Part shown: in pieces, positions 1 to 64,000 of the stretch
Layout: every line of letters starts with the position of its first letter
How positions within the stretch are numbered: the first letter of the stretch is position 1
Origin: Owenia fusiformis
Taxonomy: Eukaryota; Annelida; Polychaeta; Sabellida; Oweniidae
Assembly: GCA_903813345.2 (NCBI GenBank)
Contig: CAIIXF020000006.1
Location: 4,237,096-4,301,095, forward strand
DNA: 64,000 nt
Reading direction: 5' to 3'
Program-made: the position numbers and the translations under genes
The notes under the pieces: model-generated
The model's database searches: none
The model's input: the letters and a program-made list of their open reading frames with translations, nothing else
What the model was told of the DNA's origin: nothing

Positions 1-1
1 A

Positions 2-202
2 TATATTATCGCTGTCACTATCGAAGACCGTAAAGAACCATACTTTAGAAAATTACTTAAAACAGACATGGATTTTTACAGCAAGCATATCATATTAAGA
101 GCTTGCGCTAATTGTTTGGGTTTGAATACTGATCTTGGAAGGAGACGACTGTCACTTGGGTTTTGTAATATTGTCTGTCAGAAAAATATACCATTGCATT
201 GA
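2..202 (+). CDS. possible 3'-terminal exon of an upstream gene (unidentified)
   Basis: An open frame runs in from the left edge for 66 codons and stops with TGA at 200-202. An AATAAA follows about 45 bp later. The frame contains several Lys/Arg and three Cys residues, but I recognise no family. Because the window cuts it off, neither a start nor a splice acceptor can be judged. In AT-rich DNA a 66-codon open frame can occur by chance, so the support is only the combination of openness and a correctly placed polyadenylation signal. It could equally be non-coding. Confidence 0.22.
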   Translation, partial: YIIAVTIEDRKEPYFRKLLKTDMDFYSKHIILRACANCLGLNTDLGRRRLSLGFCNIVCQKNIPLH

Positions 203-246
203 ACAGCGCTTATTTACGTGTCCATCCTTAATAATGTTTGTTTATA

Positions 247-252
247 AATAAA
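247..252 (+). terminator. AATAAA polyadenylation signal candidate
   Basis: A canonical AATAAA lies 45 bp after the TGA of the open frame at the left edge. It would end that transcript if the frame is real. The hexamer is common in AT-rich DNA, so it means little alone. Confidence 0.22.
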
Positions 253-892
253 GTTGACCTGATTAGTTCATGTGGCCATAGAGGCACAGGTTGGTGTTGT
301 GAAATACAACGCTAAACCATTACAACAGATTACAGGTTGATTACCCTAACAAAAGGCCAAAACTTTATGGAGTGATAAGTGTGCAGTGTGAGATAATGAC
401 ACTTGACATAAATACCTTGAAAATAGTATAATCACTGTGACTGATCAAGAAATAATTTAACGACTTCAATCTACAACAGCTACTTGACACCTATCTGAAA
501 AGGAATCTCTAAGTATCTCTTTAATGAAACAGCACAGCAGGCATGCTACATTGGATACCCCATGAAGCACCTAGCACACAATTTTAATTAGATACATTCA
601 ATTCAATTAATTCCTTTATAATTTCATAAAATACACATATAAAGGTTTAACAGGTGACATCATCTCTGATGTTTATACCCGTACATATGTTAAAGCATTA
701 TATTACGAATATTAAGAACAAGGTTATGTGAAGTGATCAATCCCCGCTCAACCATATCAAGATTGGGTTTTGTCTAAAAGAAAATCTAAGAGGGAGTGTG
801 GGTGGGGGAGGTGCAGCACAGATATAAAGCTAAGAAGGCGTGATTATGTGGTCGTAGTGGCGTGGTTTTCGGCTCTTGCTTCTATACGCAAT
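253..892. other. non-coding, nothing recognised
   Basis: AT-rich sequence without a convincing exon, repeat family or RNA gene. It may contain an untranslated first exon or promoter of the ParB-like gene that follows, since that gene's first recognisable coding exon is preceded by a good splice acceptor at 1557-1558. Confidence 0.4.
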
Positions 893-1093
893 CAGGCCCT
901 TGGTCGGGGGGGGGGGGGCTTAAGGGGTGGGGGGGGGGGGGGTCGTGCGAACATCCCCTGGAAAAAATCGTCTAAATCATTTTCATCAATTTTGAAGTGA
1001 TTTTCGGCATATTCAAACAAAATTGTCAAAAGTAAACCCCCTGATATTTTTAAGAAATCGGCCCCCCATTGGCTAATTCCGGCTACGGGCCTG
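893..1093. mobile_element. MITE-like repeat with poly-G tracts
   Basis: The left edge reads CAGGCCCTTGGTCGG and the right edge, reversed, reads CAGGCCCGTAGCCGG, so the ends are imperfect inverted repeats. Two G runs of about a dozen bases lie inside the left end. A similar GGCCCGTAGCC core recurs near 63,700. This looks like a short non-autonomous DNA transposon. The open frames crossing it are low-complexity artefacts of the G tracts. Confidence 0.35.
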
Positions 1094-1309
1094 TGTAATC
1101 GAACTTCTCGTGAGATTTTACGACAACTGCTACCTCGATTGAGCATTTCTAGTTTGAATCTATTATTATTAATCTAAAACTCGATTATTCTAATTTGTAC
1201 ACATTTCAAGTGCATCAGATCAGATAACCAACCAGAACGTTTCTTAAACTAACTTCATGCATAATCTAAACAGGTGGCATGTGGGTGCGTTTACAATCTT
1301 GAACCGACC

Positions 1310-1455
1310 TAATGCCTTGGTCACATTTGCTCCGATTTTCACTACGGCGCCCGGCCGATTGACTATTTTGTTCAAAATTGAATACAATATTGAGCTAAAC
1401 ACTCAATCGGCCGGGCCCCGGCCGATGGATCGGAGCAAATGTGACTCGGGCATTA
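1310..1455. mobile_element. short hairpin MITE with GC-rich inverted repeats
   Basis: The element is nearly one hairpin. The left end starts TAATGCCTTGGTCACATTTG and the right end is its imperfect reverse complement, ending in GGCATTA. Both arms carry GGCGCCCGGCCGAT-type blocks that stand out from the AT-rich surroundings. The same end sequence recurs at 36,120-36,150, so it is a dispersed family. It sits just upstream of the first coding exon of the ParB-like gene. Confidence 0.6.
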
Positions 1456-1597
1456 CCAGATTAACCAAGTTTTACTCTGGTCAGATATAAACATTAAACA
1501 TATGTGTTTTATTCGTTTCATGATGGTCTCGTTGCATTTTTCAAAACTATAATTTCAGATCCAAACGGTCCCAAAAGATGGACACGGTGAATCATCG

Positions 1598-4500
1598 ATG
1601 AATTCAGACTTACAAACAGGCAAAGAAGTCAATGGAGAAACTGATCTTGCGGTTAAATCACATCTTATTGGTATGTTCCCTGGTCATTTTGTTTGGATTT
1701 TGAAATGTTTATTTTCGAAGGAACAGTGTATATTGTACTTAATACAAATGAAAATAATTCTACACTTTTTCAATGTGCTTTCTACTGCTCTACTGCTTTC
1801 TACTGACTTTTGTTTCATATTGTTTAATAATAATAGGGCAAACGGAAACTATATACATTTTGATAATTTTCTTACTTTTTTCTTTTGATCTAAAATTATT
1901 ACGGGGAATGAAGTTTCATCTGTCTTATGCCGAAATATCGACTCATGCATAGCATTCTTGGTCTTACATCAAATTCATCACCAAAGTCCCATGTCCATTA
2001 CCCTGAACCTTCACTATTTAGGTGACTTCATCACCGTCCCGATAGAAAGTTTGATATCGCCATCAGAAGTCAACAAAGTGAGAGATCTACACCAATGGCA
2101 AGTTGATAAGATTATGAAGTCCATCGAGGCAAGGCCAGATGCAAGCTTTACTGTAATGTTGGGGAACATCGTGTCTCCCAAGCCCATCAACAAAACTGCT
2201 GTGGAGGGAGGCCTTCACAAAATTGAAGTTATTGGAGGACATCATACCCTAGCAGCGCTCAAGAAGCTGCACGAAAAAGACGGTTGCAGTGATGAGTCTA
2301 AATACAGCAAATGGTGTATTAAGGTATACTAAAATGTAAAGAATAATGCCTTTCTCAAGGCACAATGTAATGGTTTAAAGTATTTTCATAATATAAAATC
2401 AAAGCATATAATAGTATATAATATAATCATTTACTTTTTATACCCAGCGAGCACATATTACAAACCCCATCAATTATTATCATCATCGCACAATACGAGA
2501 AAGCAAAGTGAATGTTTTTCTTGATAGAATCGACCAAACATTAATGTGATTTTTATTCAAATATCTTACATTTTTTAAAAATCTACAATACTGACGTTTG
2601 AGAGTATAATGTAATCCTCAGGTGTATTGGGGCCTGTCTAACACGCAAATCTTAAAACTTGGCATGGACCACAATGAGGTGATGGGAATGCATCTCAAGA
2701 AGACCTACGTGGACATGGTCAAACTTTTTAGAAGGCAACTTATGAAGATTCTGGATACGGACGTTGTGCCAGATGTATTGCCAAAACCAGTGAACGCGTT
2801 GTGGAGGAATACGCTATGCTCTATATTAAGAATAGAGGTAAACTATGATTATGAATATGATCAAATAGCATTCGATAAGGAACAAAACCCAATAAAAGTG
2901 TTTAATATAATGTTGTCTTAAAAAATAGTTCAATTCGCTCATAAACTCTGATTTTGAGAGAACGCGAATTGAAAAGAATAAAGTGAAACAGAACTTGATA
3001 AATCTAGACCATATACTAGAATGACAATAAAAGTGCAATTTAACAATTACATTGTTGGAATATATTTTGAAAGGGAAAGTATCGTGGATGCAGCAGTGAT
3101 ACTTCTTTTATATGTTTCATAATCAACATTCAAAGTGCATTATGTTACCAAATGATGCAATCTCACGTTTTCAGTAAGTTATCAAGAAGTTTAAGCTTGC
3201 ATGTAAAATCTAAATGCCAACCTATACGTATGACCAATCGCCCATAGAAATGCATCGCTTTAATATTTTACGTTCAGGTTTAGGTTGTGAGAAACATTGC
3301 AAGCTTGAACTCCCTATTGTATCTTTCTACACGTTCATGTTATATTTTAAGGACAAGCAGAAACTCTCTAGTAGTTTCCAGAACTACACACGGATAGCAG
3401 AGCTTCCGAATCATGTATGGGACGTGGTAAACACCTTCCTGAGTAAATGGGAGAATGGGGACATTAAGGGACAACCATCTGCACCTTTAAAGCAAACGGC
3501 AATGATAAATGTTACAAGGGACTGCTGGCAACACCTTGAAAAGGCAAGCAATGGAGAGATAACATACAAAGAGTTTCTCGCTATCAAGAAACCTGGCCAG
3601 AAAAAAAGGTTGGTGTAAACATTTTTTTATGAAAAGTCTTTCATTGTAGTCTTACATTGTAATCTGATCATGTGTTCTATGATGCAGGATATTTCCAACA
3701 TAAAATACCATTTTTTCACCACAATGTAAGCCTAGATGTTGAGTCAGGTCATGTCATGTCATTCGTTCATTTATTGTTTTATGCCTCATATCCCCAATTT
3801 TTATACAATCGATATTCTATTGCATTGTTTTCAGTTGTTTTGCACTGTATATATTCATTTATTTCAGATCTAATTCTTCAAGAGCACAGAATACAAAGAA
3901 GGCAGATGTGGAGGATAGTGACGGATGCATTGATAGCGTGAACCATACGGTAAACATTTGCAATTACCGCTGTCATATACCGCTGTCATATTTCCCACTC
4001 TCCTTTTGGTCTACATATAACATGCAGTTAAATTATACATGTAAACAAACACCCGAATATGGAATGGTACTTGTGGACCAGTTCACAGCATTTTCTTTTA
4101 AATGGGTAGATTTGCATTGCTCATTATAAGCTTTGCAACATTAGGACTTAAAATGTATTTATTTTAGAGTGACAACGCGCAACAATCAACTGGAACGAAA
4201 ACAAATTCGAAAGATACATTGGTTCATGCCCTCCAGTCTGAACTAAAGAAAAAAATATCTACCGTCAAAAAGGTAAGCTTTACATATTTTTGAAGATAAA
4301 TAAAAGAAAAACGTATAACATGTACATTTTCTGACAAAAATACATCAACATCCTTCAAGTAGTTATTGTCAACATTTAAAGTCTCGAAAATGTATAACTT
4401 TATCATTTTACTAACCTTAATTCCATGTCTACTATTAGTAGCACAGAAACGGTGAGAAAACATGGTTCAACTTAATTTTTCTTGACAGTTTACCTTTAAC

Positions 4501-7500
4501 GACACTATTTTTAACAGCATATCATTTTTCCGATTTTCAGTTAGAGAGGCAGTTAGATGAAGCATTGGAGAGGGCGTGTACTGCGGAAAATATAGCCAGT
4601 GATCTCGAATTGAAGTTGACCAAAGTCAAAGGAAAACACGAAAGGGTATGTTCTATCTATAGGAACAATGAAACATTAATATTACTGAAATATCTTGTCA
4701 TCCAATTCACGGATAATGTGATTGTAACAATTAGTATGATATCAAGCTGAATGAGTTTAAAAGTGTACGATGAATATGATTTCAATGCCATATAAGTATA
4801 TGCTATTCCACATAAGTTATCAACGTATCCTGTTTTGTCCTTTGTTTATGTAAATGAAAATGATCGTATCATTATTTGCAGAACGTTGATGAAATCAAAA
4901 GTCAGCATATTGCAGTGGAAGTAGAATTGCGTAGAAAGTTGAAGGACGCACGTGAGTGTATTGAGAAGAAAGCAACGAGTTATTCACAAAGGGTGGCCTC
5001 ATTAGAACACGAGCTGCGACAGGTAATCTTTGGATCACCATTGGCTTTCATTTTGATCGAAAAGTGGTCAGCTATAACTGATGGATCTAGCCCCCTACTT
5101 AAATGAACCAAGAAGCGCGGATTTATTATCTCATTTTGCATTTGCTCTTCCCTTCCTTTGTTAGCTTCTGGATCCGCCAGTGGCTATTGATAATAAAATC
5201 CTTTCTATTGCAGGGAATGTAAACACTGATTCAATTATTAGGAGGCTTTACAAATAGTCAGATTGGGAGGGTTTTCAAATTGTTGAAGGGGATTGTATGT
5301 TTACTGCATACATTTTCCGCACCTATAATATACATGGATCATTTTTATAACTTCCAGATGAGAGAAAAGACTATCACTCCAAATGCAGATACGTTTACTT
5401 TCACTTCCACTCTAGAGGATGATGACACGCTATCTGTGGAAATACCTTTAGGTAACAATCTTACTATAGTTTCTCAAACTGTGCAACGTTTTTTTGTCAA
5501 ACTAGTCTGATCCAATCCATCTTTTACAAGAATCCAATATTTTAATCTCTACCTAGTTTAAGCGACATTTGAAATTTAAAATACTGCTTCAGGTACACCT
5601 GTACACATTTTTTAAATGCACTGTAACTTCGGAATCATCAGAAAGCAAGTAATAATATAAAACAGTGTCAATACATTAGAGCATTTGTTTTGGTATTTAT
5701 TGAACGACCCTCGTATATATTATAAAAGAATAAAGATCGATTACATTTCAGCTAACTTGGGCCAAGAGGATGAAGATATACCACCATTAGATAAACGGGG
5801 TAAGTATCTAAATAAAGTGAAGTCCAACCTCCTACATTTTAACTGTTAAGATCTGCTCCAATACAAAACTACACTGTTACACAACCTTCATAGACCACGT
5901 GTTATAAAATCATAAAAAGTGAAATATATTTTCTTATATTGGCCAGATAATATTTTATTTTATCCCGTGGTTACAAGGATAAAGATCGAATATCAGGTGA
6001 AGATATATTTGATATGTGGATCAAGATATCATATTTTAGCAAAAAATCCAAAAAAACATCGAATATCACTTCTCGAAAATTGATATTCGATGGTTTAAAA
6101 AGTAATATTCGATCGATTCAAAAGTGATATTCGATGGTTTAGAATTTTTTCGCTGGGTTAAGACTTCCCATGGAATAAACGGACAGTCCTATGGTTTTTC
6201 AAAAATATCAATTATATCCACTCAGAGATATCGATATCTTCACTCATTATATTCGCTGCGCTCACTCATGAAGATATCAGTATCCACTCATCGATATATC
6301 CACTCATGGATATAAATGATATTTTTTCAAAACCGTAGGATATTCCTATATTATTAGACTTATTTTAATTCGTATAACTATCATATACATATGGATATAT
6401 AATATGATAGAAAACCACTAAAACTGATGAATATTCAAGTTTAACAATGAGTTGAAGAAAATAGAAGACCGCTTATTTTTCTACTTTTCTTTATATTCTA
6501 CCATTTTCTAGCCTGAGCAATGTCTTAGTATGCAAATAAAGTGAATGTGATGGTCCAAACTTGGAAAGTCGTGTCTTGACAAAAAAAGAAATAAAACTTC
6601 AAATATACATTCAATTTGTATTGTCCTTATCTTCCATGAATATAATGAACTGATATGGCATGCTAGAAAATTATGCGACCCCTAGGTTATTTTCCTTTCC
6701 AACAAAACCATCTGAAAAATTCTTTGCTTGGAATATGACAAGTATATTTCTTGATGAGTTGTCTCTCTAAATATGCTTTGCTTTTATAATTTCAGGATAT
6801 TGCCCAATTTTTTCTTTATGTTCTTTATGTGTACTAAAATTGTCAACAATTTATTTGCAGATTCCAAAAGGAAGTCAGTACAAGAAATATCTAAAGTTTG
6901 CAGTTCAAGTAAGTAGTCCTCTATTTCTCAAAAGTATGGCTTCAAAAAAGGTAATTTTCTGAGGAAGCACACACCAGTTGGAAAATGTGGTTCGTATTAA
7001 TTATACTGATGCCTTAGGACGGATCATATGCAACTGGTTAAACGAGATCAAAATTGCCACCTTTTTTATATCAACATATAGCAGGGTATAATTTAAAGCA
7101 GAATGAGAACAATACAGTTTATGTATGTCGTTTGGAAAGATTATATTATCTAAGCTTAACAGTGAAGCAAAAGTATATTGTGATTATATTCTCCAAAATA
7201 GACATATAAATGAAAATAAATGAACACGGTAGTAGTCGTGTTAAAGAGAAAAATATTGATCGAATATACACATTATATCATGAGAAATCGTTACATGAAC
7301 ATATGTTATATCTGTATACAATGTATTTTAGAGAAGCGAGCGACCAGCACATCTTCTGGAGAGATACAACCAAAGGTAAATCAGGTGTAACCACATACAA
7401 GTTAAATTCTCAATAAGGTGCTATAACCAATTCCACATTTAACACAAGATTATAAGTTTATTTTACGTTTTATGTATGTAATTTATGTATAACCTTTATG

Positions 7501-7858
7501 TTAGTTTTGACGACTCGAGAGCGTCCATGTTATATGATCGTCCTTCTCGTTCCAGGTCATATGCATTAGATATGAAAGAGATATCTACTTTGCTGTGTTA
7601 AAAGGAGACAAGATCACATATTGCGCTCGCAGAATTGCAGCAAAAGCAGACATTAACAACGTTGGAAAATTGACGCCACCAATGCTGAAGGTCAATGAAT
7701 TTGACAAGGCAGACGTGTGCGATGTGTCGCCTAATATGTATCGAATCATAGACAATAAATACGTTAAGGCTGTTACTAAGACAATTGTATTCACTTTCCC
7801 TCATTTCACTTTCCCTCAGTTTTTATCTTATTTATCTTCTTTGGTTTGTCAACTTTAG
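1598..7858 (+). CDS. ParB-like domain protein with coiled coils, 13 exons
   Basis: Exons spliced by hand: 1598-1670 (acceptor at 1557-1558, so coding may begin upstream), 2022-2323, 2622-2837, 3352-3608, 3868-3949, 4168-4272, 4541-4645, 4882-5022, 5358-5451, 5752-5799, 6861-6908, 7332-7375 and 7556-7858. Every junction has GT-AG and matching phase, giving 605 codons plus TAG. Residues about 25-112 look like the ParB/Srx N-terminal fold: a 'HQWQVDKIMKSI' helix, a 'FTVMLGNIV' strand, then 'VIGGHHTLAALKKL' at 94-107, which corresponds to the ParB GG(H/R)R box. Exons 6-8 are charged, heptad-like coiled coil. The last exon encodes a conserved-looking C-terminal domain with no family I can name. 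ParB folds bind CTP or act as nucleases in bacteria; the activity of this animal protein is unknown. The start Met at 1598 is tentative. The clean splicing argues for a host gene rather than a transposon ORF. Confidence 0.75.
5077..5182. mobile_element. MITE with CTGGATCC inverted ends (copy 1)
   Basis: The right end reads CTGGATCCGCCAGTG and the left end is a degraded inverted version (ACTGATGGATCTAG). The same ends occur at 36,230-36,394, so this is a dispersed short non-autonomous element. It lies inside an intron of the ParB-like gene. Confidence 0.5.
6187..6340. repeat. imperfect hairpin rich in GATATC motifs
   Basis: The arm beginning TCCTATGGTTTTTCAAAAAT at 6187 pairs with the reverse complement ending ...ATTTTTTCAAAACCGTAGGA at 6340. 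The middle is packed with self-complementary blocks such as ATATCGATAT and ATCCACTCAT. Just upstream (6047-6140) a GATATTCGATGGTTTA-like block repeats. It is probably a degraded foldback element in the intron between the 48-bp exons of the ParB-like gene. Confidence 0.5.
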
Positions 7859-8027
7859 TAGCATAGTTACTTTTCATTGGACATATTTTGTTAAAAGTGA
7901 ACAATTTGAAAGTAAGAATTGTTCATACATTAAATGTGCAATGAATCATGATTTTTAATTTTCCAGAAGAAGGGATTTTGGTGTTAAAGTGATATATTTG
8001 CAGAAGCAACAATCTCATTATCTTACA

Positions 8028-8038
8028 AATAAAATAAA
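8028..8038 (+). terminator. overlapping AATAAA polyadenylation signals
   Basis: Two AATAAA hexamers overlap 170 nt after the TAG stop of the ParB-like gene. Spacing and strand fit its 3' end. Confidence 0.45.
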
Positions 8039-8443
8039 AGGCAGTTTAAAAGTTTGTCTTTCACTGGAGTTATGCTCTTTCTAAGTGAAAGCGGGGGGAT
8101 TCCAAAATGCCATGAATTCAGCTTATCATGAATTCAGATATTTCAGTGACTATTAATCAGAGAAAACTGGAACTATACAGGTAAAATCTATCTATTTTTC
8201 TGAGGTTTGACAGAAAATCACCAACAAAACAATTGAGAACAAAGCAAAAGTGTGTATCATGTTGAGCATGTTCAAACGTAGGATTTTGATGTGCAGAAAC
8301 TGTTCATTGACAGGTTCATCATATACTTGGAATGTTCTATGAACTATGTAAAATAAGCTCCTTTGAGAATGCATGTTTTAGTTACACACATTACCTGTAT
8401 AGATCTTCCTAGATGAAATTCTAGGGACAGGTGTCGGGTATGC

Positions 8444-9040
8444 TATAGAAATTTCTATACAGGCAGCCATTTCTCTAGTATAATTTTTTTTACAGAAACT
8501 TGTTAGCTTACCTCCTATAGAAATTTCTATACGGATAGTTATCGGATATGCTATAGAAATTTCTATACAGGCAACCATTCCTTTAGTATAGAAATTGTTA
8601 GCTTGCCTCGTTTGGAAATTCCCATATAGACAATTATTGGGTAGCCTATACAGGCAACCATTCCTTTAGTATAGAAATCTCCATAGAAAATGTTACCTTG
8701 CGTATAGAAATTTCTATATGGACAATTTTCGGGTATACCATAAAAATTCCCCTTGTAAATTTATTACTATTACATTGTCAGCTTACCTCGTATAGAAATT
8801 TCTATACGGACAGGTATCAGGGATGCTATAGAAATTTCTATACGGGCAGCCATTATCCTTGTAAAGATATTTCTATATGCATTGTCAGCTTGCAATCGCC
8901 TCGTATAGAAATTTCTATACGAACATGCACAGTTATCGAATTCGGAGGCACTATAGAAATGTATCTGCATGCAGCCATTTCTCTAGCTAATAGGAGATAC
9001 TTTATGAGTGGGTAGCTTGTTTCGTATAGAAATTTCTATA
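8444..9040. repeat. array of eight perfect 16-bp palindromes
   Basis: The perfect palindrome TATAGAAATTTCTATA occurs at 8444, 8516, 8552, 8703, 8791, 8827, 8904 and 9025. Some copies extend to CGTATAGAAATTTCTATACG. Start-to-start distances are 72, 36, 151, 88, 36, 77 and 121 bp, so two pairs are exactly 36 bp apart. Partial half-sites lie between them (8638-8690, 8950). The linkers share words such as 'gcagccat' and 'gtcagctta', which means the palindrome spread with its context as a decayed tandem family. Open frames on both strands here only read the palindrome as a repeated Arg-Ile-Glu-Ile-Ser-Ile peptide. It sits between the ParB-like gene and the tyrosine recombinase. Confidence 0.85.
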
Positions 9041-9306
9041 CGAACAGTTATTGTTCGCTATAGTTATTATTATTCATGGGGTCATTTCTTCTGGATTGAA
9101 ATCTGTGCTTTTAAATTGATTTTTAGCAAACAGTATATCGACAGCAATAACTTAGTGTACAAATATAAAGTAAATGTTATTGTTCAATTTACAAATTGTT
9201 TATCTGAAATAAAGCAAATCATTTTTAAAATTACATTTTACTATGGTATTTTTCTATTTTTGGACTGAAATTAAAGGAACAAATGGTTTTTTCCTTTATT
9301 AAATAG

Positions 9307-10029
9307 TCAGGACTTTTATACGCTGTGCGTTCCCTTCACATAGAACATGGTTTTGACCTGAACATTAATCACTCTTTTAGAATCAAACGTGCATTAAAGG
9401 CAGTATTGATGGAACAGGATAATACCAATCAAAAATCAGCTATAACAGCAGATATTTTATGTAAAGTGGTACAAGCTCACAATTTTGTCAACGTGGATCA
9501 ATTAATGTTCTGCTCAGCCATGTCGATAGCATTCTTCGGTTTACTTCGTTGCTCAGAACTTCTGAATCTCAAAAACAGTGATGTTACAATAATAAAGGCA
9601 GAAGCTAAAGTTGACAAACATATGATAGTTAAACTAAGTATCTCAAAAACTGATTCAATAGGTAAAGGTTCAGATGTAGTGATAGGATGTACACAAAAAC
9701 AGCTTTGCGCAGTTTGTTTGACAGAAAAATACTTAGAACATAGAAGTGATAATAATGAATCTTTGTTTGTGCTCACTAATGGGTGTTCATTAAACAGATC
9801 TTGTTTCATAGATCACGTGAAAATATCCATGGCTATGTTAGGGTATGACTCGAGTAAGTACTCGGGCCATTCGTTTAGAATTGGCGGAGCAACTTCAGGT
9901 GGCAACGTTAGTCTGAAAGACTGGGAGATAAAAGCCATGGGGAGGTGGTCTAGCCAATGTTATCAACGTTATGTGCGTACGTCAGTCGACTACTTGAGCA
10001 AGTTATCAGCTAAATTAACTGAATGTTGA
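9307..10029 (+). CDS. tyrosine recombinase catalytic domain, 5'-truncated (mobile element)
   Basis: An intronless open frame follows a TAG at 9304 and ends with TGA at 10027-10029. Counting from 9325, the catalytic set is visible: Arg in 'FGLLRCSELLNL' (~75), Lys in 'SISKTDS' (~108), His-x-x-Arg in 'GHSFRIGGAT' (~182/185), Trp in 'GRWSS' (~208) and the presumed nucleophile Tyr in 'YQRYVR' (~216). This is the integrase fold of DIRS/Ngaro- and Crypton-type elements. No in-frame ATG precedes the conserved region and the N-terminal DNA-binding domain is missing, so this is a truncated copy. No reverse transcriptase is adjacent. A 137-bp direct repeat follows downstream. Confidence 0.75.
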   Translation, partial: SGLLYAVRSLHIEHGFDLNINHSFRIKRALKAVLMEQDNTNQKSAITADILCKVVQAHNFVNVDQLMFCSAMSIAFFGLLRCSELLNLKNSDVTIIKAEAKVDKHMIVKLSISKTDSIGKGSDVVIGCTQKQLCAVCLTEKYLEHRSDNNESLFVLTNGCSLNRSCFIDHVKISMAMLGYDSSKYSGHSFRIGGATSGGNVSLKDWEIKAMGRWSSQCYQRYVRTSVDYLSKLSAKLTEC

Positions 10030-10110
10030 TATTAAAGGGTATAATATTATTGATATGTGATAACTCTGAAATGATATGTTATGGATGTAAGTAATTGTTG
10101 GGCGATCTTT

Positions 10111-10247
10111 GGGCGGTTTTTATAAAAGTGTTTATGTTCTTGTTATTTTACGTTTACTTAGTATAATAAAGCATCCGCTCATTTTAAGCCCAACACATTT
10201 CTTACTGTTTCAATATTTGTTATTATTTTGATATGCAATAACATTAA
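10111..10247 (+). repeat. 137-bp direct repeat, copy 1
   Basis: This segment, starting GGGCGGTTTTTATAAAAG, recurs at 10435-10571 with no difference I could see. The two copies are 324 bp apart. They lie directly after the tyrosine recombinase frame, as split direct repeats do in Ngaro-like elements. Confidence 0.9.
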
Positions 10248-10434
10248 TGGTTATTTGCTTGCAAATTGACTTTAATGTAATGTAATGTTTGAGATAGATG
10301 TCGCATCATACATATTGCTAGTTTTTGAAATAGCCGTCAGAGGCGGGGCATAGTGAACAAAATTTTTCCACGCCCACCCACCCTGTACATGTACTTCATT
10401 AATTCATTCGACATATATTGTACAAACGTTTAAA

Positions 10435-10571
10435 GGGCGGTTTTTATAAAAGTGTTTATGTTCTTGTTATTTTACGTTTACTTAGTATAATAAAGCATCC
10501 GCTCATTTTAAGCCCAACACATTTCTTACTGTTTCAATATTTGTTATTATTTTGATATGCAATAACATTAA
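10435..10571 (+). repeat. 137-bp direct repeat, copy 2
   Basis: Second copy of the segment at 10111-10247. Near-identity implies either a recent duplication or the terminal/internal repeats of one element. The 187-bp spacer carries no coding sequence. Confidence 0.9.
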
Positions 10572-10951
10572 GATATGGCAATTGTAAATTAATGGACTTG
10601 TAAAGCAACTGGTTCTAGACGTAGGAATTACCTGACGTAGTTGACTGAACAACCATGTAACTTGTCGAGTGTGCCATCAAAGAAATTATTGATTTCTCAT
10701 TTCTATTTATCCCTAGTGGTAGTCTTCTAAATTATAGTAGCTCTATCTATAAATATTCATAATGTGTAAGTACAGTAATATGGGCGACACAAAACATTAA
10801 GATCAATTTTTGTGTATTATACCATCTAGTATGGTCTATCGTCGTAAATAGTCTTGGTTAATAGCAAAGATGTGGGTTGCGGATTTCTAGTTATCGCATC
10901 TAACTAATTGTTCGACAATTCACACTGTTATATATAATATCTTGAAATTGT

Positions 10952-11600
10952 AGGCCAGTCAATTGGTGATTTCACATCTGACAAATTGCAATAGTTTTGA
11001 AACATGGTTTAATTGGTGAATTGATATATATGTAGCAACATATTAAAAATATAGGAAAATATATGTAGTGGACAAATATGAAATTTCACTTCTTAGGTAC
11101 CCCCACCCCAATTTTGACTAGGGGTAAGGGAAAAAATAATTTCTCCATATTTGAATAGTTTTTACATGTTTTTATGTTGTATTAGTTCAGGGGAAAGATT
11201 CAGAGTGAATTTAAATCTACTTTTAATGCTTTTTTGTGCCAACAATTGACAATTTACCTCCCAAATACACCAAAATATGTTGTCATATGGCCAAAATATT
11301 TTATAATAATGTATATATTTCTTAATTGCTTTATCCAAGAGCCATGGAAAAATTCATGGTAATACTTCTATATACAGGTAATACACATATGGAATGCCGA
11401 CTTCTCAACTTGCATATTGTTGAAGAAAAAAATATTTAAAATTTCAATTTTTTGCCCCGCCCACTTTTGGGGTGACCTTACTTTTGCAATATAACTTCCA
11501 ATATATACCACATATGTCCTCAAATTTGATATCAAAATACAGATATAACCCATTCTGTCTTGTACATAACTTTTTATTGGAGTTATTTCCCCTGTCTTGT
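10952..11600 (+). repeat. left long terminal inverted repeat of the 5.56-kb transposon
   Basis: Pairs with the right end in inverted orientation. Similarity is clear to about 11,540 and traceable to about 11,600 through a TTTTTATT-G/A-GAGTT block. The two arms have diverged considerably, so the insertion is old. Confidence 0.7.
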
Positions 11601-11864
11601 TAAAAATCTCATAATATGTTGGATGCAAGATGAAATATTAGGGTCCAATTACCGTTTCTTAATAACAACTGCGATATCACATCTCTATAGCTTAAATCAA
11701 CTCTTATTTGAGAATACAACATGGTTACCTGACCCATAAACACTATCTCTTAGTTATTTAATCATTAAACAGTTTTAAAATGAAACTTAGAGACACTAGC
11801 GCCATCTAAAATTCAAGGGTCGACTTCAAAGTTGACTTCAAACGTCACTGATCTTATTAGCAAG

Positions 11865-14800
11865 ATGAAAGAGTTCATAAATGACAGTGAAATTGAACCC
11901 TATAGCTTTAAATACATGAAGAAAGAGCTGAAAGCATTCTTTGGTGAGAACCTTATCATCAGTGATATCCTAGGAATACAAAATGTTGTTACCTTTCATG
12001 ACAATGCTGCCAAAATATTGCATGCTTTTCATCAACACAAAGGAGACCAAGTAGATGAAAAAGAGAAAATTATAGAAATTGCAGCAAGTTTGATAGAAAG
12101 TGCCATAAAGGAAAAAAGGCAATCTCCCCAAACTTATCCTGAATATGACACAATGTCCTCCATCATTGAGTCATTAGACTTTTTACCTGACATTTTGTCG
12201 ATGTTTTTGAGCAAGTTCTTTGTTGGTAAAGATGTTAGAAACAAAGTTGCATCAATTGGACAAGCTATTATGCAGGCCACTCGTCCAAATGCCCTTTTGG
12301 CCCCATTACAGCTTGGTCTAGGTGTGCAGCTCCATCATCATTTCCAGTCAAGATTTTTGATTGACACACTTAACAAACATGGGTTTACTTGCTCATATTC
12401 TGAGGTCCAGAAGTTTGAAAGGAGTGCAGCATTGATGCAAAACACAGACATACCTAACATTACTCCTAATCATGTTGTACATCATGTTACAGATAATGTA
12501 GATCACAACATTCAAACTCTCGATGGCAAGAATACGTTTCATTGAATGGGCATTATTGCAACAGTCACACCTAAAGTGAGAACAACTCGGCCAGTGATCA
12601 GACATGATGTGTCTTCAGAAGACATAGAGGCAATTGGTCGCATCAATAGTCACTACTATTCAAATGACAATGATATGTTTAGTAGTTTGAGGTATGAAGA
12701 GCTTGTGAGACAATCATTTGATAAACCTTTAACAGGCTTTGATCTTGTGTGGAAATCATCCTTGCTTTTTAAGACTCCTTGTCCACTTTGGTCAGGATTT
12801 ATGCAGATGGTTTATAAGGGGGAACATCCTGGTGAATCTTCAGTCATGTTTCTACCTATGATAGATATGGACCCAGGTGACATGTCATGTATCTACTCCA
12901 CTTTGAAGTTTGTTGCATCTTATGCTGGACGGTACAACTGCACTCCTGTCATCACATTTGATCAGCCACTTTGGTGGAAAGCAAACAAAATTGTAGAAAA
13001 TGAGCTAGAAGACAGTGATTTTCACAAAATGGTTGTAAGACTAGGGGGGGTTCATACCGAGATGAGTTTTCTTGGCTCTGTAGGCCACATCATGGAGGGG
13101 TCAGGATTAAATGCTGTCCTAAGCTTGGTATATGCTGAAAATACAGTTGGTCATATGTTATCTGGTAAGGCAGTTTCTAGGGCAGTTAGAGGCCACCTTC
13201 TGATTGATAGTGCATTGAATACTATGTTAGCAGCTCAGATATATGACATTGATCTTGATCAGACCAATGAAGAACAAAATGATTCACAAGAACAACCATT
13301 TGTAGAAGTAGAGAATGATACTACCCATATTGACCTGAAGGAATTGCATCTTGTCCTTTATAAGATAACAAATCATGTAATTCATGACAATGATGACAAA
13401 ATTGATGTTGCAACAGTCTTTGGAGAAAAGCTTCAAGCTGAGAAGGACTCATTTCAAAACCTAAAAACAGCAAAGCTATGGTTGCAATATATGGATATGA
13501 TCGACCTATTTAGGAACTTCATAAAAGGAGAAAGGATTGGGAGTTCTTCATCTCCAATGTTTGCATGATATGTTGCCATATTTTGCAGCAGCAGGTCACA
13601 ATCGATACCTAAAGTCTGTATATCTTTATCTCCAAAAAACAGAGCCCAGAGGTATATGCCCATTTTATGAATGGGCTACATGTCATCCGTCGATCAGATA
13701 GGTCACAGCAGCCCCAGCTAGTAAGATATAGTTGTAGTGAGGTCATGGGCAGGACTATCTGCAGATCTCATAATTGAGCAATGCCTAATGCGAAGCATCA
13801 AGTCAACAGGAGGTCTCACGAGAGGCCGGGGCATGGGTGAAATTCAGCGTCTGGTGTGGATTCTTTCCTCACCTGCATGTCGAGAGATAAGCAGTGCAAT
13901 GCAAGAACTCACTGATATAACATATGCCACAAGTGAGCAGCATAAAGATGCAACACCAACAAGAATCACCAAAGATGTAACAGATGCTAAGTGTATCCTG
14001 AAATACCTTGTTGAAAGAAATCCCTTTTTTCCTGAACAATCATTACGTAACATCGCAACAGGAGTTGCAGCTTCTTCTGTCAATGCATATGACGCAAAAT
14101 AATTAGGCAACGTGATTGTGGCATCTATGATTGGGAAAAGGGTATCTGAGTGTTCCTTCAAAAGAAAAAGCCAAGCTGTGACCATGGGATCAAAAACTGC
14201 AGTCAAGGTAAACAATGAAGAAATACACATAGATCCTATTTTGCTTTTTCAACGCATTACCATAGCTGGTACACAATCTTTTGATTTGTCAGAGGCTCTA
14301 GGTTATGAGCTTTGTTCCTTTCCACCGGCTTTGTTTGAATCAAAAGGTGTAATGAGACCAGCGGTAGAATCACAACTGGCAGAAGCATTGTGGACACCAA
14401 AAATATCTTCCTTACAAGGGCCAAGTGACAAAGATGTTCAACATGTGATTGATGGAGGTGCCCTTCTTCATCGCATTCCTTGGCAAAAAGGTTTTACATG
14501 GGAGAACATTTTAAGCCAATATGTATACTATGTGCAGTTGAGGTACCAAAATGCTAAAATAGTATTTGATGGGTACCAAAAAATTGCCCTAGCGCAAAAG
14601 ATGCAACTCATCTTCGTAGAAATGGAGGGAACACCGGGACTGTAATCCAATTCATTAACACAATGAAACTCCAATGTAAGAAAGAAGATTTCTTAATGAA
14701 TCAAACAAACACGCAGAATTTTATTTTTCTGCTGTCAGAGCGACTAGAATCCATTGGTTGAGGTTTTCCATGCAGAGCAGATGCAGACCTTTTCATTGTA

Positions 14801-15556
14801 GAGACTGCAATTGAATGTGCTGCAACTTCTGAGACCATTCTTGTAGGAGATGACACTGATCTCCTTGGGCTGCTTATTCATCGCTCCCACAACATTGAAC
14901 ACAACATATTCTTCAAGCCTGAACCAAAGCAATCAACACACAAAACCAAAATATGGAACATCAAAGATACAAGACTATCTTTAAGTGACATAATGTGCAG
15001 CAACATCCTATTCATTCATGCGTTTCTTGGCTGTGATACTACATCAAGGCTATTTGGAGTTGGGAAACGGGTCTCAGAAAGGCAGATAAAGAAATATGAT
15101 GTCTTTCAGAAAAGTGCTTGTACATTTAAATTGCATGATGCCACATAAAACATGATATCAAAAGAAGGAGAAGCTGCCTTTGTATCATTATTAGGAGGTA
15201 AGCTTGGGCAAACCTTAAACAAATTGAGATTACAAAAGTTTCATGAGAAAGCTGCCTCTAGTCGAGTCTGTTCATCCAAAAGTGCTTCCACCGACATCTG
15301 ATGCTGCAAAGTACAAGCATGGATGGGGGTAAATCTTCCACCAGAAGAATGGGGATGGGAAATGAACAATGGCCACTATCTCCCAGTTGCTACAACTTTA
15401 CCGGCAGGACCTTCTTCACTCTTAAAGGTGATCAAATGTAATTGTAAGACAGGTTGCACAACAATGCACTGCACATATCGAAAGAATGGAATGGACTGTT
15501 CCATGGCATGTGGTGAATGTAGAGGAATATGTGCAAATATAAATAATGATGACTAA
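11865..15556 (+). pseudogene. broken transposon gene: unknown N-terminal region, XPG/FEN-like nuclease, Cys8 domain
   Basis: The frame is open from 11832; the first in-frame ATG is 11865. Breaks: in-frame TGA 12543-12545, where the frame continues unshifted; frameshift at 13,566-13,570; further breaks near 13,650-13,735; in-frame TAA 14100-14102; frameshift near 14,580; TGA near 14,758; TAA near 15,146; and a gap near 15,300. The N-terminal ~560 codons contain 'MIDMDPGD' (~12,861), 'TFDQPLWWKA' (~12,954) and 'RLGGVHTEMSFLGS', in a region I take to hold the transposase. The nuclease part shows 'VIDGGALLHRIPW' (14,445), 'VFDGYQ' (14,562), 'KDATHLRR' after the frameshift, 'ADADLFIVETA' (14,776), 'VGDDTDLLGLL' (14,843) and 'GCDTTSRLFGVGK' (15,029), matching the order and spacing of FEN1/XPG acidic motifs. 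The C-terminus (15,323-15,556) has eight cysteines in a CxC...CxxC layout. This copy cannot make a full protein. Confidence 0.8.
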
Positions 15557-15859
15557 TTGCCATCCGCAATCTCTCTTGAAGTCCAAAATCTGCAATGCCC
15601 TGTAGCAGTCTGAGATACTAGTATTTTAAGATTTCACAAATCTTTCTAAATCAGTGATTGTACTTTCATTTTAAACAAATACACTATTATACCTTCACAT
15701 AAGCACATGAATAAGTGCAATGGCCCATAATTGGCACATTTGATTTGGTTTGATATAAATATATGTCAAATCATACAGTATTAGCCTTACGAAATACCCC
15801 CCCCCCCATTTTCCAGATTTTTCAAATTGCAGTTATAATTTGGTCCAAAACAGGAGTCC

Positions 15860-16512
15860 CAAACTCTAATAAAAGTTAATATTGGATGAAATATGTCCAA
15901 ATCATTCTTTAAGTTGTAGAATTGTTAGGAAATACTGCATAGTTTGAAAATTATTTAGCGAAAGTAAGGTCACCCCAAAAGTGGGTGGGGCGAAAATGTA
16001 AAACTTATATATTTTTTTTCTTCCCCAATATGCCACTGATGATACTGGTATCCCATATATGTTATGTCCATATATACATGTATCACCATGATTTCTTTAA
16101 TCATTTTGGAATGCACCAGTCTAGAAATATAAGAAAAGATACATGAAATGTCAATCATTTAATGACTCATTTGGGTTCGTCGAGGGTGAAACAAAAAATT
16201 CTAAGCCTCAAATGAAAGTTTACTTAGGTAAAAATTTATGTTTTGTCATTCTATTATCATAATATAACAAGAAAACTTGAAAAAACTATTCAATTATAGA
16301 TAAAATAATTTTTTTTGAACAAATAGTCAAATTTAGGGGTGGGTCGTAGGGGGTACCTATGAAGTAAAATTTGACATTTGTCCACTAATTATATTTTCCT
16401 ATATTTTTGATATGATATAAGGTGAATATTGATCAACAATTTAAACTGAGTTTGCAAACTATTGCAATTTGTCCTAGGTTAGGCTGTTTTTTTTTCACCA
16501 ATTGACTGGCCT
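15860..16512 (-). repeat. right long terminal inverted repeat of the 5.56-kb transposon
   Basis: Reverse-complement partner of 10952-11600, ending TCACCAATTGACTGGCCT at 16512 directly before the ATTGT duplication. It carries the same GGTACCCCC and GGGGTGACCTTACTTT landmarks in inverted order. Confidence 0.7.
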
Positions 16513-16539
16513 ATTGTGTTCGATCATTGAGTATCATAT

Positions 16540-17150
16540 GTAATAATTCAGTACATTGTATCATTTACTTGTCATCATTGTGAACCACTTCATATGATAT
16601 AGTTAAATGCGCATGCGCATTTATTAAATGCTTGCTAATCATTGTGCACCAGTTCATAAAACAGTTGATTGCATTATATCATTTACTCAGTGGCTGTTGA
16701 ACATTGCGCATCACTTCATATAAAAGGTTAAAAAGGTTAAATGCGATATATCAATTATACCAAGTGGCTGCTGATCATTGTTCACCAGTTAATGAAATAT
16801 ACTCCTCAAAAAAGTTAAGGACCTCATAGGTTTACATGTTAACCCCCATATTTGTTTGAACGACTGTTTTCTAAGCGGGAAACAAAAGAAATCCCAATAA
16901 AGTAAATAAATCTGTATCTTGATTCTATTCCCTATAAAGTCCGCAACGTTTCAATGTTATATCTCCATTACATTCTGTCAAACTTTGATGTCAAAATTGA
17001 GGAATTTCATGAAATGTAACAAAAATGGCAGATCCCATGTTATAACTTGTAAACCTATGAGGTCCTTAACTTTTTTTGAGGAGTATAAGACATGATACTC
17101 GTTGATGGATACAGCGAGTGGCTTTGAAACTTCAACACTTCCCGTGAATT
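16540..17150 (+). repeat. degenerate ~80-bp tandem repeat interrupted by a MITE
   Basis: A unit of the form 'ATCATTGTGCACCAGTTCATA...ATATCATTTACTCAGTGGCTG' recurs about four times in degraded form (about 16,560, 16,635, 16,690 and 16,765). The last unit is split by the 282-bp MITE at 16,802-17,083 and resumes with 'GATACAGCGAGTGGCT'. Confidence 0.45.
16802..17083. mobile_element. 282-bp MITE, TA target duplication, mariner-type
   Basis: The ends are near-perfect inverted repeats starting CTCCTCAAAAAAGTTAAGG and running over 40 bp (to 'CATAGGTTTACA'). They are flanked by TA on both sides (16,800-16,801 and 17,084-17,085). There is no coding sequence. TA duplication and size suggest a non-autonomous Tc1/mariner element. 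Confidence 0.85.
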
Positions 17151-17937
17151 TATATATTACTCATCGTCGTTGTAACATTTGCCACAGGTTGTGTGAACGT
17201 ATCGATATCATTGTGCATTATTTGCAGATATTTGGCAATGCATAGGAACATCTTCCTTGAAAAACTCATCGACCATCTACCTATAAGAGTGGGTGTAAAC
17301 CTGTTTAACCTCACCGATGAAGAACTAAAGTTTCGAACATGAATAATGACTAACACTATGAAAAAGACATTCCGTCGCACATATAATAAATTCTTACCTC
17401 GGTGAATTACCCAAATGCGAGTAGGTAGTGACCAGTTTCACCACCAGGTGGCTGATTCGGGTCAATTAACATGGCAGGTATATAAGAAAGTTCCCTTAAA
17501 CTTGAATATTATCAATTTAAGTGGCTCAATTTTCATATAACCCTTATGTGTCTGATACTTATACTAATGAAAACATGTCCAGTAAAGCAAAATATTATCT
17601 GTCCACTAAAAGAAAAGATATTTCATTTTTTGTGATTTTATAGCATGGGGTCTATGGGGAATCTCCCCGAGCTAGAAGTCACATTTTCAAAGAAAATTAA
17701 TTTTTCAAAGTTGATAAACACTTTTTAAAACCACATTTCTAGATGTAATTTTACATGTAGATTTCAAATATGATATTACTTTGACTTAATTTTGAATTTT
17801 TAATGACGTAAATCAAGATTATTTCTACTCGCATCTGGGTTATTGAGTGCTCTGTTTTCTCCGTACTGGAAAGTACAAATGTAGTGGAATTTGTGTCCAT
17901 AATAGTCTGGAAGAAATATGGGGTATTTTGAGGATCA

Positions 17938-18241
17938 ATCGTTTTCTTCGGATTACAATGTTTTTTTTAACTTTTCAGCATGAATATAGGGTTGGGTCCT
18001 CAAAACTACGGAATGCCGGAGCGGCACCCTTGGGCAATTCTCTACAGAGCATTTCTTATACCCCCCTAATAAAACCTACAGGGGGTACTATAAGACACCT
18101 TTATATCTCAGACACTAATAAAGATATAGACTTGAAATTTTTAGGAAGTATTTTTAGTATGGTGCTTAATCTGTATGGCGAAAATCAATATTAATCCGTC
18201 GCTATAGAAGTTATAGAATACTATTTGTTACCTTAGAAATA
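17938..18241 (-). repeat. inverted repeat family, copy A
   Basis: This ~300-bp segment pairs in inverted orientation with 19,342-19,659. Shared landmarks are 'CGTTTTCTTCGGATTACAAT', a 'GCATTTCTTATACCCCCCTAATA'-like block, 'CTTTATATCTCAGACACTAAT' and 'AACAAATAGT' next to 'TTGCTATAGCAAC'. The open frames of ~110 codons over copies A and C are echoes of each other and not evidence of a gene. Confidence 0.7.
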
Positions 18242-18281
18242 TATGACATTGATTCATGTATTACTTGTATTTAGTGCATTT

Positions 18282-18765
18282 CCAAGGTAACAAATAGTGT
18301 TCTATTACTGTTGCTATAGCAACGGATATATATATTTTCTTAATTTTCTGTCATACGGATCGAACATCCTACCAAGAATACTTCCTGCAAAGGAGGAGGG
18401 AAATTAGCGCAACAAATTTTGGACAGTCCTATGATTGATTTTGGTCATTTCCTGGGGATTTAAACAGGTGCATGTTAGGCGAATGCATTACCTCCAGGAA
18501 AATCACTTCTAGAGATGATAAAATAATTTCGACTTTGACACAGGGTAGATGCAAACAACACATCCACATGTTTTTTCTGGAATGTTTTCCTGATTTTCAA
18601 CCCCTTCCATCCCTGCTTTTTTAATTTTTCTTGCATCAATATGTTGCGGTTTGACACAAAGTTAATCCCTTAAAAGGAATAAATATCAATATCATTATTA
18701 GTGTCTGAGATATAAAGGTGTCTTAAAGTACCCCCTGTCGATTTTTGAGGGGGGTATGACATTTG
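18282..18765 (+). repeat. inverted repeat family, copy B, interrupted by an insertion
   Basis: 18,282-18,395 and 18,696-18,765 together match copy C in the same orientation. They are separated by about 300 bp of foreign sequence (18,396-18,695) whose inner part (about 18,535-18,635) is related to 47,095-47,195. With copy A, copy B would form a foldback structure. Confidence 0.55.
18535..18635. repeat. dispersed repeat shared with 47,095-47,195
   Basis: Both loci read GATGCAAACAAC, then CCACAT, a TTTCCTGATTTT-like stretch, 'ACCCCTTCCA(T/C)CCCTGC' and TTTTTTAATTTTT, with scattered mismatches. The family is unidentified and has no coding content. Confidence 0.65.
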
Positions 18766-19341
18766 AAGATGTTTTAATGCCTTGGTTTGTATTTATTTCA
18801 AACTTTAAATGCTGCAAAACGGTAAAATTGACCACACCCTCTTTTCAACATTTTTATGGGCTAGGATTCTAAAATGTTTCAAATAGAATACTTCCCATTG
18901 TCTAATAATTAAAATCTTCATATTGTTATATCAGACAAAGTCAGTAGATGTTCCTTGAATACTAATAAGTGTTGCATTCCAATGCATTTTTAATTTGAAC
19001 CAAGAAAATGGAAGTTTTCACCAATCGTCAAACTTTGGGGGCTATGAGGAGGGGTTCTACAACTACAAGCTATACATTTTTAACAAATCCATGTGACTAT
19101 TTACATCTAAAGGATCACTTCTTTACCTAGAGAGCATAATACACATAAGTGTTATTTTGGACCCGACCTTTATACTCATTAAAGAGAGGGAAATGTAAGA
19201 ACCTGATTATCAAGCGATGTTGCCAGAGCAACTGAAATGTTAGACATATTACATAAATGATATGATGAATTTATGCTACAATCTTCAGAGAATTTAAGAA
19301 TCAAGAATATGAAGAAAATGATGAAAACACACAAAATAATA

Positions 19342-19659
19342 CATTTCTAAGGTAACAAATAGTGTTTAATGACTGTTGCTATAGCAACGAATTAATATTT
19401 TTTCTTGATATTCGCCATACAGATTGAGCATCATACTAGAAATACTTCCTGAAAATGTCAAGTCCATATCTTTATTAGTGTCTGAGATATAAAGGTGTCT
19501 TATAGTACCCCTTGTAGATTTTATTAGGGGGGTATACGAAATGCTCTGTAGAGAGCTACCCAAGGGTGTCGCTCCGGTTTTCCGTGGTTTTGAGTTCCCA
19601 ACTCTATATTCATGCTGCAAAGTTAAAAATACAAATATTGTAATCCGAAGAAAACGATT
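19342..19659 (+). repeat. inverted repeat family, copy C
   Basis: Partner of copy A (17,938-18,241) in opposite orientation and of copy B in the same orientation. The outer limit at 'CGAAGAAAACGATT' coincides in both copies, which suggests a true element end. Confidence 0.7.
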
Positions 19660-19758
19660 AGCTTTGAACTTTCTGCCAGAATATAATGACAATTATTTTC
19701 ACATGTTAATCCAGACTCTTCAAATGTTGAGGTGATATTGGAGCCCGATAACGGCGCA

Positions 19759-19875
19759 AGGAGGGTTGGCTCCCAGAATGCAACGTGACAGCTTTCAAAA
19801 TGCAGTTCCGCCATTTTGAAATCTGTCACGGTTAAATAAGGTTAACTGATGTTGCATTCTGGGAGCCAATCCTCT
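19759..19875. mobile_element. 117-bp hairpin MITE
   Basis: The arms AGGAGGGTTGGCTCCCAGA and, inverted, AGAGGATTGGCTCCCAGA continue through GAATGCAAC. They enclose a short loop with a second inverted pair (GTGACAG/CTGTCAC). It is a compact foldback with no coding content. Confidence 0.65.
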
Positions 19876-20188
19876 TTGGATTACAACAATGGCGATCCAT
19901 GAAAACACCCATTCGATTTGGTAGGAATTTATCCATCATTTGCAGGTATGGATTCATATTATTATAGAATTTAGCCCATGGTGACAACTGTTGATCGTTG
20001 AGGTTTATTAAAGTTTTCCAGTGTAACACACTTCTAGATAGTAGGTCAGAGTTGTTCATGGATGATCTGATGTTTGAGCAATTCATAATAATGTGTAGCA
20101 TAAGCCTGTTTGACATTAAAGATTTCTTCAGGTTTGTGTCGCAAGATTCCAAAGAGTCTTGGGGAGTTTTCTTGAATATACCTTCATC
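19876..20188 (-). CDS. possible exon of an unidentified minus-strand gene
   Basis: On the minus strand a pyrimidine-rich acceptor ending TTTAG at 20,189-20,190 opens a frame of about 100 codons, rich in Asn, Ser, Leu and Met, which runs leftward until it enters the hairpin MITE at 19,875. The Met-Asp-Arg-His-Cys-Cys stretch near its end may be the natural limit. No family is recognised. A splice donor is not obvious. It may be an old exon, a retro-fragment or chance. Confidence 0.22.
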
Positions 20189-21289
20189 CTAAACAATGTA
20201 AACGGAACATCTGAAGAACACCACGCTTCTGTAAATATGTTGAATCACTTTTTGTACTTTTAACCTTTGTAAAGTATGTAATTTAATTTGATGTACTTTT
20301 TATGCTCTCCCCAACACAGAGGAAATGGAGAAACATAAACTCATCAGAACAAATTGAAGTTTTCACCGTGTTATCTCACGATACACGATCAGATATTGGG
20401 TGTTATGGATTTAGACAATCGACCAATCATCAAAGCCTAGCAAGCAATTTATCCCACCATAACAAAAATTAACGGGACCTTGGCAAGGAAGGAAAACACA
20501 TTTGGTAATCTCAAAGGTATAGTGACGTATTCGCTGTTTTTTCATGCATTAACTGTATTGCAAAACTATATGAATCAGATATCGTGGTGTGAAACAATTA
20601 GGCCTTCCAAGGTTATGATACAAGTGATCGCTAACTCGATTACTTGCCTTACTTCTCCAATACCCGACCTTTTATTTTATTAAGCATATATTAAAAGGTG
20701 GTTATTGCCAATTGCCGTATTGTATCTTTAATTGCCATATTTCACTTATTGTTGTCACAGAGTATTTATAGTTAGTTATGTACAAAATAGCCTAAAAGTA
20801 CGATATACAACATTGCCATTTTGAGCTTTTTAATATTTCCTGGCATTTCGAGAAATTGATGATACGATAAATGCGTCTTTAAACAATTTTGACAAAAAAT
20901 AAATAAAAAATAGTAGTTATACTTGATACTGGCAACAGACCGACACTTATCAAAGAGAGAATCAGATCTAGGCAGGCAAAAAAATTGTTTCACTTTTAGA
21001 ATATTTCTAGCTTATGTCATTCCTTTTCATATACAGTTTCTAAAAATCCCCAACGTGGACATTTTATATCAGCAAAACACGAAAACATTTTTACCCATTT
21101 TTGCACTTTGAATCCATAATAACTTCACCAATTTATTACATAATACTCATTTGTCACCCCGATAGATCTGATTCTGCCTTTGAATATTTTCAGTAAATAT
21201 TATATCTTTGAGAAAAAATACATTCAAGAGAGATCTGAATTCCGATTGTTCGTTGTCAAAATTAGGATCCGTAATTAGGATTCTATATA

Positions 21290-22378
21290 CAGGGTGGGCC
21301 AAAAAATTTTGCAACCTTTTTAGAAGGCAAAAAAGTATCATAACATTATGGTATTGACATGAACTTTTTTTTACAGAAACTTAAGGATAGGCATATTTTA
21401 CCATTCAAATACTTATAAGCTAATACGGACTTCAATTTTTTTGTCAGATGTTTGCATATTAATGGTATATTGTTCATTTGTCCGAGATTTACCATTTTTC
21501 CTAGAAAATCTGACTTTCTATGATTTTATGTGATCAACATAAACACATTCATTATGTTTACTAAATCTGCTACAATCTTTGATAACTGTTTAACCAATGT
21601 CGTGTACAGGTTTATATCAGTATCTAGTCACTATGGTAATATTGTTACACTGTATTAATTATTTATTAAACAAATGTTCTATGCATCCGCCTTTCACCTT
21701 CACAATCACATGGAGACGAGAACTGAACTGGTCAATGGCGAGATCCAGCAGTTCTTGTGTTAGTCGTCTCCACTTATCCTGCAGAATTTCTTAATAGTTG
21801 ATCAATAATTTGTGGGTATAACCATTAACTACAATACATTGCTTCAGGTGCCCCCATGTGTGATAGTCCCAGGAATTGGCATCTGGTGTATTGGGAGGCC
21901 ATTCGACTCAGGACTAATCTTCTTCAAAAGGGACATCTTTCAAGAATGGGGGCTCTTTCAGCCCCTAGTGATTACATATTCCAGGATAGCGCTCCTGACC
22001 ATAGGCCAAAAGTCACTATGGAATATCTGGAGCACAATACCCCTTGATTCATGAGTCCTGATGAATAGCCGCTCAATACCCCACTTAACAAAGATTGCAG
22101 CAGATTTAGTGAACATAATAAATGTTCTATCGATGATCACATAAAATTATGGAAAATCACATTTTCAAGGAAAATCGGTAAATCTCGGACACATGAACAA
22201 TTTACCATTAGTATTCAAACATCTGACAAAAAATTGTAGTCAAAATTAGCTGAAGTATTTGAATGATAAAAGATGCCTATCCTTAAGTTTCTGTAAAAAA
22301 AATGTCATGTCAATACCATAATGTTGTGATACTTTTTTTGCCTTCTAAAAAGGTTGCAAATTTTTTTGGCCCACCCTG
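21290..22378. mobile_element. 1.09-kb mariner-type element with ~290-bp TIRs
   Basis: The ends CAGGGTGGGCCAAAAAATTT and their reverse complement are flanked by TA (21,288-21,289 and 22,379-22,380). The inverted repeats continue imperfectly for about 290 bp, to the matched 'AAATCTGCTACAATCTTTG' blocks near 21,580 and 22,095. The internal part holds a decayed transposase C-terminus on the minus strand. Its right edge directly abuts the 87-bp tandem array. Confidence 0.85.
21659..21912 (-). pseudogene. mariner-family transposase C-terminal relic
   Basis: Read on the minus strand from 21,912, the frame gives 'WPPNTPDANSWDYHTWGHLK', then one in-frame stop near 21,793, then 'QELLDLAIDQFSSRLHVIV' and 'KGGCIEHLF' with a stop at 21,659-21,661. 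WPP-N-(S/T)-PD-x-N-x-x-(D)Y-x-x-WG is the signature around the third catalytic acid of Tc1/mariner-type transposases, and the closing GG-x-x-EH is typical of their C-termini. The catalytic core upstream is lost or scrambled, so it is inactive. Confidence 0.75.
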
Positions 22379-22407
22379 TATTACGATTAATTTGACATTT
22401 TTTTATC

Positions 22408-24962
22408 CAGCACAACTGCAAGGTTCAAATCTCACAACAGCATATACCAAGCAAAAGATGTGTCGAGTACAGTCTCCCCTCCAATCACAATAACCAGCAC
22501 AACTGCAAGGTTCAAAACTCACAGCGGCATATCCCAAGCAAAAGATGTGTCGAGTAGAGCATCCCCTCCAATCACAATAACCAGCACCACTGCAAGGTTC
22601 AAAACTCACAACGGCATATACCAAGCAAAAGATGTGTCGAGTACAGCCTCCCCTCCAATCACAATAACCAGCACCACTGCAAGGTTCAAAACTCACAGCG
22701 GCATATACCTAGCAAAAGATGTGTTGAGTGCAGCCTCCCCTACAATCACAATAACGAGCACCACTGCAAGGTTCAAATCTCACAGCGGCATATACCAAGC
22801 AAAAGATGTGTCGAGTACAGCCTCCCCTACAATCGCCATAACCAGAACAACTGCAAGGTTCAAATTTCACAGCGGCATATACCAAGCAAAAGATGTGTCG
22901 AGTACAGCCTCCCCTCCAATCACAATAATCAACACAACTGCAAGGTTCAAAACTCACAACAGCATATACCAAGCAAAAGATGTGTCGAGTACAGCCTCCC
23001 CTACAATCACAGTAATCAGCATAACTGCAAGGTTCAAAACTCACAGCGGCATATACCGCAAAAAATGTGTCTAGTATAGCCTCCCCTCCAATCACAATAA
23101 CCAGCACAACTGCAAGGTTCAAAGCTCACAGCGGCATATACCAATCAAAAGATGTGTCGAGTACAGTCTCCCCTCCAATCACAATAACCAGCACAACTGC
23201 AAGGTTCAAAACTCACAGCGGCATATACCGCAAAAGATGTGTCTAGTACAGCCTCCCCTCCAATCACAATAACCAGCACAACTGCAAGGTTCAAAGCTCA
23301 CAGCGGCATATACCGAGCAAAAGATGTGTCTAGTACAGCCTCCCCTCCAATTACAAAAACCAGCACAACTGCAAGGTTCAAAACTCACAACGGCATATAC
23401 CAAGATAAAGATCTGTCGAGTACAGCCTCCCCTCCAATCACCTTAACCAGCACCACTGCAAGGTTCAAATCTCACAACAGCATATACCAAGCAAAAGATG
23501 TGTCGAGTACAGCCTCCCCTCCAATCACAATAACCAGCACCACTGCAAGGTTCAAAGCTCACAACGGCATATACCAAGATAAAGATGTGTCGAGTACAGC
23601 CTTCCCTCAAATCACCTTAACCAGCACCACTGCAAGGTTCAAATCTCACAACGCCACATACCAAGCAAAAGATGTGTCGAGTACAGCCTCCCCTACAATC
23701 ACAATAACCAGCACCACTGCAAGGTTCAAAGCTCACAACGGCATATACCAAGCAAAAGATGTGTCGAGTACAGCCTCCCCTACAATCACAATAACCAGCA
23801 CCACTGCAAGGTTCAAAGCTCACAACGGCATATACCAAGCAAAAGATGTGTCGAGTACAGCCTCCCCTCCAATCACAATAACCAGCACCACTGCAAGGTT
23901 CAAAACTCACAGCATCATATACCAAGCAAAAGATGTGTCGAGTACAGCCTCCCCTACAATCACAATAACCAGCACCACTACAAGGTTCAAAGCTCACAAC
24001 GGCATATACCAAGATAAAGATGTGTCGAGTACAGCCTTCCCTCCAATCACCTTAACCAGCACCACTGCAAGGTTCAAATCTCACAACGCCACATACCAAG
24101 CAAAAGATGTGTCGAGTACAGCCTCCCCTACAATCACAATAACCAGCACCACTGCAAGGTTCAAAGCTCACAACGCCACATACCAAGCAAAAGATGTGCG
24201 TCGAGTACAGCCTCCCCTCCAATAACAATAACCAGCACCACTGCAAGGTTCAAAGCTCACAACGGCATATACCAAGCAAAAGATGTGCGTCGAGTACAGC
24301 CTCCCCTCCAATCACAATAACCAGCACCACTGCAAGGTTCAAAGCTCACAACGGCATATACCAAGATAAAGATGCGTCGAGTACAGCCTTCCCTCCAATC
24401 ACCTTAACCAGCACCACTGCAAGGTTCAAATCTCACAACGCCACATACCAAGCAAAAGATGTGTCGAGTACAGCCTCCCCTACAATCACAATAACCAGCA
24501 CCACTGCAAGGTTCAAAGCTCACAACGGCATATACCAAGCAAAAGATGTGCGTCGAGTACAGCCTCCCCTCCATTCACCATAACAAGCACAATTGCAAGG
24601 TTCAAAGCTCACAACGGCATATACCAAGCAAAAGATGCGTCGAGTACAGTCTCCTCTCCAATCACCTTAACCAGCACCACTGCAAGGTTCAAATCTCACA
24701 ACGCCACATACCAAGCAAAAGATGTGTCGAGTACAGCCTCCCCTCCATTCACCATAACAAGCACAACTGCAAGGTTCAAAGCTCACAACGGCATATACCA
24801 AGCAAAAGATGCGTCGAGTACAGCCTCCCCTCCAATCACTTTAACCAGCACAACTGTAAGGTTCAAATGTCACAATGGCATATACCAAGCAAAAGATCCG
24901 TCGAGTACAGCCTCCCATCCAATCACATTAACCAGCAAAACTGCAAGGTTCAAAGCTCAAAA
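22408..24962. repeat. tandem array of an 87-bp unit, about 29 copies
   Basis: The unit contains 'ACTGCAAGGTTCAAA', 'CATATACCAAGCAAAAGATG' and 'TCGAGTACAGCCTCCCCTCC' and repeats every 87 bp. Because 87 is 29 codons, both strands show long frames: a Ser/Thr-rich plus-strand peptide (...STASPPITITSTTARFK...) and a Cys-rich minus-strand peptide (...FEPCSGAGYCDWRGGCTRH...). One- and two-base indels (for example extra 'CG' at 24,196, 24,290 and 24,548, missing bases at 23,059) shift both frames repeatedly, which argues against coding. Variants with 'CAAGATAAAGATG' and 'CACAACGCCACATACC' recur in the same order (about 23,575, 24,010, 24,360), showing multi-unit duplication. I read it as a minisatellite. 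Confidence 0.9.
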
Positions 24963-25737
24963 CTGCCTGCTGACTGCCAATAGTAACCAGTTTTCGCTCT
25001 TGGCAATGAACTTTGAAAAACAGTTGCCTATTTGGAAATTGAATGAATCTCAATATGTTCAACTGGGCATTCTTGTGTTCAGCCTCAGTCGTGAAACCAA
25101 ACCAACAGCATTAGATACAAATACCTCAACAAAATGAAATACTGTAATAATATCTTAAACTGCATGCTCTTTGTTCTTGTTTTAATATTACATGCTGTTA
25201 ATTATAGCTTCATTACGATGATTCAATAAGTGATAGTATGAACGCATACCAAAGAGGTGTTGCATCATGGCTTGTTACATAACTACTCTATCACATAGGC
25301 TTGTATCTAGATTTCGAACAACTCAATCCCTGAGGCTAGTGTACTTAATGAAATGTTTAGAGTACCTGTGTGTACTGAGTCGTGTATATGGATATATGTT
25401 TTGTTAATCCATTTCAGACACACATCACATGGAAAAGAATGAAAAGATGGAGGAATGATTGGCATAGCATTATCGTAAACTCTATCTAAATACTATTGCA
25501 TTCCCGGGCCGTGACTCAATATCCTCACTTGTTGAGGACCAACAACGTTAACATTTTTCAAATGGAAGATGCGGCATGGGATTTAATACTTCTGATATTT
25601 ACCCTCTTATTTTTTGTTTGTGGAGTATCATATATTTCCCATTTGGACGTTCGTCACATTTCATATTTGTACCCTACCCATCCATCATAATGCAAATGCC
25701 CTGTCCTATGCCGCATCCCTAATAAAGTTGTACTCAC
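24963..25737. other. non-coding sequence right of the tandem array
   Basis: No exon, RNA or repeat family recognised. A 64-codon frame at 25,496-25,690 has no codon or homology support. Confidence 0.35.
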
Positions 25738-25928
25738 GTATCGCCTTCGGTTGAACTTGGCTCAACATGCCGCATGATTTGGACACGGTCCCCCGTGGTG
25801 CTGTACTCCGTGACAGTTATCACAGGCCAGCTCGTAATGGCGGCAGTCCCCTTTATGAGAGCTCTAAGACCCGGTACATCTGAGCATGACCTCGCCCGAG
25901 GTCGCATTAATACCTTCAAGGTATCCAT
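25738..25928 (-). CDS. possible first coding exon of an unidentified minus-strand gene
   Basis: On the minus strand, ATG at 25,926-25,928 has a strong context (A at -3, G at +4). The frame stays open for 63 codons and reaches a consensus donor GTGAGT at 25,737. The stretch is markedly richer in GC than its surroundings, which suggests coding. The peptide begins MDTLKVLMRPRARSCSDVPG and has a Thr/Val-rich middle; I do not recognise it. No matching second exon was found to the left, where repeats dominate, so it may be an orphaned exon or a gene with a long first intron. Confidence 0.33.
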
Positions 25929-27234
25929 ACTGTTCAATTTGATGACTGTACTAACGATCTGGAATAAGACTATTTGTTATACCAGAAGAAGCTGATCGGC
26001 AAAATTTGATTTATCTTCATGGCTTTTCGGAAATGATCGCTGCTGGATGATTTGAGATTAATTCGCCTAAGTAGTATATAAAAGAACTATCTCGACGTGT
26101 TTGATATTTGTTAGATCTTTCTAAATTAGTTCAATGTGGCAGTATAAGTCCCATAATTTGTGAGATTTGTTGTCTGGGTAATCACGGAATCTTCAGTTTC
26201 TCCGGTATTAAACAGCGGATCTCGCCGCTCTACAACCTAATTCAAGAGCGCTAATTGATTTCAATCTTAATAACACCGAAAGCAATCCGCTAATGGTCTC
26301 TTGACATACTTTGACATATGATCGTAACACTATACCTGTACAACTCCTTTATTATCTCCTGGTATTTATGATGTCATCGGACACCTTTGTACATCCTTTA
26401 CAAAGAACTAGATCTTGCTATACAAGAAAATTTCCCTCGACAATTGTTAATACTTGCCTAAGATAAGAATGATTCGTATTTGTGTCCCTAGGGGTCCTTC
26501 ATTGTTTATTAATGTAGTAGCTACAAAATACCTGCACAAACGCTATGCCGCTATACACTCCGACAAATAACACTAATAGCTAATAACTCCCTGTTGGTGA
26601 AGCTCAATAAGCTATGGTATCATAGGACATCACCATTACACGCAATTGCGTTACATACTCCGTTCCAAAGCTTGAGCTAATATGAACTTAGATATATAAA
26701 GATGCGCCGGGGTCATAACGGGAATAGATCAGACGTCATAAAATATTCATTTAGTCTGTCACACCACCTCCCTCTATAAAAGCGCTGTACCTCGAACTAT
26801 TATATAAAAAATAATTTATTGTAAAGAGTACAGTAGTACCCTACTGTACGTGCATACTTACTACACACTCTACAGGGTAATACACAACTATAGATACGTA
26901 ACATTAATATCCATGTATCCTCGCTTCTCAGAGTATATCCCCGGAGAAAACACTAATTGACCTCCCATATTAATGTTGACATAACGGCTATTGACGTTTA
27001 TGGATTGATAAAAAGGCGAACAGCAAACCACACAAAGTGCTTCCTGTTATCAAAATTCATGCAATGTTAGCTGGTTTGTAGTTATAGTTTTTATCATCGA
27101 ACTTCCAGAGCCTTTATACATTGGGGTTACTGTGTGACTGAAATAGCCAAAACTGGAATATTTCTTATGCAATATGTTACTGTAATATGATATTTGGTTT
27201 ATTAGCCCAAAACTCAAAATGCTGAATGGTTGTA
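25929..27234. other. non-coding, nothing firmly recognised
   Basis: No exon is supported. TATAAAAG words occur at about 26,075 and 26,780 on the plus strand, but no coding region follows them. The upstream part could hold the promoter of the minus-strand exon at 25,738-25,928. Confidence 0.35.
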
Positions 27235-27925
27235 CAGGGCGTATCAAAAAAGTAGTTATCTCGTAAAATCACAAAACTAGTGATGACTACATCAATTTCA
27301 TTCAATGTACCATAAACCCACGTCTCTCCTCTTTGCAATAATATGCCATTCATTCACATATGGTAATGGTTGGGCTAGAAATCCTTCCATTTGCACAGTG
27401 GGTCAAAATCGGCTCTGGACCAAGTTTTAGATATTGCAAAAATCAGTACAAGGGCTAAGTGCCAATGGAAGTATTCTTTCAAGAGTATGAGTATGAAAAC
27501 CTTACCGCCTATGCCACACCTGTCACACCTTCTTCAAATAGCCCCTGTGCCCCTTGTTTTGACTTTTGCAATGTTTAAAACTTGGGTCCGAGCTGAATTT
27601 TGCCTCACTTTGCAAAATTAATTAAATTCGGCCAGCCATGACTCCCTGTGAATGAATGATATTTCATTGCAAAGAGGAGTAATTTGGCTATTTGGTACAT
27701 CGAATGAAAAGGATGCAGTCAGCATTTTTTATGTTTTCTTCCAATATTGCATCGGGCTCCGTACACTGACTTTTGAGATGTTTATAACTTGGTCCCAAGA
27801 TAATTTTGGCCCACTTTGCAAATTGAATGATTGCTCACACAACCATGACCAAATATCAATGAATGATATATCATTGTAAAGAGGAGACACGTGGCTTTAT
27901 CTGTTGCGTTTTTTTATACGCACTG
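27235..27925. mobile_element. 0.69-kb non-autonomous element, TA duplication
   Basis: The left end CAGGGCGTATCAAAAAAG and right end (reversed) CAGTGCGTATAAAAAAACG are flanked by TA. Long inverted arms contain a repeated subterminal block 'CTCCTCTTTGCAAT' + 'ATCATTCATTCAC' (27,335 direct; 27,650 and 27,850 inverted). There is no transposase. It belongs to the CAGGG-ended mariner-type group seen elsewhere in the window. Confidence 0.75.
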
Positions 27926-27959
27926 TATACACGCCCGGTTATCGGAAAATGAAACGGAA

Positions 27960-28290
27960 GGGGGGGGGGGAGAAAAGTCGATTTCAACTAGAAAATTCAT
28001 CAAATCTGTAATATTTATTTTTTCACGAGAAAGTTTACAAATAAATCGCTAAATGAACAGGTGTTTGGCATGGTAATATCTTCGGTGCTCGATTTATATC
28101 AAAATATTGACTTGTGGCGTTTCGCCCTTTTTAATAGATCTCACACCACCTTAGAAATGATGAGAAAAAATCCTAAAAGGCTTAATATTTAATTTATATA
28201 AATGAATAAAATTTTTAAAAAATATACCGTAATTCACTTGTAAATTTTTTCTTGAAAAATAAATCTTCAAGATTTGTTAAATTCTTTGGC
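27960..28290. repeat. dispersed foldback repeat, related to 63,530-63,830
   Basis: Contains a G run, then 'AATATTTATTTTTTCACGAGA' whose inverted partner is near 28,240. The words 'TCAAAATATTGAC' and 'GTTTACAA' also occur in matching order near 63,580-63,800. Diverged copies of one unknown family. Confidence 0.4.
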
Positions 28291-28543
28291 AGAAATCATC
28301 TACTTCCCCCTCCTTTTTTCGATCACCGGGCATGGATTTACGAGTACTGCTACACCAACTTTGGTTTTAAGCTGTCTCTAAGGACAAGTTTTAACATGGT
28401 TGCACTTGGAATAATAACTTCTATGTCTTTGCCATATCGGAACATATTCTGGATTAGCAGCTCAAAATTTATTTTTTATAATATTCAAGATAAACTCATA
28501 CTCCCCTTTGACTTTACAATGTTGGTTTGTTCTACCTATAATA

Positions 28544-29474
28544 CAGGGTGGTAAAAAAAACGGCAACCATAGTTTATCCTAATATCTTTGTCATTCTAAG
28601 AAATAACTAGCCCCTGATATTTTACACATTCGTACATCAATCAATTTCCTACCAACCTGTTATATTTCATGACCATCGGACTGAATATTAGTCACAATAT
28701 TACTGCATTTTAAGCAACATGCCCCAGATGGCCACTTTCGGGCTGTCTGAGCTGGTCTGTTATTCAAATGAACTCCATATTATATTAAATTTGATGTACT
28801 GGTAAACTCTAATAAATTTTATTCTTGGGGAGCCAAGCACTTGATGAAGTAGAAGAGCACCTTCACACAGACAGATGCACAGTTTTGTGTGTTCTCAGAA
28901 GATAGGGTCCTTTACCTTTGATGATACCAACGGATATGCAATAACTGTCAACATCAAACTCTATTTTGTGATTCCCATGGAGTTCTTGGGGACTTTGGGT
29001 GAACCCAAGGGGGTTGATAGGCAGTTACAGTGGTTCCAACAAGACAGAACCATACCCCAAACACCCAATGATGCACAATAATGACTTTGGGACCACTTCA
29101 ATGACCACATTATCACCAGTACAGCAGTTGGGATACCCCAAAGATAGAGTGTAGGTTAATAACACCAGAAAGACATCTGACCTCAAAATAAAGATCACAT
29201 CTGTCGTTCAGGCCATACTTGCTGGGGAATGTTGTTATGACATTGACAGGTTTGGAAAATGTGTGCAGGTTTTCCCACAGCACGATATTTGAAAACTGGG
29301 GCATCTTGTTTAAAATGTTGTAACATAGCTACTATCTGTCCAATGTTCATGAAATACTAATAATACAGTCTAGTATGAAATTAAATTATGTACATGTGTG
29401 CCAAATATCAGGGCAAAATTTCTAAAAATGACAAAGATATGAGGAAAAATTAGGGTTGCCATTTTACCACCCTG
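28544..29474 (+). mobile_element. 0.93-kb mariner-type element relic
   Basis: The ends CAGGGTGGTAAAA... and ...TTTTACCACCCTG are inverted repeats flanked by TA (28,542-28,543; 29,475-29,476), with further pairing through 'ATCTTTGTCAT'. The interior carries a damaged transposase in plus orientation. Confidence 0.85.
28875..29330 (+). pseudogene. Tc1/mariner-family (DDE) transposase relic
   Basis: One frame gives 'FDDTNGYAITVN' followed by 'LQWFQQDRTIPQTP', the region around the second catalytic Asp (WFQQD) of IS630/mariner-type transposases. The frame stops at 29,079-29,081. In another frame 'LGYPKDRV' and 'SDLKIKI' correspond to the GYLKD...V and L...I segments after the third acid, and a degraded tail continues to about 29,330. 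The WPPRSPD-type motif itself is lost. It is a dead copy. Confidence 0.7.
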
Positions 29475-31290
29475 TAGCATAGCAAAGTTCTGTCTTTGTT
29501 TCTCTGCTTCGCCTATTTTATTTGCTTAAGTCTATGCCATTAGGGGAGATATTGATTACCATTGTGTTACTAGAGACAATAGTTGACGCTAATTGTTCAA
29601 ATAAATGAAGTTTTAAATTCTCTGTTTCTTTTTCTTCAAGTACTATATTATCTTCCAAAAATGCCGTTGAAGATCATCCGCTGTAATATAATTGTTGAAT
29701 AACTAGTTAATAGTATGAAATTTCTAGGATGTCTTATAAATTAGGGAACATGTAGAACACAATAACGCATTGATATTTAACTTATGTTTACATATTTACA
29801 TGGATCGCACATTGATTTTCATTAAAGCCGTGCAATATACTTACTGGCTTTTGGGTGAATTATGCCTGTCAATAACAGGGGTCAAAAATTACTAAAATTG
29901 AATCTCATTTTTCACAATGTTGTTTGACCCCTGTCGATGATAGGGATAAACTATTTTAACAAAATGTTTTAAATAATTATAAACTAATATGCTTGCAATC
30001 ATGAATTGTTTAAATATTTTGCACAATTTTATGTAATTACACTAATTAAACTCAGACATTAAAATTATGATTAATCTTTACACATCTAATGCATTGTATA
30101 CAAATGCTAATTAGATGTACGGTCTGTGTCTCATAAAATCAAAACTCGAATGAAAATGTTTACATTTTTAACCCTTGCAATAATAGACATATTATAAAAT
30201 GAAAGCGGGAGTCTTTTTTCAGCAAATGATATTTTAAATAAATCAAAACATGTGCACCTGCTTAAATATTGGTTCAAATGTTGAGGCGCTAATAGCATGC
30301 TATGGATTCTTCATATTCTAGAGTCAAACCAGGGATCATGGATTATCGAAGACCTCTATTGCTATATTCTATTGCTATGTTTTCGAAGGTTATTTAGTTC
30401 AGAAACGTGCACCCACACACCCTCTTTTATGCTTTACAAAGTCCAATCGAAGTAGCTAGAGAATAAACTAACTACCAAACTCCAAATACATGAAATCTAA
30501 CACACCTGTACAATATCTTCTAGGCCTTTAAACCAATAAAATATAGCATTGACTTTGAGCGACTTCTACCTTAAGCACAACTGCATACTCATAATTTCTC
30601 TATTGTCAATAGGACTCCTAGCGCAGACACGCAGACCTGATAATGGCAAAATAGGATTGAGAAATCCGTACTACAATTAAACTGCACATAGTGCTGTGTC
30701 ATCTTTGCAACAAGAACGTATGCACTTAACCCATTCACAAATTAACAATTTTGGTTTAATAAACTGGTCATACAATTTATTTGTCTTTTGAAGGATGAGA
30801 TACACGACAACCTATTGTTACGACATAACAATTTGTTAACGATAACAAAAACAAAAACAATATATTAAGAAATTCTGACATCTATAAATCATGTATTTTC
30901 TGCTTAATCATAAAATAAAACTCTATTTTCTTTATTCATACGCCACCCAAGATTTTTATCGTTTTAATTGAGATTTTAGAATGGCCACAAGGATTAAAGA
31001 GTTCTATTCTCCAGGATTTCAGTTTTTATGAATACATGAAATGAAAGTCTTAATATGTTCGTGAACTAGTAAAGATGAACTGAGATTGTGTTTCTTTGTG
31101 TTTCTTACATCAGACATTCCGGTCTTAGTCATGATCACCACAAAGTTACGTTGTTTTATGGACCACAAGATGGCAACGTGATCACGTCATCTCAATTATG
31201 ATTAAAATCTGATGCTCTTGAAAACGATATAAAATGCTAAAAATGTTGCCTAGTGATCTGAGTTGTTACATTTACAATGTATTTACATAT
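29475..31290. other. non-coding, no feature recognised
   Basis: AT-rich stretch without open frames of note, hairpins or recognised repeats. Confidence 0.4.
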
Positions 31291-31530
31291 ATACAGGTCG
31301 AGATAAATAAAGAGAATACCATAGTATATAAGGCTTCATACTAATATGGCATTTTATTTGCTTCTCTATTCATTAAATTCATTATATTCGCCAAATCAAT
31401 TTTCCATTCGGTAAAAACATTTATTGTCATAGCAAATTAATTTTTAAAAATAGTTTAAAAGGGATTAAATCACTTAAGACTAAGTTCATCAAATTACATA
31501 TTTATTTATTTATTTTATTTGACAGACGCC
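31290..31530. repeat. dispersed repeat and short ATTT microsatellite
   Basis: 'TTGCTTCTCTATTCATTAAATTC' followed by 'ATATTCGCCAAATCA' and 'TTCCATTCGGT' at 31,360-31,415 matches the right edge of the window (about 63,875-63,955) with an insertion. A (ATTT)n run lies at 31,499-31,520, next to 'GACAGACGCCTTAGAAACGG', which resembles the reversed 3' end of a retroelement but is not assignable. Confidence 0.4.
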
Positions 31531-33720
31531 TTAGAAACGGCGGCACACTAAAATAATACATACTAAAAACATTATACAAGAACTTTTATACACTTCTAGG
31601 TTTAAAAATCTTAATTAAAAACCTTTTGACTAAATTGTCAAAGACACTTCGCCCCCAGTCCTCAAAGATTACATCACCTAACATAAGTTTTCTCCTTAAA
31701 TTTGAGGATAGGGGAATTACTATAACATGTAATGTGTATAAGGTTTTTTCAAGTATTTTAGAAAAACATATTGTATTCGCTAAATGATGTATTTTTTCCT
31801 GAATTGTTATGGTATGGTTTTGAATTTCTGTTTGAAGCCTACTGGAATAGGTTTGACTATAACATAGTTAATGCATTTTACTGAAAGCTAATTTACCGAA
31901 TGCAATTAAAGCAATAATGAATGACTTTCGTTGTCGTTCGATATAGTATACGTATTTTGTCAGGTGGCCTCGAGTTTTGCAATCACGTGACTAGGTATCG
32001 AAACGCATCGAATTGATTCGCTGCATCGCACGAATATATGTAAAATAGCAAATGCAAATGCTAACACAAACAGCAAGTGGAATTATTTAGCATATATACG
32101 ATAGATTATTATGTTCGGTAAAATGAAAAACATTGAAAGATTGGGTAGAAGTTTGGTGAATTGTTTTGCAGCATGTAATACGCCAAAGGTGGTTCTATAG
32201 CTGATTTTCTGGAACATATTCTAATTAAGCTCGTTTGGTAAGAAAGTCGGAGCTAGAACATGCATAACATACATCGTCTTCTTTACTTTGCATCGAAATC
32301 AAAATTACCAGCTTTGGATTGCAAATCACACGAGTATAACGATTCCCGTTGACAACAACGTGAAATTTGGAATTTCGCGTTCTAAACACGTAACTCAGAA
32401 CCTGAACGGGCATGTGAAGCCCGATATAAAGTAGACTAATCAGCGCTTTTGAAAAGCATTCGAACATTATAAACACACGAAAAAGGTTTTTCCTTAAAAA
32501 TGTCGTTTAACGAGCATAAAATAGGCGTTTTGATTTTAGGCCTTTTGATTCTATCATATTTTTGGCGAAGTGTTGAAATTACACCTTCCTACGCCCCTGC
32601 CATAGGGGGAGGATAAATGTCAAAATTACTTTTTATAAAGTAAAACATGTTGGGTTTATTTGTTAAAATGATGTTTTCATAGTTCCTCCTTTTCAGTTTT
32701 CATTCCACAAACATTAAAATGGCATAATTAGCATACCATTTTGGTCAAGTTCAATTACGACTTTCGCGATTTGAATCTAGTTCTTAGAGTCATGATTCAC
32801 CCATATTGTGTTCCCTCCATGTGATGACCCAAAAATGCTTACGTCAGTAGGGTTTAAAACGGAAGTCAGGTCTGATTGATCCAGCGATCATGATCAATGG
32901 TTTAACCGGGGTTTAATATTTCAATTTCGTGAGGACATTCTGTATCGAACATCACCCAGTAACAGTAAGTGTTTTTTTTATTGTTTTAACCGGCGATTTC
33001 CTTTGGGTCCCATACAGTCCATTGTCTTCAAATATATATATATACATACGTATATCGTTCTGCTCGTATACATGTAGTTAACACTTAAAATGGCACTGGT
33101 ATTATGATTTGGTATATGCGTAAATAAACATATATTTCCACTGTCACCGGCTGTATTCCATCATTAACATTCCTTGAACAATCATCTTCTTCATTTGTTG
33201 AGACTCGTTTAATCCCGTGAATATAAGTCTCACAATAAACATTTTGTTTTTGTTATCTCAAGGTATACAGAACTACTCCATCCTATATTTCAGACTTGAT
33301 ATATCACGTTAGTAACAAATTAAACACGTGTACACGTTTCACAATGACAATTACAAACAGTGTCGAAAAGTACAGTACGTCAATAACAACGTCCAGCGTC
33401 TGGCAACATTACTGCACATCGTCAGCAAATATTCTGGAACTGTGTCGGTCATCATGGATAGGTATATCTTGGATTCTTGCACTCCCAGCGTAGTAACGTG
33501 GTGACAGTTGCCGTGTCGTAAACGGGTATGCAATCACAATCACCTAGAATATAAAAAATGCATTTCTAATTGTAAAAATATGCTACGAGACTAAGAATTA
33601 TATAATTTCACATGAGATCGAAGATTCTGATTGGGCCTGTAGGGAAGGCGAGTTGCCTGAATGAATGCCCGTTTTCAAGAAGGTTAGGCTCCAAGGATGC
33701 GACAACTCGATATTCTGCTT
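31531..33720. other. non-coding, no feature recognised
   Basis: Several 60-83 codon frames exist (for example 32,225-32,476 minus) but none has a recognisable motif, splice context or base composition that would mark it as coding. Confidence 0.35.
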
Positions 33721-36167
33721 TATACCAGGTCGTTCAATAAGTTGAAAAAAACACTTCTTTGTAAGGTATTTTATATTCTTTCATGAAATTTTCACATAAC
33801 ATCCAAAATACGTCTACTTATTGATTCCTGAAATATCAGCATCTGAAAGGAGTAGTATCGATATGGTGAACATTTTGAACACACGTTTCGCTTAAACCAG
33901 TCATCAAAAAATTCTGAAAATTATCGTCAATTTAAAGGTCATATTTTGAATGGTAACAATATAATTTGAAAAAAATAAAATGTTCTCTATATTGTTTTAG
34001 AAAACACACGACACTTCTTTTGTTCTTGGTATCATATGTTCGGAATGAAATGAAACATCTGTAGATCCAAACCTCATTGGAACAAAGTGACAGAAACACA
34101 ACGTGTTCAGGTCTCTCAATATTATGATTGTACGAAGGAAAGTTTGGTTGATTTAAAAAAAGTATCTCATTTATGAACTAAAATGTTCATCTTAATTCTT
34201 ATCTATTTGGGGGGGGGGGGGGTCTGTTTTAATTTTTTGAATACTTTTTGTTAAATCCACCAAATTTTCCTTTGTATAACTGTACTATTGAGAGGTCTAA
34301 GAAAATGTATTGCTATTTTGTTCCAACAACCTTAAGCTTCGGAAAGACATTTTATTTCATTCTCAAGAATTGGTACAAAGGAACAAAAACAATTGCAGTA
34401 AAAACAAAAAAATGTTAACAAATACAGTTATATAAAATATATATAAATAATTGTCACATTAAATTGTTGTCAATCAGTCAACATTACATAAAGGACCGTG
34501 TTTTTTACAGAATGTTTTCAATAATTGGTTTACAAGAAAAACTTTGTTGAATTCAGTTCACCATATCGATACATATCCCTTGATTGGTCAAAGTTATTGG
34601 TTACTATGGTATCTTGACTTGATTAGGCAAAGTTATGAGTGAATCACATTCATTTCTTCTAATTTGCTTTCTACGTATGTATGTCATTAATTCTCATAGC
34701 CACATGTGTTCAAAGTACCCTCCCCTGTGTTTAATGCAGTCGCTGGCGTTCAACTCATCGCCGGGCGATGATCGAGCACCATCGGCCGATTTTTAGACGT
34801 CGCCCGGGCGCCGGCAGAGTTATCGCGGAGATAAAAGTTGCCGATGTGTTGACGATTTTTTCTCAACCAAACTCATCGGTACCTACCCGGTCGTGTCCCG
34901 TGCGGTCATCGTACGATTATCTTACGACTCCCGGTGGCATCGTAGGGTCATCTAGGGATTTTATTTAATTTTTCACACTGATTTGTTCGATAATTCTTAA
35001 TTATAACTACTATAAATGTGATATTAACATTTTAAATATGATAAGGTTAGAAAATATAATTGCCCAGAACTTTTTTTCTAAAATATGATTATGAAAGAAC
35101 GAATAGTATAACGAAATATAATTGTAAAACAATAACACGTTTGGGTGGTTGTGTGGGTGGGTGGATCTTTTCGTCTTTATTAGCTGCTTGTCAGTCTTGG
35201 CATTTAATCCTGTTGAACAGGATGATACCTTTTTATCCGTATATTCGATTCAATTATGCATGTCATTAAAAATCATTTGAAAATGTTTCTGTGAGCATAG
35301 TTTTTTAAAGGGCCACACTTTGCGAGAGTCTATAATTTCATAACGCAAGTTTATTGTCTCAACGTAACATGCCAACTTCTAAGGAAAGTGGGGATAAGGC
35401 CAGCGGGCCAAATATGAGGAAGGCCTCTGGAAAACAGACGGTAAAGACAATTACAATGCTAACGACATGAGAGATAATGATGAAGATGTCGAGGGAAGAG
35501 AGTACGCCGCTTCAACAGAAGAAAAAATTGCCGTGCGATTTTTAAAGAAAGACCATAATTCTACGAACAAAGAAAATGCTGAAATAGGAGATTTTGCTAA
35601 TAGTATTGGAAGGACTGGTATACATAAGCTCAGTTATATGCTTATTAGGAATAAATTAAATGTTACGTTGGAATTTGTATCTTAATTTAATGAAAATCTT
35701 ACAATAAATCAGATGATATGATTATTTTTAATAAATTAATATGAAGTTCAACATCATAATGTTATAGAATGTACCTCATACAAAGACATGTCTAGTCCAT
35801 GCAGAATGATTGATTTTGGAAACTGAAATGAAAGAACCTGAATGAGAAACGTGATTTAAAATATGCTGTCACTTTTTATGAATATATTATGTAGAGGCTC
35901 CCCGGTGTCCTGTAGATCGACCGATGTCCTGGCGGATGCCGTACGGCCATCGGCCGATAGTCTTGCGATACCCGTGTGATATCCTTCAGATTTAGTTGTT
36001 TGCGGGCGCCGTACGGTGCCTGTACTAATGTGACCATACTCCCGGCGAAATAAAGACGTCGGGGAAAAGTCACCGGCGCCCGGTCGATTTAGAAATCGGC
36101 CGATGACTACTCATCGGCCGGCGCCCGGCGCATATGTGACCTAGGCATTATTGAACGACCTGGTATA
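33721..36167. mobile_element. 2.4-kb candidate element with TATACCAGGTCGTTCAATAA ends
   Basis: The left edge reads TATACCAGGTCGTTCAATAA and the right edge is its reverse complement with minor change (ATTGAACGACCTGGTATA). Only about 18-20 bp pair at the ends, as in many Tc1/mariner elements. No transposase was recognised inside. A second, GC-rich inverted-repeat element (34,732-36,150) sits within it, close to the right end. Confidence 0.55.
34732..36150. mobile_element. nested GC-rich inverted-repeat element, related to 1310-1455
   Basis: Both ends start TAATGC and carry clustered CATCGGCCGAT, GCCCGGGCGCCGG and similar blocks over about 250 bp in inverted arrangement, in strong contrast to the AT-rich middle. 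The right end (GTGACCTAGGCATTA) matches the end of the small MITE at 1310-1455. A 72-codon acidic frame at 35,467-35,685 shows no known domain. It is probably a non-autonomous relative of the same family. Confidence 0.5.
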
Positions 36168-36229
36168 TGAAGTCATGTCGCGATTGTAAGATTCAAAATC
36201 AAACAGAATTTATAGTCAGTTATAGATAA

Positions 36230-36394
36230 CACTGGCGGATCCAGGGGGGTCAAGGGCAAGGATACGCCCAGATTTTTTTCAAAATTTGGCCCAAATTTGG
36301 GTTTTAGGGGCCCACAATATTTTTTAGACTTGAAATGTGCCCACTCCACCCCCCCCCCCCCACCCACTTTTGTCAGCTTCTGGATCCCTCAGTG
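36230..36394. mobile_element. MITE with CTGGATCC inverted ends (copy 2)
   Basis: The left end CACTGGCGGATCCAG and right end CTGGATCCCTCAGTG are inverted repeats; the interior has a long C run. Same family as 5077-5182. Confidence 0.65.
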
Positions 36395-36791
36395 TATTGT
36401 GTCAGAAAATAACGAAACTTTCAATGATGTCATCGAACAAGGTCGAGGTCGCAAGAATATCAGCCATTCTCTTTGCAGTTCATTCGTCTGAAAGTTGCCG
36501 TAGAAATTAGCACTAAACTAACTGTTTGTAGATTAAAACATCGAGATGGAACCGTGTGTGTATCGATGTATATATACTGTATATTTGTTTTGTGATATTA
36601 AAGAAGACCTATTAAACCTGAAAACCAGAATAGTCGACACAGTCACAAAAAGTCAAATATTTGTAAAAAAAACTAATTATTTCCTCTTACTTTTTATATA
36701 GTTATTCACAGATAAAATAAACAAAATATTGCCTTCATTCATGGGTTATTCTCTGGCATCCGATTCACATTTTGTATTATGATGCATTTAC

Positions 36792-39700
36792 CTGGGCAGA
36801 CCTTCCAAGATTTGGTTATATAATTTGTTGTAGGAAGCATGTAGATCTTCTTAGAGGGGTCGAAATAATAACACTTCCCTAGGTTGTGGTCCCAATCTGC
36901 ACTTTCACACAAACTATCCGCGAGGCATCCTTCGATACACTCTTCCTTTGTTGAATAGCCAGACACTTCAGTCCCACTCCATGTGAAATGATACGGGAAC
37001 TGGATAGCAACGCAACCTACACAACAAAGAATAATGCTGGTACATGCATGTTCTGATTATTTAAGGATAAACTATGAATACTATGTTTTAGGAAGGAAAA
37101 TGGCCGAGGGCCTTGGCATAGTTCTGAGATCCAACATGAATAGTTTTTTTTTTGGTTTATTTATTTAATACAATTATTCGATACATTTACTACATTCAAT
37201 ATAACATTTCAATACATTCAATACAACAAATCAATATATCTGCGAAATCCAAAAAACACTGTTACCCACCATATACTTATGATTTATATTTTAGTTTAAA
37301 ATCTAAAAAACATTTTTTTAATTAAAAATTTCTAGACATCTTTTTAACCATATTTTCCGTTTGAATAGTTTATATATCTTAAACACCACACCGACTCATA
37401 GGAAAGGTAAATGGCCCATGATAGAATTTTAGGACAATTTGTTTTTTGCATGGACTATGGGGTAGGGTTGTTGAGAAATGAGTGGTTGGAATTAATTCAG
37501 CTTCAGTGCACTGCATGTTACAGGCCAGGTACAGTTTATAATTTGATTTCTTTTCTTTATAATTACTATTCAACTACTAGTATTTGATGGGTGAACAGGG
37601 TGTAATTCAACTTTGGCAGTTCATGACTTTTTGTGGCTTACATGTAGAAACAATATGCCACGTTTTTATGATTGTACGATAGTCCAGAACTTTGCACAAT
37701 ATATAAATAATCATGGCTTCCGAAAGAATATGAGCATTTCTATAGCAGACAAAATATTACATCAGGAACAACTATAATGACAAAGAAAGCAGTTGTTTTA
37801 TTCAACGTATTTAGTATCGTTATTTTCCAATATATGTACCCAACCACATAATGTTGCATTCCTTTTTGTCAGTAAAAGTTCTGACTTGTTTTATGGCATA
37901 TTAATACTAGCATCCATGGTGCAACTCGTCAAGAAGTTTCAGATGACTAGCTCAACTAACGAAGCATACAATAAACAAAAAAGTTAATCAAATATGGCTT
38001 AAATACCTTTTTTGTTTATTGTATGCTTCGTCTATTATTGCAAAGCATGTCCCACAATCTCCATAACTGACAGGTTTGAGATTGCGACAAAAAGGAAAAT
38101 ATGGTCACTCATCTAAAACGTGGTTTTCAAATAATTTATACACTTAAAATGATAATGGAATTAAAAAAAAGTATAGCGGCCTAGCCTTTTGTTCGATTTA
38201 CACATTATGTCTGTAACAAAAGTTGGTATGCAAACAATATAAGGTAAAATATAGATTTATAGGTGGTTGTAAATGGTTATGGTTAATTATTCTACTTTTT
38301 CAAGTTCTATTGTTTGATACTATTAATGTTATTTACACTAACATATCATTTTGAAATGAGAAGATAACCCGGAATATGAAGAAAAGTACCTCCAATCCAA
38401 AAATGGTGGCTATTAATAAGACTTTCATTAGATACAAACTGACATTTTCGCAGTTTTTTTTATTTCTTTTAAGATAGCACATTGCTGGGAACTTAACTGA
38501 CTATTTAAGTTTCGTGTCTCACGAGTTCCACCTACAGTAGTACTATTATTATGATTATACATGTATATTATTATGTGATATTATGATCTAAATTAGCTTC
38601 CTCATACATGATGTCAAGTAATGATAACAAGTCACGAATTTGTGAGTGGCTCTATACAGTCCTTTTTACTCTATTTATGAAAACCTCTGATTATTTTTAA
38701 ACTTATAAAGGTATATTGTACTTCTACACTAATGTTTAGTATGAAAATACAAAGTAATATGATTAATGAAAGCACTTTGCACTTTTCGTATTTTACCGAG
38801 GGTACTTGTAATGTACGTACCTTTTTGTGATTTACTGAGGTATTAAAAATTGTTAAGAATTGCGTAAAGATTTTTATTTATTTGAATTTGGAAATAAGTT
38901 TTAAATCCAAAGAACATGTGTACGTTTCTATAGAATTTAAGTACATACCATTTTGTGATGTTCTTTCGATCTGAAATAAAAAACACATTTTAATAACTGA
39001 AATGTATTGACCGCTTTTCTTTTTAATGTTTTAAAGAAAATACATGTCAATTGTTCTTTTTCACGTGTCACGACTTTTCCTATACACTTGTAATATCCAT
39101 TTTATAAAATCAATTATCAAAAATGATTGGGACTTATAAACTTTGCATCTAAAATCTTAGATAACCCCTATGTTCGATCAGATATTTTCATATCTTCAAA
39201 AATATGCCTTTCAGAACTTCTCTATTGCCAGTTTAGTTTAATATATGGTTGGGAAACTCCTAAGTATTCCCTATAATCCGTAAACACAACCAGAGCACAC
39301 GATTTGGCATCACGCAGAGCAATACCTCTTTTATAAAAACGGAAACTTATTCTATCAATTCAAAATTCTGAGATTTAAAACGGCGAAATCTGTCATTATC
39401 TGTACACCATATGTAGCAAAGTGTTTCAGTATTTCATATAGTTTTCATTCATCCGATAAAAATACTAAGGGAAAGTATGTTATTTGCTGACGAGGCGTTG
39501 TCACTGTGACATGAAATAAAAATACAGGATACAATGACGGAACATCGGTTACTCAGATTGCTCTCGAGTAACAAACAATATTACTCATTTAATAATGCAT
39601 ATCTTTTGAAATATTTTACTGTACATCACTGTATTATTACTGTATGTCAGCACATACCTTTTGATAGATTCTGCATCCTGGTGTATTGGTCATCGCAAAC

Positions 39701-40035
39701 AAGTCAATAACGTTCAATGTAGATGAGCTGTAGAGACTGCAAATGGCATTCCCGTTTTCCTGAGGAATAACTTGGAACCCCTCGCATTTGTAATCGACCT
39801 TTCCTACTACGGAGCGGTCTGCCAACTGAGTGCATTTGGTCTGGCAATTCGAGACACTGTCTACAATTTCCGTGAGAATCGGTGGTTCTATAGCGTCTCT
39901 GAAGCATAGGTTCGTCTCGAATGACTGCCTGTAATGATCGCATTTGTACGGAGATGTGTGTGTTACTGCTTGATCCGATTCCTTTAATAGGACAAATATT
40001 ACGAGTAAGGGTGCGATAAGGCGAGTCGTTGCCAT
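36792..40035 (-). CDS. secreted PAN/Apple-domain protein, 3' end not found
   Basis: Three exons in phase on the minus strand: 40035-39658, 38970-38949 and 37016-36792, all with GT-AG borders. The ATG at 40,033-40,035 is preceded 40 bp upstream by TATAAA. Residues 1-23 (MATTRLIAPLLVIFVLLKES) form a signal peptide. Exon 1 then encodes a Cys-rich module with the pattern C-(Y/F)...C...C...C...GF...C-S-L-Y...G-C, which fits a PAN/Apple domain. Exon 3 encodes a second one: 'STKEECIEGCLADSLCESAD' and 'GKCYYFD'. PAN domains bind proteins or carbohydrates outside the cell. The third exon ends at a donor in phase 1, so at least one more exon lies to the left but is not identifiable. Substrate and pathway are unknown. 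Confidence 0.7.
37959..38031. repeat. perfect 25-bp inverted repeat, 23-nt loop
   Basis: ACGAAGCATACAATAAACAA... (37,959-37,983) is exactly complementary to 38,007-38,031. It lies in the intron between exons 2 and 3 of the PAN-domain gene. It could be a very small foldback element or form an RNA hairpin. There is no further similarity outside the arms. Confidence 0.85.
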
Positions 40036-40074
40036 TCTCAAATGTTAAATCGGTTCAATCGTGAAATCTCGTGG

Positions 40075-40080
40075 TTTATA
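40075..40080 (-). promoter_or_regulatory. TATA box candidate of the PAN-domain gene
   Basis: TATAAA on the minus strand, 40 bp upstream of the ATG at 40,035. This implies a very short 5' untranslated region if used. Confidence 0.4.
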
Positions 40081-41112
40081 ATGAATCGCTTTCTTTAAGT
40101 CATTGATGGTGTGTGCCAAATCTACTCGTAATCATATTTGACTTTTCTGAAGATCGTCGCGTTGGTAGCTGATTATAAAAGAAGCACAGTTGCATCCTTT
40201 GCTGTTCATTTGTTAGTTTTCCGTGACGACAGTATTAATCAATTCAGGTGATTGTTTGCTTTGCAATTTCATTTATTCATTGTACTCATCCTAATAATTT
40301 TCAAGTTAGTTCCCTATCTACACTGTTACTATATCAATAGCAATTATGCATTAACCTCGAATAACAATTGAAATGAGGAGAGAATGCAAACAACGTTGAA
40401 ATTGGAGCGGCCCATTAAATGATTCTTTTAATGAACGCCAGGGGCACGGTAGAACATCATCCGTTTGCTTTCTGGAACCTTTTGTCTGCGTATCAAACAA
40501 CCTTTTAAACAAAAATCGAAACATTTCTTCCTCACAAAACCTGCGTCAAATTAAAAGTGAAAATCAATCCGACCTCCATTGTCACATGTTGCGAAATCTC
40601 GATTGAAATGTGAATTATGAGAATATAGATCGTCTTCCTGAAAATGACTATCCTCGGAGTTCATCAGATCAATACACTTACCCCTAATTGCCAATTGCCC
40701 TTGGTAACCAAATTCATCTGAACGAGGCTAATAGCCCCGGTGTGAAAGAAATTATGGTCCCCTAGTGATAATGGTCCCATTTCCTTACGGCCCTTGCTGG
40801 CCCTGACTGTGTATAAATAATAAGGAAAATAATTGTAATTAGGTCACCATATAAATTGATAGAGAGTAGGACCAAAATTTGATAGGATCACCTACCCTTT
40901 TACACCTGCATTGGTAACCAGTGTTATCTGCATCTTGATCCACAAAGTTTCAGTTGTTTCTTCTAGACCCAGTGGAAGACGATGTGTTATCTGAACGATA
41001 TATCTTATATTATTTTTAGAATTAATTATAAAATGAATTAGAATCAATTATAAAATTAAGTAGCGTTAATTTTGATTCAGACTTCAAAGATTATATTAAT
41101 TCTCGAGTAAAT
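40081..41112. other. intergenic, nothing recognised
   Basis: Sequence between the PAN-domain gene and the MITE at 41,113. A plus-strand TATAAAAG at about 40,167 has no gene after it. Confidence 0.35.
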
Positions 41113-41625
41113 CACTGTTCCACAACTAGTTACTTTGACGGAACGTCAATGTAATGAAATGGATAAACTTCCTGGATACGAGTTTTTTGTCTTTTCGATT
41201 TAAACCTACTTATAAGTCAAGTTGTAGATTATGATTTGGCACAAAGCTAGAAAATATAGTCCAGCTTTATAAGTGCCTTTGATTTGGAACTTGTTTTGTA
41301 AATGAAGCTGCAATTCATATACTCATACTCATACTCCCTCGCCTTTGTTACATTATGTTAACATTATGTATGTTACTTTGGAGACTTACACGTACGTCCA
41401 TGGAACACAAGTAATGGTCTAAATGAATGAATAACAGCTTTAATTAAAAATCAAATTCCAAACCGAGAGCATTTCTTAAAGCTAGACTACATTGTCTAAC
41501 TTTGTGCAAAATCATAATCCGCAACTTGACTTAAATAAAAAAATCGACAAAACAAAAAACTCGTATCCAGGAAGTCCATTTTATTACTTTGGCGCTCCGT
41601 CAAAGTAACTCATTGTGGAACAGTG
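41113..41625. mobile_element. 513-bp inverted-repeat element with TAAAT duplication
   Basis: The ends start CACTGTTCCACAA and the inverted repeats run about 135 bp (through 'CTTCCTGGATACGAGTTTTT' and 'TCATAATC'). The flanking 5-bp duplication TAAAT is perfect (41,108-41,112; 41,626-41,630). There is no coding content. It is a non-autonomous DNA transposon of uncertain superfamily. Confidence 0.85.
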
Positions 41626-42212
41626 TAAATATTATGAAGAATACCTAAATAACATTGATCGGTCTTTTGATGTTGATTTTGACAATGAAGAACTCTTAAA
41701 AGCGGTTGTTGAATACGAACGGTCATTGGTTTGATGATGTATCAGCCGAAAATCTTGAATACTGGGGCATGGCACTACAATGTTATATATAAAGAAATAG
41801 TAATCGGGAACAACAGTCAAGAATCAAATAACATAACTTTGAATCACTATTCTATAAGCATTGTCACACTAGACTACACATCGTATAAAGATCGTATTTG
41901 TGTGACCCAAAATTACTATTATAATGGATATGAAGCTACAAATTAAACATTTTCAAACAAAAATGGTTGTTCAAAAACCACTGCTTCAATTATATTGATG
42001 AAAAAAATCTGATCTTGATTACTTTTGATATGATAAAAGTTTGAAATATTTTTGTTTAACTTATTTAAAATTTACATGGATTACGAAACACTATTAAAAC
42101 ATTATTATCAGAGTCTACTCTCATTCCCGAAAATCTGCAAATGCGCAGATACAATCTCATGTCAAAACTCTCATTGTTGATCAGGTTACAAAGTTCGCTG
42201 GAACACAAGGCC

Positions 42213-44579
42213 TTATTCTGTGTCCTTCTTACGTTCCTCTCCAATGACATCGCCATCATTCTTGTCCGATCTTACAATTTGACAGATAACAAGTTTGATC
42301 ATAAGACAAAGCATGACAACCGCTTCCATCACAGAGAATACAGACATTCCCAAGTAGAAGCCGAATACATTGCCAATGTCCTTTATTACACTGTCGTATG
42401 TGTATGTCCTTTCTTCGTGGACAACCCTTACATCCAGTGATTCAAAATGGATGTTCAGTTTCATAAAATTTGTCTCGATTAATTTGTCCAAATATGTAGC
42501 AACTGTGAACGACGATGTTCCGTAAGTATACTTAAAATGCTCTAGATACATCAATACTTCAAATACCATGCGAAAGTTAGTGTTGAGGATCAAGGTTAGC
42601 AAACTCTCGGCCGTCTTCCTAAATTCAGATTTCTCTCCGCGCAAGATATGTTCAATGTAGCTAGGTGAATAAATTGTATTACGTCTACCAAGCCCTATAA
42701 GTTTATCCAAAAGAGTCCTAATATGTTTATGTTTCTGAAAGAACTTTACAAATCCTCTGTGTCCCCCGGCATCGACGACACTTTTCTCAGGCCACGGAAT
42801 AGTGTTGATCAGGTGAGTATACTCATTTTCTTTACACTCTCGTTTGCATTTGCATGAGTCTTTGTCAGATCTCATCCAATAATATTCGCACTGCAACCTC
42901 GCTATTATTTCATCGACAGTATTTGTTAACCGTTTTCTTAGTTCAGGCGTTGACAAAATTGTGTCAATGTAATATTCAAAATCCCCAGGTCCTGCGGAAT
43001 CCAGATCAATCCCATACTCTTCCAGAACCATATGTATAGAAATCGTACGATTATCATTGTAAGACTTAAAAATGTCGGATATGTTTCCACAATATTGAAT
43101 TTTGTTAAAGTCGTGATCTTTGGGGACTAGGAACATAGGGGAAATACACAGACAATTTTCCCTGATTCTTTTTTGTATGCACTGGTCTATACATATCTCA
43201 TATGTATATTTATACGTCGTGTTAGTATTGAGACGTGCATTGGTGCATTGGCCATAGGGTGGCAGAAGTCGTGTTCGTTCAGATTGGGTTATTCTGACTG
43301 CGGCAAGTCTGCCTGGCGTGACGAAAAACCCATCGCTGTACGGTCTTGGCATTGCCCCTGGCTTATGAACAACAACCTTAACACCATCGCTTGGTTCAGC
43401 ATATTGAGATTCAAACTCATAGCCACCATTCCCCATACTGATTCTTTGAAGTGGGTCATGGCGGCCCGTATACAGAAGCAATACAAGTCCCTTGTCCGGA
43501 CCAACCTCCTGAACATGTCCGATTGACTCATTGACGTTTAATGTAAAACAGCGTCCATACACTGTATTTGTTATTGAAATGTCAATCTGATCATTACACG
43601 CCTTATCATTGTAGGTGCATTCCAGAACAAGGTCTTCAGGTTTGATTTGTTGAAGAAACTGTCCACTGAAGTAATTTATCGGAACGTTTTCCACTACCCA
43701 TCCATTTGAGCGCAACGGGTCACGTAAATGAAATATCTTCTTCATGTTTATATTTGTCTCATCAAATTTTGAAAGTCCGAACAATTCTGGATTGATGGCA
43801 AATTCGTACATATTTCGAGCTTGCACTGCGCTGAAAAAGTCTTCTACAATTATTTCGTCTGTATAGTTAAGCCCTAAGGCGTAGTGCATTGCTATCACGC
43901 CTGCTTTTTGTCTTAATCTCTTTTTCAAATCAGAAATAGAGTTTGGAATGAAAGGGCACAATGTCACTGCTGGAAAAGCTAGCGGATGTGTTTTGATGGA
44001 TATCCCATCTTGTGTAGGATATGCATAATATTTGACGACAACGCCAGCTATAAGGTACACTGACATGCAAACTACGCCAAAAAATATAACACCCCATGCA
44101 GCCATCGAGGGTCTACTTTCTGCTCGAACTATACGTTTTGGTCCATTAACAGATGCTACCTCGGCATATTCTGACAATTTGGAGCATACTGTCTTTCGTA
44201 ATGATGCATTTGATTGACCCTTTGCACTAACGGTGCCAAACTCTTCAGTATCTGGTGTCGATGAGATATTGGGAGTGAAGACAATGCTGTGAGCACAGCC
44301 TTCCGATTTAGCATCAGTGTTTGGAAGGTCGTTGGAGTCACAAGTACCATTTGCTCTATCTTCAGTACTTTCTTGATTTGATTTTGTAGCCGCAATAGCA
44401 TTATTGTTTTCTTTATTTTTGGGTCTTTCCAAAGCGTTCAGCTCAATTTCAACAACAACCTTTTCATAGACATGTTCAATGGCTTTATTTTGACCCAGCC
44501 ATTCATCATGTTCATTGATTTCATCTTCATATAATGGAGCAATGATATCTGCAGGGTCATTTCCAGGTCCTTTGATCAT
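42213..44579 (-). CDS. DEG/ENaC-family sodium channel, intronless, 788 aa
   Basis: A single uninterrupted frame encodes a two-helix ligand-, acid- or peptide-gated cation channel subunit of the plasma membrane. The N-terminal cytoplasmic part (~155 aa) is longer than usual. The pre-helix gating motif is 'EYAEVASVNGPKRIV' (~138-151), where family members normally have His-Gly and this one has Asn-Gly. TM1 is about 160-184, followed by the family signature 'FPAVTLC' (202-208). The extracellular domain carries the typical Cys pattern, including 'YEICIDQCIQKRIRENCLC' and 'CKCKRECKENEYT...WP'. Before TM2 the selectivity signature appears as 'GFYLGMSVFSVMEAVVML' (G-x-S). The charged C-tail is short. 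FMRFamide-gated (FaNaC-like) or ASIC-like subtype cannot be decided by eye. ATG 44,579 has A at -3; the earlier ATG upstream stops after a few codons. The lack of introns suggests a retrocopy origin or lineage-specific intron loss. Confidence 0.93.
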   Translation of the reverse strand: MIKGPGNDPADIIAPLYEDEINEHDEWLGQNKAIEHVYEKVVVEIELNALERPKNKENNNAIAATKSNQESTEDRANGTCDSNDLPNTDAKSEGCAHSIVFTPNISSTPDTEEFGTVSAKGQSNASLRKTVCSKLSEYAEVASVNGPKRIVRAESRPSMAAWGVIFFGVVCMSVYLIAGVVVKYYAYPTQDGISIKTHPLAFPAVTLCPFIPNSISDLKKRLRQKAGVIAMHYALGLNYTDEIIVEDFFSAVQARNMYEFAINPELFGLSKFDETNINMKKIFHLRDPLRSNGWVVENVPINYFSGQFLQQIKPEDLVLECTYNDKACNDQIDISITNTVYGRCFTLNVNESIGHVQEVGPDKGLVLLLYTGRHDPLQRISMGNGGYEFESQYAEPSDGVKVVVHKPGAMPRPYSDGFFVTPGRLAAVRITQSERTRLLPPYGQCTNARLNTNTTYKYTYEICIDQCIQKRIRENCLCISPMFLVPKDHDFNKIQYCGNISDIFKSYNDNRTISIHMVLEEYGIDLDSAGPGDFEYYIDTILSTPELRKRLTNTVDEIIARLQCEYYWMRSDKDSCKCKRECKENEYTHLINTIPWPEKSVVDAGGHRGFVKFFQKHKHIRTLLDKLIGLGRRNTIYSPSYIEHILRGEKSEFRKTAESLLTLILNTNFRMVFEVLMYLEHFKYTYGTSSFTVATYLDKLIETNFMKLNIHFESLDVRVVHEERTYTYDSVIKDIGNVFGFYLGMSVFSVMEAVVMLCLMIKLVICQIVRSDKNDGDVIGEERKKDTE

Positions 44580-44790
44580 TGTGTATCATTTCCTCATGCA
44601 GTTTCCTACAGTCGATGTCCTTGCTTGATTGTATATCCACGTGTTACACGTTGAGATTTCCAACCTGATCGAGTAATTGTTTGCTCGTGGATTAATTTAT
44701 GAGATGAGACCTTTAATGCAACCAGAGTTTTATGCAAAACTTTATGACACCAACTACTTACAAATGACTGAAGCGAAAACCAGAACCTCC

Positions 44791-44798
44791 TTTTATAG
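44791..44798 (-). promoter_or_regulatory. TATA box candidate of the DEG/ENaC gene
   Basis: CTATAAAA on the minus strand (continuing GGAGG), about 212 bp upstream of the ATG. A start site about 30 bp downstream would give a ~185-nt 5' untranslated region. Confidence 0.45.
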
Positions 44799-45575
44799 AG
44801 TTGAAGTTTCTTTGAACATATCCCATTAGCAATATTGGTAATTATATTAATGATGGGGATCTCTGATATTAATCAGTAGCCCCTAACAAGAGCGATTATT
44901 TGGCAGGCGATGATCATCAAACCAATAACAATTAATGTTACCTTATTTATTGTGTGCCTGGTATGGCGAGTCGTCCATCTCGTTAATTAAACAAAAAAAT
45001 ATTAACAATATTAATTTTATTTAGATCACGCCAGGTAACGGGCATTAAAGAAGGGGGAAATTTACTATTGAATTGGTGAATAGGCGCTTCGGCGTATATA
45101 ACATGTATAAGGTATTTTAGGATTTTTTAACCGACTATGCTTCTAAGATTTTCATAATATTCACCCTTTTCATCGGATCACTTTAAGTTGTTGTTAAACA
45201 CGAGGTTTAACATTACAAACTTGTAAGGTGTTTTGTCCGCTGTTAGGGAGTGTGAGCTATGAAGAAACCGTTTCGACATCTTGTTTCTATCATAAAATCT
45301 TTGCAATGATTACATTCAATGTACCCCTTAGTCGAAAATAGGGGTCCTGGCACATGTCAACCTTTACCAATATCATAACTATATATTGTAAGGTATCTAA
45401 ACACACTTTGATTTCAAAACTGCTCTTGAACTGAGAATAAGTTGCCCCCCCCCCATAACAGACAATGACATTTCGTGATAATTATTGTTGTTATGACTTA
45501 TAATGTGCCGATTTGAAAATTGTATGCTGCATGACTCGCACTTGACAACGGGTAATTAACACAGAACTTGAATGC
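44799..45575. other. intergenic, nothing recognised
   Basis: AT-rich sequence with one C run (45,446-45,454). No coding or RNA feature seen. Confidence 0.35.
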
Positions 45576-45580
45576 TTTAT

Positions 45581-45624
45581 CACGGTGTATAACCCAAACG
45601 CTCCTACATGCACGACGGAGCGTT
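45581..45624 (+). repeat. left 44-bp TIR of the Transib-like element
   Basis: Contains the terminal CACGGTG, an 8-bp gap, AAACGCTCC, a 12-bp spacer and GGAGCGTT. It is identical to the reverse complement of 46,831-46,874. Confidence 0.9.
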
Positions 45625-46830
45625 TCATTACTGAAATTAAACAAAGAAACGCTCCGGAGTAGGAAAACTGTCTGGCGGGAATGATGAGCCGTCTGACAAT
45701 TTCCCCAATAATGGGAATAAGAGGTATGAGTTACATATTTCGAGTATACCATTCGATGGGTGTGATATTCATGTTGTACGTGGCTGGCTGTTGACGTTTG
45801 AAGCAATTAGGAAGAGCTGTACGAAGCAGTATAGTTATCAAAATTCAAAAACGTTTTTGTCATTCTACCGGTCAAAACCCCTTTTGTCGATACATGTGAT
45901 TAGTTGAGCCAAGATTAGAGCACCAACGTATATTTTAGTCAAATTCCAATGCTTCAACGCACCATACATTATCGTAATAGTGATTTGATGACCGAAAATC
46001 CAGTCTTAAAAATGATGACATTCTCATATTCAAGAAACGCTCCGATCTGGTTAACACAGTGAATTGGAAACGCTCCGGTAGTCTAGATCAGTTAAGGAAA
46101 TATATAGCTTGCCTTTCCTTTTCAGGAAGAGAAAGAAAAGATCTATTATACCCCTTGGCATCAATAGAAGAAAGATTAATTCACATATAACTTTTCGTTT
46201 TTTTGTATAGTTTTATGATTTAGCACATATGTAGGCATGACATCATCTAATGTATAGGCTTTAATCAGCTAGTTGCACGTTTAGCACCACCAGGTTCAGA
46301 TGTTTCAATTTGCCTAACAAGTACAACACGTTTTTGAGAGATAGATTCGATTCGGAACTCTTCTCTAGTAATCTGAAAATGATATCAAAACAAAATGGTA
46401 AGAGCGTTTCTAAAATTGTGGTCTAAATCGACGGAGCGTTTCGAGGAAAACAAGCGATTTCTCGAGAACAAGTAATGGATTTGGATTGGGATTTTAGGAA
46501 ATGAGAATATATGAGTTTGTGATCTACTACTTAAACAGAAAGATTAACGTTTTCATAGAAATACTAGTTTAATTCGTAATTTGTGGTCAAATCGTCATCT
46601 TCAGATTCGTTCGATCTACACTACGGAGCTTTGATCAAGCAAATAACAGTTTACCACCAGAAGTTGAATAAATAAGATCTTTGCTCACGGTATTGTTCAT
46701 CGAATGGTACATAATATTTCACCATGACATATGATATGTAAGAGAAACGAGAGAAACAATACTTACGGTCATAGTAGAATCTTCATTAGCCGCCATTTTA
46801 TTTCGCTCCGGAGCGTTTCCGCGTAAATGT

Positions 46831-46874
46831 AACGCTCCGTCGTGCATGTAGGAGCGTTTGGGTTATACACCGTG
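46831..46874 (-). repeat. right 44-bp TIR of the Transib-like element
   Basis: Reverse complement of 45,581-45,624 without mismatch. It directly precedes the TTTAT duplication. Confidence 0.9.
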
Positions 46875-47094
46875 TTTATGGTAGAATCTATTCAATGAAG
46901 GGGCTTCACGTGGGTTTTGTTTCACTTTTATGTTCCAAGCAAACGACGACACGTTACATTTAGATATGAACGTGAACTCTAAATGTAAATTAATAGGTCC
47001 AACCAATGGAAACATCATTTATGAAAACTATAGTGAATAAGTTTCCGAAAATTAAAGGAAAATTCTAGGTGTTGCAATCGGTTTAGTACCCTGA

Positions 47095-47195
47095 AACAGA
47101 GAAGATGCAAACAACCCTTCCACATATTTTTCTGATATGTTTCCCTGATTTTAAACCCCTTCCACCCCTGCTTTTTTAATTTTTAACCCCTTGTT
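47095..47195. repeat. dispersed repeat shared with 18,535-18,635
   Basis: Second, better-preserved member of the family described at 18,535. Both copies end near an 'AATCCCTTA'- or 'AAGGGACTAAG'-like stretch, but the family's ends cannot be fixed. Confidence 0.65.
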
Positions 47196-48119
47196 TAAGG
47201 GACTAAGTGATTCCCTTTAGATTAAGTGGAAAACAAATTTCCCATGTTATTTTCCCATAGGGAAAACTCATGCGATCCATTGCTTTCAGCTAATTTTGGT
47301 CACCCATAATGGATATCTTTAGAATCCCCGAAGGAATCACTTAACTTGACTTTTCTTATACCAGATTCTTAAAATCCTGCCAAATACTCCATGTCTCTAC
47401 GCCTATGGTTACCTCAATAGATACAATGTAAAATTTGTGAGATTGGTTGACATATGTCAGATATAGGCCAATCAACGTAACTTTGGAAGACCTTTCCAAT
47501 GACATATCACACTTGATACCATATATCTTGGTTTTGGCTGTAGAGGGGGGGGGGCTTCTTTTACACCCTGTACTGGTATTGCCCAAAAATAATATACATT
47601 ATAAAATTTATCTGGAGCCTTTAAAATAGTTTAAAGTTTAAAAGGCAAACTCCTGAATGAATCTGGCAATGTTTTGTAAATCTGGTATTTCTATATAACA
47701 ACATGACAATAGCTTGTATTCTTACGCCTCTTTATTCAAACTCTACTTTTCTTGAGAATTGATAGCATTAAGGAAAACCATCAATAGTTCAATGTCAAAT
47801 AAAAAACATAACTAATATTGGGGACAGAAAAGATCAGAATTGTGGAGAAACCTCAAAGTTTCCTTTGTGTACCATAACGATTTGTACTGAAGCTACGATT
47901 TGCGACGTTAATACAACTGATAGCATAAATTATGATTTATATGACTGTGCAGTCAATTCAGAGTTGGTCAAATCACATTTCAACATTTTGTTAAGTTTTA
48001 AGATCTGCGTCAGACTCATAAGTAATATTCTTAAAGAAAATTGATTTATTGATGGCTTCCCTTGGTAAACCGAGTGAATCTTGTAATTGCGACTAAAACT
48101 ACCAAATAGGCACCCTGCC

Positions 48120-48320
48120 TGCAACAACCCACTTCATACATGTAACTATTGTATACATGTATCTTATTGTATACATTCTATTGAATACATGGTATAGTAC
48201 ACTTGTACACATTGTGTACATGTATTGTATTCTATTGCATACATGCATTCTATTGTACATATGTCTTTAATGTACAAATGTATATATTGCATACATGTGT
48301 CCTATTGTATACCATGTTTA
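48120..48320. repeat. degenerate minisatellite, CTATTGTATACATGTAT-like unit
   Basis: A 13-18 bp unit built on TATTGTATACATGT recurs about ten times with substitutions. The unit is itself partly palindromic (GTATAC, ACATGT). Confidence 0.75.
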
Positions 48321-49346
48321 AATTAATTCCCCCTATACACAGATCCATATATAAATAATGCCACACTCAGTGGCGGTATACAAAAATAATTGACAATTTG
48401 AATTGTCAAATGAAAGAGTAAAATAGTTCTCATTCAGGGCCAGTCAGTCTTTAAGTGTGATTCATGATTTACCTCAAGGATTTTAAGTTCATATAAACAT
48501 AGTTTTACTATAAATGCCAATCCTTGAAAACAGTGAATGTAACAAGTACAGAGAATCATTTGTGAAAATGTGACTACAATTTGTGATTGTATAATTTTAA
48601 TAAATATTTCAGGTTATCAAGTCCAGACTTGAGAATCTCTTGAGCCAAAGCTCATAACTTTTAACAAGAAAGTATATTATTACTTTTTTTGTAAAAACGA
48701 TTACTACCAATATTAATTTTAAGTACATCTGAACCACTTCATTTAATAATCTGAAATATCTGAGGGTACAATTCATATCAATATCATACCTGTGCAAAAT
48801 AACTTTATGAGGAAGAGCAATATCAATACAAATACAAAATAGCATTTCTCAAGGAGAAAATAAGCACTTTAGTATTTTTAAAATACATTTCTAAGATGAC
48901 GTCATCTGCCTCATTAACGCATTGCATTTTTTCTCTTTAGCTTGTGAGTATTGTAGTGAAGACCATTTACATGTTGCACCTTTGTATTATCTGTACCACT
49001 AAGCATACAGAAGACATCATATACAAGATATTCTTCTCTTATTATGCTGCCATCTTTTGACACTTGAAATACCAGCCTCTTATACCTTCTATTTAATTGA
49101 GCTGATACTTTCTGGACATCTCTTTCCATTTAATATCTCATATCAGATCCAAATCAAGTACTTAGCTCTTCAGAACTCCAATTAAAATGCAGACTTCTCA
49201 AGACATGCATGTATCTAACATCTGTTCTTCTCAAGGGTTTTATTTGAAAAAGAAAATTTGCAATTTTGATTTGGATGAAGCTAAAACATTTTGAAGTATT
49301 TTGACTGAATTAATGTATTCAAAACCCTTGGAAGAGATCTTATGTG

Positions 49347-52300
49347 TTATGTATCTGTTTTTTCTTCCTTTGTGTTTTCAATGGATTTCGCTACTTCACT
49401 ATCTATTTCATTTTTATCAATTTGAGCATTCTCTGCGGATTTCATTGTCCCACTTTCATCTTCTTGATTGATAGGTGGAACATTTTCATCAACTTTAATA
49501 TCAGCATCCATCTTTTTGGTGGCTGGATCTTTCATTATCACAGATTCAGTTTTATTTTCAGTGTTTAATTCAACAGTTTTCTCAACGGGAGCTTCTTTCT
49601 GTTTTTGTTCATCTCCTGGTTTGGTTTTACTATTTTCATCAATTTTATCACTAGATTTTGGTACATCCTTCTGATTTTGATCACTAGATGGCTGTTTTAT
49701 AACAGCTTCTTGTTGAGATCCAGAGTCACTTGCAGTTCTTTGTTTGATCTTTTTATCAAGATTTGATGTTGTCAATGTCTTACTGTTTTCAGTTGTTGAA
49801 TGAAGGTCATTCAACAGAGCCATATCTGGAATATTATTCAATAATTCAAGCCCAAGTTCTTCAGAGTCGGCCAAATGTAATTTGTCCATAAGTTCCGCCA
49901 ATTTCTTTGACTTCCTCACTTCATTTTGGTGAATTATGCTGTATAAATGTTCAACAAGATCATCCTTCAAGTCAGATGTTTTGTGGAGATGGATCTTGGC
50001 ATCAACAAATTCCTGTTCCGCTCTTTCATATCTTTTCCTGGAATGATAAAGACGTAATTACTCAGTGGTTACAACATAGGCTTTCAACAGTGAAACCCCA
50101 TGGTTACAAGAACAGAAGGCATTGAGTGAAATTCTTCAATTGTTTTAAGGAAATAACCTCTTACTTTGAAAAATGTTACAACTGTTTTGATATTTAAAAA
50201 TCTTGTTGTTTTATGCATTTTGCCAGTTTTGATATTTTGTTAGACATTTTAATGAATTATGTGTAGCCATTTAGACAGCAATGTGGAACATACTTTGAAC
50301 AAAAGGAACAAAGTTTTCATATCATAAACTGTTAACGAGACATAATTGGCAGTTATACGAAACACTGTCAGTTCATTATTGAAGGGAAGTGGAATATCTT
50401 AACCATTTGCTTAAAAATAAATCCATTCAAAGAAGTTGATCTTGACTAGTAATGGCTTAGAAAGGAATTATTCCGATAAACCTGAAAGTCTAGTTTCAAG
50501 CTCCTGTAACTCCCCCATGTCTTGAATCGAGCTAATTTAACATCCCCTGTCTTGTATGAAGCTTCTTTAACACCCCTTGTCTTGTCCTTTAACACCCCCT
50601 TGACTTGTATCAAGCTCCTGTAACCCCCTTTTCTTGTATCAAGCTCTTGTAACATCCCTTCTTTTGTATCAAGCTCCTTTAACACCCCCTTGTTTTGTAT
50701 CATTCTCCTGTAACCGCCCCCCCCCCCCTCCGTCTTGTATGAAGCTCCTTTAACATCTCTTGTCAAGCTTATGTAACACACCCTTGTCTTATATGAACCT
50801 CCTGTGACACCCCCCCCCCCTCAGTATTCTTATTCCCTTGGAAAATGTTCTGCCTGATTCAACACTCACTGCGCTTCAGTGAACTCTCTACTGGCTTCCT
50901 CTATCTTATCCCGTAGTACAGACACATCACTATGTAACAACTGGTCCAGTTTTCCAAGTTCTCGTGTCAGCTCTGTCAGTGTGCTTGCTTCCTTCTTTGC
51001 CTTCTTCTGTCTGGAAAGGTATGATATTTTGTAAAACACCAATTTTCTGATAGGATATACATTGAAGTATATATGTCTTGCTTATTCTTTATTTTGTTGT
51101 GTCTGAGAGAATCAGATCTCGTGAGCAGGTTTATCTAAAAAATTGTTTCAACTTTAGAATATTTTGGGCTCATCATTTCTTATCATGTCTATTTTCAGAA
51201 ATCCTCTAGGTGCATACTTTATTCGGGAATTTCACCCATTTTGGCATGTTGAATCCTTAAAAATTTCACCAATTTATAACATATTGTGAATCATTTGGGA
51301 GATATTATATTAGAGCTTGTAAGGAATAGATGTGTAGGTCAATTGTAAATGTTGCTTCTAATTTTGTCATCCCTATTAGTACTGTTTCTAAGCCATATAT
51401 TTCTAATATATGGCTTACAAGGGGGTGGGGTGAATACACAACCATATTTTCACTATATCTTGTGATGATTCTTGACATCAAGCAATCTTATAGAGGCCTA
51501 GAAGACATTTTGACTTTTTGAAAGTTAACAAAAAGCCAAAATCTGAAAATGTGAGATATGAACTCCTGATGACCTGCAAATAATGTTATAAAGATATGCA
51601 AGTTACAATTTGACCTTGAAAGATGTTTTTGAACACTAACATCTCAAAACTGGAACAAATGTTTATATATAGTCAATTGCTAATATGGATAGAACCTCAA
51701 GAATAATATACTGGTATGTCCTGACTTAATTTTATCAACTAGATAACGGCAACTCCACGGAGTAGCAAATCCCAATGAACAAAATATCAGTTACCGAATT
51801 CCTATCAATTATACTCATTACTTTGGTTAAAATTGAAAAAATTAGATTTTAGAATTGCGAATTCCTGCAAAGCAGCCATTTTGAATTTTCTGAGGTACAA
51901 ATCTGAAAAATAATACCATAATTGTGATCTTCTCCAAAATTCATTCAATTTGAGTATAATATAGCCATACTTTGAAGGGATGGAAAAATTATTGCGAAAT
52001 TGTAGATTAAACGGCCATTTTGAATTTTACGAGGCTCGAATCAGAAAAAAGATACAATATTTGCAATCTACTCTTAATTGCCTTTCATTTGTGTATAATA
52101 AAGCTATACTTCAGAAAGATCTAAAAATTAGCGAAAATTTCTGTTTTCCTGTCCCCCCATACACTGCCCCTGGGGGTCAGGATGAAAAACACGGGATATA
52201 TGTGAAATAGATAAATGTTGTGAATAAGCTACCAAAATTTCAAACAATAATATTAATCACTTTGGTTTAGAATGAAAAATTTATGATTTTTGCAAAAAAA

Positions 52301-55300
52301 TCCCGTCATTTTTAAAGCAGCGGCCATCTTGAAAAAATTTTTTTGTGCGTAAAACTATTTACCAATATACATCTTTCCACTAAATATGAAGAAAATCTGT
52401 CCACTAGTATTTGAGTTATCTTCCGGACAGACGGACGGACTGACTGACTGACTGACTGACGGACTGACGGACAGACGGACGGACGGAGAGCTTCACTATA
52501 TCCCTACCGAACTTCGTTCGTTGGGATAATAAGCCTTTATGTGATGACTTTACCTCTCTGCAATAGCATTCGTAAGCATCTGTCTCTTTTTCCTATTTAA
52601 TTCTTCAATTGCTTTCTGTTGTTGCTGGAATACTTCTATTTTGTTCAACTCTCGGCTGAAAACATTTTAATAATTAATTGTATATAAAACTAGTATTAAG
52701 TAGTATAATTACGTCTATCTGTGTAATGCCTTTACTAAAATGGAATGCATTAAAAAGGATTTTATTTTAACGACTTCATTAGTGTACTTACATTGTTAAT
52801 ACACATTTACACTGGCAGGCATTTGCTTAAGTAGTTGTAAAATGAACCAGTTCAGAATGTGTGCAAGGTTCTTGCGGTTTTCTTAAGATTAAAGCTGTAG
52901 TCTAAATATCATATAGTATATAAAAGATGAGAGTTTATTTAAGTAAAAGACAATGCTTGAGATATAGAGAGAGCATAGATTTATTAACCCAACATAGGGA
53001 GACTAGGGAAGTGAAGTATCTGGATCAAGAACTACATTCGGGTAGATATATTTTACACAGACTGGTCCATTATGCTGTAAAGGGGTTCTTAAAGCACATA
53101 TTGCAACAATTGGACTTATAAAAGCATATTCCTTTTTTCTCCAACCAGTACATAGTGTCTACTGAGCCATTTCAAAATGATATCCAATTGTTAACCATTT
53201 CATAAATCATTGATAATATAATGATGATTTTATCATCAGCGCTTGCATTAGGTAAGAAAATTTGTGAGTCCCAAGGACGCAATTTTTTTTAAAAAGTGTG
53301 TCCTTTGAAAAAAAAGTGTGTCACTTATTTTTCAGTTTTTAATTGATTTCTTGCCGCGAATTTAAAACGGAAGTAAATGTTAAGTACGGACTGAATAAAT
53401 GCATGTTCGTTCATTCGACAATGAATACATTTTATTTCATGAATAACCTAATATTTGTTTCTGAATAGGAAAAACTGTTGCGTGTCATGGTTTCAAATCT
53501 ACAAAATAGAAGGATATATATACTAGGGTGTCCTGATGTGAAATCATAAAATCAGTATTTTCCTGCCACTTAAATGCAAACTGTATATGAGCAATTGATC
53601 TATTTGACTTGTTAATTTCTTTATGTGTTTTTCAATGTTGCCCCTTGTTCCTCCTCACTCTGATGTAAATAATAACTCAATATTCCTTTCTGACACATTA
53701 TTAATTTCAATGAAATATAAAGATCAACATTCAATAGTTTGATATGCATTTTTGACTTGTAATATTTTTGTTTTCAAATGTTGCCCTTTGTGCTTCCTGA
53801 ACTATGATGTGAGATAATGCCAAGAGGATCAATTGTATTATAACGTTTGTTTTATCCATTGAAAGTTGGCAGGACAGTGATAAAGGTTTTTTGCTACTGA
53901 CCCATTAGTCTCAAAGCAATGATGTTTTGGTTTTGAGAGGAGGTCAATAAAAATGGTGGCCGGATTATTGTAAGATAATTATCTCAGTGTTTCTGTGATT
54001 ATCTGCCTATTATACTTAGATTTTGCCTTCACAAGGTAGGCAAATTTATATTCTTTCATTTGATATGTCAAACTTAATTGATTTGTCTCATGTGTCAGCA
54101 AAATCTCTCATCATTTGGACCGGCAATTTTTTTCTCAATTTTTGAACCGGGGTAACTGGGGTTTGAAACAGCGAAAACGCCGGCCGATGGCTGTTAATGA
54201 AACCCCAGTTGACTTAAAAAAAATTTTGCGTCCAAAAAACGGAAATATTTTTAATTTTTGCGTCCTCCAAATTATTTTTGAGTCCTTAACATGTACGGGA
54301 AGCCGTTAATGCAAGCCCTGATCATGCATTTACTTCAGCTAAGACAGCTCAATCAGACAGTTTTATTTTACGGAAAATTTGCCCTTGACAAGTGCGCCAT
54401 AAATACAAGTTGGGCCATAATACCACCTCTCTTTGGTTTTAAAAACAAATTGTACTTTAAAGCCTTACAATAACAGCATAGTAACATATTGTTGTAAAAA
54501 TCAATGTCTAATTATTTGACATATTATTCAGTTTATCTGATCCACCCTGTACTGTATATCGTACAAAATGTGAATACTCTTACCTCATGCCTTCTTTTAC
54601 ATCAATTTCTTCAGTAAGGCTCTCTTGATTATCTGGCATATTGTGATCAACATTAGGCTCTATGGAGTTATCACCGGAGACCATAACAACATCTTTTTGC
54701 ACTGTGGATGATTTAACCTCCATTTTCCGTTTTCTATTTGACGAATCATCAGCATTAAATGTTTTGGAGGATGGAGTGGGACTTTGTTCTTTAGGTGTTG
54801 GTTTGGAAAGCATTGCATCAGGGTTGGTTGGAGTATCTTGATTGGATGTTTTAGCCATTCTACCATTGGAAAGTTTCTCTCTGGGCCGAGGTCTGTTAGT
54901 ATTTGTCATGACTTTCTTTGTTGGATTTTGTTTTGCATTGGATGCTGGCTTTACTTCTGAAAAATAAGAGATAAGAAAATGCTTTCAACTACTTACATCG
55001 TATATAAAATCAAAGAATAACAGTTCAAAACACAAATAAATTTTACTATTTTGATAATTTATGGATAGATAATTCATTTCATCAATAAAATTTTGTACAA
55101 CTTTATCTGTATTGTGGCATTTAATTCTAAATAGAGTATAAACTAAAGGTCCATCAATAACCGATAGAAGGTAAAAAGATATTTCTTACAATCCTCAGAA
55201 TATTTTTAAATTCACTATTTTGTGATAAACTTCATTTCATCATCTGAAAATTGGATGAAAATTGGAGAAATAACAATAATGCTATTAGATATTTCCTTTA

Positions 55301-58300
55301 TTGTATTTTTACATTTGATAATAATAGGCTAGCGTTTAATTCAGCCCTCCCATAAAACAGTGAGTTAGTTGAAAATGAGGCAACACCAATTGAATTTCTT
55401 GACTTAGCACCTTCTTCAATTCCAACTAATGATTATGAAAGTCTTATTTTTAATCCACTGACTTTAGAAAATAGACAGAAGGATGAACCTCTCACTGCAC
55501 ATGATTTTGAAATAAATCAATCAGTAAATCAGTGCAACTACAATAATATAGATCAATTTAACTATCACTTACAAAAATCAAATGATCTTAGTATGTTACA
55601 CATCAACATGAGGAGTGTATCTAAAAATCAATGGAAATTCCATAATATGTTGCAATTGTTAAAAAATAATCTTTCAATTATTGGTATGACTGAAACATGG
55701 CTTACATCAAACTTAGAGCCTATTTATGAGGAAAATGATTCTAATTATAATAGTATTTTTAACTCTAGGAAAGATAGACCAGGGGGTGGTGTTGCACTTC
55801 ACATTTTAAAAGGCATTGACTTTAAACATAGGGATGACCTCAAATTAGATTATAAAGCATGTGAATCACTATCTATTGAAATTCCTAGGAAAAATGAGAA
55901 AAATATGGTTATTACTATAATATATAGACCACCAAATACAGACATGGCATCTTTTCTTGAAAGTTTTGAGAGCCTACTTTCTAAAATTGATAGGGAACAT
56001 AAACTTTCTTTTATAATGGGTGATTTCAACATTGATTTACTTAAAACTGAAAGTGATGCGCAAACGTTGAATTTTCTTAATCTATTATACTCCCAATCTT
56101 ATAACCCATTGATTTTTAAACCTACTAGAATAACAGAAAAAAGTGCTACGCTTATTGATAATATTTTTTCTAATTCAAATAATGTAATCAAAAGTGGTCT
56201 TCTTTCATTTCCCATTTCTGATCACCATCCTATCTTTGCCCTTACATCACACTATCAAAATGTTTGTGAAAACAAACAAATCACTTTTAGGAAATATTCA
56301 TTGAGTGCAATTAATAATTTTAGTGATTCACTGAAAGATATAGATTGGACGGGTATAATTAATGAAAAGGTTGATGTAAATGTGGCTTATAATTTGTTTG
56401 CAGACAAAATTAGTAGAAAATATGATGAATATTTCCCTGTAAAAGTCAAAAATACAAAAATTCACAAGAACTCAATTAAGCCTTGGCTCTCACATGGTAT
56501 ACTAACATCTGTGAAACAGAAAAATAAACTTTATCGAAATACTTTGAAACACCCAACGAAACAGAATCTAGCTGAATACAAAACTTTTCGAAACAAACTC
56601 CATAAATTAATCCGCAAAGCAGAAAGGAAATATTTTTGTGATAGATTTACTGAAACAAGCAATAATATCAAGAATACTTGGTCAGTTATAAATGACTTAC
56701 TTCACCGCAAAAAATGTGATTCAGTTTTTCCAGATAAATTTTATGATGGAGATGATATTTTGACTGATAGAAAAGATATTGCTAATCATTTTAACAGATT
56801 TTTTTCTAATGTTGGACCTAAATTAGCATCAAAGATAAGTTCAAAAACGTCCCCTTTTACATTTATGGAAATCAATGAATCTTCTTTAGAACTTACTCCT
56901 GTGAGTAAGAATGAAATCGAAAATTTAATGTCAGTTTTAAAAGATTGCTCACCAGGCCTAGATGAATTCAAACCAATAGTAGTTAAACATGCAAGAAATA
57001 ACTTACTTTTACCATTTGTTCATATAGCAAACTTGTCTATCCATACAGGGGTTTTTCCCACTAAGTTGAAAACAGCCAAAGTTATCCCACTTTTTAAAAA
57101 AGGAAATACTTCAAAATTTTCAAACTATAGACCTATATCTCTACTTAGTGTCTTTTCTAAACTCTTAGAACAGATCATGAAAAATAGATTAATAACATTT
57201 ATTGAAACATACAAACTTTTATTCAAAAATCAGTTTGGTTTTAGAAAACATTATTCAACTTATATGGCAATCCTCTCCTTCTTGGAAGAAGTGAGGATAT
57301 CTCTAGATAAAAGCTCAACTCATGCTATTGGAATATTTTTAGATTTATCCAAAGCCTTCGATACAGTAAATCATGAAATTCTTCTAAAAAAACTTGAAAA
57401 TTTTGGAATTCGCAATGTCGCAAAAAATTGGTTTGAAAGCTATTTATCTGATAGGAAAATCATTACTTCTTTTAACAACACTCTATCTGAAGAAAGTATT
57501 ATCACTTGTGGTGTACCTCAAGGGTCTGTTTTAGGCCCCATCTTATTCATTCTCTATATAAATGATTTACATAAGGTTTCAAATATTCTTAAATTTACTA
57601 TTTTCGCAGATGATACAAATATCTTATGTTCAAACAAAGACCTTCATGATCTATATAGAAATGTAAATCTAGAAATGGAAAAGACATTAGAATGGTTCAA
57701 ATCAAATAAACTTTCTTTGAATATAGACAAGACAAATTATATGCTATTTACAAGATCAAAGTTAAATATTGATGAAAATCAAGATTTTAATATAAAAATA
57801 GGGGGTAATATTCTTGAAAGAGTAATGCATACAAATTTTCTGGGAGTAACAATTGATTGTAAATTAAAATGGAATGAGCACATAAATAAGGTTATACATA
57901 AAATATCTAAAATTATTGGTATTCTGGGAAAGATTAAATATAAATTGAATACAAAAACCATGATTACCATTTATAATTCACTTATATTATCACAATTGAA
58001 CTATTGCAACATCATATGGGGTAATGCATGTAAAACCTTTTTGAATAAATTGCTTTTGTTACAAAAACGTGCAGTGAGAATAATCACAAATTCTGACTTT
58101 TTAGCACATAGCCCACCTCTTTTTAAACAACTCAATTTTCTAGATATTTTTGACATACATAAGCTTGAAGTTGCAAAATTTCTTTATCAATACACAACAA
58201 AACCCGATGGCTTTCCTTTTGACATATTTGAAAATTATTTTACTCCAAATTTGATATTTCACAAACATGAGACAAGATTCCAAAATTGTCTTCACATGAA

Positions 58301-61300
58301 AAAATTTAGAACAATTATAGGTCAAAACTCAATAAAATATTCAGGTGCTCAGCTTTGGAATAATCTGCCAACTTGTTTGAAAACATTACCTTCTATTAAC
58401 TGTTTTAAAAAGAATTTTAAAATTCATATGACATCAACCTATGATAAACTGAATTACTGACAAACATATATGTAGATTTTATATATTGTTATCAATTTTA
58501 TTCTCATTTAACTGAGTAAATATATTTAAATTGTTCTTTTTTCTCATTTCCATTTGACTCAGGTTAATATTTAAATGTTTTCACGCTGATACACTTACTA
58601 AAAGTGTCAAGTGTTATTAGGTATTTGATTTTAATTTTAGAGAATAAATATTTTTAATAAAAAAAAAAAAAAAAAAAAAAAAGATCTAGTCACAAGCCCT
58701 TTAGTAGATGAAGCTGCATATAAGAAAATACAGGCGAATATAAGATATTTTATAATTTATGGCGCAATATGTGAGCGGAAATTTTATTTTGTTCATTACA
58801 ATTCTTATATAATAAACAGACAAGTAAAACAACTATTTGCATTCATGAATTTTCGCTGTCATACATACGCTAATATAGGCAAGTAAATCAATTGTTATAG
58901 ATGTTGTAATGTCACATATCATATTAAAATAGAGGTAATAGAATTTTAAATCACCTTGTCTAGGAGTATTGACGAAAAAATTATATTTTTTGCCCAGCAT
59001 TCAAGTTATACTCAATCTATTGAACTCGATTTAGATATATTTATGCCATCATACCGCATGAAGGCCACACTTTACGATGGTGAACCAAACAATTGCAAAG
59101 GTTCATTTTATGGGGGGGGCTTTTATCATGATATCGGGGATATAAAGTCAGCACGTGTCTGTTTTCGGGGCAATTAAAACTGATTTCATTTTCAATTTCA
59201 GAGCAGAAATTTTAAGTCACATGCCATGACGTGTGTGGTTGAAACAATTTGCTGTGAAATATGATTTTATAAATAATAAAGGACCCACAGTCCTGTGCTC
59301 ACACAGTGTTTTGTGCAGCCAATGATGATTGACTTTATACATGAGAAAGTTCCCTGAAAATGACTAAATCCTACTTTTTGTCAAATTTTATAGAGTAAAC
59401 ACCAAAAATTGTAATTTCAAGAGCTTTGAAATCTTCAGAGAACATAAGTTGCATATACAGCAACTACTACAAGTTATTTGAAAGTTCTACTGCAACAAAG
59501 TGTCTAGTATTTACAGAAAATTGACTTTTTGACGTCAAAATCAGCAATTTCTCGGAAACAGGACGAACTTGTGAAATGATGATGATAGGTCAAATAGGCA
59601 TTATGGATATGCATAAAATGAATGTGGATATGACTCAATCCGAATAGCAGTTTTAATTTGTGCGGCCAATGTTGACGGATGGACTGACCAACGGACGGAT
59701 GCCTGGTTGATCCCATAGGCTCACTGTGTGAGCCAAAAATGAAACCCTGGCTTTCAAAAACTAGATATTTGCTCTTATGTTGAGCCAATTACTGTACTCC
59801 GGGTAAATTTCGACGCTATAAAATTTCGCGATTTTTCAAAATTGCAATTTCGCGGCTATTTAATTTCGCGGATTTGAGTTGATGACATTTCGCCGGTAAT
59901 TTTAACCTGTTCAGAATCCGAATCATGTTTGTATTTCCCACGTTTAGGGCATTTATTTGAGTAGTTTTGAATAGCTTTTTCAACTTTTTGTAGGATATCA
60001 TTGTTGTCAACAGTTCTTGCCTTCGTTGGCCTAATAAGCCAATTCAAAATGTTAGACATTTTAGGCCTTATTTGAATTATCGCCCAAAAACACTGGACGA
60101 ACTTTTTACACCGAACGAAACTTATCAAAAGTCCCGGGTCAAATCCCCGGGGATTTAAAACACAAATTTCGCGACGATAAATGTTTCGCGATTTTACTAC
60201 ATTTGCGAACAAAGCTAAATTAAATCGCACGCGAACAATACCCGGAGTACAGTATTGTATGATTGAGGCTATTCTCATCAATTTTGGTAATAAATATCCA
60301 AAAAAATAATAAACAGATGCAAATGCGATAATCCAGTTTACAAACTATTCTAAACATATGTAATTTCCCATATTAATGTAAAAATAGGACCCGCGGTCCT
60401 GTGCTCACACAGTTTGGAACCTTCAGAGGAATGTATATCCTGACTTTCAAACAAAAATATTGATTTGAATTTGTAGTCTCGAACTTTGAGAAACTTAGAT
60501 AGCAACATTGTGTGACCTAGTTTGACGACCTTTGACCTTGATAATTTTACTTATTCAGAGCTCAGTAAGACTTGAGAATTCATTTGCACCCACTTGAAAA
60601 TGAGAAAAACATGACAAATAGGCATATTTTGTCCAAATTTGGTGTAAATTGTGAAATAAGAATTTTCCACCCACTTGAGGTAAAATCCTTGGAGAACACT
60701 TCACTATATTAGGTATATAGAAGAAGTAAAGATATAGAGATATATCAGAATTTTTACCAATTTTAAATGCATTTGGGTGACCATTTAAGAGTTTTAAAGG
60801 CACAAATAATTCTACTGATATATATTTATCAAGAGGATGCATCGAATTACAATATGTGTCATTCTTATCATGTTTTAGTGTGAGAACTCTATTATCACTC
60901 ACTTCATTTTTAGAAGTTCAATCTTTTTTCTTCGGGTCTGGAACTAGTGAAGTTAGCTCATTGGATGAAATGACAAGTAGTGTTCTGGGAAAATAGGTAG
61001 CGAATCGCTATCTTCACAATGCTAATATTGAGGCCTGCAAAAGGTTGGCAAGATATAACATCATGTTGGCTAGTCCAACAACATTAGACCTAGTCTGGGG
61101 CATCATTTCTTATCTGACATGTCTTATGGCCCCGACTAGGTCAAGCCTCCATCGTCATTTTGGCATAAGCGCATATAGTTCCGCCTGTTTCCACAATCGG
61201 AACTAACTAAACCCTGATAAGATGATATTATGAGTTTATGACAGAAATAACGTGATCAAAGCAAGCATTCCCTATGAATACAAATACATCATAAATATTC

Positions 61301-63236
61301 CCCTGTGTCTTTGATAATGGATACATTCATAAGTATTCGAGGCAGCTTTCAAAAATTGTTTGGAAAAGTTGGTTGATGTCAGATAACATCTAAATGGCAA
61401 ATCTGAAATTATGTACCTGAAATGCCTTTGCTAAGTAAGTCACATGTTATTCTCTATTAAATACTCCATGAAATATATTTAATCAGACAACTATCAATTT
61501 ATCATACTCATTGGCTGTGCTAGTCGTCAACATACTATTCCGACATACTGCATCGGAGTTCGTCAATTTATTCAACAACAATTTTGTTTAACTCTAAAAT
61601 TTTGACTTCAAACAAAATGTTGCAAGGAAATTATACATTTCAGAAGTTCAGAAGAATAGACACACTTTTAGTTATAAGTGAATATTTAACGCAAAAAGGA
61701 TGAGATGAATCGATTGATGGTAGGTGTTTTTACATTACTTTCAAGTATCTGTCATACATTATCAAGATAGATTTGTTTCCAGCGATCAAAAAGAAGGCAA
61801 TTCATGGTTGCATAGCTTGGATGTAGAACTCAATTTACGGCTATCTAAGAAAGATCAGAATTCTTCTTGTACTTGTAGAACTATTTGAAGAACTAAATGT
61901 TGGCCAAAGTTACCTCATGAAAAGAAAAAATTGAAGAATAGGGCAACATGAAGAATAAATGGATAATTTCCTAAACGAGACTCCATGCTTAGAAGACGGT
62001 AGTCATATAAATCTGACCCTCGTATGATGTTATTTGTTGTTATTTTTTCTGATTTGGATATTTATTTTTTCTTATTTTCTTGCATACTAGAGTCATAAAC
62101 ACTCCGCGCATCTAAATTGCGGGAAATGCTTTCCTCGCCTGTCTACCCAACCAAATTCACACAAATGATAAATAAATTTCTTTGCTTCAACTATAAAGTA
62201 TTTAATCTTACCTTAGACACGTAAAACGCTTGGTAATTGAAGAAATATAAGCATGCCGCTTTAATTTTAAAATGTTCTCATTTTGCCATGCCAAGGTCAC
62301 TTCCGGGTTAAACTGAGTCTAGATGTAAAACTATATCAAACGAAATCATAAGTACTTGTTACACGAAGATTCAGTTGAAAGGGAAGCAGTGTCGTTAAGA
62401 AGGGAAGCTTTTTGGAAAAGTTATTGTTTCAAAATGAGAAAAGTAATAAGTATGAGAGAACGGCTTTGGAATCGATCTCTGTGTAATAAATAATTACGAT
62501 TCCGTTTCATTTCATGTTTCACATTTAGACTACCGGAAACAACATTCAGCAACATGGCGGGCGATAATGAAAATATAATTCAATTGATTATATTTCGTCA
62601 AGCGTTTTACATGTCTAAGGTAAGATTTAACACTTTGATGTTGGAGCTAAATAATTACTCGATAATTTGTGTGACTTTGGTTAGTATGGTAACTATGGTT
62701 ACCAAGACAGGCCAGAAAAGCGTTTACCGCAATTTGTCAGCTATAATATCTACGACCGTATATGCTAAGAAAATGATAAAAAATAAATAGCCAAATAGGA
62801 ACAAGGAATATCGAAGAACAGCATAAAACGGTCGGATTTATATGACTAAGAAGACGGTAGACACATCATTTTACGAGTACAGTGACTGGTGATATATATT
62901 GTAGTCTAAAAATGCATCGGATTCCTCCTGATGCCAATGGTTTGTCTTGGATCGCCCCATTTCTGAGAAGTCCTATTTGTAATCTAGTTCGTCTCGGAGT
63001 TGATATTCATTCTGTTTATTTTCAAAATTTATTTAATTTTGATGGGCGATAATAGAGTGTCAAAGTATTCAGGAGCGCTTGTTGCTAATTTTTCACGGAG
63101 ACTATACAGTAAATTGAATTGAAAACGGTATCAGTAAACCAAACTTTTTTAAAATAAGATAGTTACCTTCGTTACCAGACATTTGACGCTTCATTCGTCT
63201 TAGATCGTCGTCGGAAAACCCAGCCCAGTTCGCCAT
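49347..63236 (-). CDS. GORAB: RAB6-interacting golgin
   Basis: Five exons on the minus strand: 63236-63167, 54956-54584, 52655-52554, 51010-50870 and 50037-49347. All have GT-AG borders and agreeing phases, giving exactly 458 codons plus stop. The N-terminus 'MANWAGFSDDDLRRMKRQ' matches vertebrate GORAB ('WAGFSEEELRRLKQ'). Exons 3-4 encode the long coiled coil ('KKRQMLTNAIAERQKK'). Exon 5 opens with the most conserved part, 'LVEHLYSIIHQNEVRKSKKL', against human 'LTEHLCTIIQQNELRKAKKL'. Exon 2 (low-complexity, Pro/Ser/Lys-rich) and the acidic Lys/Glu/Asp-rich tail are lineage-specific. GORAB is a Golgi coiled-coil protein that binds RAB6 and SCYL1, supports COPI traffic, and acts in centriole duplication in flies. 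An upstream in-frame start exists, but the Met at 63,236 fits the family. Intron 1 is about 8.2 kb and holds a LINE. Confidence 0.93.
50480..50830. repeat. ~31-bp minisatellite in GORAB intron 4
   Basis: About eleven degenerate copies of a unit like 'CTTGTATCAAGCTCCTGTAAC' followed by ACCCCC(T). Two copies have expanded into C runs of a dozen bases (50,717-50,729; 50,811-50,820). It ends 40 bp from the donor of exon 4 (50,869). The minus-strand 111-codon frame is only a translation of this repeat. Confidence 0.85.
51740..52530. repeat. intronic repeat with internal ~140-bp duplications and GGAC-type microsatellite
   Basis: In GORAB intron 3 (between exons 4 and 3). A block containing 'GCCATTTTGAATTTT', 'GAGTATAATATAGC(C)ATACTT' and 'AATT' recurs at about 51,870, 52,010 and partially 52,310. 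It ends with a (GGAC/TGAC)n microsatellite at about 52,427-52,493 and 'CCGAACTTCGTTCG'. Such a microsatellite next to an inverted AACGAA word is common at the 3' end of mollusc/annelid repeats (recollection, not verified). Confidence 0.5.
53237..54320. mobile_element. 1.08-kb inverted-repeat element with ATCAT duplication
   Basis: The left end CAGCGCTTGCATTA and right end (reversed) CAGGGCTTGCATTA are imperfect inverted repeats. Subterminal 'GACTCA(A)AAAT' and 'GGACGCAA' blocks pair as well. The flanking ATCAT matches on both sides (53,232-53,236; 54,321-54,325). No transposase seen. The CAG-G termini recall hAT elements, but hAT duplications are 8 bp, so the superfamily is open. It lies in GORAB intron 2. 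Confidence 0.7.
55360..58682 (+). mobile_element. 5'-truncated CR1/jockey-type LINE with poly(A) tail
   Basis: The insertion lies antisense in GORAB intron 1. The ORF2 frame is open from about 55,361 (TAA at ~55,358) to 58,460. The 3' region ends in AATAAA (58,642) and a poly(A) run at about 58,657-58,682. ORF1 and the 5' end are absent, so this is a truncated insertion. A clear target-site duplication was not found by eye. Intact ORF2 and a pure A tail suggest a young copy. Confidence 0.9.
55593..58460 (+). CDS. LINE ORF2: AP endonuclease plus reverse transcriptase
   Basis: A 955-codon intact frame. The endonuclease occupies about residues 1-215: 'HINMRS' (3-8), 'TETWL' (catalytic Glu ~34), 'MGDFNID' (142-148) and 'SDHHP' (209-213). 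Reverse transcriptase follows at about 480-760: 'YRPISLLS', 'LDLSKAFDTVNH' (~583), 'GVPQGSVLGPILF' and the active site 'FADDTN' (~671-676). The thumb region and C-terminal domain are typical of CR1/jockey-like LINEs; there is no RNase H. The same frame is open upstream of this Met to ~55,361, so the true ORF2 start may be earlier. It mediates target-primed reverse transcription. As this copy lacks ORF1 and a promoter, activity in place is unlikely. Confidence 0.93.
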   Translation: MLHINMRSVSKNQWKFHNMLQLLKNNLSIIGMTETWLTSNLEPIYEENDSNYNSIFNSRKDRPGGGVALHILKGIDFKHRDDLKLDYKACESLSIEIPRKNEKNMVITIIYRPPNTDMASFLESFESLLSKIDREHKLSFIMGDFNIDLLKTESDAQTLNFLNLLYSQSYNPLIFKPTRITEKSATLIDNIFSNSNNVIKSGLLSFPISDHHPIFALTSHYQNVCENKQITFRKYSLSAINNFSDSLKDIDWTGIINEKVDVNVAYNLFADKISRKYDEYFPVKVKNTKIHKNSIKPWLSHGILTSVKQKNKLYRNTLKHPTKQNLAEYKTFRNKLHKLIRKAERKYFCDRFTETSNNIKNTWSVINDLLHRKKCDSVFPDKFYDGDDILTDRKDIANHFNRFFSNVGPKLASKISSKTSPFTFMEINESSLELTPVSKNEIENLMSVLKDCSPGLDEFKPIVVKHARNNLLLPFVHIANLSIHTGVFPTKLKTAKVIPLFKKGNTSKFSNYRPISLLSVFSKLLEQIMKNRLITFIETYKLLFKNQFGFRKHYSTYMAILSFLEEVRISLDKSSTHAIGIFLDLSKAFDTVNHEILLKKLENFGIRNVAKNWFESYLSDRKIITSFNNTLSEESIITCGVPQGSVLGPILFILYINDLHKVSNILKFTIFADDTNILCSNKDLHDLYRNVNLEMEKTLEWFKSNKLSLNIDKTNYMLFTRSKLNIDENQDFNIKIGGNILERVMHTNFLGVTIDCKLKWNEHINKVIHKISKIIGILGKIKYKLNTKTMITIYNSLILSQLNYCNIIWGNACKTFLNKLLLLQKRAVRIITNSDFLAHSPPLFKQLNFLDIFDIHKLEVAKFLYQYTTKPDGFPFDIFENYFTPNLIFHKHETRFQNCLHMKKFRTIIGQNSIKYSGAQLWNNLPTCLKTLPSINCFKKNFKIHMTSTYDKLNY
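59270..59760. repeat. dispersed repeat with GTGCTCACACAGT motif
   Basis: 'GGACCCACAGTCCTGTGCTCA' (59,281) recurs as GGACCCGCGGTCCTGTGCTCA at 60,388. A reversed 'GGCTCACTGTGTGAGCC' palindrome occurs at 59,718. The limits are unclear; it may be the ends of one or two related elements surrounding the pogo-like MITE. Confidence 0.4.
59792..60252 (-). mobile_element. 461-bp pogo-like element fragment with TA duplication
   Basis: The inverted ends CTGTACTCCGGGTA are flanked by TA (59,790-59,791; 60,253-60,254). Subterminal TTTCGCG words repeat at both ends. On the minus strand a frame includes 'MSNILNWLIRPTKARTVDNN' and 'KRGKYKHD', which resembles the N-terminal DNA-binding region I associate with pogo-like transposases of marine invertebrates. 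The catalytic domain is missing, so it is non-autonomous. It sits in GORAB intron 1. Confidence 0.65.
60253..62553. other. GORAB intron 1, no recognised feature apart from one dispersed repeat end
   Basis: Only the GTGCTCACACAGT repeat end at 60,388 stands out. Other open frames are short and unsupported. Confidence 0.35.
62554..62619 (+). CDS. possible first coding exon of a plus-strand gene
   Basis: AACATGG is a good start context. The frame encodes 22 residues (MAGDNENIIQLIIFRQAFYM then SK) and reaches a consensus donor AAG|GTAAGA at 62,620. It lies inside GORAB intron 1 on the opposite strand, about 0.6 kb from GORAB's first exon, so any downstream exons would overlap GORAB exon 1 in antisense or lie beyond the window. 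Unidentified. Confidence 0.28.
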
Positions 63237-63529
63237 CTCGTTCTTTGCCACGTCTGTAGCGAGATAAAGCGAGACTGGAACATACAAGAGTATGATTTTA
63301 GGCGCGAAATTTAAAGCAAAGTAACTCTATCAAAAATTATTCTTTATCTTAACGTTTCATCTCGTGTAAAATAAACTGCCTCTGGTAATGGCTAAATCAA
63401 TCAATATTTTGTAGAATCTGGTCAATCAGCCAGTCCGGGTCTAATTTGCAGTTTTTCAAATAACTCAGAAGGCAATGTAAGCTTACACGCTCGTTATCTC
63501 GCTCGGTGATCGTACAGAATGGATTGAGG

Positions 63530-64000
63530 GGGGATTAGGCGATTTCTGCAAGAAAACTCAACTTTGGAAAATTTATTTTTTCAAGAGAAAATTTACAACT
63601 GAATTGCCAAATGAATCTAGGCAAAATATGTAAGGCCATCCGATCGTATTTTTTTGGAACTGAGTGATACAGTACCCTTCTAAGATATGAGATCAAGGCC
63701 CGTAGCCCATGGCGTAGAATAATGGAAATAGCGTCATGAATCCCGGGACAATGAATCTCGGATCCAAGTACGTCATTAATGGTCGAAAATCAAAATATTG
63801 ACAAATTTATAACCTAAAAGGCCGAAAGATTATGCGGCAAATATTGAAACGGGGGTTGTCTATGGCATTATTTTTGCTTCTTTATTCATTAAATTCAAAT
63901 ATATTCGATATATGGAATATTTATATTCGCTAAATCAGTTTCCATTCGGTATAAACGTTACACATTATATGCACAATATCGAATTTCTATTTGAACCCTA
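63530..64000. repeat. dispersed repeats near the right edge
   Basis: 63,530-63,830 resembles 27,960-28,130, and 63,870-63,960 resembles 31,355-31,415. The GGCCCGTAGCCC word at 63,698 recalls the MITE at 893-1093. Element borders cannot be fixed. Confidence 0.35.

Follow-up and report, generated by a model that had tools for sequence, protein, structure and literature searches.

A decayed DNA transposon of probable AcademX type with a diverged FEN/XPG-like nuclease part in the annelid Owenia fusiformis

Results and Discussion

A transposon bounded by long inverted arms lies at positions 10951-16513 of a 64,000-nucleotide stretch of Owenia fusiformis contig CAIIXF020000006.1 (referred to here as the window, to which all coordinates apply). 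The element is most probably (probability roughly 0.8) a decayed, non-functional AcademX-type DNA transposon of the cut-and-paste class, whose one protein would have combined a DDE transposase with a nuclease of XPG/FEN-like type and a Cys8 motif. This is the best reading of the element's anatomy, its length and the spacing of its nuclease motifs. The element is ordinary in kind and adds a member to an already described group.

Ends and inverted arms

The boundary features of the element are as follows.

10946..10951, no strand: left target-site copy (TTG at 10948-10950, or up to ATTGT at 10947-10951; boundary ambiguous)
10951..11700, plus strand: left inverted arm, from alignment; inner limit not sharp
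15745..16513, minus strand: right inverted arm, from alignment; inner limit not sharp
16513..16517, no strand: right target-site copy (TTG at 16514-16516, or up to ATTGT at 16513-16517)
Identical islands in the left arm: 10951-10969, 10980-10997, 11045-11063, 11066-11077, 11151-11163, 11460-11484
Islands in the right arm: 16495-16513, 16456-16473, 16390-16408, 16376-16387, 16281-16293, 15961-15985

The outermost 19 bases, TAGGCCAGTCAATTGGTGA, are the same at both ends in inverted orientation, and the element with matched ends measures 5,563 bp. When every boundary around both ends was listed for duplications of 3-8 bp, the longest match was 5 bp. Two partitions are symmetric: TTG (3 bp), with TAGGCC ends and the element at 10951-16513, and ATTGT (5 bp), with AGGCC ends and the element at 10952-16512. 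The 4-bp readings ATTG and TTGT fit too, and three more 3-bp partitions match with shifted, asymmetric ends. The duplication length is thus ambiguous between 3, 4 and 5 bp from this single copy. An earlier note on this DNA had described precise ends flanked by an ATTGT duplication. The ends are borne out by the 19/19 terminal bases; the exact boundary is not, several partitions being admissible, and ATTGT stands as one fitting reading, not as the sole length.

Aligned from their outer ends, the arms (10951-11700 against 16513-15745) match at 508 of 719 aligned positions, and the alignment opens 27 gaps. Its score is 405; when one arm was shuffled base by base 200 times, the best score was 72. 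With blastn, 10980-11501 pairs with 15944-16473 at 67%. The arms are 650-750 bp long or slightly more, a rough figure given that the anchored profile has no sharp inner limit and that the alignment reached the inner end of the left slice supplied. The inverted repeats of about 650 bp first noted in this region are therefore real; they agree at only about 71% of aligned bases. The portions of the literature searched gave no published arm length for Academ families. Identity along the arms is uneven. Outside the terminal 19 bases the arms contain three identical stretches of at least 18 bases (18, 19 and 25), a number reached in none of 20,000 column shuffles; the five stretches of at least 12 were matched in 36 of 20,000 such shuffles, and one of at least 25 in 41 of 20,000.

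Adjoining the right end of the element, a 21-base motif recurs in four diverged copies at intervals of 62-74 bases (16574-16794). Just upstream of the element, an open frame at 9307-10029 has a weak, sub-threshold match to tyrosine recombinases (Phage_integrase, E 0.00057) with an HSFRIGGA-type motif, and could belong to a Crypton- or DIRS-like element.

A single broken gene

Between the arms, the plus strand carries open pieces of 253, 340, 125, 180, 128 and fewer residues over 11784-15553, of which the 340-codon piece runs without a stop. These pieces can be read as one gene with the following parts.

11865..15556, plus strand: single broken transposon gene, from the first in-frame ATG (11865) to the last stop (15554); gene start inferred
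12450..13325, plus strand: probable RNase-H-like (DDE) transposase domain, from residues and a weak model; stop at 12543
14451..15070, plus strand: FEN/XPG-like nuclease part, from motif order and spacing
Nuclease motif starts: DGG 14451, FDG 14565, DADL 14780, DDTD 14849, GCD 15029, GVG 15056
15437..15532, plus strand: C-terminal eight-cysteine motif, from the residue listing

The order of parts is an N-terminal piece, the probable DDE domain, a linker, the nuclease part and the Cys8 motif. The coding region is interrupted by four or more in-frame stops (12543, 14100, 14759 and 15146) and by about six frame changes spread throughout, in agreement with the initial description of coding pieces read across frameshifts. 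The last two frame changes, near 15255 and 15320, are placed tentatively by comparison with relatives. Because of these stops and frame changes the copy is judged to be decayed and non-functional. The eight-cysteine C-terminus seen at first inspection was recovered in full and is probably zinc-binding. About 38-40 extra coding bases at 13699-13745, with AGGTCA on each side, perhaps represent a small insertion or slippage.

The extent of this decay bears on the age of the arm divergence. Had both arms started out identical, the divergence they show today would imply that the 3,602 coding letters gained some 23 new stops (range 13-39 over 300 simulations) and some 41 indels that change the frame. 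The observed stops (at least 4) and frame changes (about 6) fall far below these predictions, so that the arms had probably diverged for the most part before insertion, as judged from one copy and assuming equal decay of the arms and the coding region. Selection on an active family probably maintained the conserved islands, again as judged from one copy, and these may be transposase binding sites.

The FEN/XPG-like nuclease part

The nuclease part is damaged by a frame change near 14576 and the stop at 14759. Read across these, it contains the motifs DGG, FDGY, ADAD, GDDTDLL and GCDTT in order, with GVGK 9 residues past GCD. Start-to-start distances are 38/71/24/59/9, compared with mostly 52/73/21/48-62/9-10 in archaeal FEN1, as measured in the 15 sequences matched by a strict pattern out of 19 loci from 18 archaeal genomes (the other four gave no match). 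A tolerant six-motif test, whose spacing tolerances were chosen after the distances had been seen, is passed by the element, by 15 of the 19 FEN1 sequences and by none of 100,000 shuffles. When only the final four motifs are required, 16 of 19 FEN1 sequences pass and again none of 100,000 shuffles. The element thus has six motifs in common with archaeal FEN1 and XPG nucleases (PF00867), in the same order and at close spacing, but differs from them in having no significant profile match.

A rival view, that these motifs arose by chance or convergence and that the middle of the protein is not a FEN/XPG nuclease, is very unlikely. The profile tests do point in that direction. A Pfam scan of four read-through pieces gave no match up to E 10. 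A profile built from the 19 archaeal FEN1 sequences scored 0.1 bits, which 83 of 1,939 reported shuffles equalled or exceeded (3,000 were made; the best reached 7.4 bits), and an earlier profile from 13 sequences, at 1.3 bits, is counted as a failure likewise. In hhalign the probability was 0.2%, with the motifs left unaligned. Against a chance origin stand the shuffle counts for all six motifs and for the last four, together with one PIN-family match in NCBIfam over the nuclease part, which is weak (E 0.04) and below the family cut-off. We take this part of the damaged copy to be a genuine FEN/XPG-like nuclease that has diverged strongly. The XPG/FEN-like character proposed in the earlier note accordingly holds for the ordered acidic motifs and their near-FEN1 spacing, and fails for alignment to XPG/FEN profiles.

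The probable DDE transposase part

Candidate catalytic acids, picked by inspection, are D at 12492 or 12501, D at 12960 and E at 13137. Of two single-sequence AlphaFold2 models, the first (mean pLDDT 31.8) was useless. The second is poor (mean pLDDT 42.5) and places the strand CTPVITF before a D; it also has a short stretch of alternating strands and helices as in the RNase H fold. A PDB fold search with it returned nothing at or below E 0.001. This second model is a weak hint of an RNase H fold.

Relatives and classification

No second copy was found by blastn within the 64-kb window. In non-eukaryotic collections, no relative was confirmed among phages and plasmids by tblastn, among viral contigs (searched with three pieces) or among genome contigs (searched with one 120-residue piece); negatives from such collections carry little weight here. 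Two weak hits in PHROGs were to families of unknown function, and sequence searches of the PDB gave either nothing or hits that were weak, at E 0.53 or more, and to proteins judged unrelated. The assignment as an Academ relative with XPG, Cys8 and DDE parts, as originally proposed, is therefore the best reading of anatomy, length and motif spacing, while the profile and homologue searches gave it no confirmation.

Academ proteins carry XPG and Cys8 parts, and the element has an eight-cysteine motif at 15437-15532. Among the papers listed in a literature search, none contained both 'Academ' and 'XPG'. In the available text of one study, AcademX elements have duplications of 3 or 4 bp and encode a nuclease, AcademH elements have duplications of 9 or 10 bp and a helicase, and duplication length is linked to this difference between nuclease and helicase (PMC10045372). 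The ends of the present element fit 3 or 4 bp, and there is thus no conflict with the AcademX duplications described there. Curated bivalve Academ consensuses have a mean length of 5,565 bp (n=100), and of the molluscs studied there, almost only bivalves have Academ, according to the available part of that source (PMC10294476). The 5,563 bp of the element match this mean, length being no strict criterion. Set beside AcademX as far as these sources describe it, the element would likewise be a nuclease-encoding DDE transposon, its ends admit a duplication of 3 or 4 bp and its length is similar to that of bivalve Academ; no difference was demonstrated.

The earlier note had suggested that a 5-bp duplication and very long TIRs might mark a separate lineage. 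The argument from duplication length is rejected, as the ends equally fit 3 or 4 bp. In its wider form the proposal would make the element a separate superfamily or deep DDE lineage with 5-bp duplications, whose FEN-like nuclease was gained independently. This is improbable: ATTGT is one of the two symmetric partitions and family profiles give no match, but the 3-bp reading is just as symmetric, and domain order, nuclease and length agree with the available descriptions of AcademX and bivalve Academ.

An AcademH-type element is very remote as an explanation. AcademH has the superfamily and the DDE type proposed for the element (PMC10045372), but the helicase and the 9-10 bp duplications reported for it in the available text are seen nowhere in the element. 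The pieces scanned with Pfam contained neither a helicase nor any other domain, and no end partition among lengths of 3-8 bp exceeded 5 bp, which excludes 9-10 bp at the same boundaries; AcademH was rejected on these two grounds. KolobokP, KolobokD and KolobokE likewise combine a DDE transposase with an added nuclease. As described in the available text, their nucleases are of other kinds (His-Me finger, DEDDh, PD-D/ExK), and KolobokP has direct repeats at its ends whereas the present element has inverted arms (PMC9587614).

Other features of the window

A tandem array at 22407-24963 consists of 29.4 copies of an 87-bp unit with 91% matches, and is open in several frames over long stretches because 87 is a multiple of three. 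A long intact LINE-type frame of 1,034 residues with endonuclease and reverse transcriptase domains occupies 55356-58460. A DEG/ENaC-type sodium channel reading frame of 790 residues lies on the minus strand at 42213-44585; this frame and the LINE-type one both point to animal DNA. The 147-residue open frame at 1889-2332 appears by eye to contain a ParB-type domain and had no Pfam match at E 0.1.

Proposed mechanism and significance

The domains suggest a possible order of events for an active AcademX-type relative. The protein would bind the conserved islands in the long arms, and the DDE site would cut the transferred strands and link them to target DNA cleaved with a short stagger. The FEN/XPG-like nuclease could then trim or cut the other strand, acting on a 5' flap or branched intermediate, and gap repair would leave the 3-5 bp duplication. 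A link between the second-strand cutting step and duplication length appears in the available text of PMC10045372. It is conceivable, though unlikely, that the element represents a distinct AcademX sublineage, with independently evolving arms tied by short islands that serve as spaced binding sites, TAGGCC ends, a 5-bp duplication and a FEN-like nuclease that sets the stagger or processes the second strand.

As a single dead copy, the element is mainly one more member of a group already described. Should intact relatives bear out this reading, the islands in the diverged arms would mark candidate binding sites, and the nuclease would offer a testable handle on second-strand cutting by a DDE transposase that works with a flap-type nuclease.
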